Below, in pieces: positions 1 through 64,000 of a DNA stretch of 64,000 nt. Within the stretch, counting starts at the first letter, position 1, and each line of letters begins with the position of its first letter. Where the stretch lies: contig JAJVIK010000016.1 of the NCBI GenBank assembly GCA_022072055.1, forward strand, positions 62,001-126,000. The letters run 5' to 3'. This stretch comes from a bacterium (GTDB taxonomy: Bacteria; Hinthialibacterota; Hinthialibacteria; OLB16). Position numbers and translations under genes: made by a program. A model generated the notes under the pieces. The model did not search any database, was not told the DNA's origin, and saw nothing but the letters and a program-made list of their open reading frames with translations.

Positions 1-912
1 TCGATCACTTCCCTGCCGGAGCTGGTCTCTTCGATCTCCGCCTCGGCTTGGATCGGAAAACCCGATTTGGCCGTCGCCAACACCTTCGGAAGCAACTCTT
101 TCAACATCTTCACGCTGGTGATCCTTGATCTGGTCTATCGAGGCGATCCGCTGGCCACGGTGTACGGGGTCCGGCATGCCCTTGCGGGGGCGCTTGGGGG
201 GGTGTTGACCTGCGTGGCCTGCGTCGCCCTGTTGGCCAGTCGCACGGGAGTATTCGCGGAGCTTCCGCTCACTTCGCTCGAATGGAGCGTCGTCATCACG
301 GGCGCCTATTTCGCGGCGATGGCCTTGCTCTATCGCTTCGAGTCCAAACAGCCGCGCGAGAACGCGGGCCCCGGGGAGGGCGAGGGCGTGGTGGAGGCGA
401 CCCTTGTCGGCGAACAGGTGTGGGCGCCCCTGCTAAGACGGTTGGGAGCCGCGGCTGCTGGGGTGCTGGTCGCCGGAGTGGTCCTGGCTTATCTGGCGGA
501 TCAATTGGCGGTGTATCCGTTCTCATTCGGGACACTCGGGGAGACTTTTGTCGGCTCGTTGGGGCTCGCGGTTTCCACATCCCTGCCGGAGATGGTGGTC
601 GGGATCGCCGCGGTTCGCGGCGGAAGTTTCGGCATGGCGGTGGGGAATGTGTTTGGGAGCAACCTGTTCAACATTTGGGTCCTCCCGATCTGCCACATGT
701 TTTCCGCTCCCTTTCTCGAGACCCCCTTTTACACCGACCTGCAGCTCTCCAACCTTCTTCCCGCGCTGCTTTCGATGATCCTTGGGGGGATCGCGGTGGC
801 GGGCCTGGTGACACGCAGCCGGAGGCTTTTTTTCGGACTGGGATGGGACACGTTAGCCATCACCATCCTCTATGGACTGGGGTGCTATCTCATCTTTCTG
901 AGTGGGAGGTAG
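1..912 (+). CDS. Sodium/calcium exchanger family antiporter, 5' truncated by window edge
   Basis: An integral membrane cation antiporter of the CaCA superfamily, probably exchanging Ca2+ for Na+ or H+. The frame is open from base 1, so the true start lies upstream. Two copies of the family's alpha-repeat signature are visible: SITSLPELVSSISA at the very start followed by ANTFGSNSFNIF, and later STSLPEMVVGIAA followed by GNVFGSNLFNIW. These carry the acidic and Asn residues that line the ion path. The rest is hydrophobic helices with a charged cytoplasmic loop near codons 115-140. The stop codon is 9 bases before pyrF, which suggests co-transcription. The family call is firm; the transported ion is not readable from sequence. 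Confidence 0.88.
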   Translation, partial: SITSLPELVSSISASAWIGKPDLAVANTFGSNSFNIFTLVILDLVYRGDPLATVYGVRHALAGALGGVLTCVACVALLASRTGVFAELPLTSLEWSVVITGAYFAAMALLYRFESKQPRENAGPGEGEGVVEATLVGEQVWAPLLRRLGAAAAGVLVAGVVLAYLADQLAVYPFSFGTLGETFVGSLGLAVSTSLPEMVVGIAAVRGGSFGMAVGNVFGSNLFNIWVLPICHMFSAPFLETPFYTDLQLSNLLPALLSMILGGIAVAGLVTRSRRLFFGLGWDTLAITILYGLGCYLIFLSGR

Positions 913-921
913 ACCAACGCC

Positions 922-1764
922 ATGAACAATCCATTCCTGAGTTTGCTTGAGGAGGGGATCGAGGACCGAAACACCCACCTGTGCGTGGGATTGGATCCGG
1001 AAGTGGAGAGTCTCCCGGAAGGGATCCCACGCGATCCGGAGGGGGTCTTTCGGTTCCTTTCGGAAATCATCGAGTCCACCTGGGATTTGACCTGCGCCTA
1101 CAAGCCCAACCTGGCCTTCTTCGGGTCTCTCGGGGCCGAGGGCTTGAATGTGCTGGGGCGCCTGATTGAGAAATGCCGCGGAAAGCGAGCGCTCATTCTT
1201 GACGCCAAGTTCGGGGATATCGGCAACACCGCGCGCCACTATGCCCGGATGGCCTTCGACACACTCGGGGCGGATGCGGTGACGGTCAACCCGTATTTGG
1301 GGATTGACTCGCTCGGTCCGTTCCTGTCCCGGGAGGACCGTTTCACCTTTGTCCTCGGGATCACTTCCAACCCGGGATCGTCGGACATCCAGAAGCTGCG
1401 TCTTCACGGCGGGGCGCGGGTTTTCGAGAATTTCGCCATCCGTCTGGAGAAGACCTTTCCCGGCGCTTGCTGGGGTTGGGTGGCCGGAGCCACTCAGATC
1501 GAGGAAATGCGAGTCTTGCGCGCGGCCTCCGCGGAGCGGTGGCTGCTCATCCCCGGGGTCGGGACACAGGGCGGGGAGCTCGCCGGCGCGCTCCGTCTTT
1601 CGCGTGACCCAAGCGGGGTTTCCAAGGCGGTGATCAACGCCTCGCGTTCGATCCTCTATGCCTCAAAGGGCGCGGACTACGCCGAATCGGCGCATCGAGA
1701 GGCGTTGCGGATGGTGGAGGAAACGCGCGCGGCTTTGGCGGGGGCTACAGACCAGCCGGACTGA
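922..1764 (+). CDS. pyrF: Orotidine 5'-phosphate decarboxylase, type 2 (PyrF)
   Basis: Converts OMP to UMP, the last step of de novo pyrimidine synthesis, in the cytoplasm. The 280-residue length fits the longer type 2 (mycobacterial/myxococcal-type) family. The N-terminal CVGLDPEVESLP and the catalytic LDAKFGDIGNT motif (K96, D99) are intact, as is the C-terminal phosphate-binding segment around VGTQGG. The ATG lies 9 bases after the antiporter stop. The last 20 bases overlap the convergent radical SAM gene on the other strand. Assignment is secure from the motifs and length. Confidence 0.95.
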   Translation: MNNPFLSLLEEGIEDRNTHLCVGLDPEVESLPEGIPRDPEGVFRFLSEIIESTWDLTCAYKPNLAFFGSLGAEGLNVLGRLIEKCRGKRALILDAKFGDIGNTARHYARMAFDTLGADAVTVNPYLGIDSLGPFLSREDRFTFVLGITSNPGSSDIQKLRLHGGARVFENFAIRLEKTFPGACWGWVAGATQIEEMRVLRAASAERWLLIPGVGTQGGELAGALRLSRDPSGVSKAVINASRSILYASKGADYAESAHREALRMVEETRAALAGATDQPD

Positions 1765-3247
1765 AGGCCTCGCGCGGCTCGGTCAGATAGGGGTGTTTGG
1801 GTGTGTCCTTGAGATGCTCCACCAGGGCCTCGCTGAAGAAATGGAAGCGCGGGTCGCCCGGTTGCACATCGCGTCCATAGAAGCAGTTCCGGCACAGCGG
1901 TGGGGCTTGGTCGCCCGGTAGATTCACTCGTCTCCGGAACGCCTGGTAGGCGGGGCTGTCCCAGACCTCCTCCCAACTCATCTCGGGAGGCGGCACAAAC
2001 TCATCCGCGGACATGCAACAGACCGAGACCTTCCCCATCGAGCGCAGGTAAATGATCTCCCAGGCCTCCGGGCAGAAGGTTTCGAAGCGCTCAACTCCTT
2101 CGTGTTCGCGCAACAACTTGGGGGGATGGAAGTATTCGACTCCGAGTTCCCGCGCCACTCGATCGGCCTCATCCACGGCCTCGCAGGCCCGGTCGCGGAT
2201 CCAAAACACCGAATCCTCGCTGTTCTCGGCGATCCAGACCATGAGATAGTTCATGTGGACCCGCTGAAAGCCGATCTCGGCGGCGAGACGGATCAGCGGA
2301 ACGAGGTCATCGATGTTCTTCCGGGTCAGGGTGAAATTGAAAACCAGCGTCGGACTGGACTTTCCGAGACGCTTCTTGACCCCGACCAGCCGCTTGGCGT
2401 TTTCCACTACTCGCTCGAAGGCATCCACTCCGCGCATTGCCTGATAGGCCCCGCGAGAGGCGGCATCGATGGACACATGCAGCTCCGAGAGGTGATTCTC
2501 GACCAGGAACTGGGCCCAATCATCGTTGATGAGCAGACCGTTGCTGATGAGCACGGTGTGAGCGTGAGTGGGGGCCTCAAGGAGCGCCTGTTTGAAGAGC
2601 GGCGCGAGAAGGGTCTCGCCGAAGGAGGTGTAGTCGAGTTGGAGGAGCCAGGGGTATAAGCTTCGAGCGCGCTCCAAGATCCACTCTTCGGCGTAGTTGC
2701 GGTCCCACTCCCAGAAGGATTGGGGGCACATCCGGCAACGGAGGTTGCAGGCGTCGGTCAGCTCCAGCCTGGCTCGGGACGGGCGGCAATAGGGATCCAC
2801 CACCCCGAGGCGCGCCTCGAGGCGCGCCAGCCACTGGTTAACGCGACGGCGTTCACCGTCATCGGGCATTTCCTTGAGGCGGGGGCCGACAGTCTCGCGC
2901 AGCCCCTTGAGAAAAGCGCGCCGTGTCTCTTCAACATCCTTGTCGGCGCGCCACTCCTCGCCTTTCCATAGCGCGAAACGTTCCAGGGAATCCAAACGGT
3001 GAAGCAGACGACGGTCGTTCCAGAACCACTCTTGGGAAGCGAGGGGAGTGGCCACGCGTAGCGCACGGATGTATGCATCCGGGCGCTCGATATGAGCCCA
3101 AAACTTCCCTTTCAGACCTCCCACGAAAGAGAACAGCCCTTCGCTGGGGCGTTCCAGCGCGACTCCGGACATTTGACCTGCTCGCTCTTTGAATCCGAAA
3201 CCGAGAAACTCGGCGGAGACCTTCCGTCTTCGAATCCATCCTAACAT
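1745..3247 (-). CDS. Radical SAM protein with SPASM-type C-terminus
   Basis: A 500-residue radical SAM enzyme. The Cys triad is CNLRCRMC (C167, C171, C174), which binds the [4Fe-4S] cluster that cleaves S-adenosylmethionine. The C-terminal part has further Cys pairs (SVCCMSADEF and PLCRNCFYG) as in SPASM domains that hold auxiliary clusters. About 150 residues precede the radical SAM barrel and look unlike the core. The substrate is unknown; SPASM proteins modify peptides, sugars or cofactors, and no peptide precursor gene is visible next to it. It is transcribed away from the GGDEF gene and converges on pyrF. Start ATG at 3247. Confidence 0.85.
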   Translation of the reverse strand: MLGWIRRRKVSAEFLGFGFKERAGQMSGVALERPSEGLFSFVGGLKGKFWAHIERPDAYIRALRVATPLASQEWFWNDRRLLHRLDSLERFALWKGEEWRADKDVEETRRAFLKGLRETVGPRLKEMPDDGERRRVNQWLARLEARLGVVDPYCRPSRARLELTDACNLRCRMCPQSFWEWDRNYAEEWILERARSLYPWLLQLDYTSFGETLLAPLFKQALLEAPTHAHTVLISNGLLINDDWAQFLVENHLSELHVSIDAASRGAYQAMRGVDAFERVVENAKRLVGVKKRLGKSSPTLVFNFTLTRKNIDDLVPLIRLAAEIGFQRVHMNYLMVWIAENSEDSVFWIRDRACEAVDEADRVARELGVEYFHPPKLLREHEGVERFETFCPEAWEIIYLRSMGKVSVCCMSADEFVPPPEMSWEEVWDSPAYQAFRRRVNLPGDQAPPLCRNCFYGRDVQPGDPRFHFFSEALVEHLKDTPKHPYLTEPREAFSPAGL

Positions 3248-3398
3248 GGAAGCGGGCCGCCGGGAATGGACCGATCAAGGCGCATTCGCCTTGTCCCACG
3301 CCGCTGAAACAGATAGCCTTCTTTACGCGGGGGCGGGACCGCCTCGGCCGCTCCGGTCATAGGGTTCCCCCGGTTGTCCAAGCGCCCTGCAAACTGAA

Positions 3399-4331
3399 AT
3401 GACGGAAACCCAAGAGCGGCATCAAGTCGACCTGATCGATGCGATGGAGGAGGCGGTGTGCTTCCTCGCGCCGGACAACACGATTGTATTCACGAACGCC
3501 CGTTTGGAGGAGATGACCGACAAGGGACCGGGCGAGCTCGCGGGGGAGATTTTTCAATCCCTTTTTCCGACCGATCAGCATCACCTCTTGGTGGTCGCGC
3601 TCGACAAGGCCCGGAAAGAGGGGCATGTCCGCATTCACATGGGGGTCCTCTCCCCTCGTAAGCGCGAACCGATCCCGGTTCTCCTGCGGCTGGTGGCCTA
3701 TACCGACCCGGAGGGGGAATCCGCGCATGTGTACGCGGTGATGTTGGACCTCTCGGAACTCTCGGAGGCGCTCAAGACCCAGGAATTCCTTCGCCAACGC
3801 AACCGAGAACTGGAGGACCTCGCGATCACTTGCCCGCTCACCGGAGTCTTTAACCGGAGATATTTTGACTACCGCTACGAGGAAGAGATGGCCCGCGCGC
3901 GTCGTTACCTCCATGGGATGGCGGTGGCTTTCGTCGATCTGGATCACTTCAAGAGCATCAACGACACGCATGGGCACGCCGCCGGGGATATCGTCCTGCG
4001 CGAGGTCGCCAAGACCCTCGCGAGGTCGCTCCGCTCCACCGACATAGTCGCGCGCTATGGCGGGGAGGAGTTTGTCGTCCTGATGCCGGAGGTTCGTCCC
4101 GAGGGGGCCTTGGCGGTGGGGATTCGGATGCGCATGGCGCTTCAGCGCAAACGGATCAAGGTGGAGAAGCAAGAGCTCCAAGCGACCGCGAGCATCGGGA
4201 TCGCCAGCGTGACCCCCTCCGAACCGGTCCCCGAGGATGAAGAGCTGCTCAAGCGCGCGGATGAATCGCTCTATCGCGCCAAGCGAGCCGGTCGCAATCG
4301 CGTGGTCCTATGGGGCCACCCGATCGAATGA
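3399..4331 (+). CDS. PAS-GGDEF diguanylate cyclase
   Basis: Predicted to make cyclic di-GMP from two GTP. An N-terminal PAS-like sensor (about residues 5-130, with FTNARLEEMT and a second strand-rich half) is followed by a GGDEF domain (about 145-305). The active-site motif is intact as GGEEF (221-225). The product-inhibition site RxxD is present as RSTD (212-215), exactly five residues upstream, so allosteric feedback is likely. No transmembrane segment is visible, so it should be a soluble sensor; the ligand of the PAS domain is unknown. Its stop overlaps the start of the downstream ABC permease in an ATGA arrangement, implying translational coupling. Confidence 0.93.
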   Translation: MTETQERHQVDLIDAMEEAVCFLAPDNTIVFTNARLEEMTDKGPGELAGEIFQSLFPTDQHHLLVVALDKARKEGHVRIHMGVLSPRKREPIPVLLRLVAYTDPEGESAHVYAVMLDLSELSEALKTQEFLRQRNRELEDLAITCPLTGVFNRRYFDYRYEEEMARARRYLHGMAVAFVDLDHFKSINDTHGHAAGDIVLREVAKTLARSLRSTDIVARYGGEEFVVLMPEVRPEGALAVGIRMRMALQRKRIKVEKQELQATASIGIASVTPSEPVPEDEELLKRADESLYRAKRAGRNRVVLWGHPIE

Positions 4332-6094
4332 CCACGCTGCTCGGCCGCTCCTCATTCCTTCGTCAAAGCCTGTTCTATCGAGGCCGAACCGCCCTGTTGG
4401 CCGTGGTTTGGTCCGTCCTCCTGGCGAGCGTGGCGCTCCCCGCCCTGGTGACCTTCTCCTCCAGTCTGGAGGCGGAGGGCCAATGGAGCCTCGCTTCATA
4501 TCGGCAATTCTTCACCCTTCGCCAAAACGCCACCCTTGACGCGCTGGTGTCCGATTGGTCCTTCTGGGAGGGGAGCCGCCTGTTTTCCCCCGGACTCCAG
4601 GCGCTGTATGGCAGTCTTTCCATCTCGGTCGCGAGCGTTCTTGTCGCCGCTCTGATCGGCATTCCCCTGGCCTTCTTCGTGGAACGCAACAGCTTCCCGG
4701 GACGCGGCCCGCTTTCCGCCCTGCTGCTCATGCCGCTCACCTTGCCCCCGATCGTGGGAGTGGTCTCCTTCGATCTGATCTTTTCCGAGGCCGGAATTCT
4801 CCCACGGCTGTTGGCGAATCTCTTGAGATTCGATTCCCCGCCGCTTTTTCTGGAGGGCAAGGGGGGCATTGTGGCGGTGCACGGCTATTCCTTCTTTCCA
4901 TTCTTCTTTCTGCTGGTTTCCAACGCGGTGCGGGAGCTCGATTCCTCCCTGGTGGAGGCTTCTCGGAGCATGGGGTGCGGGAGGCTCGCGACCCTGGTTC
5001 GGGTGGAGCTGCCGATGCTCACCCCCGCGCTTTTCGGCGCCGCGTTGATGGTCTTCATGAGCTCGATGGCCTCCTTTTCGGCCCCGCTGCTCTTCGATGT
5101 GGATGGGATGTATCTGAGCACCCACATTTACAACCTGAAGACCCAGAACCTCTGGGATGAGGCCACCACGGCCACGGTGATCTTCACCCTTTCCTCGCTC
5201 GCCTCGCTGTTGTTGCTGCGGTTCCTGCGGGGCAACCGCAAGTTCCAGCCGGTTGGAAAAGGGGTTCCCCGGAAGCGCCATGAAATCAGCTCCCCGCTTG
5301 GGAGGGCGGCGGCGCTGGGAGTTTCGGTTGCGGTCGTTGTCCTCGCGCTGCTTCCTCACCTCGGCATCCTGCTGTGGTCCTTCACCAGGGATGGCTCCTG
5401 GACCCATCAGTTGCTCCCGCCCTCTTATACGCTTGAGAATTACCGTCGCATTCTTGGCGCGGGCGCGGCGGAGGTCCTCGAACCGGTCCGCAACAGCTTT
5501 TGGATGGCGGGAGTGGCGACTCTCGCCAACGCGCTTTTCGGGGTGGCGGCGGCCTATGTGCTCAAGGCTCGCGGCGTTCGCGGCAAGACCCTTTCGGAGG
5601 TGATGGTGATGCTCCCGTGGGCGCTTCCGGGCACTGTGATCGCGATCAACTTGATCCGCGCTCTGAGCCACCCCACTCCGCTGCTCCTCGGCGCGAGCTT
5701 GGCCAACAGCGTCTGGCTGCTCCCGATCGCCTATTTCATCCGGAATATCCCATTGGTGACCCGCCCGGTGCTGGCGGCCTGGGAGCGCTGGGGAGAGGAC
5801 CTTGAGGAGGCCGCGCGAAGCCTCGGATCGGGGAGGTTGCGGACCTTTGGGACAGTTTCACTCCCGCTCATCTTTCCGGCGGTGGTGGCCGGCGCGATGC
5901 TCGCCTTTGTGACCGCGCTCGGAGAGTTCATCGCCTCGGCGGTTCTGTTCACACCCCGAAACAAGCCGATTTCGATGGCGATCTATGGCGAGTTCCACGC
6001 CGGAGCCTATGGTCTCTGCTCGGCCTACGGGGTCCTCTTGATCCTCCTCATCGCCACGGTCATGGTGGTGGGAGGAAAACGAATTCGCCTGTAA
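4328..6094 (+). CDS. Fused two-domain ABC transporter permease (iron/thiamine type)
   Basis: A 588-residue inner-membrane permease with two homologous halves joined in one chain, as in FbpB- or ThiP-like importers. Each half carries the EAA loop that contacts the ATPase: EASRSMGCGRLATL near the middle of the first half and EEAARSLGSGRLRTF near the C-terminus. About twelve hydrophobic segments are visible. I chose ATG at 4328 because it makes a 4-base ATGA overlap with the preceding gene; an in-frame ATG at 4310 would add six residues. No ATPase or substrate-binding gene lies beside it, so partners must be elsewhere and the substrate cannot be named. Confidence 0.88.
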   Translation: MTTLLGRSSFLRQSLFYRGRTALLAVVWSVLLASVALPALVTFSSSLEAEGQWSLASYRQFFTLRQNATLDALVSDWSFWEGSRLFSPGLQALYGSLSISVASVLVAALIGIPLAFFVERNSFPGRGPLSALLLMPLTLPPIVGVVSFDLIFSEAGILPRLLANLLRFDSPPLFLEGKGGIVAVHGYSFFPFFFLLVSNAVRELDSSLVEASRSMGCGRLATLVRVELPMLTPALFGAALMVFMSSMASFSAPLLFDVDGMYLSTHIYNLKTQNLWDEATTATVIFTLSSLASLLLLRFLRGNRKFQPVGKGVPRKRHEISSPLGRAAALGVSVAVVVLALLPHLGILLWSFTRDGSWTHQLLPPSYTLENYRRILGAGAAEVLEPVRNSFWMAGVATLANALFGVAAAYVLKARGVRGKTLSEVMVMLPWALPGTVIAINLIRALSHPTPLLLGASLANSVWLLPIAYFIRNIPLVTRPVLAAWERWGEDLEEAARSLGSGRLRTFGTVSLPLIFPAVVAGAMLAFVTALGEFIASAVLFTPRNKPISMAIYGEFHAGAYGLCSAYGVLLILLIATVMVVGGKRIRL

Positions 6095-6098
6095 GCCC

Positions 6099-6791
6099 AT
6101 GATGATCCCGCTGGTTGTCGGCAATGTCATGAAGGTTCGGAGCCGGATCGCTTTGGCGGCGAGACGTTCGGGCCGCGACCCGGGGTCTGTCCGTCTGATC
6201 GCGGTGACCAAGTCGGTGGATTCCCTGATTGCGCGGGAATTGTTCGCCGCGGGGGTCCCTGATTTCGGCGAGAATCGGCTGCAAGCGGCCGCCCCAAAGT
6301 TTGAGGCGCTCTCCGACCTCCCCATCCGCTGGCATTTCATCGGAAGACTACAAACCAACAAGGCCCGTAAGGTGCTGGAGCGCTTCGAGGAGATCCACTC
6401 CTTGGACCGCCTTGATCTGCTGGAGGCCATCGAGCGGATCCCGGAAGAGCAGCTTCCGAAACGGATTCGCGCGTACCTTCAAGTGAATGTGTCGGGCGAA
6501 ACCGCCAAGGCCGGAGTGACTCCTGAAGAGGCGCGTCGTCTCGCGGAACGCCTGCGGGCCTCTCGACGGGTGGACTGGGTGGGACTCATGACCCTCGCGC
6601 CGGAATCCGAAGACCCGGAAGCGGCCCGTCCGGTCTTCGCCGGACTGCGCGCATTGGGGGAGCGTCTTTGCGACGAGTTCGGGCTTGCTTCGGTTCGACT
6701 CTCGATGGGGATGTCCAACGATTATCCGGTGGCTGTGGAGGAGGGGGCGACCGATGTGCGGATCGGCGGCGCGCTTTTTGAGGGCTTGTGA
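6099..6791 (+). CDS. YggS-family pyridoxal phosphate homeostasis protein
   Basis: A 230-residue PLP-binding protein of the YggS/PROSC family, which buffers free PLP and affects amino-acid metabolism. The Schiff-base lysine is K38 in IAVTKSV. Family landmarks DFGENRLQ, WHFIGRLQTNKAR and the C-terminal LSMGMSNDYPVAVEEG are all present, with IRIGG-like VRIGGALFEG at the end. It starts 4 bases after the permease gene and ends one base before a convergent gene. The length is normal for the family. Confidence 0.95.
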   Translation: MMIPLVVGNVMKVRSRIALAARRSGRDPGSVRLIAVTKSVDSLIARELFAAGVPDFGENRLQAAAPKFEALSDLPIRWHFIGRLQTNKARKVLERFEEIHSLDRLDLLEAIERIPEEQLPKRIRAYLQVNVSGETAKAGVTPEEARRLAERLRASRRVDWVGLMTLAPESEDPEAARPVFAGLRALGERLCDEFGLASVRLSMGMSNDYPVAVEEGATDVRIGGALFEGL

Positions 6792-6792
6792 G

Positions 6793-7272
6793 CTACCGCG
6801 AGGCGGAGCTTACCGATTCGGCCGTGGCGGGCGCGGACTCCGGCGCCGGCGGGGGCGCCTCGTCGCTCGCGGGTTTCACGCGCAGCGCCGGGGAAGCTTC
6901 GGAAAGGGAAGGCTCTCCCAGTTCCGGTTCGGTTTCGAGCTCAGCCGTCGCATCGAAGAGCGGCTTCCCGACATAGTCCGGCTCTCCGCGACGGTAGTAC
7001 TCCTCTTTCGCCAGCGGACCGCGCACCAAGCCAAGGTTGTTGGGATCGAGGAAGGTCTCGTCGTACCGTCCGCTGAAACGAAAGGTCCGCTGAACGAAAT
7101 ACACCAGGAGCGCCACGCTGATCCCAAGCAGGACCCGAGGAACCCAGTAGCCCAGGAGTTTGCGCTGAGCGGGAGACATGAGCAGGACCGCCGCAATTCC
7201 GACGGGAACCAGCGTGAAGAAGGCGTAGTCCAAAAAAGTCCACGGAACGTCGTAGTTCGGTTGAGGTGGCAT
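6793..7272 (-). CDS. Small membrane protein of unknown function with acidic, Ser/Pro-rich tail
   Basis: A 159-residue protein with two hydrophobic segments (around residues 13-30 and 42-60), then a polar region and a low-complexity tail rich in Glu, Ala, Ser and Pro. I start it at 7272, where its ATG overlaps the upstream gene's stop as TGATG; the frame stays open 16 codons further up but inside that gene. It is the second gene of a two-gene minus-strand unit with the heptose adenylyltransferase homologue. I do not recognise a family. Confidence 0.65.
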   Translation of the reverse strand: MPPQPNYDVPWTFLDYAFFTLVPVGIAAVLLMSPAQRKLLGYWVPRVLLGISVALLVYFVQRTFRFSGRYDETFLDPNNLGLVRGPLAKEEYYRRGEPDYVGKPLFDATAELETEPELGEPSLSEASPALRVKPASDEAPPPAPESAPATAESVSSASR

Positions 7273-7745
7273 CAGGGGTTCTTGCGGATGCGATCCAGCA
7301 GTTGCGAGTTCGATTCCCACTCCATCTTGGGCACCAGAAAAAGCCTGCCGCCGCAGGACCTCACCGCCTCCGACTCCACGCAGTTCTCTCCATAGGAGGC
7401 GTCATTGACATGCACATTGGGGCGAACCCGAAGCACGAAATCGGTGCAGTCTCGTTCGTCGAACAGGATCGTGAAATCGACCATGTCAAATGAGGCCACA
7501 ATCTCGGCCCGCTCTTCCTGCGGACGTATCGGGCGGGTGGGGCCTTTCAAGGCCCTGATGGAAGCGTCGCTATTGATCCCGACCACCAGGATGTCTCCCT
7601 GGGACTTGGCCAGGCGCAACATCCGCACATGGGCCAAATTGATGATGTCGAAACATCCGTTGGTGGTGACGATCTTCCGTCCGGTTTGGCGGTGGGGATC
7701 GAGCAGCGCCTGGAGCTCCTCGTTGGATTGACACAGAACACCCAT
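7272..7745 (-). CDS. RfaE2/HldE-type nucleotidyltransferase, diverged
   Basis: Resembles D-glycero-beta-D-manno-heptose 1-phosphate adenylyltransferase, which makes the ADP-heptose used in lipopolysaccharide cores. VTTNGCFD, VVGINSDASIRALKG and RPIRPQEERAE are typical. However, the nucleotide-binding HxGH signature reads NLAH (36-39), the usual GGDY region reads DASYG, and the late STS motif is SNS. It may act on another substrate or be weakly active. ATG at 7745 is preceded by GGAGAGGA; a TTG start at 7805 would add 20 residues without family support. 158 residues, the normal size for the stand-alone domain. Confidence 0.8.
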   Translation of the reverse strand: MGVLCQSNEELQALLDPHRQTGRKIVTTNGCFDIINLAHVRMLRLAKSQGDILVVGINSDASIRALKGPTRPIRPQEERAEIVASFDMVDFTILFDERDCTDFVLRVRPNVHVNDASYGENCVESEAVRSCGGRLFLVPKMEWESNSQLLDRIRKNP

Positions 7746-8113
7746 ACGTGGCTTGGTCCTCTCCGAACTGCGGTTATTCCTACCGGGGGGCCCCTGGACT
7801 GTCAAGGCTAGGGAAGGGTCGATCCCAAAAGGGTGGCCCGGTGATGGGCTAGGTCACCGGGCCGGGGGCTGAGTGAAGATGTGGTAAGAGCTGGGGCAGC
7901 TCTCAGGGGGGTATGTTGGGGTCGGAGACTCTTGGGCTGTCGTTCCGACATTTCCACTCTTGCGCAGTGTTTATGCCAAAGGGGTCGATACTGAAAGAGC
8001 TCAAAGGATTGCAGGGGAAACGAGAGGGAAGGCCGCTTGGATCCGTGTCTGGCGCGACCCTTTCCCATATCAGAAGGGTATCGGGTATATCCGATGGATA
8101 GGGGGGAGGGGCC
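7746..8113. other. Intergenic stretch between two minus-strand genes
   Basis: No convincing gene in either strand. It holds a perfect hairpin (see next entry) and otherwise unremarkable GC-rich sequence. The promoter of the heptose adenylyltransferase-like unit must lie here, but I cannot pick one with confidence. Confidence 0.5.
7835..7863 (-). terminator. Perfect 10-bp hairpin, possible terminator
   Basis: Arms GGCCCGGTGA and TCACCGGGCC pair perfectly around a 9-base loop. On the minus strand, downstream of the 8114-9595 gene, the hairpin is followed within a few bases by a short TTTT run. That is a weak U-tract, so termination is plausible but not certain. Confidence 0.45.
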
Positions 8114-9595
8114 TCAATGACCGGTGGTCGCGAGCGTTTCGTAGCGCGCGCGGGCTTGGGGGAACCATTCGCGGACCCAAGCTTTCTCGGCCTCCGGGAG
8201 GGATGGATCCTGCTCAATCTCCGCTTCGCGGATCCGGATCAAGGCGGCCATTTCTCCCGCTCGCGAGCGGTTGACTTGAAGGGACGGGCCGACCTGGATG
8301 TAAGTGGGACAGGTGTGAGCGAATAGGGCGCGTCCATCCTCGGAAGGGCTGGCCTCAAAGCAGCGCGCCGCGAGCCACCCCCCTCGCTCGGCCGGAAGGT
8401 CGAAGTCCTTGAACGACAGGTCCGCGGTCGCGGAGATCGGAACCGTGGCGGCCACGACCCCGTTGTAGAGAACCTCGATTCGGCTGAGGGGACGCGGGGA
8501 GCGCGCCCCCACCGAGATCCGGATCTTCCCTCCCAGTCCGACCTTGATACGCCTCCCGGTGTCCTTTCCATTCACTCCCATGATCAACACCGGACCGTTG
8601 GTTGCCCAGGCGTTTCCGCGCTTAAGGGCCTTGAAGAAGCCGCCATAGGAGAAGCTTTGCGGATGACGCACATACACCCGCGAGGAGCCGACCCGGTCTG
8701 TGGGTTCCAGGGTGAGCTCGCCGGCCATGCTCCCGGCGCTGATGGGAATCTCGAAGCCGCAATCCAAGAGGCGATAGTAGGCTTCGAAGCGCGTGAGCGC
8801 GCGCTCTTCCGGCCAGGCCTCGCGCCGATCCCGGTGTGGGCCGATCCCACGGACCGAATCCACCCAACCCAGGCCCGCGGCAACCACCGCATCGACGTTC
8901 TCCGGGTTGGTGACATCCACCCACCCGGCGAGATCCTTGGCGCGCTTGAGGTGGGGAAGCTCGGTCGCTCGAAATGGGGTTTCATCTAAGGTCATCGTGG
9001 GGAGTGGATGGAGGACATTGAAGTTCTGAAAACGCCAATCGTTGCCGGAGATGGCCACCGGTTCGTGGGGGATCTTATGGATGCCGCGCTCGCTCTCCGG
9101 GACTTTGACCTGCCCGGTGGCGTCGTACACGCGACACCCGACATACAGGTCCGCCGATCCCAGGACCAGGTCGGCGTTGTGGAAGGGCACATCCAGGTCC
9201 AAGTCGCCGGAGAGCCAGTCCTTGACACGCAGGTCGGCGAAGGGCCGAAGGAGCGTGGTCACCGAGGCGGCGGTGGCCTCCAGAACAAAGGTGTTTTCGC
9301 GGGGAATCCAGTGGATCCCGCGGTCCACCGCGATGGAATACTCGCGGCCTGGAGTCATGTAGTGACGGATCACCCCGCGCGAGTAAAAGTGATGGGAGTG
9401 GGCCCCCACAACGGACTCGTACACCACGGGCCGAATGTACCGACCCTCTTTGTCCTGGAGGACGACACGGGTCTTGATGGGTTCGTTGGTTTCCTCGCGC
9501 AAGGTTCGGAACTCGATCACACCGGCGTGGGCTCGCGAGGCAATCAGAAAGACCGCAAATAGAAATGCGACACGGACCAAGGGACGGGGGGGCAT
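8114..9595 (-). CDS. Secreted CehA/McbA-like protein, probably lacking metal-site residues
   Basis: A 493-residue protein with a signal peptide (hydrophobic stretch ending ASRAHAG). The layout recalls CehA/McbA metallohydrolases of the PHP superfamily: a beta-rich N-terminal domain, then YYRLLDCGFEIPISAG and a C-terminal beta domain. In that family a GDLHxH-type motif and SAGTD-type motif hold metals; here they read GDLDLD and SAGSMA, so the catalytic site looks degenerate. It may be a binding protein rather than a hydrolase. I use ATG 9595, which begins a normal signal peptide; a TTG at 9616 would add seven residues. It follows the FlhB-like gene by 17 bases. Confidence 0.6.
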   Translation of the reverse strand: MPPRPLVRVAFLFAVFLIASRAHAGVIEFRTLREETNEPIKTRVVLQDKEGRYIRPVVYESVVGAHSHHFYSRGVIRHYMTPGREYSIAVDRGIHWIPRENTFVLEATAASVTTLLRPFADLRVKDWLSGDLDLDVPFHNADLVLGSADLYVGCRVYDATGQVKVPESERGIHKIPHEPVAISGNDWRFQNFNVLHPLPTMTLDETPFRATELPHLKRAKDLAGWVDVTNPENVDAVVAAGLGWVDSVRGIGPHRDRREAWPEERALTRFEAYYRLLDCGFEIPISAGSMAGELTLEPTDRVGSSRVYVRHPQSFSYGGFFKALKRGNAWATNGPVLIMGVNGKDTGRRIKVGLGGKIRISVGARSPRPLSRIEVLYNGVVAATVPISATADLSFKDFDLPAERGGWLAARCFEASPSEDGRALFAHTCPTYIQVGPSLQVNRSRAGEMAALIRIREAEIEQDPSLPEAEKAWVREWFPQARARYETLATTGH

Positions 9596-9612
9596 GGTCG
9601 GCCTTGCTCTCT

Positions 9613-9900
9613 TCAAGTGACCGGCACGGGGCGCGCGCGGCGGTTCAAGCGATACAGGAACGCGAGGATTTCGGCCACCGCGCCATAGAGTTCCTCGGGA
9701 ACCAGGTCCCCGACTTCGATCACCGCCAGGAGCTCCACCAAGTCCGGGTCTTCCCGGATCGGGATGCCATGCTCGCGCGCGAGGGCGATGATCCGCTCCG
9801 CCAGGTGGCCTCTCCCCTTGGCCACCAGCCTCGGGGCGGAGTCTTCGCCGGGGTTGTAGCGCAAGGCCACCGCGCGCCTATGGAGAATCTCCTCGCTCAT
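9613..9900 (-). CDS. Orphan FlhB C-terminal domain protein (FlhX-like)
   Basis: A 95-residue soluble protein matching the cytoplasmic domain of the flagellar export switch FlhB. AVALRYNPGEDSAPRLVAKG and the following HGIPIREDPDLVELL are characteristic. The autocleavage motif NPTH of full FlhB reads NPGE, so self-cleavage is not expected, as in other stand-alone FlhB-like proteins. The membrane domain is absent. Such proteins can partly substitute for the FlhB C-terminus in flagellar export. It is about 11 kb from the flagellin cluster and followed by the secreted CehA-like gene. Confidence 0.9.
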   Translation of the reverse strand: MSEEILHRRAVALRYNPGEDSAPRLVAKGRGHLAERIIALAREHGIPIREDPDLVELLAVIEVGDLVPEELYGAVAEILAFLYRLNRRARPVPVT

Positions 9901-10072
9901 GGGGGAAGTCCGTGGGCAGTTTTCGTGGGATTCCTTGGAAACTACAAGATCAGCGGGTGGGAGGCAAGCGTGGCCGAGCGGATCGCAAGGGGATGAATCC
10001 GCGCGACCACATGGGTCCCGTCAACCTTGACTGGAGACCCTGTTGGAGTAGATTCACCTCACCACGGTTTCC

Positions 10073-12409
10073 ATGATCGACAAGATTCGCGCCGAGGGGG
10101 CGGAATCGGGATCGAGCGGGCCGCCCGTCATCCTCGCCTCCACCTCCCATATTCCACAAAGCATCCTCCAAAGGGCTGAAAGAGAGGGTTTCCGAGTCGA
10201 CCGTCTCCAGGTCGCCGCCGAGGCCGATCTCTCCCTTTCCGGGGTGGAGATGCCGATCTGGCTGCTGGCCAACGAGCGCGCGCTGTGGGTCGCGCCGATC
10301 CGCGAGGAAATCGGCGAGGGGCGCCACTTTCGGCTCGAGGAGTTTGAGGACATCGATCTGCGGGGGACCGTGGGGAGCACCTGCCTGCGCGCCCGGATCG
10401 AGGGGGCCTATGTGGAGATCATCCGCTTCACCAACGCCCACCGCGAGCGTTTCCAGCGAGTCCTGGTCCAGATCAAGCGCCTCAAGGCCGGAAAGAGCCT
10501 CCAGGTCGAGGCGCTCACCGCCCCCGATGAATACCACTGCGCCCAGTGCGGGATGGTCCTCACCGACCGCAACGCGCCCTGCGGGCGATGCCTGAACCAG
10601 GGGGCGGTCTTCGCGCGGACCCTGGCCATGCTCCGGCCTTACTTCGGGTGGGTGGCGATCCTGTTCGGAATCATGGTTGTCGGGGTCACCCTCGACCTGA
10701 TCCCCAACCTGGTGATTCGCTTCCTGCTCGATGATGTGCTCAATGTGCAGGATGTGATCGACCGGGGTGTCGGGAGCCTCTCCACGGAGGACCTCGCGAG
10801 CCGAAAAAACAGCCTGCTATTGATTGTGTCGGTGCTCGTGGGCGCCGCCCTCATGCGTCAAACCATTCAAATCGCGATCAACCGCATCTCCGCGCATGTC
10901 GGCACCCAGATGACCTACGAGGTGCGCCGTCGGATGTTCGACAAGTTGACCAAGATGACGGTGGACTATTATGACCGGACCCAGGTGGGGAGCCTGATGA
11001 GTCGGATCACCGGGGATGTGGAGTCCTTCCATGGCTTTGTGAGCCAGGTGGCCCAGGGGTTCTTCATCAACATCTTCATGATCGTGGGGATTCTGGGGAT
11101 GCTGTTCTACCTGAACCCCCACCTCGCCCCGTTCGTGCTGATCCCCATGCCGTTCGTGGTGGCCGGCACGCTCTATTTCTGGAAGAAGGTTTACCCGCGC
11201 TATTTCAAGCTCTGGGACAGCAACTCCAAGCTGAACTCCATGCTCAATGGGGTCTTCTCCGGGATCCGCCTGGTGAAGTCTTTCTCGCAAGAGGCGCGCG
11301 AGTCGCGCCGTTTCGACGCCAATGTCACCTACCTGCGCGACAGCCGCAAAACGCTCGACTCGCACATGGGAACGTTCAACCCGATCATGACCTTCATTTT
11401 CGGGATGGGCGGATTCATTGTCTGGTATGTGGGCGGGCGGGACATCCTCGCAGATGCCGGCTCCGCCGCTCCCGGCACGATGACGATCGGCAGCCTGATC
11501 GCCTATCTGGGCTATATCGCCATGCTCAACGGTCCGCTTCAGAACCTCACCCTGTTCTCGAACTGGGTCTCGAGCTTTGTGACCTCCAGCCATCGGATCT
11601 TCGAGGTGATCGACAACAACCCCTCGCTGCGGGACCGCGCGGACGCCGAACCGCTGGGGAGAGTCCGGGGGAATATCGAATTCCGCAATGTGACCTTCGG
11701 ATATGACCCCTACAACCCGATCCTTCACAATGTCTCGCTCGACATCGAGGCGGGCGCGACCATCGGGATCGTGGGGCGCAGCGGAAGCGGCAAGACCACC
11801 ATCATCAATCTGGTGTGCCGCTTCTACGATCCGCAGGAAGGCGAAGTGCTCCTCGATGGGCGCGATCTGCGGGACATGCGCCGCGAGGACCTGCGGCGTC
11901 ATGTGGGACTGGTGCTCCAGGAGCCGTTTCTGTTCCGCGCGACAGTCTCCGACAACATCGCTTACGGCAAGCCGGAGGCGGAATACATCGAAATCCTGAA
12001 CGCCTCGCGCGCGGCCAATTGCCATGATTTCATCATGCGCCTGCCTTCCGGGTACGACACCCGCTTGGGGGAGCGCGGGGCGGGGCTATCGGGGGGGGAG
12101 CGCCAGCGGGTGAGCATCGCGCGCGCGCTGCTGTGCGACCCGGACATCCTGATCCTGGATGAGGCGACTTCCAGCGTGGACACCGAATCGGAAACCCAGA
12201 TTCAGGAAGCGCTGGCGGCGCTCTGCAAGGGGCGCACCACCATCGCCATCGCGCACCGTCTCACCACCTTGCGCGGGGCCGACAAGATCTATGTCATCGA
12301 CAACGGGCGCGTGGCGGAGAGCGGGAGCCACCGCGAGCTCATGGAGCGGGGCGGGATTTACTTCCACCTGGTGGAGATGCAGACCCAGCTCGCGAGCCTG
12401 GAGGCATGA
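10073..12409 (+). CDS. ABC exporter (permease-ATPase half transporter) with N-terminal zinc-ribbon extension
   Basis: A 778-residue MsbA-like half transporter: about 185 N-terminal extra residues, a six-helix transmembrane domain (about 190-500) and a nucleotide-binding domain (about 540-770). Walker A is GRSGSGKT (K574), the signature is LSGGE (672-676), and Walker B is ILILDEATSSVD. The extension has a beta-rich PH-like part and then two CxxC knuckles (C156/C159 and C170/C173) that look like a zinc ribbon just before the first helix. It overlaps the DUF1854 gene as ATGA. DUF1854 genes are known beside ABC transporters of this kind, some annotated as linked to cyanophycin metabolism; no cyanophycin gene is in the window. 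Substrate unknown. Confidence 0.92.
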   Translation: MIDKIRAEGAESGSSGPPVILASTSHIPQSILQRAEREGFRVDRLQVAAEADLSLSGVEMPIWLLANERALWVAPIREEIGEGRHFRLEEFEDIDLRGTVGSTCLRARIEGAYVEIIRFTNAHRERFQRVLVQIKRLKAGKSLQVEALTAPDEYHCAQCGMVLTDRNAPCGRCLNQGAVFARTLAMLRPYFGWVAILFGIMVVGVTLDLIPNLVIRFLLDDVLNVQDVIDRGVGSLSTEDLASRKNSLLLIVSVLVGAALMRQTIQIAINRISAHVGTQMTYEVRRRMFDKLTKMTVDYYDRTQVGSLMSRITGDVESFHGFVSQVAQGFFINIFMIVGILGMLFYLNPHLAPFVLIPMPFVVAGTLYFWKKVYPRYFKLWDSNSKLNSMLNGVFSGIRLVKSFSQEARESRRFDANVTYLRDSRKTLDSHMGTFNPIMTFIFGMGGFIVWYVGGRDILADAGSAAPGTMTIGSLIAYLGYIAMLNGPLQNLTLFSNWVSSFVTSSHRIFEVIDNNPSLRDRADAEPLGRVRGNIEFRNVTFGYDPYNPILHNVSLDIEAGATIGIVGRSGSGKTTIINLVCRFYDPQEGEVLLDGRDLRDMRREDLRRHVGLVLQEPFLFRATVSDNIAYGKPEAEYIEILNASRAANCHDFIMRLPSGYDTRLGERGAGLSGGERQRVSIARALLCDPDILILDEATSSVDTESETQIQEALAALCKGRTTIAIAHRLTTLRGADKIYVIDNGRVAESGSHRELMERGGIYFHLVEMQTQLASLEA

Positions 12410-12969
12410 ACGTGACGGACAACCACAGGCGCAAAGACCTCGCGGAGGTGGGAGTCCGGTTTCTCGATCCGGAAACCACCCGGATCTTCGTGGCCGCGCA
12501 CGACCTCCTGCATGTCCAGCTCGAAGCCCCCGACTGGGAGGGCGAGCGGCTCTATCGCGGAGTCTTCGCGGTGATGGCCTTTCCGATCTCCTGTCCGGAC
12601 CGGTTCATCTCGCTGAGATTCTTCGAGGAGAACAATCGGGACAAGGAAATCGGGATGATCGATGATCCCAATCGTTTTCCCGCGGAGGCCCAGACCCTGA
12701 TCCGGAGGTCGCTGGCGCGGCATTACTTCGAGCAGCGGATCGCCCGAGTGCGCTCGGTGGACTTTAAGTTCGGTTTGCTGTTCTTCGAGGTGGAAACCGC
12801 GCATGGCCCGCGCGAGTTCCAGATGCGCTGGCGCTACGACCGGACTCAGGACTTCGGGGAGAACGGGAAAGTCCTTCTGGACGTTTATGAAAACCGCTTC
12901 ATCATTCCGGATGTTTCCGCGCTGCCCAAGGCGGACCGCGAGGCGCTGACCCGCTACATCTATTGGTGA
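12406..12969 (+). CDS. DUF1854 domain protein
   Basis: A 187-residue soluble protein. The pattern FPISCPDRFISLRFF, EIGMIDDPN and the C-terminal ENRFIIPDVSAL fits DUF1854. It has no signal peptide or membrane segment. Its start overlaps the exporter stop by 4 bases (ATGA), so it is almost certainly translated with the exporter and may be a cytoplasmic accessory subunit. The biochemical role of the family is not established. Confidence 0.82.
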   Translation: MNVTDNHRRKDLAEVGVRFLDPETTRIFVAAHDLLHVQLEAPDWEGERLYRGVFAVMAFPISCPDRFISLRFFEENNRDKEIGMIDDPNRFPAEAQTLIRRSLARHYFEQRIARVRSVDFKFGLLFFEVETAHGPREFQMRWRYDRTQDFGENGKVLLDVYENRFIIPDVSALPKADREALTRYIYW

Positions 12970-12979
12970 GGGACTCCGT

Positions 12980-14257
12980 CTATTCCCGCACCTTCTTGAC
13001 CAGGTTGAGGCACTCGATCACCACCTTGCGCATCTCGGAGAGCTTCTCGCGCTCGCTGAACTCGGGGTGAATGTAGGGGTTGCGGGTGTGCTGAACCCGC
13101 ACCAGCAGCAATCCCAGCCGGGTGACCTGTTCCTCATCCAGTCCCTGGAGTCCGAGCGGGTTCCTGATCTCGATCTTCCCGCTAGGCTGGGTGATCGAGT
13201 GATTGCGACCGAAGAGGTACACAATCACCCCCAACGCCTTGAGCCCATCCGCCTTGTATTTGTCGCCATGCTTGTTCATCCGCTCCAGAATCTGTTTGGC
13301 AAGGTCGGGGGTCAGCTCCTGGGAAAGGGTCCGATTGAGAAGCAGGTAACGTGAGAAGCCGAGAGAAAGGTTGTCGAGCGCGGGGTCGTAAAGCTGCGGG
13401 ATGAGCTTGCGGAGTTCCGGGGCGGCGATGAAGCGCGCGAATTTCTTGCCGGTGCGCTGCTTGACTTCGTTTTCAACCGCGAACGAATACGAGAAGCCGA
13501 CATTGCGGGCGATGCCGCTGTCGGCGCTGGCGTCCAGAACCTCGGCCAAGCGTTCCGCGGCGAGGAGCATGGTCTGGGTTTCCGGGTCAAACTCGTCCAG
13601 GTTTCCCAGTTCGGCGGAGAGCGCGCGGACCGCGCCCGCCTCGTCCCCCGCGCCGGACAAGTCCGCGCTCGGGCCGACGGTGGCCGAGAATTTGGCGGCC
13701 AACCCCAGATCCCGGATGCGGGAGAGCCAATCGAAGAGCTCCCCCTTGATCGCGTTGTCGAAGCGGATCGAGTTGATCAGTCGATTGAGTTCCTCTTCGA
13801 GCGTCGCGGCCTGCGGCTCCTCAGGGTTCTCCAGGAAGCGCTCCACTCGGGTCTTCAGCGAGGTGAGGGTTCGAATCTGGTCGAAAACCTGGTCGAGGCA
13901 ACCATACAGATGCTCCAATTCCTCATCGATACGGCTCTTGGAGATCACCGCGGTGGCGCCGAGCTCGCGCGCCATCGCGCCCTCCTCGAATCCCCCCACC
14001 GCCGAAACCAGAATCACCGGAATGAGCGGGTAGCGCGCCTTGACCTCCCGGATCAGGTCGAGACCCTCGGTGCGGTGGCTCATGTCCAGGTCGGTAATCA
14101 CCACCTGGGGGTGCTCGGCGCGAATCCGTTCTAGGGCGCTGCGCAGGTCCTCGGCTTCGGTGACGCCATAGTCCACGAATTCCAGATTGCGGCGGATGGC
14201 CTCGCGGTAAAGGCGGTTGTCGTCGACAACCAGAACTCGACGTGGGGGACGGCTCAT
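12980..14257 (-). CDS. Response regulator with C-terminal HEPN-like helical domain
   Basis: A 425-residue protein. Residues 5-125 form a receiver domain with acidic pair D12/D13, phospho-acceptor D56 (VVITDLDM), switch Ser85 and Lys107. No HTH or enzymatic output domain follows. Instead there are about 290 mostly helical residues ending with RVQHTRNPYIHPEF, which contains R392-x4-H397 in a long helix, the arrangement seen in HEPN RNases (RNxxxH). The HEPN idea is inference from this one motif and helicity. The start overlaps rpe's stop as ATGA. No histidine kinase lies nearby. The frame remains open upstream into rpe, but that part is a shadow. Confidence 0.75.
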   Translation of the reverse strand: MSRPPRRVLVVDDNRLYREAIRRNLEFVDYGVTEAEDLRSALERIRAEHPQVVITDLDMSHRTEGLDLIREVKARYPLIPVILVSAVGGFEEGAMARELGATAVISKSRIDEELEHLYGCLDQVFDQIRTLTSLKTRVERFLENPEEPQAATLEEELNRLINSIRFDNAIKGELFDWLSRIRDLGLAAKFSATVGPSADLSGAGDEAGAVRALSAELGNLDEFDPETQTMLLAAERLAEVLDASADSGIARNVGFSYSFAVENEVKQRTGKKFARFIAAPELRKLIPQLYDPALDNLSLGFSRYLLLNRTLSQELTPDLAKQILERMNKHGDKYKADGLKALGVIVYLFGRNHSITQPSGKIEIRNPLGLQGLDEEQVTRLGLLLVRVQHTRNPYIHPEFSEREKLSEMRKVVIECLNLVKKVRE

Positions 14258-14958
14258 GGGCGATTGGGCTTCCAGGCCCGCTCTCCGAGGGTCTGTAAGC
14301 GGCGGTGTCCCTCGGCCAGGTCGCCATGCGTGTAGAGCGAGTTCCCGACCACGGTCCACTGGGCTCCGAGGCCCGCGAGCTCCGCGAGGTTGTCGGCCCC
14401 AACGCCGCCATCTATCTCGAGCACCACCCGCCCGTCGGAGCGCTCGCGGATCAGCTCCGCGGCGCGCGCGATCTTGCGTCTTGAGGTCTCGATGAAGCGC
14501 TGCCCGCCGAAGCCGGGGTTGACCGTCATAATCAGAAGCAGGTCGAGGTTCGGCCAGAGGTAATCGAGGACATCCAGCGGGGTGGCGGGATTGAGCGCGA
14601 GGCCCGCCATCTTCCCGCAATCCCGGATCTTCTGGAGGCTGCGGTGTAGGTGATACCCCGCCTCGGCGTGGATGGTCAGGCAGCGGGTGTTGGGAAAGTC
14701 GAAGGCCTCGGTCCAATCATCCGGGCGGGTGACCATCAGGTGGATGTCGAAAAGCAGGTCCGTGCCCTCCGCCAGCGATTTGATCACGGGCGGGCCGAAG
14801 GTGAGGTTGGGCACAAAGTGCCCATCCATGATGTCCAGATGGAGGACTCGGCAGCCGGCCGACTCCAGCTCCCGGACCTGCTCGCCGAGCCGAAAGAAAT
14901 CCGAGGAGAGCAGCGAGGGGAGGACTTGAAAGGTTTGTTCAACGGGTTGGCTTGTCAT
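14254..14958 (-). CDS. rpe: Ribulose-phosphate 3-epimerase
   Basis: Interconverts ribulose 5-phosphate and xylulose 5-phosphate in the pentose phosphate pathway. It is a TIM barrel of 234 residues with LPSLLSSDFFRLGEQ, the metal-binding LHLDIMDGHFVPNLTFGP, MTVNPGFGGQ and EIDGGV motifs all intact. It sits in an operon behind murB and a PASTA gene, and its stop overlaps the response-regulator start. Length is normal. Confidence 0.97.
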   Translation of the reverse strand: MTSQPVEQTFQVLPSLLSSDFFRLGEQVRELESAGCRVLHLDIMDGHFVPNLTFGPPVIKSLAEGTDLLFDIHLMVTRPDDWTEAFDFPNTRCLTIHAEAGYHLHRSLQKIRDCGKMAGLALNPATPLDVLDYLWPNLDLLLIMTVNPGFGGQRFIETSRRKIARAAELIRERSDGRVVLEIDGGVGADNLAELAGLGAQWTVVGNSLYTHGDLAEGHRRLQTLGERAWKPNRP

Positions 14959-14967
14959 CAGGAAACC

Positions 14968-15666
14968 TCAGGGCGCGCCGATGCTGAGCTCGATCCGGTC
15001 TTCCTTCTTGAGTTTCCCTCCGGGGGGTGGAGACTGAGCCACCACCCGATCCCCGGGACCGGTGTTCTTGAGCCCGACTTCGTTGGGCAGCTTTTCAAAT
15101 TGGGATTGAGCCGAGCTCTTGGTCATGCCGATCACATCCGGCATGACATAGGCGAGCGGAGCGGGCCCTTGGCTGACCAGCAGGTCCACCGTGGTGCCGC
15201 GCGCGACCTCGGCGCCGAAGGGGGGCGAGGTCGCGATGATCCGACCCTCCTCCACGCTCGCATGATGGGTCCGCGAGATGTTGCCCACCGGGAGTTTTTC
15301 CGCGGAGAGTTTGAAGGTGGCCTCGCGCTCCTCGATCCCGCGCAGGTCCGGAAGCGTTGTTTTCTCAAGCGGTTCGGCCACATGCAGGATGATCGTCCTT
15401 CCCTTCTTCACCTCCACCAGCGGGGCCACGTTCTGGTAGACCACCGTGCCCTCGGGCGCGTTGGGGTCCTTGCGACGCTCGATGGCCACTTTAAGGTCGG
15501 CGTCATTGAGCTTCTCCATGGCCTCGTCATAGGGCATGCGCAGGAGCGAGGGCATGATGACCGTCTTCTTCATCGCGAACTGGGTGTACACGAAGTACCC
15601 CGCCGCCAGCGCGAAGATGGAGGTGAACACGAGCGTGAAAACAAACATCAAGCAGCCGCGAAACAT
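14968..15666 (-). CDS. Membrane-anchored PASTA-repeat protein
   Basis: A 232-residue protein with one N-terminal transmembrane helix (about residues 5-28) and three extracytoplasmic PASTA repeats. Each repeat shows the VxMPxLxGxxxxxAxxxL layout, for example MPSLLRMPYDEAMEKL and MPDVIGMTKSSAQSQF. PASTA domains bind peptidoglycan stem or muropeptides, which fits its place between murB and rpe. No kinase domain is attached, unlike Stk/PknB proteins. The start codon shares one base with the murB stop. Confidence 0.9.
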   Translation of the reverse strand: MFRGCLMFVFTLVFTSIFALAAGYFVYTQFAMKKTVIMPSLLRMPYDEAMEKLNDADLKVAIERRKDPNAPEGTVVYQNVAPLVEVKKGRTIILHVAEPLEKTTLPDLRGIEEREATFKLSAEKLPVGNISRTHHASVEEGRIIATSPPFGAEVARGTTVDLLVSQGPAPLAYVMPDVIGMTKSSAQSQFEKLPNEVGLKNTGPGDRVVAQSPPPGGKLKKEDRIELSIGAP

Positions 15667-16640
15667 CAGACCGTGGCGGGCGCTTGAACCGCGCGCCGCG
15701 AAAGCTCCTCTGGGGTGAACCCGATTCGCCGGACCTCTTCCTCGAGGATCACTCCGGCGTGGTCGAAGGCCAGTTGTTTCATCGCCCGGGTGAGTTCGAG
15801 CACATCGGCGGCCCTGGCATGCCCCCGATTGACCACGATGTTGGCGTGTTTCTCGAACACATACGCGTCGCCGACCCGCATCCCCTTGGCCCCGGCGCGG
15901 TCGAGGATCAGACCCGCGGCGATTCGCCTGCCGCCGGGTGTCTCGGGTGGGAGGTTCTTGAAGAAGCTCCCCGCCGTGGCGGCGTCATGGGGCGGGTGTT
16001 TCTCCGCGCGGGTGGCGAGGGTCTCGCGGATGATGCTGGAAATCGAGTCCCGGTCCCCTTCCGCGAGTCGAAACCGCGCCGAGAGGACCACCTCGGAGGA
16101 GCGTTTCAGTCTCGATTCCCGGTAATCGAACTCGAGGCTGTCCGGGGGGACCCAGGCGACCTCCCCCTCCTCGGTGATCAGCTCGACCGATTCGAGCAGC
16201 TCCGCGATGTTGCGTCCGTAAGCTCCGGCGTTCCCGACAATCGCGCCGCCCACGCTGCCCGGGATCCCCGCCAGGCTTTCAAAGCCGGAAAGCCCGCGCG
16301 CCTCCGCGAGGCGCACCAAGTCCATGAGCTCCAGCCCGGAGGCGGCTTCGAGCCTGTTCCCCGGCGCCGTCGCCACTCCATCCGGCTTGGCGACAATCAC
16401 CACGCCTTCAAACCCCCGGTCGCTGAAGAGCACATTGCTCCCGCCCCCGAGGAGGAACCAGGGGATTCCCTCTTCGCGGCAGGTTTGCACGGCCGCCGCC
16501 AAGTCCTCGCTCCGATGCGCGGTGATGCAGCATGTGGCCGGTCCACCGATTCGCAGCGTGGTCTTTTCGCTCAGGCGGACACCCTCCTCCACCGCGCCTT
16601 GTGGAATCCGTCTCGCCAAAATCTCTCCCCAATCCCGCAT
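15666..16640 (-). CDS. murB: UDP-N-acetylenolpyruvoylglucosamine reductase (MurB)
   Basis: FAD-dependent NADPH enzyme that makes UDP-MurNAc for peptidoglycan. LRIGGPA, GGGSNVLFSD (FAD binding), GNAGAYGRNIAE, the catalytic serine in AGSFFKN and HANIVVNRG are all visible, with a C-terminal acidic LEEEVRRIG. The AGSFFKN form points to type II MurB. ATG 16640 gives 324 residues, a usual length; a GTG at 16685 would add fifteen residues that contain a TACAAT sequence more likely to be a -10 box. First gene of the murB-PASTA-rpe-regulator operon. Confidence 0.95.
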   Translation of the reverse strand: MRDWGEILARRIPQGAVEEGVRLSEKTTLRIGGPATCCITAHRSEDLAAAVQTCREEGIPWFLLGGGSNVLFSDRGFEGVVIVAKPDGVATAPGNRLEAASGLELMDLVRLAEARGLSGFESLAGIPGSVGGAIVGNAGAYGRNIAELLESVELITEEGEVAWVPPDSLEFDYRESRLKRSSEVVLSARFRLAEGDRDSISSIIRETLATRAEKHPPHDAATAGSFFKNLPPETPGGRRIAAGLILDRAGAKGMRVGDAYVFEKHANIVVNRGHARAADVLELTRAMKQLAFDHAGVILEEEVRRIGFTPEELSRRAVQAPATV

Positions 16641-16700
16641 AACAAGTCGAATTGTAAAGCAGAACAGGGCGATGCGGTAACCCACGCACCCGGACAGGTC

Positions 16701-18059
16701 TTACCTCACAGGCCAGTGGGGCGATTCGGTCCGCGCGGTCCGCAAGAATTCGCGGATTCTGGCCACAATTTGAGGATTCGCGGCGGAAACATCCCGGGTC
16801 TCGCCCAAATCCGTGGCGAGGCTATACAGCTCGAAGAGATCCCCCTCGGCGAACCGGACCCCTTTCCAGTTCCCCATCCGCGCCGCCTGTTTGAAGCCTC
16901 GCTCGTGGAACTCCCAGTACAGGAACTCTTGGGGCGCGGCCTTCTCCCCTCGAAGGACGGGGAGGATGGAGCGACCATCCAGACCCTCAGGGGCCATGAC
17001 CCCCGCCAGTTCAGCGGCCGTGGGAAGGAAGTCCCAGAAACCCCAGGGGAAGTCACTGGTCTCGCCCGGCTTGCACACCCCAGGCCAGCGCGCGATGCCC
17101 GGAACCCGAATGCCCCCCTCATACAGGTCGCGCTTGGTTCCGCGCAGCGGTCCGGAGCTTTTGAAGAATTCGGCGCTGGAGCCGCCCTCTTTGTGGGGTC
17201 CGTTGTCGGAGCTGAAGATCACCAAGGTGTTCTGAGAGAGTCCGCGTTTGTCGAGCTCCTCCAGGATCTTCCCGATGTCTCGATCCAGTCGAGCGATCAT
17301 TCCGGCGCGCCCCTTTTCGGGTTCGGGCCAGTCCTTGTCCTTGTACGGCCCGAAGTCGGGGACCTCCATGCCGTTGCCCTCGAAGCGCCCGCGTTCGTTG
17401 TTGGCGTGGGGGAGGGTGAACGCCAGGTAAAGGAAGAACGGGCGCGGGTCTTCCTTGTGAAGGAACTCCAGCGCGCGCTGTGTGAAGAGGTCATGGGAAT
17501 ACACCCGGCGCCCCATGCCGAGGTTTTCCTCGATCTCCACGATCTCGTCGTTATGCCAGAGATGCTCCGGGTAGTAATTGTGGGCGTGCCCCTGGTCGAG
17601 GTACCCGAAGAACTCCTCGAACCCCTTTCTCGTGGGGACTCCCGTGGTTCCGGCGTTGCCAAGCCCCCATTTTCCGATCAGGCCGGTGCGGTAGCCGGCG
17701 GACTTGAGGAGCTCGGCGACCGTGAGGTCCTCCGGACGGAGCGGAATGCGTTGGTTGCCTCGGATGTGGCAGTGCCCGGTGTGCAAGCCGGTCATGAGCA
17801 CACAGCGCGAGGGGGCGCAGACCGTGCTCCCGGCGTAGCAATCGGTGAAGCGGATGCCTTCCGAGGCGAGACGATCCAGATTTGGGGTGGCAATCTCCTT
17901 CTGACCGTAACAACCCAGGTCGCCATAGCCGAGGTCATCCGCGAGGATAAAGAGGATGTTGGGGCGCGCGTTGGTTGGGGGGCTCCACGTCGGAGGGGTT
18001 GGTAGGACCCCGCTCGCCAACAGAGTGGTGGTGGTATTCAGGAAGCTTCTTCTCTTCAT
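16701..18059 (-). CDS. Tat-exported sulfatase (arylsulfatase family)
   Basis: A 452-residue sulfatase. The N-terminus is a Tat-type signal (MKRRSFLN followed by a hydrophobic stretch), so it should fold in the cytoplasm and be exported. NILFILADDLGYGDLG holds the metal-binding aspartates, and CAPSR gives C81 as the residue that would be converted to formylglycine. The metal-site SSDNGPHKEGG and the C-terminal WNSxxxG-like region are also present. The natural substrate is unknown, although secreted sulfatases of this group usually desulfate polysaccharides. No maturase is in the window apart from the unrelated radical SAM gene. Confidence 0.94.
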   Translation of the reverse strand: MKRRSFLNTTTTLLASGVLPTPPTWSPPTNARPNILFILADDLGYGDLGCYGQKEIATPNLDRLASEGIRFTDCYAGSTVCAPSRCVLMTGLHTGHCHIRGNQRIPLRPEDLTVAELLKSAGYRTGLIGKWGLGNAGTTGVPTRKGFEEFFGYLDQGHAHNYYPEHLWHNDEIVEIEENLGMGRRVYSHDLFTQRALEFLHKEDPRPFFLYLAFTLPHANNERGRFEGNGMEVPDFGPYKDKDWPEPEKGRAGMIARLDRDIGKILEELDKRGLSQNTLVIFSSDNGPHKEGGSSAEFFKSSGPLRGTKRDLYEGGIRVPGIARWPGVCKPGETSDFPWGFWDFLPTAAELAGVMAPEGLDGRSILPVLRGEKAAPQEFLYWEFHERGFKQAARMGNWKGVRFAEGDLFELYSLATDLGETRDVSAANPQIVARIREFLRTARTESPHWPVR

Positions 18060-18116
18060 GGGTACCCTCCAGTGATCCGCGAGGCATCATTGCGCGGGGT
18101 CTTCTCAATAATTAAG

Positions 18117-18145
18117 TTGACTCGGTGTGTTCCCTCGAATACCAT
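18117..18145 (+). promoter_or_regulatory. Sigma-70-like promoter for the 2TM/GAF-like gene
   Basis: TTGACT, 17-base spacer, TACCAT. It ends 22 bases before the GTG start at 18168, in the divergent gap upstream of the sulfatase gene. Confidence 0.5.
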
Positions 18146-18167
18146 CGCTGGACTTTTCTAAAACATC

Positions 18168-19058
18168 GTGAAAAGGGCCGGAATATTCAAGACCCAACTG
18201 GCGTCGGCAGCCAAGGCGGTTTCCCTCGTGGGGAGTCTGAACCTCTTGGGATCCGTCTGTTCCATCGTTGCCCTCGGTTCGGTTTACTTGGCGTCTCCCG
18301 ATGAAATCCTGGCAAGGACTTTCGCGCTTTCAATTGGGCTGCTCTTGATGGTCTCGTGGGTCCTTCTCGGTGTTCACTTCGTTCGGGATCACCGCAGACT
18401 CCGATATGGGGAGGCGCTGGAAGACTTGCACCAAGCGTTCCATTCTCTCAGGGATGCATGGTTTCGGGTCGATCTTGAGGACAGCGAGGACTCCATTCAA
18501 CACTTCGTTCGAGATTCCTTGCAGTCCCTGGCCACTGCTTTTTCGATAGTGACTGGGGTCCACTGCCGGGTGTGTGTCAAGGAGCTGGTCCTGGATCGAG
18601 GCACATCCGACCCAATGAGGGCGCTTCAGACCCGAACCTGGTGCCGAAGTGCGGATGGGGATGCGAGGGATGATGACTCCAGGCCGGAATGGATCACCGA
18701 AAACACCGACTTCATCCAGTTGGTTCGGGAGCCTGGTCGGCGTTGCTTTTTCAGCAACAACCTTCTCGGGGAGCCGGGTTACCGCAACTCCCATTGGGAG
18801 AGCGGTGGAGCGGGGAACGACGAGAGGAACTATCTATCCGCCATCGTGTGGCCGATTCGGAAGAAGCATCCCGGCCCCCGCAAACACAATGGGGGTTTTC
18901 TCGCATCGCAAGACGTGATTGGATACTTGTGTCTGGACAGCCGAGCTGTTGGCGTTTTCGACTTTGACCGAGATGTGCCGATGGGGGCCGCTTACGCGGA
19001 CGCTTTCTACATTTTCTTCAAAGACTTCAAGGAACACGAGAGCCAGCGAACACCTTGA
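18168..19058 (+). CDS. Two-helix membrane protein with GAF-like cytoplasmic domain
   Basis: A 296-residue protein starting at GTG. Two transmembrane helices (about residues 20-42 and 50-70) are followed by a coiled-coil-like linker and an alpha/beta domain whose strand-helix layout, ending in AIVWPIRKK and VIGYLCLDSRAVGVFD, resembles a GAF sensor. No output domain is present, so it may act through the linker or through the small protein encoded 18 bases downstream. Proteins with this 2TM-plus-GAF layout occur in accessory gene neighbourhoods, but I cannot tie it to a described system. No clear ribosome binding site is seen. Confidence 0.6.
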   Translation: MKRAGIFKTQLASAAKAVSLVGSLNLLGSVCSIVALGSVYLASPDEILARTFALSIGLLLMVSWVLLGVHFVRDHRRLRYGEALEDLHQAFHSLRDAWFRVDLEDSEDSIQHFVRDSLQSLATAFSIVTGVHCRVCVKELVLDRGTSDPMRALQTRTWCRSADGDARDDDSRPEWITENTDFIQLVREPGRRCFFSNNLLGEPGYRNSHWESGGAGNDERNYLSAIVWPIRKKHPGPRKHNGGFLASQDVIGYLCLDSRAVGVFDFDRDVPMGAAYADAFYIFFKDFKEHESQRTP

Positions 19059-19076
19059 ACTGGGGGAAGCTGATTT

Positions 19077-19268
19077 ATGTCCCTGACTGGACCGCAAGTG
19101 GCGGAAAAATGGATCGAGGAGATTCGAGAGATAGATGACTCCCGGGCCGAGGTGGTTGTCCGCACCGCGGAAGGCGAACTAGCTTCCATCGAAGTGTACC
19201 GCTTCCTCGCCCCGCTCCCGTCCGAATGGAGATCACCAAGAATGGAAACACATCAGCTTGCGAAGTAA
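19077..19268 (+). CDS. Small hypothetical protein partnered with the 2TM/GAF-like gene
   Basis: A 63-residue soluble, acidic protein beginning MSLTGPQVAEKWIEE. GGGGAAG lies 7 bases before the ATG, a fair ribosome binding site, and it follows the 2TM/GAF-like gene by 18 bases. The sequence has a helix then a strand-rich middle. I do not recognise the family. Being a gene rather than chance is supported mainly by position and the ribosome binding site. Confidence 0.5.
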   Translation: MSLTGPQVAEKWIEEIREIDDSRAEVVVRTAEGELASIEVYRFLAPLPSEWRSPRMETHQLAK

Positions 19269-19337
19269 GGCTTTCGACCGAACGAGGATGTGGCGACGGC
19301 TTTGTCTTTGTTAGCGGAAAAAGAGGAGGTTTGAGAG

Positions 19338-20657
<1,320 letters not shown>

Positions 20658-20677
20658 TCTCACGCGGACCATGCCTC

Positions 20678-20715
20678 AAGGGGGCGGGGATTTCTCCCGC
20701 CCCCTTCCTGTTTTT
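20678..20715 (+). terminator. Rho-independent terminator after the oxidoreductase
   Basis: Perfect 11-bp stem (AAGGGGGCGGG with CCCGCCCCCTT) around a 7-base loop, followed by CCTGTTTTT. It also lies beyond the end of the convergent flagellar operon, but the T-tract is oriented for the plus strand. Confidence 0.88.
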
Positions 20716-20858
20716 GCATCCCTGTCCACCACTCCAACAGCGGTTAACGTTGGCCTGTAGCTGCTCGGAGGGCCGCGCTCGCTCGTGGCTGGCCTTACGG
20801 GGGCCATGGGACGCGACGGAGCGCGTCCGTCCATCGCTTCCTTCGAGTGAGAAATGCT

Positions 20859-21371
20859 CTATCCCGCGATGTTCAAGGAGAGAGCCGGCTGGGGAGGGGC
20901 GGCGGCCGCGAGCGTGGTCGGGTCGTTGCGGTCAGCGCCTAGCATGGCCATGAAGGTCGAGGCGGCCGCTTCCCGCCCCGGGTCGGGCTCCACGACCTTT
21001 TCCACCGCGGCGACCCACGCCTCCCGGAGTTCCTCCAGAAGTCCGCGGGTTTCAGTAATCAGTTCGACATCCTTCCGGAGAAGCGCGAGGGTGAGCCGGC
21101 GGATCATGTATTCATAGAGTCGATAGAGGTTGGCGGCGATCTCCCCGCCCTTTTCGTGGTCCAGCGCGCTGAGCAGCTCGGTGAGGATTCTTTGGACCTT
21201 GACCACCTGAACATGATACTCCTCGTGACGGCCCTCCTCGAGGTGTCCGGCGGCCTGGATCAGCTTGCGAATGGCGCCGTCATAGAGCATCACGATCAGC
21301 TTCCCCGGGCTGGCGGCCTCCACCTGAGCGCGTTGGTAACGGAGGTGGACCTGATTGGCGAGTGCGTTCAT
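20859..21371 (-). CDS. fliS: Flagellar chaperone FliS
   Basis: Cytoplasmic chaperone that binds the flagellin C-terminus and prevents premature polymerisation. The signature QVEAASPGKLIVMLYDGAIRKL and a four-helix bundle layout are clear. At 170 residues it is longer than the usual 120-140, with an Ala/Pro-rich tail after about residue 145. It is the last gene of the flagellin-flaG-fliD-fliS cluster. A 7-bp hairpin at 20809-20828 lies beyond the stop but has no U-tract. Confidence 0.95.
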   Translation of the reverse strand: MNALANQVHLRYQRAQVEAASPGKLIVMLYDGAIRKLIQAAGHLEEGRHEEYHVQVVKVQRILTELLSALDHEKGGEIAANLYRLYEYMIRRLTLALLRKDVELITETRGLLEELREAWVAAVEKVVEPDPGREAAASTFMAMLGADRNDPTTLAAAAPPQPALSLNIAG

Positions 21372-21397
21372 GGGCCTGGATTCCTTTTCTGTGATTG

Positions 21398-23458
21398 CTA
21401 CTTCTTCCTCGCGCCGGAGCTTCCGCCGAGCTGATTGAGCTGCGCCAGGAGGTAGTCCCCCTGTTGCTGCAGCTGCGAGAGCGATTCTTCAAGACGGCTG
21501 AACTGACGGCGCAGGCGCTCCTCGACCATCACCAGCCGGTCCTCGATCCGCTTGATCGACTCGTTGTATGAGTCGATGGTTTCCTGGAGCGAAGTCGCCC
21601 GAGAGGTGAGGCTTCCGCTGAGCGAATCGGTGAGACTGTCGATCGCAGTCCGCGCCTGTTCTCCAAATCCGTTCTTCTGCGTGAAGAACGCCTCCACCGC
21701 CTCCGGGTTGTCGCTCAGCGCATTCTGGAGCTTGGTGGAGTCGAGCAGAAGGGTTCCGTCCGTGCTCACACTGATCCCGAGCTGTCCAAGCGATAGGAAT
21801 TCCGGGGTGGCCACGGCCCTTCCGCGCAGGTTCCCATCGGGAGAGCTCCCCAAGATCCCAATCTCCGCGGCGGTGGTTCCCCCATCCACTTCGATGATTG
21901 AGAGTGTCCCGGACCCCCCGCTCTTGTCGCGGATGTCGATGCCGGTTCCGGCGCGATTGATGGCGGCCTCGACCTTGAGCGCGCCCGCGTGGTTGAGGGC
22001 ATCCAGCACATCCTGGACAGTCTCGGCCTCCGTGAGGTTAATCACGGCGATGTTTCCCGCGCGGTCGGTGACCTGAATCGAGCCGGGGCTGATCCCGGCC
22101 CCCGAGTTGAGCGTGTTCAGGGATTGCGTGGGGAGAGTGGGAACGGATCGCGAGACCAACCCCCCAAGGACGCTTTCCACACCGAGGACCGAGGAGTCTC
22201 CCAGGAGCACTCCCGCCTGCTGGTTTTCCGAGTTGAACGAGGCGAAGCGTTGGATGAAACCCTTGGTGGTGTTGTAGGCGTCCACGAAAGACTGAACCGC
22301 GTTGACCGCCGCCTCGCTGTCCGAGGTGACCGAGATGGTCGTGGTGGCCGTGGGAGCGGCGTCCGACACCAGGCTGAATGTCACGCCGGTGATCACATCG
22401 CTGACCGTGTTCGTAGAGCGGACCACATCGATGCCGTTCACCTTGAAAAGCGCGTCCCTGCCCGCCTGGTCCACCTGAGTGTAAGCGGAGCGAACCACCC
22501 CCAAGGCCTCGAGGACATTGCCCGCATCGGTGAAGGATGGAGCGCTCCCGTCCCCGCTGTTGATCTCGAGGCGGTAGACGCCCTGTGAGACCTCGGCCAC
22601 GGCGGCGGAGATCGCGCTTCCCGCGCCCGATGCCGCCGTGTTGATCGCCGCGGCGATGTCTTCGAGGCTTTGGGTTGAAAGGTCGATGGCCACATTGATC
22701 GAGCCGGAGCCGTTGGCGATGGCGACCGTGCCCGATGGGACATTGGCGGTTCCCAGGTTCAGCAGTTGTCCGACCGGCAGGACACGGACATTGAAGTTGT
22801 TGCTCGCGGCGCCGTTGGTGATCGCGTTGCGGATGGCGTCGGATCCCGGATCGACCAGGTTGAGGCCCTCCAGGATGTTAGTTGTGCTTGCGTTTGCCAG
22901 CGAGAACCCGTTCGCGCCGGTCTGCAGGGAGCGCAGGGAAAGCCGGAACTCGCCTGGGGAGGTTTCCAGCACGCTGGCGGAGACCCCGGCGCCGGCGTTG
23001 GAAATTCGAGAGGCGATGTCGCGGAGGGTGTCGGTCGCGCGGATGGTGACCGTGGAGTTGTTGACTCGTATCTGCCCCTCGAGGTTGAGGGCGACCTTGT
23101 CGTCGGTGAAGACATTATCGGGGTCCGAGGAGATTTGTTGCGCGGCGGCGAGTTGCTGCACGCTGAGGGTGAAGGCCCCCGGCTCAGCCGCGGTCGTGGC
23201 GGTCGCCGTGGCCACCCCGGTGTTGGTCGAGGTGGCGTTGCGCGCGCGGAAGTTGGAGACATTCGCCAGCCCCTCGGCGGCCACCCGGACCCCCAGGACA
23301 CTCGCGTTAAGCCCCTGAACAGCCTGAAGCTTGCTCGTGGTCGCATCTCGCCTGGTGGTGAGACGGAGCGCGGGCGCGCGCTGCGAGAAAAGCAGCGCCT
23401 CGATGATTTCAGAGGTGTTCAGGTTGGAGATCAGTCCGTCGACCGCCAAACCCGCCAT
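21398..23458 (-). CDS. fliD: Flagellar hook-associated protein 2 (filament cap) FliD
   Basis: Forms the pentameric cap under which flagellin subunits assemble. N-terminal VDGLISNLNTSEIIEALL and the C-terminal coiled coil (ERLRRQFSRLEESLSQLQ) are typical. At 686 residues it is long for FliD, with an expanded variable middle rich in Ala, Thr and Asn. GAGGAGGGG precedes the ATG. It lies between flaG and fliS, the usual order. Confidence 0.95.
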   Translation of the reverse strand: MAGLAVDGLISNLNTSEIIEALLFSQRAPALRLTTRRDATTSKLQAVQGLNASVLGVRVAAEGLANVSNFRARNATSTNTGVATATATTAAEPGAFTLSVQQLAAAQQISSDPDNVFTDDKVALNLEGQIRVNNSTVTIRATDTLRDIASRISNAGAGVSASVLETSPGEFRLSLRSLQTGANGFSLANASTTNILEGLNLVDPGSDAIRNAITNGAASNNFNVRVLPVGQLLNLGTANVPSGTVAIANGSGSINVAIDLSTQSLEDIAAAINTAASGAGSAISAAVAEVSQGVYRLEINSGDGSAPSFTDAGNVLEALGVVRSAYTQVDQAGRDALFKVNGIDVVRSTNTVSDVITGVTFSLVSDAAPTATTTISVTSDSEAAVNAVQSFVDAYNTTKGFIQRFASFNSENQQAGVLLGDSSVLGVESVLGGLVSRSVPTLPTQSLNTLNSGAGISPGSIQVTDRAGNIAVINLTEAETVQDVLDALNHAGALKVEAAINRAGTGIDIRDKSGGSGTLSIIEVDGGTTAAEIGILGSSPDGNLRGRAVATPEFLSLGQLGISVSTDGTLLLDSTKLQNALSDNPEAVEAFFTQKNGFGEQARTAIDSLTDSLSGSLTSRATSLQETIDSYNESIKRIEDRLVMVEERLRRQFSRLEESLSQLQQQGDYLLAQLNQLGGSSGARKK

Positions 23459-23547
23459 GGTCTTTCCCCTCCTCGAAAACTGGGGTCACCCCCTTTCCCC
23501 GATCATCGGCCAGATCGGGGCCCTACTTTCGTTCAATCTGCCCTGTT

Positions 23548-23925
23548 TCAGGCCACGGTGTCGAAGATCAATCCGATCGCTTCCTGGATCTTCTGGGCCA
23601 GTTTGATGGTCTCATCCGGGGGAATCTTCCGGATGACCTCTTCCGTGTCCTTATTTAGCACCACAACCTGGACTTGGTCGGTGGACTGGTCGACTTTGAA
23701 CTGCAGTCCGACATTGGCCAGGTTGGCGGTCGCTTGCAGGCTTTCCACCGCCTCCGTAAGCTCGGAAAGGCTCACCGCCGACCCGGAGTGGTTCTCCGCG
23801 GCTCCAGCGGCGCTCGGGTCGATTCGCCGTGGGGGGGAGTCCGCCGGTTTGGGGGTGGACTGGCGGGGCAGGATAGAGGCGATGGAGGCCGGGTCGGCCT
23901 GAAAAGAAACGCCTGTCGCTATCAT
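23548..23925 (-). CDS. flaG: FlaG family flagellar protein
   Basis: A 125-residue protein. The C-terminal half matches FlaG: LQFKVDQSTDQVQVVVLNKDTEEVIRKIPPDE in pieces, ending with a helix KLAQKIQEAIGLIFD. The N-terminal half is polar and variable. FlaG proteins influence filament length or assembly. I start at ATG 23925, which has GAAGGAG eight bases upstream; the frame is open further but without a start signal. Sits between flagellin 1 and fliD. Confidence 0.88.
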   Translation of the reverse strand: MIATGVSFQADPASIASILPRQSTPKPADSPPRRIDPSAAGAAENHSGSAVSLSELTEAVESLQATANLANVGLQFKVDQSTDQVQVVVLNKDTEEVIRKIPPDETIKLAQKIQEAIGLIFDTVA

Positions 23926-24121
23926 GGTCTTGACTCCTTCTGGCGGACCTTTGCTGGGGTCCGCCGATCGTTCATGCCCCGATTTCCCGCCTTGCGCCCT
24001 GTTGCTTGTTGGGCCGACCGGGGCATTCTCAGCCACCTTTGCCGTGGCGCGGCAGTTTTCCTATCGCCCGAGAGCCGGGTGGGGAGGGTTATTCCTCCCC
24101 ACCCGGGTGCTCCCTGAGTGA

Positions 24122-25990
24122 TTACTGCAGCAGGGCGAGGACGCTCTGCTGGGCGACATTGGCCTGCGCCAGAATCGAGATGCCGGACTGCAGGAGAATC
24201 TGGTTCCGAGTGAACCGGGTGGTCTCCAAGGCGATGTCCGCATCCCGGATTCGGGACTCCGACGCGGTCAGGTTTTCCGACGCCACGCCCAGGTTGGCGA
24301 TGGTGGCCTCCAGACGATTGGTGAAGGCTCCGAGCGCCGAGCGCTGGGTGTCGACCTGGTTGATGGCCTGGTCGATGATGGCGATGGCCTCATTGGCTCC
24401 GGTCAGGGTGGTGACATTGATGCCCGCCACGGTCCTGGCGTTGCCATTCGGCTGGGTCTGACCGACATACCCGAGGTTGCTCGCGCGAAGGTCGCCGAAC
24501 TGGACGTTGACGCGCTGGTTCTGGTTGGCTCCGACCTGGAAGGCCAGGCTGTTGTTGACCGCGCTCAACACGAAAGTCCGGGTGGTCGCGCCGCCGAGGT
24601 TGATCACCTCGTCGAAGTTGAGCGACACGCTCTCGCCGGAGGCGAAGCCGCCCGCGGTTCCGCTGCGGAAGCGGACATTCTGGTCGCCGTTCTGGAAGGT
24701 GACCGTCTGCCCGCCTTCAAGGCGTCCCGTGTAGGACTGCGCCACGATGGTGAGGATGTCGGTTCCCGCGGTGATCGTGGACCCGAGCGTGAGGGTGATC
24801 TGCGGAGTCGGTTGGGTGGTGTCCGAGGGGGCGGGGCCTTGCACGGTCACGGTTTGTCCCGCGACCACGCTGACCGCCGCTCCGCCTCCGAGAGTCAAGA
24901 CTCCGTCGTTGGCGTTCCCCGCGGTCCGGACATTGTTGGCCGTGCTGAACTCCACCGCGCCGCCGCCGCCGTTGTCGTCGATCGTGAGCGAAATCGACAG
25001 GTTGTTCGAGCCGGTCGAGGCCGCGGTGATGACAAACTGGCCGGTGGTGGCGTCATAGGAAGCGGTCTGACCCGCGCCCAAGGTGGTGTTCAGGGTGGTC
25101 AGGATGCCGGAGGCGTTGATGCCGCCGGAGGCCACGGTGAACGCTTGGGTGTAAGCGGTGCCGGCCACGCGGGTTCCGGTGAAGGTGATCACATCGCCGG
25201 TGCCGAGCGTGAAGGTCCCGCCGGCGCCGTTGTTGAACACCTGGCCGATCAGGTTGGTGGTGGCCCCGGGGAAGGTGCCCGAACCGTTGCTGATGCTGCC
25301 GCTGGTGGAGACCACGCGAGCCGCCGCCGCGCGAACGTTCGAAAGCACCAGGTCATAGGTGCCGGAATCGAAGCTCGAGCCGGTGAAGGTGGTCGCGCCG
25401 GAGTTGTTGGTCGCGTCCGTGCCGTTCGAGAGGGTCTCGGATCCGGCGTTGGTCTGGTTGACGGTCAGGAAGCGCGCCCCGCTGGAGAGCGTGCTGGCCG
25501 TCGGGTTGCTCGCCAACGAGAGACCGACGTTCCCATCGCGGAAGGTGAGCGTGTTGGCGTTGTCCCCATTCAGCAGCCTGCGGGTGGCGAACTGGGTGTC
25601 ATTGCCGATTCGGGTGATTTCCGCGATGGAGGTCTCGATCTCATCCTGGATGGCCTGGAGCGCGACGGCGTCATTGGTGCCCGTGTTGGCGGCCTGAACG
25701 GCCAACGTCCGGATTCTCTGCAGACGGTTGGTGGTTTCGGTCAGGGCGCCTTCCGCGGTGTTCACGAGGTTGATCGCGCTGGAGGCGTTGTCGATGGCCT
25801 GATTCAGACCATTGATCTGGGAGCGCAGATTCTCCGAGATCGTGAGCCCCGCCGCGTCGTCCGCCGCGCGGTTGATCCGGAGACCGGATGACAGCCGTTC
25901 GAGGGAGATGCGCAGCGCGCTCGAGGTCTGATTCAGATTCCTGTTGGCGTTTACAGCTGCAATGTTGTTGTTGATGCGCGTGAGAGCCAT
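24122..25990 (-). CDS. Flagellin 1
   Basis: A 622-residue flagellin. N-terminal D0/D1 (MALTRINNNIAAVNANRN, LSSGLRINRAADDAAGL) and C-terminal D1/D0 (NRLEATIANLGVASENL, ending ILAQANVAQQSVLALLQ) are standard. The roughly 370-residue central D2/D3-like region is large, beta-rich and Gly/Thr/Asn-rich, and closely parallels that of flagellin 2. The start at 25990 is chosen because of AGGAGGAAGG just upstream and the conserved MALTRINN. A 5' UTR hairpin lies 32 bases before the start. Confidence 0.96.
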   Translation of the reverse strand: MALTRINNNIAAVNANRNLNQTSSALRISLERLSSGLRINRAADDAAGLTISENLRSQINGLNQAIDNASSAINLVNTAEGALTETTNRLQRIRTLAVQAANTGTNDAVALQAIQDEIETSIAEITRIGNDTQFATRRLLNGDNANTLTFRDGNVGLSLASNPTASTLSSGARFLTVNQTNAGSETLSNGTDATNNSGATTFTGSSFDSGTYDLVLSNVRAAAARVVSTSGSISNGSGTFPGATTNLIGQVFNNGAGGTFTLGTGDVITFTGTRVAGTAYTQAFTVASGGINASGILTTLNTTLGAGQTASYDATTGQFVITAASTGSNNLSISLTIDDNGGGGAVEFSTANNVRTAGNANDGVLTLGGGAAVSVVAGQTVTVQGPAPSDTTQPTPQITLTLGSTITAGTDILTIVAQSYTGRLEGGQTVTFQNGDQNVRFRSGTAGGFASGESVSLNFDEVINLGGATTRTFVLSAVNNSLAFQVGANQNQRVNVQFGDLRASNLGYVGQTQPNGNARTVAGINVTTLTGANEAIAIIDQAINQVDTQRSALGAFTNRLEATIANLGVASENLTASESRIRDADIALETTRFTRNQILLQSGISILAQANVAQQSVLALLQ

Positions 25991-26475
25991 GAGTCCTTCC
26001 TCCTTGAATTTGACTCTTGCCGCCGGGATCCGTCCCGGCAGGGTCCCGACCCGGGGCCGTTCCAATCCTTGGATGGGTCGCCCGTGGTCGTTTGTTGGGT
26101 TGGACCGTTACCCGCTCTCCGCCATGTAACCGCGCAAACTGTCGCGCTTGCCGTCTCCTTCTCCCTCCCCGTTCGAACCGCTTTTCGAGAGGCTGGAATT
26201 TCTCGAAAGGCTTTCCCTGTTCGTTCGGGCCCCAGTAAGAAATGGAGCCGACCGCCCCGTTGTGCTTGGTTTGGGTCTCGCGCCTCCCGGAGAGTTCCCT
26301 CTCTCCTTGCGGGAGTTGCTCAAGACCCGGCGGAGCGCCACGGGTTCTGGCCCGGAGCCTTCGCTGAGGTGGTCAGCCTCGCCCACTCATCCGAACCGTT
26401 TCATTCCTCCTCGTTTCTTTTCGCTTAATCTTTCGACCGGAGGGGCGCTTTCGCCCCCCCGGCGAAGCTTGTTCC
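25991..26475. other. Gap between the two flagellin genes
   Basis: No gene seen. It holds the 5' leader of flagellin 1 with a hairpin at 26022-26039, and a 6-bp hairpin (GGGGCG/CGCCCC, 26444-26459) just after the flagellin 2 stop without a U-tract. I looked for sigma-28 and sigma-54 boxes reading toward flagellin 1 and found none that fit. Confidence 0.5.
26022..26039 (-). promoter_or_regulatory. Hairpin in the flagellin 1 leader
   Basis: Perfect 7-bp stem GCCGGGA/TCCCGGC with a 4-base loop, about 20 bases upstream of the ribosome binding site. It could stabilise the mRNA or control translation; function is inferred only. Confidence 0.4.
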
Positions 26476-28350
26476 TTATCCTTGCAGCAGGGTGAGGACC
26501 GCCTGCGGCTGGGCGTTGGCCTGCGAGAGGACGGAAACCCCGGCCTGCACGAGGATCTGGTTCCGCACAAAGCGCGTGGTCTCCAGCGCGATGTCCGCGT
26601 CCCGAATCCGGGACTCCGAGGCGGTCAGGTTCTCCGCCGCCACGCCCAGGTTGGCGATGGTGGCCTCCAAGCGATTGGTGAACGCGCCCAGCGCGGAGCG
26701 CTGTTCGTTCACCTGGCGGATGGCCTCGTCCACGATGGCCAGGGCCTGGTTGGCGCCGGTCAGGGTGGTCACATTGATCTGCGAGACTGTTCGCGCGTTC
26801 CCGTTGGGCTGGGTTTCATCGACAAAGCCCAGGTTGTCGGCGCGCAAGTCGCCGAAGGCGATCCGGGTTCCCTGTCCCGCGTTGGCCCCGATCTGGAAAT
26901 GCAGCGAATTGTTGACCGAGGTGATCAGGAAGTTCCGGGTGGTCCCGCCCGCCAGATCGATGGTCGCGCCAAAGTCCAGGAAGACCGTTTCGCCCGAGGG
27001 AGCTCCGGCGGCGATGCCGCTGCGGAAGCGCACGCTCTGGTCGCCGTTCTGGAAGGTGACCACCTGACCGTTATCGAGCGAGGCGGTGTAGGACTGCGCC
27101 ACGATGGTGACCAGGTCGGTTCCGGCGGTGATCGTGGACCCCAGGGTGAAGGTGATTTGGGGCTGAACCTCGCGCGGATCGGTGGGCGCGGGGCCTTGCG
27201 CGGTGACGGTCTGGCCGGCGACCACGGTGACCGCCGGACCGCCGCCGAAGGTCAAGACCCCGTCGTTGGCGTTACCCGCCGTGCGGACATTGTTCACCGA
27301 GGTGAATTCCACCGCGCCGCCGCCGCCGTTGTCGTCGATCGTGAGCGAAACCGACAGGTTGTTCGAGCCGGTCGAGCCCGCGGTGACCACAAACTGCCCG
27401 GTGGTGGCGTCGTAAGAAGCCGTTTGCCCCGCGCCGAGCGTGGTGTTCAAGGTGGTCAGGATCCCGGAGGCGTTGATGCCGCCCGAGGCCACGGTGAACG
27501 CTTGGGTGTAGCTGGTGCCGTTCACCCGCGTGCCGCTGAAGGTGATCACATCGGCCGTGCCGAGCGTGAAGGTTCCCCCGGAGCCGTTGTTGAAGATCTG
27601 GCCGATCAGGTTGGTGGTGGAGCCCGGGATTGTCCCGGAGCCGTTGCTGATGCTACCGGTGGTGGAGACCACCCTGGCCGCGGCCGCGCGGACATTCGAC
27701 AGGACCAGCTCATAGGTTCCGCTGTCGAAGGTGGAGCCGGTGAGGTTGGTCGCCCCGCTATTGTTGACTCCATCGGTCCCGACGGAAAAGGTTTCCGATC
27801 CGGCGGCTGTCTGGTTGACCGTGAGGAAGTGGATCCCGGAGGAAAGCGTGCTCCGCCCGGGGCCGGCGGTGACTTCCACGCCGAGGCTCGATCCGCCGGT
27901 GATGGTCGCGGTGTTCGAGTTTTCGCCGTTGAGCAGGCGCCGAGTGGCGTACTGGGTGTCGTTGCCGATCCGGGTGATTTCGGCGATGGAGGTTTCGATT
28001 TCGTCCTGGATCGCCTGGAGCGCCACGCTGTCATTGGTGCCGGTGTTGGCGGCTTGAATGGCGAGGGTGCGAATGCGCTGGAGGCGGTTGGTGGTTTCGG
28101 TGAGCGCGCCTTCAGCGGTGTTCACCAGGTTGATCGCGTCGTTGGCGTTTTCGACCGCGCGATTGAGGCCGTTGATCTGGGCGCGGAGGTTTTCGGAAAT
28201 CGAAAGACCCGCCGCGTCATCGGAGGCGCGATTGATCCGCAAGCCGCTGGAGAGCCTTTCGAGTGTACGCGCCAAATCCCGCGAGGTCACCGAAAGGTTC
28301 CGGTTCGCGTTGATCGCACTGATATTGTTATTGATTCTGGTGAGGGCCAT
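26476..28350 (-). CDS. Flagellin 2
   Basis: A 624-residue flagellin paralogous to flagellin 1 in tandem. D0/D1 ends are conserved (MALTRINNNISAINANRN at the N-terminus, ETTRFVRNQILVQAG near the C-terminus). Its central region shares long near-identical blocks with flagellin 1, for example GGINASGILTTLNTTLGAG, but differs in others, so the pair looks like a duplication with patchwork divergence. I use ATG 28350, six bases after GGAGGA; ATG 28353 and TTG 28356 are alternatives. The final residues are QAVLTLLQG. Confidence 0.96.
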   Translation of the reverse strand: MALTRINNNISAINANRNLSVTSRDLARTLERLSSGLRINRASDDAAGLSISENLRAQINGLNRAVENANDAINLVNTAEGALTETTNRLQRIRTLAIQAANTGTNDSVALQAIQDEIETSIAEITRIGNDTQYATRRLLNGENSNTATITGGSSLGVEVTAGPGRSTLSSGIHFLTVNQTAAGSETFSVGTDGVNNSGATNLTGSTFDSGTYELVLSNVRAAAARVVSTTGSISNGSGTIPGSTTNLIGQIFNNGSGGTFTLGTADVITFSGTRVNGTSYTQAFTVASGGINASGILTTLNTTLGAGQTASYDATTGQFVVTAGSTGSNNLSVSLTIDDNGGGGAVEFTSVNNVRTAGNANDGVLTFGGGPAVTVVAGQTVTAQGPAPTDPREVQPQITFTLGSTITAGTDLVTIVAQSYTASLDNGQVVTFQNGDQSVRFRSGIAAGAPSGETVFLDFGATIDLAGGTTRNFLITSVNNSLHFQIGANAGQGTRIAFGDLRADNLGFVDETQPNGNARTVSQINVTTLTGANQALAIVDEAIRQVNEQRSALGAFTNRLEATIANLGVAAENLTASESRIRDADIALETTRFVRNQILVQAGVSVLSQANAQPQAVLTLLQG

Positions 28351-28622
28351 CATCAATCCTCCCTGACTGATGGGTGCTAAGTCCGAACCGCCGCGCGGTC
28401 CTCTATGTGGTCAGTAGCCCCCAGGAACCGACCTCATTTGCGGCGAATACTGCCCGAAGGACTTGTGAGAACCCGCTTCCTCGACCTCCTGTCGAGGGTC
28501 CGCTTTTCGGTCTGCCGCTACGTGTGCGAGGGGTTGCCTCGATTTCTTTCGGCCTCTCCGATTTGCGGTGTCGGCTTCCTTCAAGCCCTTTCAGCGTGGT
28601 GGTGTCCATGCTGACTGTGGGT

Positions 28623-28650
28623 AATTTAGCGTATGCCGCGAATCTGTCAA
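28623..28650 (-). promoter_or_regulatory. Sigma-70-like promoter reading toward flagellin 2
   Basis: On the minus strand, TTGACA (perfect consensus), 16-base spacer, TAAATT. Start of transcription would be near 28615. Confidence 0.5.
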
Positions 28651-28795
28651 GAGGATGATTTTTATTTTTCCCCGTCTTTGTCGCTTTGCCTGATCCCAGT
28701 TCCCTTAAATTGTTCAACTTACGCCCCAAAATCTTTTTTTGGCGGCAATGGGGTTTTCGGCAGTCTTGGGGCGAAACTGATGCCCTTTTTTTCCG

Positions 28796-28824
28796 TTGAC
28801 CGGGACGCGGGAACATGGGATAAT
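28796..28824 (+). promoter_or_regulatory. Sigma-70-like promoter of prepilin 1
   Basis: TTGACC, 17-base spacer, GATAAT, preceded by a T run. It lies about 50 bases before the prepilin 1 start. Confidence 0.7.
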
Positions 28825-28875
28825 AGTGGTAATCTTGTTCCTGTATTTCATCGTCCAATCCCAGGAGAACCCGTC

Positions 28876-29655
28876 ATGTCCCTATCCATCCCCTCTCCCA
28901 CCGGCCGCCGAGTGGCCGGGAGAAGCGCATCCCACGGTTTCACCCTCATCGAGTTGTTGATAGTGATTGCCATTATTCTGATTCTGATCGCGATTGCGTT
29001 GCCGAACTTTCTGGAGGCGCAGGAGCGCGCGCGCGTGGCTCGCGGCAAGGCGCATCTGCGAGGGATGGAAACCGCTGTTTTCTCCTTCATGACGCAGTAC
29101 GGTTTTCTCTATTCGGATTACAACGATCCATTCCTTGTGAAGCTTAAGACCCGCAATCGTGGAAGTGGCAATCCGAACCTCCCGTGCACCGTGGATGCTC
29201 CGAATCCTCCCTCCAATGGGGGGCTCAGCTTCGAGACGGGTGAATTCCAAAAGAACTTCTATGCACCATCCGTCCATTGCCCCCTGACCACACCCGTGAA
29301 GTTTATCGACTCGGCATCCACCGTGGACCCGTGGTCGGATGGGACCGTACCCGTGGGATTTGATTCACGCTATATCCAGTTCGGGGGTGGCGGGGACAAC
29401 CCCAAGGGCATCGTCTATTCAGCCTATTTCGTTTCCGGACCGGACCGGCGCGCTGGGGATTGGGTTCGCGGAAATGGAGTGGTGGACTGGGGTGGGGATG
29501 GTTGTATGGATGGGCTTCCGTATAGCCCCACTAATGGCACCACCAGCCGGGGAGAGCTCTGGGTGGTGATGGGAGATTGGGCCCAGCTGGTTACGACCCT
29601 GGAGCTTCCGTGCGGCTCGGCGAAACGAGAATATGGGATACAGAAAACCTATTAA
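28876..29655 (+). CDS. Type II/IV prepilin-like protein 1
   Basis: A 259-residue pseudopilin-like protein. The prepilin peptidase site is HGFTLIELLIVIAI, with cleavage expected after the Gly, followed by the hydrophobic helix IILILIAIALPNFLEAQ. The globular C-terminal part has VDPWSDGT, GGDGCMDG and SPTNGTTSRGELW motifs seen in the prepilin-like families of Planctomycetes, Lentisphaerae and allied phyla. CAGGAG lies about 8 bases before the ATG. No secretion ATPase or platform protein is nearby, so machinery must be elsewhere. It is followed by a terminator and a paralogous gene. Confidence 0.9.
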   Translation: MSLSIPSPTGRRVAGRSASHGFTLIELLIVIAIILILIAIALPNFLEAQERARVARGKAHLRGMETAVFSFMTQYGFLYSDYNDPFLVKLKTRNRGSGNPNLPCTVDAPNPPSNGGLSFETGEFQKNFYAPSVHCPLTTPVKFIDSASTVDPWSDGTVPVGFDSRYIQFGGGGDNPKGIVYSAYFVSGPDRRAGDWVRGNGVVDWGGDGCMDGLPYSPTNGTTSRGELWVVMGDWAQLVTTLELPCGSAKREYGIQKTY

Positions 29656-29684
29656 CAGCCTGAGCTTTCCTTCAGCCTCAGAAT

Positions 29685-29721
29685 CCCCAGGATCGGTTCA
29701 GGTCCTGGGGGTTTTCTTCTT
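29685..29721 (+). terminator. Rho-independent terminator between the two prepilin genes
   Basis: Perfect 8-bp stem CCCCAGGA/TCCTGGGG with a 10-base loop, followed by GTTTTCTTCTT. Confidence 0.85.
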
Positions 29722-29738
29722 CCACCCCCATTTTTTGG

Positions 29739-29767
29739 TTGACCCCCGAGAGGGGCGGTGAAACAAT
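29739..29767 (+). promoter_or_regulatory. Sigma-70-like promoter of prepilin 2
   Basis: TTGACC, 17-base spacer, AACAAT, preceded by a six-T run as in the prepilin 1 promoter. It sits directly after the terminator of prepilin 1, so the second copy is independently transcribed. Confidence 0.6.
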
Positions 29768-29815
29768 CCGATCCTCACTCATCCCTTTTACCATTCCGCT
29801 GTGGGAGGCTCCACC

Positions 29816-30592
29816 ATGAACCGAACAGACTGGCTCGCTCCAAAGACCGGCTCGCCGGGATTCCGGCGGAAACACGCCTTCACCCTGATCGAGCTGCTGA
29901 TCGTGATCGCCATCATCCTGATCCTGATTGCGATTGCCCTGCCGAACTTTTTGGAGGCGCAGGAGCGCGCGCGCGTGGCCCGGGCCAATGGGCACCTGCG
30001 GACCATGGAAACCGCGGTCTTCGCATTCCAGACCCAGTATGGGTTCCTCTACTCGGATTACTTCGATCCGTTCCTGGTCATGTTGAAGACCCGGAACAGA
30101 GGGACAAACAATCCGAATTTCCCCTGTCCGACCGCCGCGCCCAATCCGCCCAGCAAGGGTGGTCTTGATTTCCCAGGATCAGGCGAGTTCCAGAAGAATT
30201 TCTATGCCCCCTCCGTGCACTGCCCGCTCACCACTCCGATCAAGTTTGTCGATGCCGCGTCCACGGTGGACCCTTGGTCGGATGGAACCGTGCCCGTGGG
30301 GATGGATTCGCGGTACCTCGGACTGAGTGGAGATGACCCCAAGAAGCTCATCTACTCGGCGTACTTCGTCTCGGGTCCTGACAGGGTTCCCGGAGACTGG
30401 CAGCGCGGGACAGGCAGCGTCGATTGGGGTGGGGATGGCTGTATGGATGGGACTCCCTACAGCCCCACGAACGGCACCAAGAGTCGTGGTGAGCTTTGGA
30501 TGGTGATGGGAGACTGGGCTCATGTGGTAGACGTGACTGAACTACCTTGCGGATCCGCGAAGCGGGAATATGGACGTCAAAGAACCTATTGA
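29816..30592 (+). CDS. Type II/IV prepilin-like protein 2
   Basis: A 258-residue paralogue of prepilin 1, alignable over nearly its full length. The cleavage site is HAFTLIELLIVIAI: the residue before Phe is Ala instead of Gly, which prepilin peptidases tolerate less well but accept. The C-terminal part repeats VDPWSDGTVPVG, GGDGCMDG and SPTNGTKSRGELW. GGGAGG lies 8 bases before the ATG. Its stop overlaps the convergent toroid gene by 7 bases. The tandem arrangement points to a recent duplication with its regulatory region. Confidence 0.9.
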   Translation: MNRTDWLAPKTGSPGFRRKHAFTLIELLIVIAIILILIAIALPNFLEAQERARVARANGHLRTMETAVFAFQTQYGFLYSDYFDPFLVMLKTRNRGTNNPNFPCPTAAPNPPSKGGLDFPGSGEFQKNFYAPSVHCPLTTPIKFVDAASTVDPWSDGTVPVGMDSRYLGLSGDDPKKLIYSAYFVSGPDRVPGDWQRGTGSVDWGGDGCMDGTPYSPTNGTKSRGELWMVMGDWAHVVDVTELPCGSAKREYGRQRTY

Positions 30593-32649
30593 CCGTCAGT
30601 CTTTCCGGCGGACTGGAGGACTCCTCCCTTGACGAGGGGGAACCCCTCCAGGTCGAGGGCGTTCACATTCACCGCCCCTTTGTTCCAGGCGAGGGTCCCG
30701 GGCCCCATGCGCTCGATTCGTACCGAGCCGCCGGGGAGGGATAGGGAAAGCGGGGCGGGGTCGCCATAGTAAGCGGCAACCCAAAGTCCAGCGGCGGGGT
30801 CGCCATACAGCAACGCTGGAGCCTTCCCGCACTCAAGGGTCGCGCCCGCCAGCTCGATCCGCCCCTGTGAATTCTGGCGCGCCATCGGGCTTTCCAGCAT
30901 TGGCCAGCCCAGATCGCCGTTCTCGTTCCAGCGCCGGAGCAACCGCCACTCCATGAGGTCCACCTCAAGGCCGAGGGTCTTGCCTTCGCGGGCATATTCC
31001 AGAACCCACGGGCGGCGCGCGTCATCACGGTAGCTGGTGAAGGGCGGCGCGACCTCATCGCGCACAGTTCCCCCGGCGACTTCCCGCGCAAAGGAACGGG
31101 CATCCGGGTGCGCGCTTTGATCGGCGACCTCCACATAAAAAGCGCATTGCGGCTGGCCGCGATAGAAACGGCTGCCTCGGTCCAACTCCCCAAAGGTCTT
31201 TTCCTCCCCCAGGTAGTTGTACATGTCCAGATACAGTCGCCCGTCCTTCTCGGCGATCCGGATCGGGGAGTCATATCCGAGTTCGGTGATCGACAGCGGG
31301 AGCAGCGCGATCCGCGCGGGGGGAGTCTCAATCACCATGACCTTGCCGCGCTCGACCCGATGGGGGAGCTGGGTCACCTCTTCATCGCTCACCCAGATTC
31401 GCGAGACCCTCTTCCGGTCGAGCCAGACCAGGGAGGCGCGCGCGCTGGCGAAGCGGTGACGGCTCGCGGGGGCGAGGCTGTCGGGGGTTTCCGCCTCGCG
31501 CGGGGCATACACCCCAATCGCGCGGTTCCCCTGTTGGACCCCGAGGAACTTTCCATCATCGAAGAAGGACCCATCGATGCCGAAGGCGCTCTTTGGGGGA
31601 ACCTCCTTTTCAATCGAATCGTTCATCGAATAGCGCGCGAAGATCATCGCGGTTCCGGTAGGGTCCCCGCCATACACCTGGATCACCAGTGGGTTGGTCT
31701 GACGGCTCACCTCGCGGCTGGCCAGCCCCATCGAGAAGGAGGGGGTCAGGTAGGTCGAGGCCCCGATCCGCCAATCGGAATGCGCGGTCTCCTCCAAGAA
31801 GAACGGGAGCTTCTCCGGGCGCGGCACGGTTCCGATCCAATCGGGTACGATTCCCTCCTCGATCCAGGTCTGGAGGAGTTCGGAGTAAGCGCGGCTGCTG
31901 GGCTGAAGAGTGGGGTAATAGGCGCGACTGTAGGGTCCCGCGAGACGCCCGGATTGCGGATGGAGGTGAAGCGCCACGCTGAGCCCGAGGCGCGTGGCCG
32001 CAAGCTCGGCCAGCAAGCGGGTGGCGGGGTCCTTCACATAACGTCTCAGAAGGTGCAACGCCTTGAGGGTCACCTGGGTGTAGGTCGGGCTGTTGAACTC
32101 GAACACATTCCCATTCTCGGCGATCAAACGAAAGAACTCGCGGAACCGTTTGTAACCGCGCTCGGCTATAACCCTGTCCTCCAGGAGCTCCCCTCCCAGG
32201 CACGAGTTGGCGCAGTCCATCGCGGCGATGTTGGTGTAGGTGAGAGCCACATCCATGTCGCGGATCTCCTCCAGTCCGAGACGGATGCTTTCTTTGGCGC
32301 GGTTCCGGAGGTCCTCCGGTAAGGTCTCGCCATGATCGTGGAGGAGAGGGATGAGGTGGGTGAGAACGAACTCGACCGAATTGACATCCTGAATCGCCTT
32401 TTGGTTGCTTTCCCAAAGGAAGTTTCCGCGATGCGCGGCCCCGATTCGGGTCTCCTGGCAATCCAGGACCGCGTTCAGGAGTTCCACGGACCGGTTCTTC
32501 TCGGACTGTCCGCCTTGATCCAGGAGACGTCGCGCCTGCTCGGCGGCGTGACGGACCGAGAAGTTCTCCGAAAGACTGAGGTCCGCGGCAAAGGTCCCCG
32601 GGACTGAAAGCAGCATCAACTCAAGCAGGATCCAACCTGAAACCCTCAC
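30586..32649 (-). CDS. Secreted protein with alpha/alpha-toroid and beta-sandwich layout, lyase-like
   Basis: A 687-residue exported protein starting at GTG 32649 with GAGGAG about 8 bases upstream; the signal peptide ends near VPGTFAAD. The first half is helical, with FEFNSPTYTQVTLKAL and GPYSRAYYP, a pattern I associate with uncharacterised alpha/alpha-barrel proteins that resemble polysaccharide lyases. The second half is beta-rich. No catalytic residue can be assigned. The frame is open far upstream into the neighbouring gene, but that part is a shadow. It lies 20 bases downstream of the multi-pass membrane protein, suggesting a shared transcript. Confidence 0.65.
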   Translation of the reverse strand: MRVSGWILLELMLLSVPGTFAADLSLSENFSVRHAAEQARRLLDQGGQSEKNRSVELLNAVLDCQETRIGAAHRGNFLWESNQKAIQDVNSVEFVLTHLIPLLHDHGETLPEDLRNRAKESIRLGLEEIRDMDVALTYTNIAAMDCANSCLGGELLEDRVIAERGYKRFREFFRLIAENGNVFEFNSPTYTQVTLKALHLLRRYVKDPATRLLAELAATRLGLSVALHLHPQSGRLAGPYSRAYYPTLQPSSRAYSELLQTWIEEGIVPDWIGTVPRPEKLPFFLEETAHSDWRIGASTYLTPSFSMGLASREVSRQTNPLVIQVYGGDPTGTAMIFARYSMNDSIEKEVPPKSAFGIDGSFFDDGKFLGVQQGNRAIGVYAPREAETPDSLAPASRHRFASARASLVWLDRKRVSRIWVSDEEVTQLPHRVERGKVMVIETPPARIALLPLSITELGYDSPIRIAEKDGRLYLDMYNYLGEEKTFGELDRGSRFYRGQPQCAFYVEVADQSAHPDARSFAREVAGGTVRDEVAPPFTSYRDDARRPWVLEYAREGKTLGLEVDLMEWRLLRRWNENGDLGWPMLESPMARQNSQGRIELAGATLECGKAPALLYGDPAAGLWVAAYYGDPAPLSLSLPGGSVRIERMGPGTLAWNKGAVNVNALDLEGFPLVKGGVLQSAGKTDGQ

Positions 32650-32669
32650 GGATCGTCTCCTCGAATGAA

Positions 32670-34013
32670 TCAAGCCGAATCCCCGCCCGCATGGTAGGGG
32701 TCGGCGGCTTTCCGGAAGTGGTAGTGGGTGATGATCGCCCCGGTGATGATGAAGAGGACCAGATAGTAGATGTTGAAAACCAGCTCGTTCCGGTTTGAGA
32801 GCGGTCCGGTGACCAGTTGGGCGAGAATGTTCTGGACAATCAGGACCAGCCAGACGAGGAAGAAGGAATGGGGGAGCGGATCGCCCGCGTGGCCGCTCGG
32901 ATGCGGAGTTTTCCAAACCCGGATGGCCAAGGCCGCGATGGCAAGAAGCATCAGCGGGCCGATCACAAACCAGAACTGCCGCTCCCAGTAGTCCTCGTTC
33001 CCCAGATAGATGTTGGCCCAGCCCTTGAGGCCGTTCTGGATCGAGAGGCCGAGACCATACACCAGCCCCAGATAGGCCCCGAAACGCTCCAAGTTCGGAC
33101 GGGTGTTCACGAAGGCGGGCGCCTGATTCGCCGCTTCCTCCGGGGACATCCTTCGGTTGACCAGGTAGAAGGCCACGCCATAGGCGATGCCGATGCTGAT
33201 ACCGCCGGAGGACTCCCAGCAGCGCCACCAGTTGAAGTTGACACCCGGCCAAACTCCTGGAGCCCATTTCCAGTTCTGACAGGCGGCCCAACCGATGCCG
33301 TTGAGTCCCCCCACGGTCACAATCAGGAGAACATTCTTCCAGTCGCGCCGAGCGAGCTCGAAGCCCAGGAAGCCGAGATACAGTCCGAGGTGAGTGATCG
33401 CGTTGCGGTTGTCGTTGATCAGCCGCCTCAAGTTGGGGTTGGTTTCCAAATCCTGGTAGCGGTCCGCGATGCTGGAATGCAGCGGAAGGAAGAGGTCGGG
33501 GAGCTGGTTGAACAGAAAGCGCGCGAGGATCACCCCGCAGACACCGGCGGCGATTCGCGCGACCCAGTGCCAAGCTCGGAAAGGCTGCTTGGGGCCGCAC
33601 CAAGCTAAGAGGCAGGCCCCCAGCCCGGCCCAAGGGACCCCGGCGATGAACAGCCAGAGAAACCCATAGGCGGGGGAGATCGGCAGGAATTCCCCCTTGC
33701 TGTAGTTGGTCTGGAGACGACCCTCGAAGAAGCTCGACCACTGCATCCAACCGCGGTTCCCGGAGAACCCAATCCCGACAGTGAGCGCGAAGATGATCCA
33801 CGCCGAGGCGTAGCGACGGGTCTGAACCGGGCTTGAGTCTCGAGCGATGAACCACCAGGCCGCGCCCCACAGGACTCCGGCGAAGATGCAACCGGAAGAC
33901 CCGCCATAGCCGGAAGACCCGCGCACCGCCCAGCTCATCCCTCCCAGCGCGGCGAACAGGAGGGTGGGGAGAAGCAGGTCGTGTATCAAGTCGGACTTAC
34001 GGTTTTCGGTCAT
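32670..34013 (-). CDS. Multi-pass membrane protein of unknown function
   Basis: A 447-residue integral membrane protein with about eleven hydrophobic segments. Notable conserved-looking pieces are GGMSWAVRGSSGYGGSSGC in the first helix pair, FSGNRGWMQW and WRCWESSGGISIGIAYG, rich in Gly, Trp and Ser. Similar proteins are found near carbohydrate genes in Planctomycetes-like genomes, but no function is known to me. It precedes the toroid protein in the same direction with a 20-base gap. It could be a transporter; nothing in the sequence proves this. Confidence 0.65.
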   Translation of the reverse strand: MTENRKSDLIHDLLLPTLLFAALGGMSWAVRGSSGYGGSSGCIFAGVLWGAAWWFIARDSSPVQTRRYASAWIIFALTVGIGFSGNRGWMQWSSFFEGRLQTNYSKGEFLPISPAYGFLWLFIAGVPWAGLGACLLAWCGPKQPFRAWHWVARIAAGVCGVILARFLFNQLPDLFLPLHSSIADRYQDLETNPNLRRLINDNRNAITHLGLYLGFLGFELARRDWKNVLLIVTVGGLNGIGWAACQNWKWAPGVWPGVNFNWWRCWESSGGISIGIAYGVAFYLVNRRMSPEEAANQAPAFVNTRPNLERFGAYLGLVYGLGLSIQNGLKGWANIYLGNEDYWERQFWFVIGPLMLLAIAALAIRVWKTPHPSGHAGDPLPHSFFLVWLVLIVQNILAQLVTGPLSNRNELVFNIYYLVLFIITGAIITHYHFRKAADPYHAGGDSA

Positions 34014-34269
34014 GGCGGGCCTCCGTTCAGGACAATGGGGCGGGGATGTCTATCCCCGCGCGCCGCTGGAGCTCGGGAAGATGTCGGACACCGGGATGGT
34101 TCCAGGCATGGGGGGATGTGTCAACCGAAACACGGCAACCCGGGGATTAGGCGGGAGACCCCTTCATCGGAGCGTGCGCCGGCGGCGAACGCATGAAATG
34201 AATTGCATCGGATTGGAGGGATTGGCTGTGTCTCTAAGCCCTTGTTCATGGCGCCATTCGCAGTCCCGC

Positions 34270-36726
34270 CTACCCCGGAATCCTGACCAGCGCGTAATCT
34301 CTCAAGATGGGGAGCGTGATGGTCAATGTCTCGCCTTGAAGGTTCACGTTTTGAATCTCGATGTCCGGACCGCCGGGAGAGGCGGTCCTCACAAGCGGAG
34401 GTTGATCGTGCGCTGGAAGCGAAACGGTGACAACAAGGTTCTCCTGGGGTCTCAGACAGCGGCCCCGCTTCCGCCCCTGCATGGGAACACGATAGTTGAT
34501 CAAGTGCAGAACAAGGTCTCCCCGATCCGGGTGGCGATAGAGGGCAACCCTTATGTCTTCCCCTTGTTCCGGATCGAGGATGGAGGCAGGACCCTGAAAT
34601 GCCTTGTGAATCTCTTCGATGACCGGATTCCGGGACTGGTGGCGCTTGAGTCCGAAGCGACGATCGAGTTCCAGGTAGAATGCGGCCTCCCCGACCTTAT
34701 CGGACGGAAATGCGTTCCGCAGGTCGCCGCCTTGGGCGGCCTGGAGAGCCTTTTCGAACGGAATGCCCGGATCCGGAAGGGCCTCCGAGAGGGATCCCAG
34801 GATGAGCACGCCTCCATTTGCCCGATCCGCCTTGTCCTTCTGGGTGGAATTGAAAGGCTCAGGCAGCTCGTGACGGGGCCTTGCGGCCAGGTCGAAATCG
34901 GCAAACGGCATGATCAGGATGAGCCGTCCGCCCTCCTCAACATAATCTCGCAGGACCTGGAGCTGTGAGTCCGATAAATACCTGACTCCAGGCGCGACCA
35001 GGACCTTGTACCGCGACAGTCGGCTCCGATCGAGGTTTTCCTCGATCACAAGGTCAAAGGGGATCTGCCGGCGTCCCAACATCTCGTGGATTTCGTAAGC
35101 GCCCTCCAGGTGCGCCTGATTGTTGAAATGGACCTGCTCCCAAAGGAACAGCAAACCGACCTGTGCGGCCGATTCGTAGCCCTGGTACCACTCCTCGTGC
35201 TCATCGAAGAACCTCTGATAGCGCCTTTGGATGTCATGGTGTGGGCCGTGAACATGGGATTTATGGAGAACGCAGACTCCCCCAAAGGCGGCGGCTTCGG
35301 CGTGCTGAAGCGCGGTGGAGTCCGGCCCTCCTTTGTCGTAGGCCAGCATGGCCACGCTGAATCCATTTTGGAAACCCAGCTTGAAAGGGATGGAGTAGTG
35401 GGAAAGCACTCCGGGCGCGGCTTGTCCGAGATCGGAGCCTTCCTCAAAGAAGATCGTGTCGATCATTCCTCCCGCCCTGAATCGAGCCACATCCTTGCCG
35501 CTCTCGGCGCGCCCCATGGCGCCGATGATTCTTTGCATCAGGCCCCAGTTGGGGACCACGAAGAAGTCCGGGTTGATGTCACGTCCCGCGCTTTGAACCT
35601 TGGCGAGCCATTCGCCCACTGAGTCCGCCCAAAACCGTTTGGTTTCAGCCCAGCGGAGCTTCCCTTCGGGAGTGGCCAAGGCCGGGTTCGCCATTCGCAG
35701 ACCCTCCCAAGTAATGCTTGGATCTCCCTCAAAGACCTTCTCCCGGATGAATTCCTCCGCCAACCCGACAAGCATTCCCCAACCCGCGGCATTGACCGCG
35801 GTGGCATCCAGCGGCCCGAAGGTGTCGAAATACAGCGGACGATCCACGGTGGGGTATTTGGCTTCCAGCCAGGCAGTCCACTCCTTGAAGGTGAAGGCCC
35901 ACTCAATGATGTCGCCTTCGTGATAGAGGCGGACATCCGAGGTGGAGTCAAATCCCAGCAAGTCCCTTTGAGCTTCCGTCGAATAGCGTTTCCCGAGCCA
36001 CTCTCGGAAAGCATCTTGAGCGGAGGGGCTATAGCTGTGCTGGATGCAGTTGTCAATGAACAGCCCGTCGAAGCCATCGGACGCGGCGATCCGAGCTTCC
36101 GCTTCGGAATAGCGAATCCAATCCGGATCGGAGAGGCAGGGAGCGTAGCGGCGGATCGAGTCGGTTTGCTTACGCATCAGGAGGACATTGTATTCGTAGT
36201 TGAAACACAGCCTTCCGCAGGGGTCACGTTGCATCCACAGGATGGGATCACGCTCCGGCTTCGGCCCCAAGCCCAGGGGTTCAAACACTTCCCAGTTGTC
36301 GTACAGATGCCAGAAGCCGGTTCTCCTTTCCGGGTCCCCAAAGATGGTCTGGTTGCAGTAGTAGGGGATAATCCAACGCACACCGGCTTCATGGAGGTTC
36401 CGGTTGAACAAGCGCACCTGTTCGCGCCAGTCGGCCAAGCCGCGAGCGTCCTCGCTGTGCGGGCCATCCGAGGTCCCGGTCGGTTGACTTCCACCGGTTT
36501 GGATGTAGGCCATGAAGGTTGGCCCGAGGGTCCGCATGGAGGCCCCGCCGTGGAAGAGCTTGGGCGCCTCCCCTTTCCATTCCCGCGCGAGTGTCGCGCC
36601 GCGCACATATCCCTCGGTGTAGTCTATTGTGTAAGTGTAAGGGACCTTGAGACTTGGCTGAGCGGTCGCGGAGGGAGAAGCAGCCAGGAGCACGAGTTGA
36701 AGGAGCAGGGTCATCGCGGGTTTCAT
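34270..36726 (-). CDS. Secreted glycoside hydrolase-like protein (GH42 superfamily-like)
   Basis: An 818-residue exported protein with signal peptide (LVLLAASPSATAQ). An N-terminal TIM-barrel-like region includes VRWIIPYYCNQTIF and FDGLFIDNCIQHSY, as in barrel hydrolases of the GH42/GH-A type. A second domain, KVLVAPGVRYLSDSQLQVL followed by EEGGRLILIMP, matches the beta-galactosidase trimerisation (class I amidotransferase-like) domain. A C-terminal beta domain follows. The acid/base residues cannot be fixed by eye. Substrate is presumably a polysaccharide or oligosaccharide. Confidence 0.65.
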   Translation of the reverse strand: MKPAMTLLLQLVLLAASPSATAQPSLKVPYTYTIDYTEGYVRGATLAREWKGEAPKLFHGGASMRTLGPTFMAYIQTGGSQPTGTSDGPHSEDARGLADWREQVRLFNRNLHEAGVRWIIPYYCNQTIFGDPERRTGFWHLYDNWEVFEPLGLGPKPERDPILWMQRDPCGRLCFNYEYNVLLMRKQTDSIRRYAPCLSDPDWIRYSEAEARIAASDGFDGLFIDNCIQHSYSPSAQDAFREWLGKRYSTEAQRDLLGFDSTSDVRLYHEGDIIEWAFTFKEWTAWLEAKYPTVDRPLYFDTFGPLDATAVNAAGWGMLVGLAEEFIREKVFEGDPSITWEGLRMANPALATPEGKLRWAETKRFWADSVGEWLAKVQSAGRDINPDFFVVPNWGLMQRIIGAMGRAESGKDVARFRAGGMIDTIFFEEGSDLGQAAPGVLSHYSIPFKLGFQNGFSVAMLAYDKGGPDSTALQHAEAAAFGGVCVLHKSHVHGPHHDIQRRYQRFFDEHEEWYQGYESAAQVGLLFLWEQVHFNNQAHLEGAYEIHEMLGRRQIPFDLVIEENLDRSRLSRYKVLVAPGVRYLSDSQLQVLRDYVEEGGRLILIMPFADFDLAARPRHELPEPFNSTQKDKADRANGGVLILGSLSEALPDPGIPFEKALQAAQGGDLRNAFPSDKVGEAAFYLELDRRFGLKRHQSRNPVIEEIHKAFQGPASILDPEQGEDIRVALYRHPDRGDLVLHLINYRVPMQGRKRGRCLRPQENLVVTVSLPAHDQPPLVRTASPGGPDIEIQNVNLQGETLTITLPILRDYALVRIPG

Positions 36727-36800
36727 GTCTCAGGTCCTCCAGGGGCGCCTGGATCGAGCGCGAACACTGTCGGGACGAGCTCCGATCTCGGGTTCCTCGG

Positions 36801-39800
36801 CTACTTCATCTCAAGCAAGAGCAGCAGCAGATCCCTCGCATTGCAGATGCTGTCGTCGTCGAAATCCCCCACGAGTTTCCCCGGAGGCTGCTCAACACTC
36901 CCCCAATGGTGGGTGAAGAGAAAGAGGTCCGAAACGGTGATCAGGGAGTCCCCGTCCAGGTCATAAGGCTCCTGCCCCAAGGTGGGGGTTGGAGTCGGAG
37001 TGGAGGGGAGCGTGGGAGTGGCCGAGGGCGTTGGGGTTCGGGTGGGTTCGGGGACCCTGGCCGGGAAGGTCCATGTCCGCGAGTTGTTGGCCGGATTCGG
37101 ATCGCGGCCTCCCGAAACGACCATCTCGCCTCGAAGAACATAGTCTCCTGGAACCGGCGCCTCGAAGCTGCCGGATAGGATGGCGGTCTCGAAGGCCTCG
37201 AGGGAATAGGCTTGGGTCGCCAGCAGAATCTCCGCTTTCGCCGGAGTATCCAGATAGAGGGACAGTGTCATGTGAGTCGGGGCGCCATCATTGCGAACAG
37301 ACACATCCACCCCATGACGCGCCCCCAGAACGAGCGCCTCGAGCCCCGGGTGCGAAGGGTTGCTTCCGGGGCCTCGAACACGGAGCGAGGACTCACCCAG
37401 CGCGAAATCGAACTGGGAACCGGTCGCCACCAGGATATGAACCGAGGCCGTGCCTTCCGCATGAGCGGAATCCGTGGCGTGGAACACCAGATTATGAGCA
37501 CCGGGACTCAGGACAACCCCTTGAACACGATTCCCTGTCGCGAGGAACCCATCCACGGAGGAAGTCCACCACCCATCCACCAGGGCTTGATCGTCGAGGT
37601 CGTATCCGGTTCCGTAAAGCGGCCAAGCGAAACCCAGAGGCGCCTGGTCGCCGGTTTGAGGAGAGAGGATGCGGACCGAAGGCGGGCGGTTCGGGAGGCG
37701 CAGGCCATCCACGCGCGAGTCGCTGGTCTGGAGGCCATCGGTGGACTGCAAGCGCAGGGAGATGTTCTCTCCCGCTCGCAGGAACTCGGTGGAGAGTTCG
37801 ATGGAGCTTCCATCGATGCACACGGCGACCGCCTGCCAGGTGCTTCCGCCATCCTCGCTGGCCAGCAGGTGATGCGTGAGCGGCGGCGCGGGCCCGGTGC
37901 GCTTGAGCGGACTCGGGGTGGAGCCGGCGGTCCAGGACACAGTCACAACCCCTCCCAAGGCGCTTCCCGGAGGGGGCTGAGCGAGTCCGTTTTCGACCGT
38001 TCCGCCGGGGAGGTATTCCAGGACCTTTTCGCCCGTTTCGACACTGACAAACTCGTAGCGGTCCACCACGGAATTGGCGATCACGAAGGTGGCCCACCAG
38101 AGGTCGTACCGCTCCTCGGTGGGGCCGACATTCGGGATCAGTTGAAAGGCCTGGAAGTCGTAACGGTTCCCATCGGACGCGTATCCTCGGAACTCATATT
38201 GACCGGAGACCTGTTGCGGGGGATCCGCCACCTCGAAGTAATCCTGGTTTCCGCGGTTGATCGGCGCGGCGTGAAGCGTGCCCGGCACAAACCGGTAATG
38301 GACCTCCTCGGTTCCCTCGCCGATCTTCTCCACCATGGCGCGAACAAAAAGGGTCCGCATCCCAACCGGTAGTTCGCCTTTGGCCGTCTCGGTCGCTTGT
38401 TTGGGGACATTCAAGCGGCCTTGAAAGTCCGACCGAAACCTGTCCAGGGTGGAGGAGATCGGCCAGACCGGAACATCCTGTGCGCCCATCACGTCGATCC
38501 AGCCTTGGTTCGAGAACCAGGTATGAGTCTGCGCGGGCATGTGGCGAATCCGCCCCACATCCCCGGAGAACCCCGGAACATGGCCGTCCTCTGTCTTGAA
38601 CAGGGTGACCCCGCGAACCTCGAGCCCATCGGGCGGATGGGCGTCATACTGCTCCGTGCCGGTGTGTAACCCGATGGCGTGTCCCATTTCGTGGATGGCG
38701 GCTGTCGGCTTGTCGGCATCCACCAGGAGGATCCCGCGATCAATCGCGACATTGGCGCCATCGATGCCCTCCCCCAGGCCATTGTGCGGGACAACGCCCA
38801 CCACGAAGTCGAGTCTTGCCTCGGGACGGTCTCCGATCCATGCCGCGACATTCATCATCGTTCGCGCGGACGCCAGCAGGCTGGCCAGGCCCGCGGTCAG
38901 CGAATACGTTCCAATCCAGGCGAAGTTGGAGATCAGACCGGTATAGGTGATGGGAGCCGCGGCCACAAAGTGGATCTCGCTATCCGAGATCGGAAACATG
39001 GCGGGCATGAGGTTCGAGAGTTCCTGAACCATCGCCGCCGCGGGAGGCGCGGGGGTCCCGGTGAAGCCATAGAGGTAGAGGCGGATGGGTTGCACCACGA
39101 TGTTCAAGTCCCGATCCGGCGCGGGAAGCACCGGGTAGTTCGTGGTCTCCCACAACATGCGCGGGGGTTCCTTGGCGGAGTATCCCTTGACACCGCCCAG
39201 GTCGGCCATCAAACGCAGCCCGCTAATGGCGCTTGACTGAGGGGGAATGATGAAGTTCACGGTGGATTCGGCGCGGACAATGTCGGAGTCGGAGCCATAG
39301 TCCGCAAGGTCGCGATGAAGCTCCATCGAGGGACGAGTGGGTTCGACACGCTCGCCGTTTACCTCGAGGTACACCTTCACGCCGGAGAGCGTGGGTTCGG
39401 AGCAGGCCACATCGGCGCACAGAACCGATTCCCGCCCGGCGACAATCGGCGTGAGAAAGCTCGAATGAGAAATCGTGTTCTGTCCAAGCAGCACTCCCGC
39501 CGACCAGACCGAGGGCGGGACCTCCTTGTCTTTGCGCGCCGGGGGCCCCTTTTCAACGTGGGGCGCAATCTCGACAGCCGGGCCGAGCGTCTGACCCTGG
39601 AAGCCCATGAGCACCGAGGCGCCCCGATCCTTGAGGAAGAGCCGCTCCGGATTGGTGTCCCAATAGATCCGGGTGGGCCCGCCTTGGTCGCCGTAGTAAT
39701 TCGCTCCGATCTGAATCTTGGCGTTCGGTTTCTGGCCATAAATGGGGACAAAGATCGCGGTTCGCCCCATGAAATAGTTGCTTTCGATCACTGGGGCCGG

Positions 39801-40919
39801 CTCCGCCTGGGTCAGCCAGGCCAGGCCATCAAAGAGGAGGTACTCCAGGAAGATGTTGCCCCGGAAGGTCGGCCCTGTGCGGTCCAGGAGCCAGACCACT
39901 TTGGCAAACTCGCAATCCTCAAACAGGCACTCCGAATTCATCATCCCCTCGACACGGGGCGATCCTCGGAAGAAGCACCCGCGAAACCGAGCGGAGCCGT
40001 CATCCTTGTCGATGTTGACCGTCGGACCGGAAGGGAAGATGCAGTCGTTAAACCGGAGCTCATCTCCCGTCCGGATATAGATGTTCTCATTGGGGAGAGT
40101 GCAGTCCTCGAACCAGACCTGGGAATCATCCAGCAGATCCCAAAGGTTAATGGTCACTGTCGAATCCAGGATGTGGACACTACCCATGGGGGGGATCATG
40201 TGGAGATTGAGAAGGTCAATGGCGCTCAGGGTCGCATCCGCGGCGACCACCGTGATGCTGGTTCCGCCGGCGATGGACGAGCCCGCCCCCTCCAGGATGT
40301 AGTAGCCGTCGGGGGGCGCCGAAAGCGCAACCGGATTCGCGAAGACAATCCGGACCGGGTCGTTCCGGTCGAACCGCGCCGATTCATAAAGGAGCTCGCC
40401 CATCACCCGAATCACTCCCCCGCTATAGGTGTACCCCCCAAGGTCAAGGGAGAGTCCCTCGGGGACCACCACATACCCGCAGCCGACCGGATTGGGCGAA
40501 TCCGTTTGGATGACCTCATCGAAAAGCAGGGTTCCTGCGATCAGGCTTTCGTGGATCATCACGGACTGCTGAACCTGGACCAGTTCACCCCCATTTTGTT
40601 TCTTGGCAACGATTCGGAAGACGTGCTCCTCTGCAGCGAGCGAATCGACCCGGGTCTGGCCGTTGAAGGTGATTCCGGAATCGGGTGGAACCGGACTCTC
40701 ACGAATGACCCGTGCACTGCCGCCGCCTTGGACCTCAATCCGAATCTGGATGAACTTCTCCTCGTTCGGGGTGGCAGGGTCGTTGGCGATGTAGGCCTCG
40801 TAAGTGAGGTGACAGTTGCCGAGTCCGGCGTACGGGATCGAGATCTGAGCGGCCTGAGCCGACAGCGTGATGAAGAGCGGGAACAGCGGGATGAAGATGC
40901 GGGTGAGTCTGAGATTCAC
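36801..40919 (-). CDS. Large secreted zinc-metalloprotease-like protein with beta-helix, CARDB-like and dockerin domains
   Basis: A 1372-residue exported protein (signal ending LSAQAAQ). About residues 130-420 look like a right-handed beta-helix (short repeated turns such as LFEDCEFAKV). In the middle is HEMGHAIGLH (H743, E744, H747, H752), a metzincin-type zinc site in which the third His is one residue nearer than the classic HExxHxxGxxH, with a Met-turn candidate DVMG (M811). Later come a CARDB-like beta domain, a Thr-Pro linker and a C-terminal type I dockerin with two DxDxD-type calcium loops (DLDGDSLITVSDL and GDFDDDSICNARDL). GTG start with AAGGAGG. Function: likely adhesion or processing at the cell surface; protease activity is inferred. 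Confidence 0.7.
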   Translation of the reverse strand: MNLRLTRIFIPLFPLFITLSAQAAQISIPYAGLGNCHLTYEAYIANDPATPNEEKFIQIRIEVQGGGSARVIRESPVPPDSGITFNGQTRVDSLAAEEHVFRIVAKKQNGGELVQVQQSVMIHESLIAGTLLFDEVIQTDSPNPVGCGYVVVPEGLSLDLGGYTYSGGVIRVMGELLYESARFDRNDPVRIVFANPVALSAPPDGYYILEGAGSSIAGGTSITVVAADATLSAIDLLNLHMIPPMGSVHILDSTVTINLWDLLDDSQVWFEDCTLPNENIYIRTGDELRFNDCIFPSGPTVNIDKDDGSARFRGCFFRGSPRVEGMMNSECLFEDCEFAKVVWLLDRTGPTFRGNIFLEYLLFDGLAWLTQAEPAPVIESNYFMGRTAIFVPIYGQKPNAKIQIGANYYGDQGGPTRIYWDTNPERLFLKDRGASVLMGFQGQTLGPAVEIAPHVEKGPPARKDKEVPPSVWSAGVLLGQNTISHSSFLTPIVAGRESVLCADVACSEPTLSGVKVYLEVNGERVEPTRPSMELHRDLADYGSDSDIVRAESTVNFIIPPQSSAISGLRLMADLGGVKGYSAKEPPRMLWETTNYPVLPAPDRDLNIVVQPIRLYLYGFTGTPAPPAAAMVQELSNLMPAMFPISDSEIHFVAAAPITYTGLISNFAWIGTYSLTAGLASLLASARTMMNVAAWIGDRPEARLDFVVGVVPHNGLGEGIDGANVAIDRGILLVDADKPTAAIHEMGHAIGLHTGTEQYDAHPPDGLEVRGVTLFKTEDGHVPGFSGDVGRIRHMPAQTHTWFSNQGWIDVMGAQDVPVWPISSTLDRFRSDFQGRLNVPKQATETAKGELPVGMRTLFVRAMVEKIGEGTEEVHYRFVPGTLHAAPINRGNQDYFEVADPPQQVSGQYEFRGYASDGNRYDFQAFQLIPNVGPTEERYDLWWATFVIANSVVDRYEFVSVETGEKVLEYLPGGTVENGLAQPPPGSALGGVVTVSWTAGSTPSPLKRTGPAPPLTHHLLASEDGGSTWQAVAVCIDGSSIELSTEFLRAGENISLRLQSTDGLQTSDSRVDGLRLPNRPPSVRILSPQTGDQAPLGFAWPLYGTGYDLDDQALVDGWWTSSVDGFLATGNRVQGVVLSPGAHNLVFHATDSAHAEGTASVHILVATGSQFDFALGESSLRVRGPGSNPSHPGLEALVLGARHGVDVSVRNDGAPTHMTLSLYLDTPAKAEILLATQAYSLEAFETAILSGSFEAPVPGDYVLRGEMVVSGGRDPNPANNSRTWTFPARVPEPTRTPTPSATPTLPSTPTPTPTLGQEPYDLDGDSLITVSDLFLFTHHWGSVEQPPGKLVGDFDDDSICNARDLLLLLLEMK

Positions 40920-40962
40920 GGGAGCCTCCTTGCGAGCAGAGGGAATCTCGTACTGATATGCT

Positions 40963-40968
40963 AGTATA
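40963..40968 (-). promoter_or_regulatory. Possible -10 box of the metalloprotease gene
   Basis: TATACT on the minus strand, about 45 bases before the GTG start. The matching -35 is poor (TTCCAG at 17 bases), so this is tentative. Confidence 0.3.
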
Positions 40969-41117
40969 CACCCGCGCCTTGGCCGCTGGAAACCTCAAAA
41001 GATGGGGGATTGGATCCCGACGGATCTCCACAACCGGAGGGAAGATGAAGCAAGATCCGGCGCGACCGACCCCCGAGGGGTTGTCGCCACCGCCAGACAA
41101 GTAAGGACCCACCCGTC

Positions 41118-42206
41118 ATGCCCCCGAGAATTTTCCCTGCAATGGGCTTTTTGATCATCGGCCTGTGTGTCCCGCCGTTGGCGGAGGCCTGCACGGTGTT
41201 CGCCGGAATCCAAGGCGGGCGAGTCCTTTTCGGGAATAACGAGGACTGGCTCGACTGCAACGCGCGGGTGCAGTTTCTCCCCGCCGAAAACGGAAAGCAC
41301 GGCGTGGTCTATGTCGGATTTCGGATCGGGGGTCCGCAGGGGGGCATGAACGATCAGGGCCTGTGCTTCGATTTCGCCGAAGTCCCAACCCAGGAGCTCC
41401 CTCCGCCCAACGGGAAACCCGTGTTCGTCGGGAATCTGCTCCACAAGATTCTGCGCGAGTGTGGGACAGTCGCCGAGGCGCTGGCGGTTCATGAGCAGTA
41501 CCATTGGCCGCTCCTGGCCCGCTGCCAGGCGCTGCTTTGTGATCGAACGGGCGCGGCGGTGATCCTCTCCGCGCGACCGCCGATTCACCGGGAAGGGGTC
41601 AGTTTGATCATCCCCAACCCGCGTCTCGATCCGATGGGCCTCGGCGAGGGCACCCCGGCCTTCGAGCGCTTTCGGCTCGCGGATGAGAGATTGGAGTTGC
41701 CGGAGGCAGGCTCGCCCGACGGGGTCGCGAAGATCCTCGCGGCGGTTCATCAGGAAACGCTGCCGACCCAATACTCCTGTGTCTATGATCCGGCCGCTCG
41801 AGAGATGCGCCTTTACCATTTTCATGATTTCACGGCAGCGCGCTCTTTCAAGCTGGAAGAGGAGTTGACCAAGGGAGAGCGGACCTTCGCGATGAACGAG
41901 CTCTTCCCGAAATCGATTGCGTCGACGGTCTATGCGGAGCGGCACGCGGAGCTGCTGGCCGCTCAGACGGACGAGAGAGCGCGCGCGGCTTCGGTGAAGG
42001 TTGCCGAAATGCTTATGGCGCTTTCGGATCGAGACGGGGACTCGAAACTGCGCGAAGAGGAACTGTATGAATTTGTCTGCTTCGATCCGCGTGACCGGTC
42101 CGAGCTGCTCGAGCGGTTTGATTCGGATGGGGATCGGCATATGACCCTCTCGGAGCTTGCCGAGGCTCTGCGCGCGTGGCTTCCGGTCTCCAAACTTGTG
42201 GAATAG
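41118..42206 (+). CDS. Secreted choloylglycine/penicillin V acylase-like Ntn hydrolase with EF-hand tail
   Basis: A 362-residue exported protein. Signal peptide cleavage after LAEA would expose C25 (CTVFAG), the nucleophile position of this Ntn hydrolase family, followed by GNNEDW, the usual second-shell motif. The last 70 residues hold two EF-hand loops (DRDGDSKLREEE from D304 and DSDGDRHMTLSE from D335), unusual for this family and suggesting calcium binding. The natural amide substrate is unknown. AAGGAC is a weak ribosome site before the ATG. Confidence 0.78.
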   Translation: MPPRIFPAMGFLIIGLCVPPLAEACTVFAGIQGGRVLFGNNEDWLDCNARVQFLPAENGKHGVVYVGFRIGGPQGGMNDQGLCFDFAEVPTQELPPPNGKPVFVGNLLHKILRECGTVAEALAVHEQYHWPLLARCQALLCDRTGAAVILSARPPIHREGVSLIIPNPRLDPMGLGEGTPAFERFRLADERLELPEAGSPDGVAKILAAVHQETLPTQYSCVYDPAAREMRLYHFHDFTAARSFKLEEELTKGERTFAMNELFPKSIASTVYAERHAELLAAQTDERARAASVKVAEMLMALSDRDGDSKLREEELYEFVCFDPRDRSELLERFDSDGDRHMTLSELAEALRAWLPVSKLVE

Positions 42207-42213
42207 CGCGCGG

Positions 42214-42927
42214 CTACCACTTCTGGAGTCCGCGCTTGTCCACTGTCTGGCGCATCATCCCCGCCTCAATCAGTTCGGGCTGGGTGTAACCCGCCGTGCG
42301 AATCTGGTTATCGTTATATCCGAAGCTCTGCATCTGCCGGATGGAAAAACCCTCGCGGCGCATGTCGCGGGCCGCGAAACCGGCCGCGCGCAGCTCGCTC
42401 CCATCGAAATGGCGGCGAAGCTCTCCGATGGTGAAGCCCGCGTTTTTCAACTCATAGGCGCTGTACACGGTGGCCAGCTCATGGAGGGTGAACCCCGCGC
42501 GCGCCGCGACACGGGCGTCGATCCCCTCCTGTTTCACATGGTGGATGACATAACCGAGGGCATGAAGCTGCTGCGCGTCGAGGGTTTCGATCAGTTCGGC
42601 AAGGGGCTTTCCCCCGGCGCGCGGGCGTGGCGGGGTTGCGGGGCGCAGTTGGGTTCGGGGAAGCGCCTCCGGTTCGGGGCGTCCCCCGGCCGGAGAGGGC
42701 TTTTTCGGGAGATACCCCAGGAGCTCAAGCGCCTCGCGACCGTATCCCAAGCGCTGCATCCCCTCCTGGGTGTAGCCGAGGTCGGCCAGGGTGGCGGCGG
42801 TGAGTCTTTTGGCGACAAGACGCTGGGGTGCGTTCACACTCTCGGTGATGAGTGTGTACAGCCCACGATACCCGCCGGGGATCCCCAACGCCCGGCAACG
42901 CCAGTCGCGGTCGTCCTGGGGTGGCAT
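42214..42927 (-). CDS. Short-repeat protein (Leu-x-x-Ala-Gly-Phe type)
   Basis: A 237-residue soluble protein made largely of degenerate 10-12 residue units with an LxxAGF or LGYxxE pattern, for example LKNAGFTIGELRRHF, LRAAGFAARDMRREGF and IRTAGYTQPELIEAG. The N-terminal and C-terminal repeat blocks are split by a Pro/Arg-rich linker near residues 75-105. Such repeats form short helices stacked in a solenoid. No signal peptide or enzyme motif. I do not know a function. Confidence 0.6.
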   Translation of the reverse strand: MPPQDDRDWRCRALGIPGGYRGLYTLITESVNAPQRLVAKRLTAATLADLGYTQEGMQRLGYGREALELLGYLPKKPSPAGGRPEPEALPRTQLRPATPPRPRAGGKPLAELIETLDAQQLHALGYVIHHVKQEGIDARVAARAGFTLHELATVYSAYELKNAGFTIGELRRHFDGSELRAAGFAARDMRREGFSIRQMQSFGYNDNQIRTAGYTQPELIEAGMMRQTVDKRGLQKW

Positions 42928-43263
42928 GGTTGAAGCTTAACGCCGGGGGGATGGGGGGGGAAGGCCACTAAAGGCAGGACCCACTCAATTATCGATATGC
43001 CTCCCGTCTTTGCGCGCGCAAGTCGCGGTCGAACGCCTTGGCAAACTGGAGCTCATAGGACCCCATCTTCGCCAAGACCTCAACAACCTACCTCCTCCTG
43101 GAATGGCGTCCACTGCCCATTTTCCTTCCCAACACCCTTCCCCCTCCACCCCGGCGAGCGGGTTCCGGGATCCCCTTCGCGGCGAGGATGCGTGGGTCTT
43201 GGCCCGCCGAAGATGAATAAAGATTCTTGTACTCACAGTTGGTTCCTTCTATCCTCATGTTCC
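42928..43263. other. Gap before the CARF activator
   Basis: No gene seen in either strand. It contains G-runs near 42940-42960 and a promoter candidate at its right end. It marks the left border of the defence-like island. Confidence 0.45.
43227..43255 (+). promoter_or_regulatory. Promoter candidate of the CARF activator, possibly leaderless
   Basis: TTGTAC, 17-base spacer, TATCCT. The expected start of transcription falls within a base or two of the ATG at 43264, and no ribosome binding site is visible before that ATG, so a leaderless mRNA is likely if this is the promoter. Confidence 0.4.
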
Positions 43264-44781
43264 ATGAATCGGCGCCTCCTGTTTGCCTGGATCGGCGCAA
43301 CCGACCTCAGGGCGGCTTCCGGGGTCAAGGAAGTGGGACTTGGGCCGATCGCCCAGGCGGTCACGGGCCGGGATTACGATCAGATTGTCCTTCTCTGCGA
43401 TTACCCCTTGAAGGAGGGAAAGTCGTACGTCGCCTGGCTCTCGGGCCAAACCAAGACCAAGATCACCCTGCAACGGGTGACCCTCTCCGGCCCGACTCAC
43501 TTCGGCGAGATCTATGAGAATGCCGTTGGGGTGCTCCAGGAATCTTTGCAGGGAATGGGGGCACAGTTCGAGCTCACCTTTCACTTAAGCCCCGGAACTC
43601 CGGCCATGGCTGCGGTCTGGATCATTCTTTCCAAAACTCGGTTCCCCGCTGAGCTGATCGAATCCTCGAGGGAGCATGGGGTCCGGACTGCCTCAGTCCC
43701 CTTCGACCTCTCCGCCGAATACCTTCCAGACCTCCTCCGAAAGCCGGATGAGCAACTCCGGAGCCTATCCGAGGGTCTCCCTCCGGAGGCGCCCGAATTC
43801 TCCGACATTGTCCATCGGTGTGAGAGCATGCGCCGTGTGATCGCTCGCGCCCGCAGAGTAGCACCTCGCAACGTGCCGGTTTTGATCCTCGGAGAGAGCG
43901 GGACGGGGAAGGAGCTTCTGGCGCGAGCCATCCATGACACCAGCCCACGCAGGGACCGCCCCTTCATCGCGGTCAATTGTGGCGCAATCCCTCCAAACCT
44001 TGTCGAGTCTCAGTTTTTCGGTCATGAAAAGGGGGCTTTCACGGGAGCGGACAGAGCCAAGCGAGGATTTGTCGAGGAAGCATCCGAGGGAACCCTTTTT
44101 CTGGATGAAGTGGGGGAGCTACCTCTCGATGCCCAAGTTCGATTCCTGCGCGTTCTTCAATCGGGGACCGTGACTCGTGTCGGGGCCTCACGCGAGACTC
44201 CCGTGGATGTCCGTGTGATTGCCGCCACAAACCGCGACCTGTTTGTCGAGGTCCCGGCGGGCCGTTTTCGGGAAGACCTGTTCCAACGCCTGGCAGTAGC
44301 TATTCTGCAGCTCCCACCTCTTCGGGAACGGCAGGGAGATATCGGTCTCTTAATCGACCGTCTCCTCAACCAGGTGAACAACGAGGGCATCGGGCAGCCG
44401 GGGTATCGGCACAAGACTCTTTCTGCTAGCGCAAGGTCTCTTCTACTCCGCCAGGAATGGCCGGGGAATGTGCGGGAGCTCTTGAACACCTTGCGACGGG
44501 CCTCAATCTGGTCCGGGGGCGCGGTGATCGAGGAGCCGGACATCCGGGACTCGATCCTGCCCATGGGCCGCCAGGAGCCGCGAGGTCTCCTCGACCGACC
44601 GCTTGGGGAGGGGCTGAATCTGCCCGAAATGATGGCGGAATTGGCCACTCACTATCTCAAGCGAGCCATGCAAGAATCGGGGGGGAACAAGACCAAGGCG
44701 GCCGAGCTGGTGGGGTTGCCGAGCTATCAGACACTGACCAATTGGCTGAGGCGGTATGGCCTGACCGAGATTCTGGCATGA
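43264..44781 (+). CDS. CARF domain-sigma-54 AAA+ activator-Fis HTH (RtcR-like regulator)
   Basis: A 505-residue transcription activator. Residues 1-165 look like a CARF Rossmann domain: strand LLFAWIGATDL, then the HLSPGTPAM loop (107-115), the ligand-binding position in CARF proteins. The AAA+ domain has Walker A GESGTGKE (from 210), the sigma-54 contact loop GAFTGA (257-262) and Walker B LFLDE (D281, E282), with a sensor region LPPLRERQGDI. A C-terminal Fis-type HTH ends GGNKTKAAELVGLPSYQTL. Known RtcR activators also couple CARF to sigma-54 and respond to RNA damage products; here no rtcA/rtcB is adjacent. It should switch on the operon downstream, which carries a sigma-54-like promoter. 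Ligand unknown. Confidence 0.85.
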   Translation: MNRRLLFAWIGATDLRAASGVKEVGLGPIAQAVTGRDYDQIVLLCDYPLKEGKSYVAWLSGQTKTKITLQRVTLSGPTHFGEIYENAVGVLQESLQGMGAQFELTFHLSPGTPAMAAVWIILSKTRFPAELIESSREHGVRTASVPFDLSAEYLPDLLRKPDEQLRSLSEGLPPEAPEFSDIVHRCESMRRVIARARRVAPRNVPVLILGESGTGKELLARAIHDTSPRRDRPFIAVNCGAIPPNLVESQFFGHEKGAFTGADRAKRGFVEEASEGTLFLDEVGELPLDAQVRFLRVLQSGTVTRVGASRETPVDVRVIAATNRDLFVEVPAGRFREDLFQRLAVAILQLPPLRERQGDIGLLIDRLLNQVNNEGIGQPGYRHKTLSASARSLLLRQEWPGNVRELLNTLRRASIWSGGAVIEEPDIRDSILPMGRQEPRGLLDRPLGEGLNLPEMMAELATHYLKRAMQESGGNKTKAAELVGLPSYQTLTNWLRRYGLTEILA

Positions 44782-44789
44782 CGGATGCT
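44774..44789 (+). promoter_or_regulatory. Sigma-54-like promoter upstream of the ATPase/PLD operon
   Basis: TGGCATGACGGATGCT matches TGGCACG-N4-TTGCW at 10 of 12 fixed positions, with GG and GC exactly 10 bases apart. It overlaps the stop codon of the CARF activator and points to the next operon; transcription would begin near 44800. Confidence 0.55.
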
Positions 44790-45074
44790 TCATATCGTAA
44801 ACCGTAATCAGAACGATGAAGATGGAATTGACTGTTTGATTGGAGGCCGCTAGGCAAGATGGGTGGAACAAGTCGAGCGGGGAAAATCCGAGCGGGGGCT
44901 CGTCCTAAGTCGCATGGAGAGCGAATCGCGGCGGCCCTCCGCAGGGCGCGCAAGCTGGCCCCCGAGAAAAGAGCAGGTCAACTCAGGGCCGCGAGGAGAG
45001 GAGGTGCGAATAGCGCTGCTGGCGACAGGCCCGAAAACCCAATGGAGACTCCTCCGAGGACCATCCCCAGTGGG

Positions 45075-46673
45075 ATGCTGCATTCCCTCGAACTCGAGAA
45101 TTTCAAGGCTTTCGGAACGCGCGTCAAGATCCCCTGTGCGCCGATCACCCTCATCTTCGGACCCAATAGCTCGGGCAAGAGCTCAATTCTCCAAGCACTT
45201 CACTTGATGAAGCAAACTTACGACCATTGCGAGAAGCCTGGAGGGCTTACTCTCCAAGGGGAGGGGTGCATTGTTGATTTGGGGAGCTTCCGCGAACTGG
45301 TCCACGATCATAAACCACAACGAGAGGTGAGGATAAAGCTCGCGACAACATATGAGAATGGCTCACCGTCCGCACTTGAATGGACCTACCGAGTACCTGT
45401 GGGTCGGTCACGTGAATCACTCTCATCCCTTACGGTCTTTGTTGATGGTGAAAGCCACCCATTTACCGTCATATATGACATTCGCCAAGGCACCTCCAAG
45501 CAACGGGACCGACGTAAGACACAACAACTCTCCCGCCCCCCAGGCTTAGTGGCCCACTGTAGGACACTCATAACCCCTCCGCAACAGTGGGAGGCTTATG
45601 CCCGCACCTTTTTCGAATCCAGAGGCCAATTCGAGAAATGCATCGACGACCACCTCGAGCGGACGAAATCCGATACAGGGGCTGAAATATTCTTCCCGAC
45701 ACTTCCCCGTATCAAGAGAAGGACGGCTCTGCGGCTGCTACGGAGGTTGAAGAGTGAGATCTCTTGTACTACATCTCCAGAAAACACCTTGCACTGGATA
45801 TCATCGCTGGCAAGGGGTTATAAGGTCCCTCTGTCAAGTTTCCTTTTGGATTCCAAGGTCCGGAAAGACACATCACAAGTATTCGATCTATTCTTGGCCT
45901 TACTCGCTGACGTGTCACTCGATAGCCGCCCACTCTATGCTGGTTGGTGGAGGCGGATAGACTCCCTTCAAGACGCCGTTGGGAAGCTCCTCGATCGGGT
46001 TTCCCCGATGGGGCCATTTAGAAGAACCCCCCAGCGGTGGTACCAAGTTCCTGACGTTATGCCAGTCCACGTTGGACTCCATGGCGAGAATTTCCCCTAT
46101 CTGCTCTTTCATAACCCAGCACTCTTAAGTGAGACCAACAAGTGGTTAGAGGTTCTTGACATGCGTTATTCTCTCGACATACAACAAATCGGCGATGGAG
46201 ATCTACACCTCGTGGAGGTGCGGTTATCAAGGCGGCGGCCGAGACAGAATGATGCATTGGCGGACGTTGGGTTTGGGGTAACTCAGATCCTTCCAATTCT
46301 TGTCGAAAGCCTGAACGCCACGGGAAGGATCATCACCATCGAACAGCCCGAGGTTCACATTCATCCGAAGCTTCAGGCCGACCTTGGTGACCTGCTCATC
46401 CACTCGATCAAGAAGGAAGACGCCAACCAGTTCATCATTGAAACCCACAGCGAACACTTGATCCTCAGACTCCTGCGACGGATTCGGGAAACTACGGAGG
46501 GGACCCTTCCGAAGGGCGCGGAGCCTTTGAAACCGGAGGACCTTTCTGTTCTCTATGTAAAACGTGGGAAGGAGGGTTCGGAGGTGGTTCAACTGCCGGT
46601 CACGCCGGATGGGGATTTCGCCCAGCCGTGGCCAGACGGCTTCTTTGCTGAAAGAGCAAAGGAGCTATTCTGA
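45075..46673 (+). CDS. OLD-like AAA/ABC-type ATPase, copy 1
   Basis: A 532-residue ATPase of the AAA_15/AAA_21 (OLD-like) group used in many defence systems. Walker A GPNSSGKSS (K35), an ABC-like signature DVGFGVTQILP, Walker B TIEQPEVHIHP (E423) and a switch His in IETHSEHLI are visible. The tail VQLPVTPDGDF...FAERAKELF resembles DUF3696. No TOPRIM or nuclease domain is attached, so the effector is probably the next gene, 3 bases downstream. Start chosen at MLHSLELENFK by match to copy 2; the frame is open to ATG 44859, which has a GGAGG 12 bases upstream and would add 72 Arg/Ala-rich residues. Confidence 0.85.
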   Translation: MLHSLELENFKAFGTRVKIPCAPITLIFGPNSSGKSSILQALHLMKQTYDHCEKPGGLTLQGEGCIVDLGSFRELVHDHKPQREVRIKLATTYENGSPSALEWTYRVPVGRSRESLSSLTVFVDGESHPFTVIYDIRQGTSKQRDRRKTQQLSRPPGLVAHCRTLITPPQQWEAYARTFFESRGQFEKCIDDHLERTKSDTGAEIFFPTLPRIKRRTALRLLRRLKSEISCTTSPENTLHWISSLARGYKVPLSSFLLDSKVRKDTSQVFDLFLALLADVSLDSRPLYAGWWRRIDSLQDAVGKLLDRVSPMGPFRRTPQRWYQVPDVMPVHVGLHGENFPYLLFHNPALLSETNKWLEVLDMRYSLDIQQIGDGDLHLVEVRLSRRRPRQNDALADVGFGVTQILPILVESLNATGRIITIEQPEVHIHPKLQADLGDLLIHSIKKEDANQFIIETHSEHLILRLLRRIRETTEGTLPKGAEPLKPEDLSVLYVKRGKEGSEVVQLPVTPDGDFAQPWPDGFFAERAKELF

Positions 46674-46676
46674 ACA

Positions 46677-47612
46677 ATGCTCTACGAATTCGCCATCGAT
46701 CCGGAAGCGATTCTCGAATGGGCTAAGGACCGGAACCTGGCTGCCTTCTTCCTTGATGGAAAGTTCGGCCTTGGGACAGCGCGTATCATGGCCCAGTTCC
46801 CGAAAGGATGGAGGAAGAGAGTTCATTCTTTTTTTGGACAAGGTAGCGGGACCTTAGCCGATTCCCGGCTTGGCGAGATTCTAAAGGAGCTTGGTTCACA
46901 TGTTACAGCCCGTCCGGCATCGGAATGGTGTGATGATTTGCCTTGGTTAGAGAACACCGAGCGGGAGGACTTACAGTCCCCTTTTCACGCGATTCTTGGA
47001 GTGCGGAACCCTCGGTTAAGCAGCCGTGTGCTGAATGCCTTGAGTCCCGGAGAAGTTGTAGATTCCCCACTCTGGAAAACTCAGCATGGAGTTACAGTTA
47101 AGCGCACAGCAGATGAAATAGCTGAAGCTATCTCGCCGATGCTTCGAATCGCCGACGAGATCTATTTTATCGACCCTTACTTTGACCCTGGAACTAAAAA
47201 GAAACGTGATCCCATCCTCAAATCGTTAAGGAGGGCTGAGGGCTCCAGGGGGGGCTCCGCGCCACGAATTATCCAGGTTCGGTGTGATTACGACAAGAGT
47301 GGTACCGATGAGTATTTCCAATGCAAGTGTAAGGAGGACCTCCCGAAAAAAATTCCAAAGGGGTGGGAGGTGGTATTCCTCCGCTTGAATAATAATGACT
47401 CCGGTCAGCGCTTGCACAACCGTTACATCCTCACCAATCTGGGCGGCGTGATTTTTGGCCATGGAATCGATGAAGGAAAGCGTGATGAGACGGACGAGAT
47501 AACCTTGCTCAGCAAGGATCAGTATTGGAAACAAAGGGCGGCCTATATTGACCAACCTGTCTTTATGGAATCAGGGCAACGAATTGTAGTTCGCGGCACG
47601 AGATGTGAATGA
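46677..47612 (+). CDS. PLD-fold-like putative effector, copy 1
   Basis: A 311-residue soluble protein, the partner of ATPase copy 1. It shares a set of blocks with copy 2 at 51323: an N-terminal IDPEAILEW, a middle WLENTEREDLQSPF, then VKRTADEIAEAI, IYFIDPYFDP and near the end LHNRYILTNLGG followed by an acidic GIDEG. The DPYFDP plus HxRY arrangement recalls phospholipase D-fold proteins, including MIT_C-type domains, but the canonical HxK motif is absent. It could be a nuclease, a lipid- or nucleotide-acting enzyme, or a binding domain. Three bases separate it from the ATPase. Confidence 0.6.
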   Translation: MLYEFAIDPEAILEWAKDRNLAAFFLDGKFGLGTARIMAQFPKGWRKRVHSFFGQGSGTLADSRLGEILKELGSHVTARPASEWCDDLPWLENTEREDLQSPFHAILGVRNPRLSSRVLNALSPGEVVDSPLWKTQHGVTVKRTADEIAEAISPMLRIADEIYFIDPYFDPGTKKKRDPILKSLRRAEGSRGGSAPRIIQVRCDYDKSGTDEYFQCKCKEDLPKKIPKGWEVVFLRLNNNDSGQRLHNRYILTNLGGVIFGHGIDEGKRDETDEITLLSKDQYWKQRAAYIDQPVFMESGQRIVVRGTRCE

Positions 47613-47634
47613 AGCGATTACGGGAGAGGGAACG

Positions 47635-48528
47635 ATGAAGGAAAGACACTTCCTCTACTGCTGGAGTCTTGACACCGCCGATTGGGAGCAGGACCTCGGA
47701 ACGGTCCTGAATCACATCGCGGGGCAGCAACTCAAACGAGTCGCCGCTGGGGACACGGTTTGGATCGTGACACATCGCGATGGTGCGGTTTCCTTGCGCG
47801 GAAGAATCGTGGTGGATGCGGTCACTGATTTCGATGGGGCCTGCGAGCGGTTGGGAACAACCGACCTGTGGGAATCCGATTATCACCTGATCGCCGAGCC
47901 GGGAACCGAGGAGCCTCTGGATGACATCCCCCTCGAAGAGAACGTGGCCCTGCTCCGATTCAACAGCAAGAAGGATCGCTTCACGGTCGAAAAGGACGGT
48001 CGAGTGGATTACCACCAAATGCAGACCATGCGGGAGCTCACCCCGGAATCCGCCGAGCTCCTGCAGAAAATCTGGGATGAAGCGGCGATGCCGAGCGGCT
48101 CCGAGATTCCACTTGATCAAGCCGAGGAGTGGTCCCGTGGGGCCGGATTTGGGGAACCGGAGAAAAACAGGCGTGTCGAGGAGGCTGCGGTCAAATTCGT
48201 CACCGAGTGGTACACACGCGAGGGATGGGCGGTAGTTTCCGTGGAATCGGAAAAACTCGGATACGACCTCGTCTGCAAGAAAGAAGGCATGGAGGAATCC
48301 GTGGAAGTGAAGGGCGTGTCCGGCGAGGATCCCCGATTCATTATCACCGAGCGAGAGGTGAATGCCGCTGAAACGCTCCCAGACTTTTTCCTCTGTGTGG
48401 TGACAGCGGCCCTTACCTCCAGGCCACAGCTCCATCGTTTTTCTGGCGAGGAGTTCCTCGATAAATACAACCTGTTCCCTATTCAGCATCTCGCCGTACC
48501 CCGAAAGGCGGAGGGGGCTCAGAGTTAG
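47635..48528 (+). CDS. EVE/PUA-like domain fused to DUF3883 nuclease-like domain
   Basis: A 297-residue protein. The N-terminal 75 residues (FLYCWSLDTADWEQDL, GDTVWIVTHRDG) look like an EVE/PUA-type fold that reads modified bases. The C-terminal part matches DUF3883: GYDLVCKKEG and ESVEVKGVSG supply D211, E224 and K226 in the D-ExK spacing of PD-(D/E)XK nucleases. Such fusions suit modification-dependent restriction. ATG 47635 follows GGAGAGGG; a GTG at 47605 would add ten residues and overlap the PLD-like gene. It is the third gene of the putative sigma-54 operon, 22 bases after the second. Confidence 0.72.
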   Translation: MKERHFLYCWSLDTADWEQDLGTVLNHIAGQQLKRVAAGDTVWIVTHRDGAVSLRGRIVVDAVTDFDGACERLGTTDLWESDYHLIAEPGTEEPLDDIPLEENVALLRFNSKKDRFTVEKDGRVDYHQMQTMRELTPESAELLQKIWDEAAMPSGSEIPLDQAEEWSRGAGFGEPEKNRRVEEAAVKFVTEWYTREGWAVVSVESEKLGYDLVCKKEGMEESVEVKGVSGEDPRFIITEREVNAAETLPDFFLCVVTAALTSRPQLHRFSGEEFLDKYNLFPIQHLAVPRKAEGAQS

Positions 48529-48586
48529 CAAGGGTACTCGTATCTGGGGGCTTGGCTCCCAGCCATTCAACCCTTGGGAGGAAACC

Positions 48587-48700
48587 ATGTTCTGGCTGCT
48601 TTTCAGACTGGCTCTGTTCCTTTTCCTGCTGCCGGCCCATCTCATTCTTCTTGCCATAGGTTGGCTGATTTGGTGGATTGTCTTGAATACCTCCGACTGA
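48587..48700 (+). CDS. 37-residue hydrophobic membrane peptide
   Basis: ATG preceded by GGGAGGA at 6-base spacing, a near-perfect ribosome binding site, then 37 codons and TGA. The peptide is almost entirely Leu, Phe, Trp, Ile and Ala with a single Arg and His and ends in NTSD, so it should span the membrane once or twice. Its strong ribosome site and position between the EVE-DUF3883 gene and the HTH gene suggest a real small gene, perhaps a toxin-like or anchoring peptide; function is inference. Confidence 0.5.
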   Translation: MFWLLFRLALFLFLLPAHLILLAIGWLIWWIVLNTSD

Positions 48701-48751
48701 AAGAGAAGGTCTCGCACGCCATTCGGAAGGTCCGCGAATCTTGCTGAGCCT

Positions 48752-48777
48752 GGATTCCGGATCGGGGTCCGGAATGA
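48752..48777. repeat. 26-bp palindromic repeat, left copy
   Basis: Identical to 49126-49151. Each has arms ATTCCGG and CCGGAAT around an 8-base centre, so it can form a hairpin. The pair brackets the HTH gene. Confidence 0.75.
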
Positions 48778-48839
48778 CACGCGTGAAATCCTCCTTGCCG
48801 AGGAACGGAAGGCAGACTATTTGATCCGGAGAAAACCTC

Positions 48840-49115
48840 GTGGACCACCTTGAGAAATACATTGAAAGCCGCAAGCGGCGCTCTCCCGCGTTCTCCGCAG
48901 ACTTTGAGGTGGGATATGAGCGGTTCAAGGTGGGGGTTGTGCTCCGCATGGCCAGGGAGGATGCCGGGCTTTCCCAAGAGGAGCTCGCCAAACGTCTTCA
49001 CACCAAAAAATCCGCCATCTCCCGGATCGAGAACCACGCCGAGGATATCCGCCTCTCCACTCTCGAGAAGTTCGCCGAAGCGGTCGGGAAGCGTCCGACT
49101 TTGAGAATCGCGTAA
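48840..49115 (+). CDS. XRE/HigA-type HTH regulator
   Basis: A 91-residue protein starting at GTG, with a HTH of the XRE class: LSQEELAKRLHTKKSAISRIE, then a helix ending STLEKFAEAVGKRP. The N-terminal extension (about 30 residues) and C-terminal KRPTLRIA tail are as in HigA-like antitoxins. A toxin normally lies upstream, but no intact HigB/RelE gene is seen between 48701 and 48839. It may be an orphan antitoxin or a local repressor of the island. CGGAG lies 8 bases before the GTG. Confidence 0.82.
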   Translation: MDHLEKYIESRKRRSPAFSADFEVGYERFKVGVVLRMAREDAGLSQEELAKRLHTKKSAISRIENHAEDIRLSTLEKFAEAVGKRPTLRIA

Positions 49116-49125
49116 GGACAACCCC

Positions 49126-49151
49126 GGATTCCGGATCGGGGTCCGGAATGA
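49126..49151. repeat. 26-bp palindromic repeat, right copy
   Basis: Second identical copy, directly after the HTH gene. It could also act as a transcript-end hairpin, although no U-tract follows. Confidence 0.75.
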
Positions 49152-49182
49152 GGGGGCGGTTCCACGTGGCGGCCTGGGTTAA

Positions 49183-49492
49183 GCCCCCCCTCACCACTCC
49201 TCCTTCAACCACTCCTCCGGCAGTTCCGCCACGCACACATCCGGGTTGCCGCGACGGGTTGAGGTGAAGACCACCTTGCTTCCCTCATTGTTCCAGCCCA
49301 CGTGCGGATGGGCGCCGTGGCCGTAGGTGCGGTGGTTCTGGGTCAGGATCCGCGCGCGCGCGGTCTTGCCGCTGAAGATGCCGATATCCCCATGCCAGTT
49401 GTCAGCCGCCGCGAAGCGTCCGCAGGGAGAACCCGCGCAATGCCACCAGTTGTACTTGGAGACCTCCGCCGGGGTCCCGGTGGGCCACCAAC
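49183..49492. repeat. 310-bp direct repeat, left copy
   Basis: Matches 55250-55559 without gaps at an offset of 6067 bases. Bases 49225-49492 differ at only 3 of 268 positions; the first 40 or so bases differ more. The copies bracket the second ATPase/PLD pair, the helicase and the CARF gene. The match ends sharply at 49492. Confidence 0.92.
49191..49492 (-). pseudogene. 3' fragment of an oligogalacturonate-lyase-like gene
   Basis: About 100 C-terminal codons of the protein encoded intact at 55258-56484, in frame to a TGA at 49191. The part upstream (toward 49597) is absent and replaced by the promoter region of ATPase copy 2. The last residues read PEEWLKEEW, against PESWLREGW in the intact gene, so the fragment once belonged to a working but slightly different allele or paralogue. 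Confidence 0.88.
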
Positions 49493-49544
49493 TTGCTGGG
49501 AACGAGCCTCTGCCTCCTATCCCTCTTCGCGGTGGTCGAAAGAG

Positions 49545-49572
49545 TTGCCTATTCTATAAACTCTTGTATCAT
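49545..49572 (+). promoter_or_regulatory. Sigma-70-like promoter of ATPase copy 2
   Basis: TTGCCT, 16-base spacer, TATCAT, located between the repeat end (49492) and the ATG at 49597. GGGAGGA follows as ribosome site. Confidence 0.45.
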
Positions 49573-49596
49573 CGGCGTTCCACGGGAGGACTGCAA

Positions 49597-51321
49597 ATGC
49601 TCCACTCAATGGAACTGGAAAACTTCAAGGCCTTTGGTCGACGGGTGAAGATCCCCTGTGCTCCAATCACGCTCATCTTCGGTCAGAACAACGCGGGGAA
49701 GAGTTCGATCCTTCACGCGCTTTACTTGATGAGGGCATCGGCCCAGCATACATCCGACGATGATCGATGGCTCGTTCTAGCAGATAAACAAGGTTCCTTT
49801 GACCTTGGCGCCTTCCCGAATGTCATTTTCGGTCACCACACAAGGCGCAAGGTGAAGATCAGAGTCGTGTGGACAAGTTCGAAACCACGTAAATCCGTTG
49901 GAGACAAGGGAATAACCGATCCCTTCCAGAGATTCTTCGGAAAACTCGATGATCGCCTGTTAGGAGTTGAGTACTCATTCATTCTACCACCCGAGAGCGC
50001 CTTCCCATTTGCTGACAGGATTGATCTGTTCGTCTCTTCCTTTCTTCGGCCATTCGCCACCTTCACTCTTATTAAGACTGAAATGTGTCGCGTTTCAGGG
50101 AAAGGGCATGGAGTTCCACGCTCGGCGCTGGACCATTTACGGGAGATTGTCCGAGGCAAGCAAGAGTTCGCATGGTCCTATCTATCAAGCCATCCGGACC
50201 TCTGGAAGAATCAAGTTGATAGCCTCACTGCCCGCCGGGCGGAAATTATTGGTCTGCTCAAGACACTAGACAAACGAACGCAACAGATTGTCCCTGACAA
50301 CACTAATCGCAACCTCCTTCAGTTTCAAACGCGGATACCTGACGGGAATCTCGCTGACCACACCGGTGTGGTGGACGCCTTACGTTTCTATACTGGTGAG
50401 ATTTCTGCGGAGCGGCTCGCAAAGCGCGTTTTCGGTGAACTCAAGTCCTGGATAGCCAGTGTGTCGCTCTTTGAATGCGAACTAGAATGGCCGATTCAGC
50501 TGTCATTGTTTGAGTGGGAAAACGCTCCCCCAGAAGACCCAGATTATCATTATGTGTCCGAGTTGTTTGGCGACTTGCTCGCCATTGAAACGGTCCCAGG
50601 AGCAATCCTTAGTAACCTCAAGCGCCAACTCAAGAGCATCGAGCCGCTTGGTCCAACTCGTGCAATCCCGAAGCGGATTTATACCTTTGAAGGTGTTAAG
50701 CGTGAGGCTGTCGGCTTTCTAGGAGAGGAATGTCCAGCTCTTCTCTATCATCAGCCGGATCTCCTTTCCGAAGTCAATACGTGGCTTGCTGGAAAGGACA
50801 AGCTCGACTCAGGCTACCGTCTTTCCGCTGACGAAGTGCAATTTCGAACCATGGAGCTCTTCCAGATTAATGTTCTTGAGACTTTTAGCCGTGGGAAGGC
50901 TCCCATCCCTTGGTCTGATGTCGGATATGGATTGAGCCAGATTGTTCCTATCGTAATTCAATGTCTTCTACGGAATTGTTCGATTCTTACCTTTGAACAG
51001 CCTGAACTCCACATTCACCCACGCCTTCAAGCTGCCCTCGGCGACCTCTTTATCCATTCCGCTCAAAGGGGCAATCAACTGATCATCGAAACCCATAGTG
51101 AGCATCTGATATTGAGGCTCCTGCGACGGATTCGTGAGACAACAAATGGAACACTTCCGGAAGGAGTTGATCCTCTCCGACCGGAAGACCTCTCTGTTCT
51201 CTATGTCAAACGTGGAAAGGGGGGTTCGGAAGTCGTCCAACTTCCCGTGACGCCGGATGGGGATTTTGAGTCCGATTGGCCGGAAGGGTTCTTTACAGAG
51301 CGCGAAAGGGAACTCTTTTGA
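49597..51321 (+). CDS. OLD-like AAA/ABC-type ATPase, copy 2
   Basis: A 574-residue paralogue of the ATPase at 45075. Walker A is GQNNAGKSS (K35), signature DVGYGLSQIVP, Walker B TFEQPELHIHP (E467), switch IETHSEHLI. The first 40 and last 110 residues are closely conserved between the copies, including the VQLPVTPDGDF tail, while the middle (about 50-400) is strongly diverged, as expected for a region that senses a trigger or binds a partner. GGGAGGA lies 6 bases before the ATG. The partner gene starts one base after the stop (TGA-C-ATG). Base composition is visibly more AT-rich than in the flanking chromosome. Confidence 0.87.
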   Translation: MLHSMELENFKAFGRRVKIPCAPITLIFGQNNAGKSSILHALYLMRASAQHTSDDDRWLVLADKQGSFDLGAFPNVIFGHHTRRKVKIRVVWTSSKPRKSVGDKGITDPFQRFFGKLDDRLLGVEYSFILPPESAFPFADRIDLFVSSFLRPFATFTLIKTEMCRVSGKGHGVPRSALDHLREIVRGKQEFAWSYLSSHPDLWKNQVDSLTARRAEIIGLLKTLDKRTQQIVPDNTNRNLLQFQTRIPDGNLADHTGVVDALRFYTGEISAERLAKRVFGELKSWIASVSLFECELEWPIQLSLFEWENAPPEDPDYHYVSELFGDLLAIETVPGAILSNLKRQLKSIEPLGPTRAIPKRIYTFEGVKREAVGFLGEECPALLYHQPDLLSEVNTWLAGKDKLDSGYRLSADEVQFRTMELFQINVLETFSRGKAPIPWSDVGYGLSQIVPIVIQCLLRNCSILTFEQPELHIHPRLQAALGDLFIHSAQRGNQLIIETHSEHLILRLLRRIRETTNGTLPEGVDPLRPEDLSVLYVKRGKGGSEVVQLPVTPDGDFESDWPEGFFTERERELF

Positions 51322-51322
51322 C

Positions 51323-52276
51323 ATGATCAAAGAGATTGCGGTCGATCCAGAGGTCCTCGCCGACTGGAATGGATATCGGATTGTCTTTCAAGGGTGTGGT
51401 GTGGAGAAAGGCAGGCTCATCTGGCGATTCCCTGAGGATTGGCCATCCAAGGTCGTGGAACGAATTGATCAGGCTCGCAAGACAAGTCAGCTTCAACCTG
51501 TAAAAGCCAAGACCATAATCGAAGATGTGAGGAAATCCTATCGCCGAAAAACTGTCCCAAGCCGGAGAAGGTATGCCTCAGAGAAATCATGGTTGGAGAA
51601 CGCAGAGAATGAACACCAAAGAGAGCCATTCAGTTTGATCGTTTGTTGCGGCAATCCGCAGTCCTTGAGTGGAGTCCTCGCGGCGGATGACATCACTGAA
51701 GAAACGGATGGATGGTACGTCAATACAGGAAAGAAGGTCGAACGAACGGCTTCTAATCTTGCTGATTGTGCACGTGTCCTTCTCAGCCACTCGACAAGGA
51801 TTATCTTCGTAGATCCTTACTTTGATCCCCAAGAAGAGAAGTTTCTTTCTTCATTGCGCGCCTTCCTGAGCGCCTGTCCCGAGGCACATGGTCCAAAACG
51901 GAAGTTCGAGCTCCACTCAAAGGTGCAAGCAAAAAGAAATAGAGACGGTCAATTCAACGAAGAGTCCGGCCTAGAGTGGGAGAAGCGATGCTTGAGCTTG
52001 CGGCGGATCCTACTACCCAACATAAGCCTTAGCATCTTTCGGTGGCGAGACTATGCACAGGGAGAAATTCTCGAGGGATTCCATGCTCGATATATTCTAA
52101 CTGAACTTGGTGGGATCCGTTTTGACTGGGGACTCGATGAAGATCCAAAGAGGAAGAAGACCGATGTTCAAATCCTCAATCACGATCTTTACACGGAACG
52201 ATGGAGGGATTTCCAGGAAGGAAGTTCTCCTTTCGATTTAGACTGGAAGATGAAAATCGACTACAGTGCAGACTGA
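51323..52276 (+). CDS. PLD-fold-like putative effector, copy 2
   Basis: A 317-residue paralogue of the protein at 46677. Shared blocks: VDPEVLADW at the N-terminus, WLENAENEHQREPF, VERTASNLADCARVL, IIFVDPYFDP and FHARYILTELGG followed by an acidic GLDED. Between the DPYFDP and HxRY blocks the sequence is charged and variable. It has no signal peptide or membrane helix. It ends with a 16-base overlap with the convergent helicase gene. The same role as copy 1 is expected, coupled to its own ATPase. Confidence 0.62.
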   Translation: MIKEIAVDPEVLADWNGYRIVFQGCGVEKGRLIWRFPEDWPSKVVERIDQARKTSQLQPVKAKTIIEDVRKSYRRKTVPSRRRYASEKSWLENAENEHQREPFSLIVCCGNPQSLSGVLAADDITEETDGWYVNTGKKVERTASNLADCARVLLSHSTRIIFVDPYFDPQEEKFLSSLRAFLSACPEAHGPKRKFELHSKVQAKRNRDGQFNEESGLEWEKRCLSLRRILLPNISLSIFRWRDYAQGEILEGFHARYILTELGGIRFDWGLDEDPKRKKTDVQILNHDLYTERWRDFQEGSSPFDLDWKMKIDYSAD

Positions 52277-54174
52277 CCTCTTTCGAGCAACCCTTCCACT
52301 CCGATTCCATCCCACTCCGGCACCCATTCATCCGCGCCGATCGCAAATCTCCTGATATGATGGTTTGACTGTATCGCCGACGGACGGTCCACGATGAACA
52401 CTTGCGCCTTGGCGCGGCTGATGGCAACATTCCAAATTCGGGAGGCATCCCTGCTTCCCGTCAGGAAACCTTCCATCGAATCAACTGGATCCAGGACAAC
52501 CACAAGGGCTTCGCTGCCCTGGCAACGATGAACTGTGCTGACCTCCACACTGGGTGTCCCGCTTAGGAAATGGCGAAGGTAGTAGGACTGCATTCGGAAG
52601 GGCGAGATGACCAGGATGCGCTCGTCGTGGCCTAACAGGGGACGGATCCCATGCACAATTCCCGCTGTGATCCGCGCGGCCCTCAAATCTCCCTTTGAAC
52701 CTTGGATGGTGAACGGACGGCTTGGGGGGGTGATCCACGCTGGGGGTTGGGCGCTGGACTTATTTACAACAACCCGCGGTTTTACCGGCCAGGGCGGAGG
52801 CCAACAGGGCAGTGGAGGATTGCCGACCACATTGAGGTCACCATCGTAGAAGGACTGTGCGATGAAGTCGCACAGGCTTTCATTCATACGGCTCTGCTCG
52901 TTTAGACGCACCATGATCCCCATATCGAAGAGCCGATGTACTCGATTATTCGCGGATTCGTTTTCAATCCCCACTAGATCAAACACAGTCCTCTCGAACA
53001 AGAGACGGATATCAGCCTTCACTTGATGGGGGGCAAATTTGGGGACCGAGCAGAAGGGACGCAGCTGCATGGGGTCCCCCACGAACAGCCACTGTTTGGA
53101 TTGGAGCCCCAGGAGGAATGCAATCATGGGAAGCGCAACGAGGGAGGCTTCATCTAGAATGACCAGGTCCCACTCTTCATCCCAAAGCGTGTTCCGAGCT
53201 AGAAGACTGGCAAGAGTAGTGGCGGCAAGTCTCGCCTCTGGCAAGAGATGCTCGAGGAGGGAGTTACGCTCAATTCCCAACTGGTGGAACTGCACCTTCG
53301 TGGCGGCGGCATCGGACTCGAACGGTAAGTCCTGATCAGCAGCCCCTGGAAAGTCAGCCCGTTCCGCCTTCTTCTGGTCGATCTTACAGGCGATCTCATC
53401 CAAGCACATTTGGAAACGAAGAAGATGCCTGCGTCCAGGAAAGTCAAACTCGGGATGCTGCGGGTACCCCAGACGAAGGATGGTTCCCTCGGGAAGAGTA
53501 TGGCCGCTGCTTCGCGCGGCATTGTCGGTTTCGAGAACTAGGAGGTCGACTGAACGGTTAGTGGGCCCCACCGCCAGTACCTTGCGTCCATCCAGAATAT
53601 GGGCGAGAGCAATGGCGCCAACTGTGAAAGTCTTGCCGGTTCCCGGTGGTCCCCAGATCAGGCCGATCTGCTTTCGGGCCACTGAAGATGCCTGTCGCTG
53701 GCGTTCCCTTAAAGTCCCAACATGGTCGGTCAGGGCCGGGATCACAACGTGTCCTGCCGAAGAATCCGGCCATGTGCTCCTTCCGACTGACTCGTAGAGT
53801 ACAGGCAGTCCGCGCAGCCCCTTCGACCATTCCAGCAGACCTTTCAGGTAATCTGGCGGGAAGACAAGCAGCTCATCGCCAACGACCAAGTCTCTGCCGC
53901 TGGCCTTCTTGATGACAAGGCACTGGTCGGTTTCGTTGACCCGGAGAAGTTGGCCGCTGAAGAGGATCTTTTTGTTGGCGGTATCCTTGATGACACAGTC
54001 GCCCTCGAGATAACGAGGATCAGGAAGGTTGTCCTCGCTGCCCTTTCGTTTCGGGAAAGCACGGATGATCCGTGCGGATGTCTCGGTTTCGACTCCGGCT
54101 ACCACCATCTTGAAAGGCTTGAGGGAGGCGCGCTGAACCGCTCGGATGGCCTCACGGAATCGATCAATGTTCAT
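52261..54174 (-). CDS. Superfamily 1 helicase (UPF1/DNA2-like)
   Basis: A 637-residue helicase. About 160 N-terminal residues form a beta-rich domain, then the core: GPPGTGKT (175-182) as motif I, LVILDEAS as motif II, FVGDPMQLRPF as motif III, STVHRCQGSEA as motif V-like and WNVAISRAKAQ as motif VI. The layout is of the UPF1/DNA2-like group used in RNA or DNA unwinding and found in several defence systems. The ATG at 54174 lies inside the end of the CARF gene (11-base overlap), so the two are translationally coupled; a TTG at 54183 is less likely. Confidence 0.88.
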   Translation of the reverse strand: MNIDRFREAIRAVQRASLKPFKMVVAGVETETSARIIRAFPKRKGSEDNLPDPRYLEGDCVIKDTANKKILFSGQLLRVNETDQCLVIKKASGRDLVVGDELLVFPPDYLKGLLEWSKGLRGLPVLYESVGRSTWPDSSAGHVVIPALTDHVGTLRERQRQASSVARKQIGLIWGPPGTGKTFTVGAIALAHILDGRKVLAVGPTNRSVDLLVLETDNAARSSGHTLPEGTILRLGYPQHPEFDFPGRRHLLRFQMCLDEIACKIDQKKAERADFPGAADQDLPFESDAAATKVQFHQLGIERNSLLEHLLPEARLAATTLASLLARNTLWDEEWDLVILDEASLVALPMIAFLLGLQSKQWLFVGDPMQLRPFCSVPKFAPHQVKADIRLLFERTVFDLVGIENESANNRVHRLFDMGIMVRLNEQSRMNESLCDFIAQSFYDGDLNVVGNPPLPCWPPPWPVKPRVVVNKSSAQPPAWITPPSRPFTIQGSKGDLRAARITAGIVHGIRPLLGHDERILVISPFRMQSYYLRHFLSGTPSVEVSTVHRCQGSEALVVVLDPVDSMEGFLTGSRDASRIWNVAISRAKAQVFIVDRPSAIQSNHHIRRFAIGADEWVPEWDGIGVEGLLERGQSAL

Positions 54175-55249
54175 AGGAGTCAAGAATATGTAATAGGGCG
54201 TGGACGAAGCATACTGCCTCTTTAGTCAAATCATCAGGAAGGTTGGACAGGAAAATCCTGAACAACCTCGGGCTCGCAGGTCTCCGCTGCCCCACGGCCA
54301 TTGTTATCGCGCAGAGAGCAGCTAGCTCGCGTTGTCCGCTCCTTCGAGCGGTCTCCCCGAGGGTGGCCAAGACAGCCATCCGTCCTTTGGGAGAGCTCAA
54401 AAGAGTTTTTCCGTGAGCCAAGTTCTTATGGGGGTCAGCCCCCCCCTCGGTTCGGAGCAGCTTGCGAAGCTGGGATAAAGCCACCCCATAGCCGGCGGTG
54501 GCCAATGCATCAACGACTTTGAGGGACAAGAAACACTGAAGATCCTTGGGACCGGCGAATCCCTTATCGAGGATGCTCTTGAGAGTCCGCGCCGCGCTAT
54601 TCCAGGCGCCAGCGGCAATAAGTGCCACCGCCTGATTTCGCAGGTCCTGGCCGCAGAGCAGGAGCGCGCTGGGGAGTTGAACATATCGAGTGGTGAAGAT
54701 CAGATGTTTGTGGACCGGGTGCGCCTGCCCTTCAAGATACACTTGCCGGAAGTCCCGCGCCGCAGCAATGGCCCCTAAGGCCGCAGCCGTGGCTTTGCGT
54801 CCGCTGGTGACATCCACCACCACCGAATGCGGCGGCGGTTCGCCAGCCACAATGTAATACGAGTGAATGACATCCATGACCTTCACTGATTCGGTTCCAT
54901 CCCCGATGAAGGCCTTCTCTGTGTTACCGATGGACTCGCCATGCAGAACCAAAACTTTCGGGACAAGGAACTCTGTTTCAGAAGAGTAGAGGAGGATGGC
55001 TCTCTCGTGAGGAGTCGCGGTGAGTGCCAGCGCTGGTGAATACGGCTGTGTGCCAATCGTAACAAAGAGGATCTTGGCAGTTGGACGATTCTTGGCCTCT
55101 TGTTGGTGAATATTGCGGAGTAGGGGAAAGACCTCGTGCTCATAGAACCGTTCGGGAGTCCCGGCCCGTTTCCGGATCGCGGAAAGCTCATCCCATTTTC
55201 TTTGGAGAAGCCCAGCGCCCGACTCTAATGGATACTCGGATTGTGCCAT
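54164..55249 (-). CDS. CARF domain protein (Csx/TIGR02710-like) coupled to helicase
   Basis: A 361-residue protein. Residues 58-185 have a CARF Rossmann layout: strand KILFVTIGTQPYSPALAL, a middle strand, and VVVDVTSGRKATAAALGA (DVTSG at 146-150), the loop that in CRISPR-associated CARF proteins contacts cyclic oligoadenylate. The C-terminal 160 residues are helical, without a HEPN RxxxxH or a PD-ExK motif, so it looks like a sensor rather than a ring nuclease or RNase. The start lies 8 bases after the stop of the PL22-like gene and overlaps helicase start at its own end. No type III CRISPR locus is in the window. Confidence 0.72.
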   Translation of the reverse strand: MAQSEYPLESGAGLLQRKWDELSAIRKRAGTPERFYEHEVFPLLRNIHQQEAKNRPTAKILFVTIGTQPYSPALALTATPHERAILLYSSETEFLVPKVLVLHGESIGNTEKAFIGDGTESVKVMDVIHSYYIVAGEPPPHSVVVDVTSGRKATAAALGAIAAARDFRQVYLEGQAHPVHKHLIFTTRYVQLPSALLLCGQDLRNQAVALIAAGAWNSAARTLKSILDKGFAGPKDLQCFLSLKVVDALATAGYGVALSQLRKLLRTEGGADPHKNLAHGKTLLSSPKGRMAVLATLGETARRSGQRELAALCAITMAVGQRRPASPRLFRIFLSNLPDDLTKEAVCFVHALLHILDSYEH

Positions 55250-55559
55250 GCCCCCCCTCACCACCCCTCCCTCAACCAGCTCTCGGGCAACTCCGCCACG
55301 CACACATCCGGGTTGCCGCGACGGGTTGAGGTGAAGACCACCTTGCTTCCCTCTTTGTTCCAGCCCACGTGCGGATGGGCGCCGTGGCCGTAGGTGCGGT
55401 GGTTCTGGGTCAGGATCCGCGCGCGCGCGGTCTTGCCACTGAAAATGCCGATATCCCCATGCCAGTTGTCAGCCGCCGCGAAGCGTCCGCAGGGAGAACC
55501 CGCGCAATGCCACCAGTTGTACTTGGAGACCTCCGCCGGGGTCCCGGTGGGCCACCAAC
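55250..55559. repeat. 310-bp direct repeat, right copy
   Basis: Second copy of the repeat at 49183-49492. Here it forms the 3' end of the intact lyase-like gene. Homologous recombination between the copies would remove 6067 bases and leave one intact lyase-like gene. Confidence 0.92.
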
Positions 55560-56484
55560 AACCCGCCCCGATGATCCGCGCGATCCCGGTGTCGAGGTCG
55601 ATCTCCTTGACATGCGCCTCTTCCTCGTGCCCATCCCGGTTGATCCCGCTGCAGAAGAGCACCCGGTTCTCCGTCCACCAGCACTCATGCGTGACCAGCT
55701 CGCCATCGAGTTGGGGATAGATCGGCCACGGCGCTTTCCCGGAGGAATCGACCAGATACATCCGCGCGGCGACCTCGCCCGCTTGGACATCCTTGGCGCG
55801 GTCGCTCACCCGTCCCCCATGCGCGAACAGAACCAGGTCGGGATCCTCCCAGCTGGCCTGGAGGTGGGTCACAACAACCTCGAAGGCGGCGAGTGTTTTC
55901 ACCGCGCCGTCTGCCTTGTTCATGAGAACAATTTCGGAACCGTTCGAGCCGCGCAGGGTGAACCCGCTGACCAGGGCCGTGCCATCGCTGTTGTCGTTGA
56001 GGCCGAGGGAGCTCGCCGCGCGCTCCGGGAGCTTCCCGATCAGGGTCTCCTCGATCCGGACCGTGGAGGGTTTGTCCCCGGAGCCGATCTTGATTTCCGG
56101 TTTCCAGGAATAGGCCGCCTGGTCATGGATCACATAGATGCGACTGTCGCGTCGTCCCGCGCAAGGGTCCCCCGCGATGGCCTGCCCTGGGCGCTGGAGG
56201 CGAACCAGTTCGCCGGTGGCCTCCAGGTATCCGAAGATCTCGCTCGCGCCGCCGCGCTGGGTCCTGAAGATCAGGAGCGAGCCATCCGCGAGCCACGAGC
56301 GTTGATGGAAATAGAGGTTGAGGTCCTCGGCGGAGTTTCCGGTGATGAGGGTGAGCTTCGCGCCGGAGGTCGGGTCGGTGACCACCTCGCGCTCGCTGGG
56401 GAAGACCTCGCAATCCCAGCTTTCGGCGTGGGAGATGCGGGGGATGAGGAGAAGAATTAGCGTGGGAAGCAGGAGTGTTTTCAT
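55258..56484 (-). CDS. Oligogalacturonate lyase-like (PL22-type) secreted beta-propeller protein
   Basis: A 408-residue exported protein with signal peptide (LLLIPRISHAE). Repeating beta-blade pieces, THECWWTENRVLF, YNWWHCAGSPCGRF and GAHPHVGWNKEGSKVVF, with their His residues fit the seven-bladed PL22 oligogalacturonate lyase fold, which cleaves unsaturated pectin fragments using a metal held by His. Its last 100 codons are duplicated at 49191-49492. The CARF gene starts 8 bases beyond its stop, so CARF and helicase may be read through from here. Confidence 0.8.
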   Translation of the reverse strand: MKTLLLPTLILLLIPRISHAESWDCEVFPSEREVVTDPTSGAKLTLITGNSAEDLNLYFHQRSWLADGSLLIFRTQRGGASEIFGYLEATGELVRLQRPGQAIAGDPCAGRRDSRIYVIHDQAAYSWKPEIKIGSGDKPSTVRIEETLIGKLPERAASSLGLNDNSDGTALVSGFTLRGSNGSEIVLMNKADGAVKTLAAFEVVVTHLQASWEDPDLVLFAHGGRVSDRAKDVQAGEVAARMYLVDSSGKAPWPIYPQLDGELVTHECWWTENRVLFCSGINRDGHEEEAHVKEIDLDTGIARIIGAGCWWPTGTPAEVSKYNWWHCAGSPCGRFAAADNWHGDIGIFSGKTARARILTQNHRTYGHGAHPHVGWNKEGSKVVFTSTRRGNPDVCVAELPESWLREGW

Positions 56485-56565
56485 TGGATGGGGTCCTATA
56501 TCCGATTGGTTGCCATGGGTCCGTCACGATCCCTGCCCTACCGGCTCGGCCAACGGACAGAGCTG

Positions 56566-56811
56566 TTAGCAGCTTGGCGCTTCATCTCCCTCGCGGGGAG
56601 GGCGGTCCTTCACCTTCAAGAGGATCCTTCGATAGCGAGGAAGACTTGCACGTCTGGCTCGCTCCTCAAGATACTCCTCTGTCTTAATCGCGGAAATCTT
56701 CTCAGCGATTGCGGAGATAAAAAGCTGGTTCAGCGAGGTGTCTTCCTCCTTGGCGATATCACGCGCCATGTTCATCAGAGAATCAGGAAGACGAAGGGCA
56801 TACTTGCTCAT
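56566..56811 (-). CDS. Ribbon-helix-helix antitoxin-like protein
   Basis: An 81-residue protein beginning MSKYALRLPDSLMNMARDIA, a ribbon-helix-helix fold of the HicB/CopG antitoxin kind, with a charged C-terminal tail to bind a toxin. It follows the PIN gene; its ribosome site GGAGGTGA includes the PIN stop codon, and the ATG at 56811 is 8 bases later. The pair forms a toxin-first type II toxin-antitoxin unit. Confidence 0.82.
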   Translation of the reverse strand: MSKYALRLPDSLMNMARDIAKEEDTSLNQLFISAIAEKISAIKTEEYLEERARRASLPRYRRILLKVKDRPPREGDEAPSC

Positions 56812-56819
56812 GGGGACTT

Positions 56820-57242
56820 TCACCTCCGTATAATCTTCCAGAATTCCTTTGGCCTCTCAAGGCCTATGCCAAACCTCGCACGAGCTGGAAGTAAGTCCCG
56901 GATGTTGAAGCTGACGATGCAGTCCGCGGCCCCTGCCACCGCAAGTTCGAGGAGCATGTCGTCCTTTGGGTCGCGAAGCATCGGCCTCCATAGGAAAAAC
57001 GGAGTCACGGGGACGGAAAACTTCGTAAGAACGTCCACAAAGGCGTCTACTTCATCGAGGGTCAGTCCCGTCTCGACAAGGGTGTCATTCCGCTTGAGAA
57101 CGGACTCGTATTCCAAGAGGAGAGGGACGGAAACAAGCATGTCAAATAGACCCATCGGGATGGCCCTCAAAATCTGATGCGAGGCTCCCGCGCTTGAGAG
57201 GAGTCCTGCCAGGATCACATTGGTGTCAAGGACGGCTCTCAT
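56820..57242 (-). CDS. PIN domain toxin (putative toxin component, PIN family)
   Basis: A 140-residue PIN RNase. N-terminal MRAVLDTNVILAGL gives the first catalytic Asp (D6), and DPKDDMLLELA and VSFNIRDLL supply the later acidic residues. PIN toxins cut tRNA or mRNA when freed from the antitoxin. It is first in the pair, followed by the ribbon-helix-helix gene. A 16-bp palindrome overlaps its start codon and no ribosome site is seen, so it may be leaderless and repressed by its antitoxin. Confidence 0.86.
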   Translation of the reverse strand: MRAVLDTNVILAGLLSSAGASHQILRAIPMGLFDMLVSVPLLLEYESVLKRNDTLVETGLTLDEVDAFVDVLTKFSVPVTPFFLWRPMLRDPKDDMLLELAVAGAADCIVSFNIRDLLPARARFGIGLERPKEFWKIIRR

Positions 57243-57256
57243 ATCATATATGATAT
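57241..57256. promoter_or_regulatory. Perfect palindrome, likely operator of the PIN toxin-antitoxin unit
   Basis: ATATCATATATGATAT is a perfect 16-bp palindrome that overlaps the PIN start codon. This is the place expected for autoregulation by a ribbon-helix-helix antitoxin dimer pair. Confidence 0.65.
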
Positions 57257-57359
57257 CACAACTGAAGACCCAAGGAAGGTGCCGGCCCGTTCCCTATGGC
57301 GGACAGGATGGTATCATCTCGGATGAATGGCATTGAGTCCCCACACCCTGGAGCCTTCC

Positions 57360-58001
57360 ATGAGCGGTGATTTCCCCAACACGCCAACTCACCGGGACCC
57401 GGATGACGATCCGGGCGTCCCCACCCCGATTGACCTGCCGAGGATTGAGCGCGCGGTGCGGGAGATCCTGATCGCGGTGGGCGAGAATCCCGACCGCGAG
57501 GGGCTTAAGAAGACCCCCCATCGGGTGGCCAAGATGTTTGCCGAGGTCTTCAGCGGCCTGTACCAGGACCCGGACGCGGTCTTCGCCACCTCCTTCGAGG
57601 AGAAATACAACGAGATGGTCCTGCTCAAGGACATCCCGCTGCACTCCATGTGCGAACACCATCTGCTCCCGTTCATCGGGATGGCGCATGTGGCCTACAT
57701 CCCCAATGGTCGAGTGGCCGGGTTGTCCAAGCTCGCGCGCGTGGTGGACCACTTCGCCAAGCGTCCCCAAGTGCAGGAGCGTCTCACCGAGCAGATCGCC
57801 GATTTCATCGAGTCGCGGCTGGAGACCAAGGGGGTGGCGGTGATCATCGAGGCGACCCACTCCTGCATGACCATCCGCGGGGTGCGCAAACCCGGCGCGC
57901 GCATGGTCACCTCGGCGATGCGCGGGTTCTTTCTCAAGGATCCACGGTCGCGTCACGAGGTCCTGTCCCTCATTCACGGCGAGCGGAACCCGTTCCTGTG
58001 A
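57360..58001 (+). CDS. folE: GTP cyclohydrolase I (FolE)
   Basis: Converts GTP to dihydroneopterin triphosphate, the first step of folate and pterin synthesis. Zinc ligands are in [10 protein letters not shown] (C98, H101) and HSCMTIRGV (C169). The family motif [13 protein letters not shown] is intact. 213 residues, normal size. TGGAG lies 8 bases before the ATG at 57360; an ATG at 57327 would add eleven residues. Its end overlaps the convergent GT39-like gene by 32 bases. Confidence 0.97.
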
Positions 58002-60336
58002 GCTCGGCGGGGATGCCGAGGAGCTGACTCTCCACCTTCTCCCCTGTTCGCGGATCGAGGGTACCAAGAATCAGAACCCATTTCTTGCCGAGAAAAGTTT
58101 CGGGAAGCTTGGCCGGAAGCGTGTATGCGGCGCGTTCTCCGGGGGCGAGTGTCGCGGGGGGTCGTCCCAACGCGGAGTAAGGGAGCTTCAGTCGGATCAC
58201 GTGGCCGCTGGATGGCTCGCCCAATGAAACCTCGAAGTGACGCGCTGGGGGGCGCCGGTCGGTTCCCTCCCAAAGGACCAGGACAGTGTGATCCTCGGTG
58301 ATCCTTGCTCCCACCCAGCTCCCCCCTTCGCGAAAGGGGATTGCGGCCGGAACTTGCGGCGGAACCCGACCCTCGAGGAGCTCCCTGGAGGCGCCATCCG
58401 GACTCACCTCAGCCCCAACTCCCTGGAAAGTGAACGGCGCCCCCTCGGAGTCGGACAGGTTTTCGACCTCATAGAACGGAAGGTCCCGGAGATGGCTGCC
58501 GAGTCGAGCGGGACGTTCGAGTTTGACCGAGAGCTCGGTGGGGCCGGGCGGGAAATCCTCCGGTAAACGAACTGTCCAGCGGTCCAGAACTCGCTCTCCA
58601 GGCGCCCATTCCGTGAACCGTCTCAGGCCGCCCCAAGGGAAGTGATCCAGCAAGAGGCGACTTGCCGCCGCGCCGTGTTCAAATCGATCCATCCGCGCGG
58701 CGATGCAACCCGCGAAGCCAGGAGTGCGCCGGCATTCCCAGAAAAGGCTCAAGGTCACCCAATCCCCCGGCTTCACCGTGGGGGGATCGATCCCATACGA
58801 GAGTAGGGTGAGGTCCTCGCCAAAGGGGACGCGCGCCGGAATGGGCGCGGCCTCTTCCTGAAATCCAGGATTCTCCAGGGGGCTGGGAGTCTTCTCCTCG
58901 GGCTTGTGGGCATGGGCGCGGTAGAGCGAGTGTCCCTCCACGCGGTGATACAACTCGAAACGATTGCTCAGAATCCTCCGGACCGAGGGATTGATCCGGC
59001 TGTCCTCGGTTTCAATCAACCATATCTCGGGATGCGTTTCGAGGACCTCGTTGAGGAGCTCGGGATCTTGCGGCAGAAGTCTCGGCCGCTCTTGCGCCGG
59101 TAGGTTCCGGAGATAGAACGAGGTTTCAATTCGGGGGTAGGGTGCGTTGCGGCCATTGTCGGCGACAAGCATCGGGCAGGGGTTGGGATTCTCAAGAATC
59201 GGACGAACCAACGGCAGCCACACATCCCCCTTGGGAGGGCCCTGGGTCGGCCAAACAAGAACGAGGAGGGCGATCGCGGCGATCGCGCGCGCCGCAGCGC
59301 CTTTTCCGGATCGATCCAGGCGAGTGAAGAGGCGCTCCATCCCGGATGCCGCGAGAGCAAGGTAAACCGGGCATGCGAAGATGAAGTATCGCGGCGCGAA
59401 AAAGGTCTCCTTGGTCGCGAGGACCGCGAGGATCGACGCGGTGGGAACCACAAGCCAGGACAGTGAGAAGAAGAACAGGGTGGACGACTGAAACATCAAC
59501 CTCACAAGGCCCGCAAGCGCGGCCACCGGGACCAGAAAACCCGCGATGGCCGGCTTGGGACCGAGCGGTTCGAGCAGTTCATTCCAAAGCAGGCCGTATG
59601 AAAGGTCGCTCCACCGGAAGGGGGATTCGACTTGAGAGTCCGCCTCGGCCCGTCCCAAAAGGATCAGGAGCTGGGGAAGGTACAGGAGGGACACCGCGAG
59701 CAGCGCGGCCAGTGTGGGAAGGACTCGCCGCCCTCTTCCAGCATCCCCGGATTCCGTGTGTTGCATGCTCCAGAGGAGCAACCAGGAGGTTTCGAGGGCC
59801 ACAACCAACAGTCCGAAGCTGTGGGTGTACAGAACCAGCAGCGCCCACACGCCCCAAACAACCAGTCTTCTTGCGCTGGGCTTGGACCTCCACGCTCCGA
59901 GCGCCCAGAGGCTTCCGAGGGTTCCAAGCAGCCAAAGGGAATACATCCTCGCCTCGAGGCTGTAGCGGACCGGAAGAAAGGCGAGGCACAACAGGAACGC
60001 GGTCCACCACGCCACTTTCTCGTCAAACCAGGCGCGGACCGCGAGCCACCCGACGGGAATCGCAAGCAGGCCCCAGAGCAGCGAGGGGATCCAGTAGGCG
60101 GGGTCCCAGTCGGTGAGGCGACTGACGAGATGGAGGATCAGGTAATCGAGCGCGGGGGCGTGCTGGGTGACCGTGAGACTCCGGAGAATATGCGGGATCG
60201 ATTTCTCCGCGATTTCAATCGCGGTCATTTCATCCAGCCAGAAGCTCTCGCGCCCGGCATGAAGTCGGACCGCGAGCGCAAGGACAGCCAAGCCGAACAG
60301 GCCGAGGATGGTCCTATGCGAAGAGAGGGCATTCAT
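57970..60336 (-). CDS. GT39/ArnT-like membrane glycosyltransferase with extracytoplasmic C-terminal domain
   Basis: A 788-residue protein. The first half has about eleven transmembrane helices; after the first comes [16 protein letters not shown], the acidic loop seen in polyprenol-sugar glycosyltransferases of the PMT/ArnT group. Residues from about 400 on are extracytoplasmic, with a mixed domain ([16 protein letters not shown]) and a beta-sandwich ([20 protein letters not shown]). It should add a sugar to a lipid or protein on the outside of the inner membrane; acceptor unknown. ATG 60336 is chosen because the upstream part of the frame lacks a plausible N-terminus. Confidence 0.82.
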
Positions 60337-60471
60337 GGGGGAGCGACACCAGCAAGACCGTGATTCTCCACTGCTTTGACGCCCGCTGTCACGTCTCCCC
60401 ACGAATGGAGGTGTCAAGGCTATTCCAGATCCTCGGGTGGATGGGTCTCCGGGGCGAGGAATGCGGCCACG

Positions 60472-60840
60472 CTACCTCTTCAAGCGCTCTTTGTTCTCAG
60501 TGATGCGCGACTTGATCAGCTTGCGGACCAGCGCAACGGGCAAAGGCTTCTCCGGCTGAAAGCGGATGGTCCCCTTGCTGGCGTCGTATTCGGTCAGGTC
60601 TTTTTTGTGAGCTGGGATGGTTTTTGCGCTCATGGGGTAAAGGGCGCAGTGGCTCTTGGCCGCGCCGAAAGCCACGAGCATCCGGCCATCCAAGCGGAAG
60701 GCGGGAAGTTGGTAGCTGATGCATTCCTCGGCCTCGGGAGCCGCCGCCTTGATGGTCTTGCGCAACCTCTCCAGCGCCTTGCGCTGAGCTGGGTCGAGGG
60801 GGTCGAGGTACTCATCGATGGTCTTGGGTTTGGGCGGCAT
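60472..60840 (-). CDS. DUF1801 (YdhG-like) protein
   Basis: A 122-residue soluble protein with IDEYLDPLDPAQRKALERLR, ISYQLPAFRLDGRMLVAFGA and ALYPMSAKTIP, the landmarks of DUF1801. The function of the family is not established, although it is fold-related to ArsR-linked and iron-sulfur scaffold-like proteins. It lies 21 bases after the SRPBCC gene and the two probably form an operon. Confidence 0.9.
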   Translation of the reverse strand: MPPKPKTIDEYLDPLDPAQRKALERLRKTIKAAAPEAEECISYQLPAFRLDGRMLVAFGAAKSHCALYPMSAKTIPAHKKDLTEYDASKGTIRFQPEKPLPVALVRKLIKSRITENKERLKR

Positions 60841-60861
60841 GAGGATTCCTTTTGACGCGAG

Positions 60862-61362
60862 TTACTTGCCACTGAAGATCGCGGCCATCTTGTCGAGACA
60901 CTGTTCCATCCCCATCTTGGACAGCTCCATCATCTGCCCCTCCGGCCAGTCGAATTCCGTAACCACAAGTTCAGTCTTGCCGTTGCCCAAGTCCTTGAAG
61001 GTCACCAGGTTGCGTACGTCGCGTGGGAAATCCGGGGGCATGCCGAGTTGAACGGGGTCCACGGTTGTCCCGTTGCTGTCCGACAGATTGTGGATGTACT
61101 CGATCCGCTCCAGCGGAACGATCCGCGCATATCTCCACGCGCTGTACATGTCCTGGCCGCCGAGCCACTCCGGCGCGCGCATGCAGACAATCGAGGTTCC
61201 CCCCTCGCGGACATCCATTTTCGCGCTCGGCGAGGTGAAGCCCGCCGGACCCCACCAGCGCATCACCAGCTCCGCCTCCGTCCAAGCCCTCCACAGCGCC
61301 TCGGCTGAAACATCAAACACACGAGTAAAGATGAGATCGCGCTTCTTGGGTTCGGGGGTCAT
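60862..61362 (-). CDS. SRPBCC/AHSA1-family protein
   Basis: A 166-residue START-like hydrophobic-ligand fold. FTRVFDVSAEALWRAWTEAELVMRWWGP is the family's opening (written here in one short piece: EALWRAWTE), and the C-terminal helix MELSKMGMEQCLDKMAAIF is typical. GAGGAG lies 8 bases before the ATG. SRPBCC/AHSA1 proteins next to DUF1801 genes are common, but the ligand is not known. Confidence 0.9.
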   Translation of the reverse strand: MTPEPKKRDLIFTRVFDVSAEALWRAWTEAELVMRWWGPAGFTSPSAKMDVREGGTSIVCMRAPEWLGGQDMYSAWRYARIVPLERIEYIHNLSDSNGTTVDPVQLGMPPDFPRDVRNLVTFKDLGNGKTELVVTEFDWPEGQMMELSKMGMEQCLDKMAAIFSGK

Positions 61363-61486
61363 GCGCTCGTCTCCTCGGCCGGATATCCGGCGAAAACAAG
61401 GTCCATGGTCGGTCCAAGCGCCTTCCAGGCAAAGGTTGGAGTTCCCATGGGATCGGGTGCTCACCGAATCTTCGTCCTGTGCGGTC

Positions 61487-61939
61487 TTACAACAATTCCT
61501 TCAGGTCGTCGAGGATAAGAGTGCGGATCTCCCGGACTCGAGTGAAAACTCGGTCGTTGCTAAGGACCGCCTGGCAACCCGTCACGATGGCCATGGCTGA
61601 TTGATAGGCATCTGTGAGAGTCAGGTTGTAGTTTGCACGAAGACTTGCAGCGAGGTCAGCCTCCCGAGTTCCGAGCGGGTGAAACTCCACTCCCTCCCCC
61701 GCCGTCAGCACCTGGCGGTGGGCATCCGACAGGGAAATGTCTCCCCTTCGCAATGGCAGGATGAGACATTCCGACAGAGTGATCGGAGAAGTCACGCAGA
61801 CAATAGGTCTCTCCACCTGGACTGCCATGAACCGGTCCATCAAGGGCGCGTAATCCGGGTGCCCCTCCAAATAGTAGACGACCGGCGCGGTATCAAGCAG
61901 GACCTTCGATATTCCCTCCAAAGCCAGTTCCAGGCTCAA
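61487..61939 (-). CDS. PIN domain toxin (VapC-like)
   Basis: A 150-residue PIN RNase starting at TTG. VLLDTAPVVYYLEG holds the first acidic residue (D16), SECLILPLRR the second, and LTDAYQSAMA with LSNDRVF the remaining ones. It overlaps the antitoxin gene by 4 bases (TTGA), which sets the start. Together they form a VapBC-type unit in the usual antitoxin-first order. Confidence 0.88.
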   Translation of the reverse strand: MSLELALEGISKVLLDTAPVVYYLEGHPDYAPLMDRFMAVQVERPIVCVTSPITLSECLILPLRRGDISLSDAHRQVLTAGEGVEFHPLGTREADLAASLRANYNLTLTDAYQSAMAIVTGCQAVLSNDRVFTRVREIRTLILDDLKELL

Positions 61940-62175
61940 CGGATCTCCCGCCTCTCATCGGATTCCCGTCGGGTTCGGGTGACCCACTCCTGCGCATCTT
62001 CTCCACACAGGGGATACGGCGCGGAACCGCGAAGGTCCTTCCAGCGCGGGCGCTCAGCCAACGAAGAACCTAAGTGGATCTTGCGTTCCTCCAAGGCCTG
62101 AATCAGCTCGTCCAGCTCCTCGCAAGACAGTCCGCGGGTCTCCTCCAGAATGCGGGCGTAAATTGCGGAACTCAC
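61936..62175 (-). CDS. Antitoxin partner of the VapC-like toxin
   Basis: A 79-residue helical protein starting at GTG with AGGAGGTGA 9 bases upstream, a strong ribosome site. LSCEELDELIQALEERKI is a helix that resembles short AbrB/addiction-module antitoxins in size only; no DNA-binding motif is clear. The assignment rests on its place directly before, and overlapping, the VapC-like gene. The longer TTG start at 62196 lacks a ribosome site. Confidence 0.65.
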   Translation of the reverse strand: MSSAIYARILEETRGLSCEELDELIQALEERKIHLGSSLAERPRWKDLRGSAPYPLCGEDAQEWVTRTRRESDERREIR

Positions 62176-62315
62176 GATTCCCCTCACCTCCTGCAACTAT
62201 CCTACACGGAACAGACCCCACGGTCACCTCGTTTTGCACCCCCACCGCCGTTGACCGCCTAACCTCCCCATTGCTATCGTTCTTGCCTCTAACCTCCGAG
62301 GGGGACCCATCGACC

Positions 62316-64000
62316 TTGAAAACCTGGCAAAAGTACCTCGTCGGCGCGCTCTTCGCCTTGGGCATCCTCTCACGCCTCTGGGGGCTGGGGGATAAGGCCT
62401 TCCATCACGATGAGTCGATCCACTGCTTTTACTCCTATGAGATGGCCACAGAGGGTCGTTTTAAGGGGGCCAACAACAACGAGGTCACCTTTGGCTACAA
62501 CCCGGTCTATCACGGCCCCTTTCTGTACCATTTCTCCGCGCTGATCCTCTTCATCTTCGGCGATTCGGACTTCACCGCGCGGCTCCCCTTCGCGCTGATG
62601 GGAATCTTCCTGCTCTGGCTGGTGTGGGAGTGCCGCAAGCTGGTGGGGGTTCCGATGGCGATCGGCATGCTCGCGGCGGTCACCCTCTCGCCCATCGTCA
62701 ACTATTACTCCCGCTTCGCGCGCGAGGATGTGAACATCGGCACCGCCTTTTTCGCGGTTCCGGTCTTCGCCGCGCTGTTCCTCAAGACCAAGCGCACCGG
62801 GTATCTGGTGCTCACCGCTCTTTCCCTGGTGATCGGCTACAGCATGAAGGAGAGCTCCTACATGTATGGCTTCGCCCTGGGCTTCTTCGCGGTGGCCTGG
62901 GGACTCTACCGTTGGCTGAGATATGGGAAAGAGGAGTTCCGGAGTTGGTTCGGCGCGCCTTACCCCTTCATCGTGCTGCTGCTTCTGTATGGTTGCTTCA
63001 GTGTCTTTGTGTTCACCTTCGTGGCGGTGGACTATTGGGTGAACCCCAAGGAGCACGGGTTCATTGGGGGACTCTTCGACATCGCGAGCAACGCCTTTTC
63101 CTTCGAGGAGCGGGAGCTCAAGGGCCCGGAGCTGCGCAAGAAGATGGAGGCCCAGACCCGCTTCTTCACCGACCAGGCCCGAGGCGGGGCCAAGAGCGTT
63201 TACATCCTCCTCTCCTTTGTGCTTTCGGGGGTTCTCTTCGCGGGGCTTGAATACCTCCGATTGAAGCGCCTTCCACCCAAGCCATCCCCCGACAAGAATG
63301 CGCAAGAGAGTTCCCCGCCGCAAGGGATCGCGGGTTTCGCGCCGGGCATGATTCCGCTCATCGGCATGACTGCGCTGTGGGTGTTGATGGCCGCCCTCCT
63401 GTTCATCGGACGGGAGATCGTTCCGTTTCTGCTCGCGGTGTTGTGCTGGATCGGTCTGGAGATGGTTCGCTGCCGTTTTTTGCGGCTCGACCGGGATGAT
63501 CCGGGGGCGCCGATGCTGATCCGAACCGCCGCCCCCTGGACCGCGCTGGCGAGCTGTCTCGGAGTCATCCTGCTGGTGTATGTATTCCTTTTTTCGCAGA
63601 TGTTCGCGGATTGGCCGGGGTTGAAGCGCGGGATCTATGATTACATCGAGTATTGGTTCGGCCACCAGCTCGGCGAATACCGCCTGTTCGGACCGAAGTG
63701 GTATTACCTCGCGCGGCTGATCATCTATGAATTTGCGTTCTTGATTGTCGCCACGGTCGGAGTGATCGTGGCGCTGGTGGCGGTGGCCCTCAAGAAATGG
63801 GTCAAGGAGGCGGAATTCCTCACCAAGGAGATCGAGCTCCCCGGCCCGTTTTCGCCCTTCTTCGCGCTGCTGATCTGGCTCGCCTTCTTCAACACGTTGA
63901 TCTACGCCTTGCTGCATGAGAAGGGGCCGTGGCTGGCCTTCCACCAGGCGGTTCCGTGGGCGGCGGTCGCGGGCGGGATCCTCGGGTGGGGGCTATCGGT
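62316..64000 (+). CDS. Agl23-like (TIGR03663) multi-pass membrane glycosyltransferase-like protein, 3' truncated
   Basis: The frame runs from TTG 62316 off the end of the window (561 codons). The N-terminal helix is followed by GDKAFHHDESIHCFYSYE and NPVYHGPFLYHFSALILF, the signature of the TIGR03663 family annotated as flippase activity-associated protein Agl23. About ten transmembrane helices are visible so far. It is related to PMT/ArnT glycosyltransferases and probably works on lipid-linked sugars. GAGGGGG lies about 11 bases before the TTG. The start codon is the weakest part of the call. Confidence 0.85.
   Translation, partial: MKTWQKYLVGALFALGILSRLWGLGDKAFHHDESIHCFYSYEMATEGRFKGANNNEVTFGYNPVYHGPFLYHFSALILFIFGDSDFTARLPFALMGIFLLWLVWECRKLVGVPMAIGMLAAVTLSPIVNYYSRFAREDVNIGTAFFAVPVFAALFLKTKRTGYLVLTALSLVIGYSMKESSYMYGFALGFFAVAWGLYRWLRYGKEEFRSWFGAPYPFIVLLLLYGCFSVFVFTFVAVDYWVNPKEHGFIGGLFDIASNAFSFEERELKGPELRKKMEAQTRFFTDQARGGAKSVYILLSFVLSGVLFAGLEYLRLKRLPPKPSPDKNAQESSPPQGIAGFAPGMIPLIGMTALWVLMAALLFIGREIVPFLLAVLCWIGLEMVRCRFLRLDRDDPGAPMLIRTAAPWTALASCLGVILLVYVFLFSQMFADWPGLKRGIYDYIEYWFGHQLGEYRLFGPKWYYLARLIIYEFAFLIVATVGVIVALVAVALKKWVKEAEFLTKEIELPGPFSPFFALLIWLAFFNTLIYALLHEKGPWLAFHQAVPWAAVAGGILGWGLS

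What the first reader, a model, noticed from the sequence alone, without database searches (positions are those of the whole stretch)
43264..48528. CARF-sigma-54 activator facing its own sigma-54-like promoter and an ATPase/PLD/EVE-DUF3883 operon
The sequence shows a CARF-AAA+-Fis activator with an intact GAFTGA loop, then a 10-of-12 match to the sigma-54 consensus with correct GG-N10-GC spacing over its stop codon, then three tightly spaced genes with defence-type domains. Known CARF proteins sense cyclic oligonucleotides or RNA ends, and RtcR activators respond to RNA damage. I infer a signal-gated defence operon: a nucleotide or RNA ligand triggers sigma-54 transcription of an OLD-like ATPase with a PLD-fold partner and a modification-dependent nuclease-like protein. 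I know of no described system with this combination.
Basis: partly seen in the sequence, partly recalled or inferred. Interest (0 to 1): 0.92.

Follow-up and report, generated by a model that had tools for sequence, protein, structure and literature searches.

The report
Signal-switched sigma-54 phage-defence operon
A bacterial sensor-activator with a nucleotide/RNA-sensing (CARF) domain sits directly in front of a sigma-54 promoter that drives an ATPase and a PLD-fold partner, and the same sensor-promoter arrangement recurs in about 70 related loci from many phyla, mostly in front of restriction operons, which makes a 2014 prediction of infection-induced restriction directly testable.

Summary
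Gene 43264-44781 encodes a CARF-AAA+-Fis sigma-54 activator (PADLOC class RtcR_PspF2, not RtcR itself). The site TGGCATGACGGATGCT (44774-44789) overlaps its stop codon. An ABC-type ATPase (DUF3696, no TOPRIM), a PLD-fold protein and a NOV_C protein follow.

(1) Among 80 homologous activators, 35 loci carry the ATPase and 28 the PLD-fold partner. In reverse, 30 loci found through the partner alone gave 19 with the activator, 2 without, and 9 too short to tell. (2) A near-consensus -24/-12 element lies at the activator stop in 51/63 and 17/18 loci (shuffles: 0.4 and 0.1). Where the cargo is divergent or displaced, the element moves with it. rpoN is present in 39/42 genomes.

In most loci type I restriction genes lie between activator and ATPase; the window lacks them and has a second, diverged ATPase-partner pair. 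The kind was predicted (Makarova 2014) and noted for CoCoNuTs (2024). The conserved promoter and the ATPase-PLD module as its client appear new. Ligand and effector chemistry are unknown: Cas10 is in 12/39 and RtcA in 9/39 activator genomes.

The parts
43217..43230 (+). operator-like sequence ATAAAGATTCTTGT, 8/10 match to ACAAG-N4-CTTGT, a palindrome recurring 25-60 bp before activator start codons; candidate binding site of the activator
   Evidence: >=9/10 in 20/75 activators vs 20/662 other genes; this copy is a weaker 8/10 match (8/10 or better: 48/75 vs 137/662)
43264..44781 (+). CARF-AAA+-Fis sigma-54 activator (505 aa), class RtcR_PspF2
   Evidence: (PDLC01995 E 8.8e-197)
44774..44789 (+). 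sigma-54 -24/-12 promoter element TGGCATGACGGATGCT overlapping the activator stop codon
   Evidence: conserved in homologous loci
45075..46673 (+). ATPase A, ABC/AAA_15-AAA_21 type with C-terminal DUF3696 (frame open from 44859; start codon uncertain)
   Evidence: best PADLOC match NsnB of Menshen E 4.6e-55
46677..47612 (+). B, PLD-fold partner (311 aa), motif H247-N-R249-x4-N
   Evidence: pLDDT 88; Foldseek: SauUSI, PLD3, FAM83B
47635..48528 (+). NOV_C (DUF3883) protein; passenger, not conserved in related loci
   Evidence: PF13020 E 3.3e-12; absent from related loci
49597..51321 (+). ATPase A2, paralog of A: ends alike, middle diverged
   Evidence: (36.5% overall)
51323..52276 (+). B2, PLD-fold paralog of B (28% identity)

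Best explanation
This is an inducible anti-phage operon switched by a CARF-sigma-54 activator. Proposed sequence: (1) The activator is made at a basal level and kept inactive by its CARF domain [inferred from RtcR]. (2) Infection or nucleic-acid damage produces a ligand, most likely RNA ends such as tRNA halves with 2',3'-cyclic phosphate, or an oligonucleotide; the CARF dimer binds it and the AAA+ ring assembles [inferred by homology]. (3) The ring opens RNA polymerase-sigma-54 at the -24/-12 element located at the activator's stop codon [element and its conservation shown; its use inferred]. (4) This expresses an ABC-type ATPase and its PLD-fold partner, which act together on invading nucleic acid; in most relatives they are made together with a type I restriction-modification enzyme from the same promoter [gene linkage shown; joint action and target inferred]. 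The NOV_C gene is a passenger.
For: CARF fold and full sigma-54 activator machinery. -24/-12 element at the activator stop in 51/63 homologous loci and 17/18 loci found independently through B (shuffle means 0.36 and 0.1); GG and the G of GC invariant in 71 sites. The element moves with the cargo: it faces divergent ATPase operons in L088 and L089 (12/12 matches) and the divergent restriction operon in L095, and lies about 70 bp before the displaced ATPase in L040 and L083. rpoN present in 39/42 activator genomes including the window's. ATPase downstream or adjacent in 35/80 activator loci, B in 28/80. Reverse test: activator in 19 of 21 informative B loci. First downstream gene of 50 activators: HsdR 26, ATPase 9, N6 methylase 4, VWA 3. 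Cargo changes at least 16 times on the activator tree.
Against: No expression, ligand or phage data were found for any member in the held literature. The PLD-type motif has R for K in all 16 sequences, and N or E for D in the window's two copies, so nuclease activity is doubtful. The window lacks the restriction genes that accompany the pair in most loci, so the pair may act differently here. Two B loci with upstream sequence have no activator (L096, L099), the Methylocella plasmid has a WYL regulator instead, and the Deinococcus plasmid has no such regulator annotated. The activator-binding site for the promoter is not identified with certainty.
Confidence: 0.7

Rival explanations
1. The ATPase-PLD pair is an accessory of type I restriction-modification (for example, regulating or repairing after HsdR action), and the window holds an orphaned remnant of such an operon rather than a self-sufficient defence.
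For: In most loci found through B alone, HsdR-HsdM-HsdS lie between activator and ATPase. Named plasmids show the same order.
Against: The pair follows the activator directly, without restriction genes, in the window and in L023, L037, L039, L041, L046, L048, L071, L076, L079, L112. On the activator tree this needs 7 changes of the label, at least 4 of them forced by well-supported branches. Tandem copies exist in L039, L071 and the window.
Confidence: 0.3
2. The CARF domain reads cyclic oligoadenylate from the cell's own type III CRISPR system, so the operon is a transcriptional arm of CRISPR immunity.
For: The window's genome has a Csm1 (Cas10) gene. The CARF model matches cA4/cA6-binding CARF proteins best.
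Against: Cas10 (Csm1 or Cmr2) is over the cut-off in only 12 of 39 activator genomes. The strand-4 motif is SPGTPAM, without the K/R typical of other CARF families (PMC4012209).
Confidence: 0.15
3. The operon is an RNA-damage or stress-repair regulon like rtcBA, not antiviral.
For: The nearest characterised activator, RtcR, responds to tRNA fragments (PMC7790460) and controls RNA repair.
Against: Not RtcR by its equivalog cut-off (325 vs 650 bits). Downstream genes are restriction enzymes and defence-type ATPases. RtcA is absent from the window's genome and present in only 9/39.
Confidence: 0.1
4. The -24/-12 element is a chance match or drives something other than the ATPase operon.
For: No transcript map is available; the activator's own coding end contributes part of the window's site.
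Against: Rates about 100-fold or more above shuffled sequence, position fixed within 5 bases of the stop in most loci, and relocation with divergent or displaced cargo.
Confidence: 0.04

Closest known systems
RtcR / rtcBA RNA-repair regulon
   Same: CARF-AAA+-Fis architecture; sigma-54 dependent activation of adjacent genes; CARF strand-4 motif lacking the basic residue
   Different: Below the RtcR equivalog and Pfam RtcR cut-offs; not next to rtcBA; RtcA absent from this genome; activator and operon are in tandem with the promoter at the activator's stop; cargo is defence-type
CARF-NtrC activators linked to restriction-modification (Makarova 2014, PMC4012209); PADLOC RtcR_PspF2--CARF_AAA_HTH
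   Same: The same protein class (PDLC01995, E 8.8e-197) and the same predicted logic
   Different: The published work gives the prediction. The conserved -24/-12 element, its relocation with the cargo and the ATPase-PLD client are added here
RtcR-homolog-headed CoCoNuT superoperons (PMC11090510)
   Same: RtcR-like CARF gene at the 5' end, type I restriction genes often next; three loci here (L090, L091, L093) start with a VWA gene and carry a helicase gene
   Different: No McrBC/CoCoNuT genes were found in the window; its cargo is two ATPase-PLD pairs
Menshen (NsnABC)
   Same: ATPase A matches NsnB (E 4.6e-55)
   Different: No DUF262 NsnA and no OLD/TOPRIM NsnC; partner B matches no PADLOC, Pfam, NCBIfam or PHROG family
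SauUSI and other PLD-family restriction nucleases
   Same: B folds like the PLD nuclease domain of SauUSI (Foldseek probability 1.00)
   Different: One motif, HxRx4[DNE] instead of HxKx4D; separate protein partnered with an ABC-type ATPase instead of a helicase fusion

Membership tests
sigma-54 enhancer-binding proteins | Sigma54_activat domain with GAFTGA loop, Walker motifs and HTH | tested here: met
   (PF00158 E 2e-67; HTH_8 over cut-off); GAFTGA in the translation
sigma-54 enhancer-binding proteins | rpoN in the same genome | tested here: met
   G000 TIGR02395 E 3.7e-129; 39/42 activator genomes
sigma-54 enhancer-binding proteins | rpoN-dependent transcription of the target | not testable with these tools
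   needs transcript mapping
CARF superfamily | CARF Rossmann-like fold | tested here: met
CARF superfamily | binds cyclic oligonucleotide or RNA-end ligand | not testable with these tools
   no ligand data
RtcR (RNA repair) | NCBIfam equivalog NF038308 cut-off 650 bits | tested here: not met
   324.9 bits
RtcR (RNA repair) | genomic link to rtcA/rtcB | tested here: not met
   downstream genes are ATPase/PLD; no RtcA in G000; RtcB lies on another contig
RtcR_PspF2--CARF_AAA_HTH (PADLOC) | full-length profile match | tested here: met
   E 8.8e-197 over residues 4-500
Menshen (NsnABC) | NsnB-like ATPase | tested here: met
   E 4.6e-55
Menshen (NsnABC) | DUF262 NsnA and OLD/TOPRIM NsnC | tested here: not met
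   no such match in the operon's genes; components described in PMC10952713
OLD/Gabija/PARIS nucleases | TOPRIM nuclease domain or TOPRIM partner | tested here: not met
   no TOPRIM in A, A2, B, B2
PLD superfamily | PLD fold | tested here: met
   AF2 pLDDT 88; Foldseek SauUSI 7clg, PLD3 8v07 and FAM83B at probability 0.98-1.00, over roughly half the chain, TM about 0.3
PLD superfamily | catalytic HxKx4D motif | tested here: not met
   invariant HxR in 16 sequences; D, N or E at the third position
Type I restriction-modification | HsdR, HsdM, HsdS in the operon | tested here: not met
   absent between 43264 and 55303; present in most related loci
CoCoNuT | McrB-like GTPase and McrC/coiled-coil partners | tested here: not met
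   no such match among the window genes tested

The most novel reading that the evidence does not exclude
CARF-sigma-54 activators form a general plug-in switch in many phyla: a fixed sensor plus a -24/-12 element behind which defence cargo is repeatedly exchanged. The ATPase-PLD pairs are its dedicated client, and their tandem copies with conserved ends and diverged middles are a locally diversified set of recognition devices switched on by an RNA-damage signal.
Probability: 0.25. Interest if true: 0.85.

Novelty: new variant of a known kind. Interest (0 to 1): 0.62.

Why it matters
Restriction systems are usually thought of as always on. A conserved sigma-54 promoter tied to a CARF sensor and carried in front of interchangeable defence cargo says that many may be held off and induced by a signal. 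That turns the 2014 prediction into one with a mapped candidate promoter, a defined sensor domain, cultured hosts and a clear genetic test (rpoN, activator without CARF). It also gives a defined two-gene effector whose partner has no family in the libraries searched.

Tried and rejected
(a) RtcR itself: below cut-offs. (b) Menshen, PARIS, Gabija, CoCoNuT as names for the operon: defining parts missing. (c) The NOV_C gene as a core part: no homolog in related loci. (d) CRISPR-derived ligand as a general explanation: Cas10 in only 12/39 genomes. (e) Activator-binding site near the stop codon in the main class: no recurrent inverted repeat found; the best candidate lies upstream of the activator gene, and in one diverged subclass a TTTCAACC/GGTTGAAA-like repeat lies between stop and promoter. 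(g) B profile against PDB sequences: nothing meaningful. (h) The general promoter scan found no sigma-70-type site before the activator or ATPase A.
Full report
WHAT IS THERE. The finding's coordinates are right. Gene 43264-44781 encodes a 505-residue protein with sigma-54 AAA+, lid and Fis domains, and it matches PADLOC's RtcR_PspF2--CARF_AAA_HTH from end to end (E 8.8e-197). Its first 170 residues were modelled from 31 homologs (pLDDT 91); every PDB match at E<=1e-3 is a CARF protein. It is not RtcR by the equivalog cut-off (325 against 650 bits). The element TGGCATGACGGATGCT lies at 44774-44789, across the stop codon, and is the only TGGCAYGNNNNWTGCW in 64 kb (0.06 expected). Then come an ATPase (AAA_15/AAA_21, DUF3696, no TOPRIM), a 311-residue protein without any family match, and a NOV_C protein.

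ASSOCIATION, FORWARD. A scan of one genome per species with an alignment of the CARF domain gave 80 loci from delta-, gamma- and betaproteobacteria, Planctomycetota, Latescibacterota, Acidobacteriota, Gemmatimonadota, Spirochaetota and others. The ATPase has a homolog in 35 and the partner B in 28. The first downstream gene in 50 loci is HsdR in 26, the ATPase in 9, an N6 methylase in 4 and a VWA protein in 3. The commonest full arrangement is activator, HsdR, HsdM, HsdS, ATPase, B; a second is activator, ATPase, B, as in the window.

ASSOCIATION, REVERSE. That sample was chosen by the activator, so I searched with B alone in 1,372 genomes of four phyla and read the neighbourhoods of 30 hits not chosen by the activator. 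The activator is present in 19 (one divergent; two seen only in their C-terminal half at the edge of the fetched stretch), absent in 2 (L096, L099), and 9 are too short to tell. So the ATPase-B pair is largely a client of this activator class in these phyla. Exceptions are informative: a Methylocella plasmid has the same restriction-ATPase-B operon behind a WYL regulator, and a Deinococcus plasmid has ATPase-B without an annotated activator.

PROMOTER. I scored TGGCACG-N4-TTGCW, a consensus fixed beforehand from general knowledge. Within 150 bases of the activator stop, 47/68 loci reach 13 of 14.8 against 4/728 other gene ends. In a narrower stretch, 51/63 and, in the independent reverse sample, 17/18 reach 12.7, with shuffle means of 0.36 and 0.1. 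In the 71 sites with score 12 or more, GG and the G of GC are invariant; most sites start 1-5 bases after the stop. Seven other sigma-54 activators of the window's genome score 9.1-12.1 at their stops. The strongest point is that the element follows the cargo. In L088 and L089, where the ATPase is divergent, a 12/12 element faces it, as does one in L095 before its divergent restriction operon. In L040 and L083, where the ATPase is more than 1 kb away, the element lies about 70 bases before it. rpoN is over its cut-off in 39/42 activator genomes. Use of the element is inferred; no transcript data were available.

HOW THE ACTIVATOR MAY BE TETHERED. A palindrome ACAAG-N4-CTTGT recurs 25-60 bases before activator start codons (>=9/10 letters in 20/75 against 20/662 controls); the window has ATAAAGATTCTTGT at 43217-43230, a weaker 8/10 match. 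In a diverged subclass (L112, L117, L118, L120, L121) repeats such as TTTCAACCTGGATTGAAA lie between stop and promoter. These are candidate activator sites, not more.

LIGAND. RtcR's CARF binds tRNA 5' halves ending in 2',3'-cyclic phosphate (PMC7790460), and RtcR without CARF is constitutively active in vitro (PMC9650030). The present family shares the strand-4 motif without a basic residue (SPGTPAM; PMC4012209). RtcA is in 9/39 genomes and absent from this one; RtcB is in 26/39 including this one; Cas10 is in 12/39 including this one. None of these three is therefore required across the family. RNA ends remain the best guess, by homology only.

EFFECTORS. B models well (pLDDT 88), and about half of it superposes on the PLD domains of SauUSI, PLD3 and FAM83B (probabilities near 1, TM about 0.3). 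The motif is HNRYILTD: the K of HKD is R in all 16 sequences, and D varies to N or E, including both window copies. I call it a PLD-fold partner, not a nuclease. The window has a second pair: A and A2 agree at 76% and 71% in their ends but 25% in the middle, above the 95th percentile at the C-terminal end for other pairs with similar middles, and DNA identity at those ends is 76-78%. This suggests exchange or conversion of the ends with a diverging middle, perhaps a recognition part. Tandem pairs also occur in L039 and L071.

EVOLUTION. On a tree of 65 activators the cargo label (HsdR, ATPase-B, other) changes at least 16 times (23.7 if shuffled), and the ATPase-first state changes 7 times, at least 4 of them forced by well-supported branches. 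The activator and promoter behave as a fixed switch with exchangeable cargo.

WHAT IS KNOWN. Makarova et al. 2014 noted CARF-NtrC proteins not linked to Rtc, often with restriction systems, and predicted sigma-54 activation of the downstream genes. The CoCoNuT paper described RtcR homologs heading defence superoperons. Makarova 2020 is not held, and most subscription papers and bioRxiv are not searched, so priority claims are limited to the held library. Searches found no description of the conserved promoter or of the ATPase-PLD client.

LIMITS. The 80 loci are the best by similarity, many from metagenome assemblies. My gene caller is mechanical. Promoter scoring used hand-set weights, though the contrast is large. 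Three activator-bearing assemblies without rpoN are metagenome bins. Phage defence itself is inferred from the kinds of genes, not shown.

Noticed in passing
window 49170-49469 and 55237-55536: A 300-bp direct repeat (94%) flanks the block with A2-B2 and the helicase/CARF pair. The second copy is the 3' end of the gene at 55258-56484 (-), so the block looks like an insertion at that gene's end with part of the gene duplicated. Elsewhere in the genome only a weak 93-base match.
   Followed up: partly
window 52261-55303 (-): An SF1 helicase gene overlaps a second CARF-like protein gene (weak CARF-HEPN/Csx1 matches): a possible separate CARF-helicase defence pair.
   Followed up: no
window 49550-49597: Before A2 there is no sigma-54 element, but a sigma-70-like match and TATAAACTCTTGTATCAT, which resembles the operator found before the activators.
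   Followed up: no
L061 and L069, downstream of the activator: The activator is followed by a gene of unknown family and then one whose start reads like a reverse transcriptase: a possible reverse-transcriptase defence under the same switch.
   Followed up: no
L011 and L013, upstream of the activator: A 490-residue CARF-like protein is encoded directly before a diverged CARF-AAA activator in both loci.
   Followed up: no
L099, about 2390: A B locus without a local activator still has an 11/12 sigma-54 element about 115 bp before HsdR, suggesting control by an activator elsewhere.
   Followed up: partly
L126 (Methylocella tundrae plasmid p2): The restriction-ATPase-B operon is headed by a WYL regulator instead of the CARF activator and followed by a SIR2 gene: a regulator swap.
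   Followed up: partly
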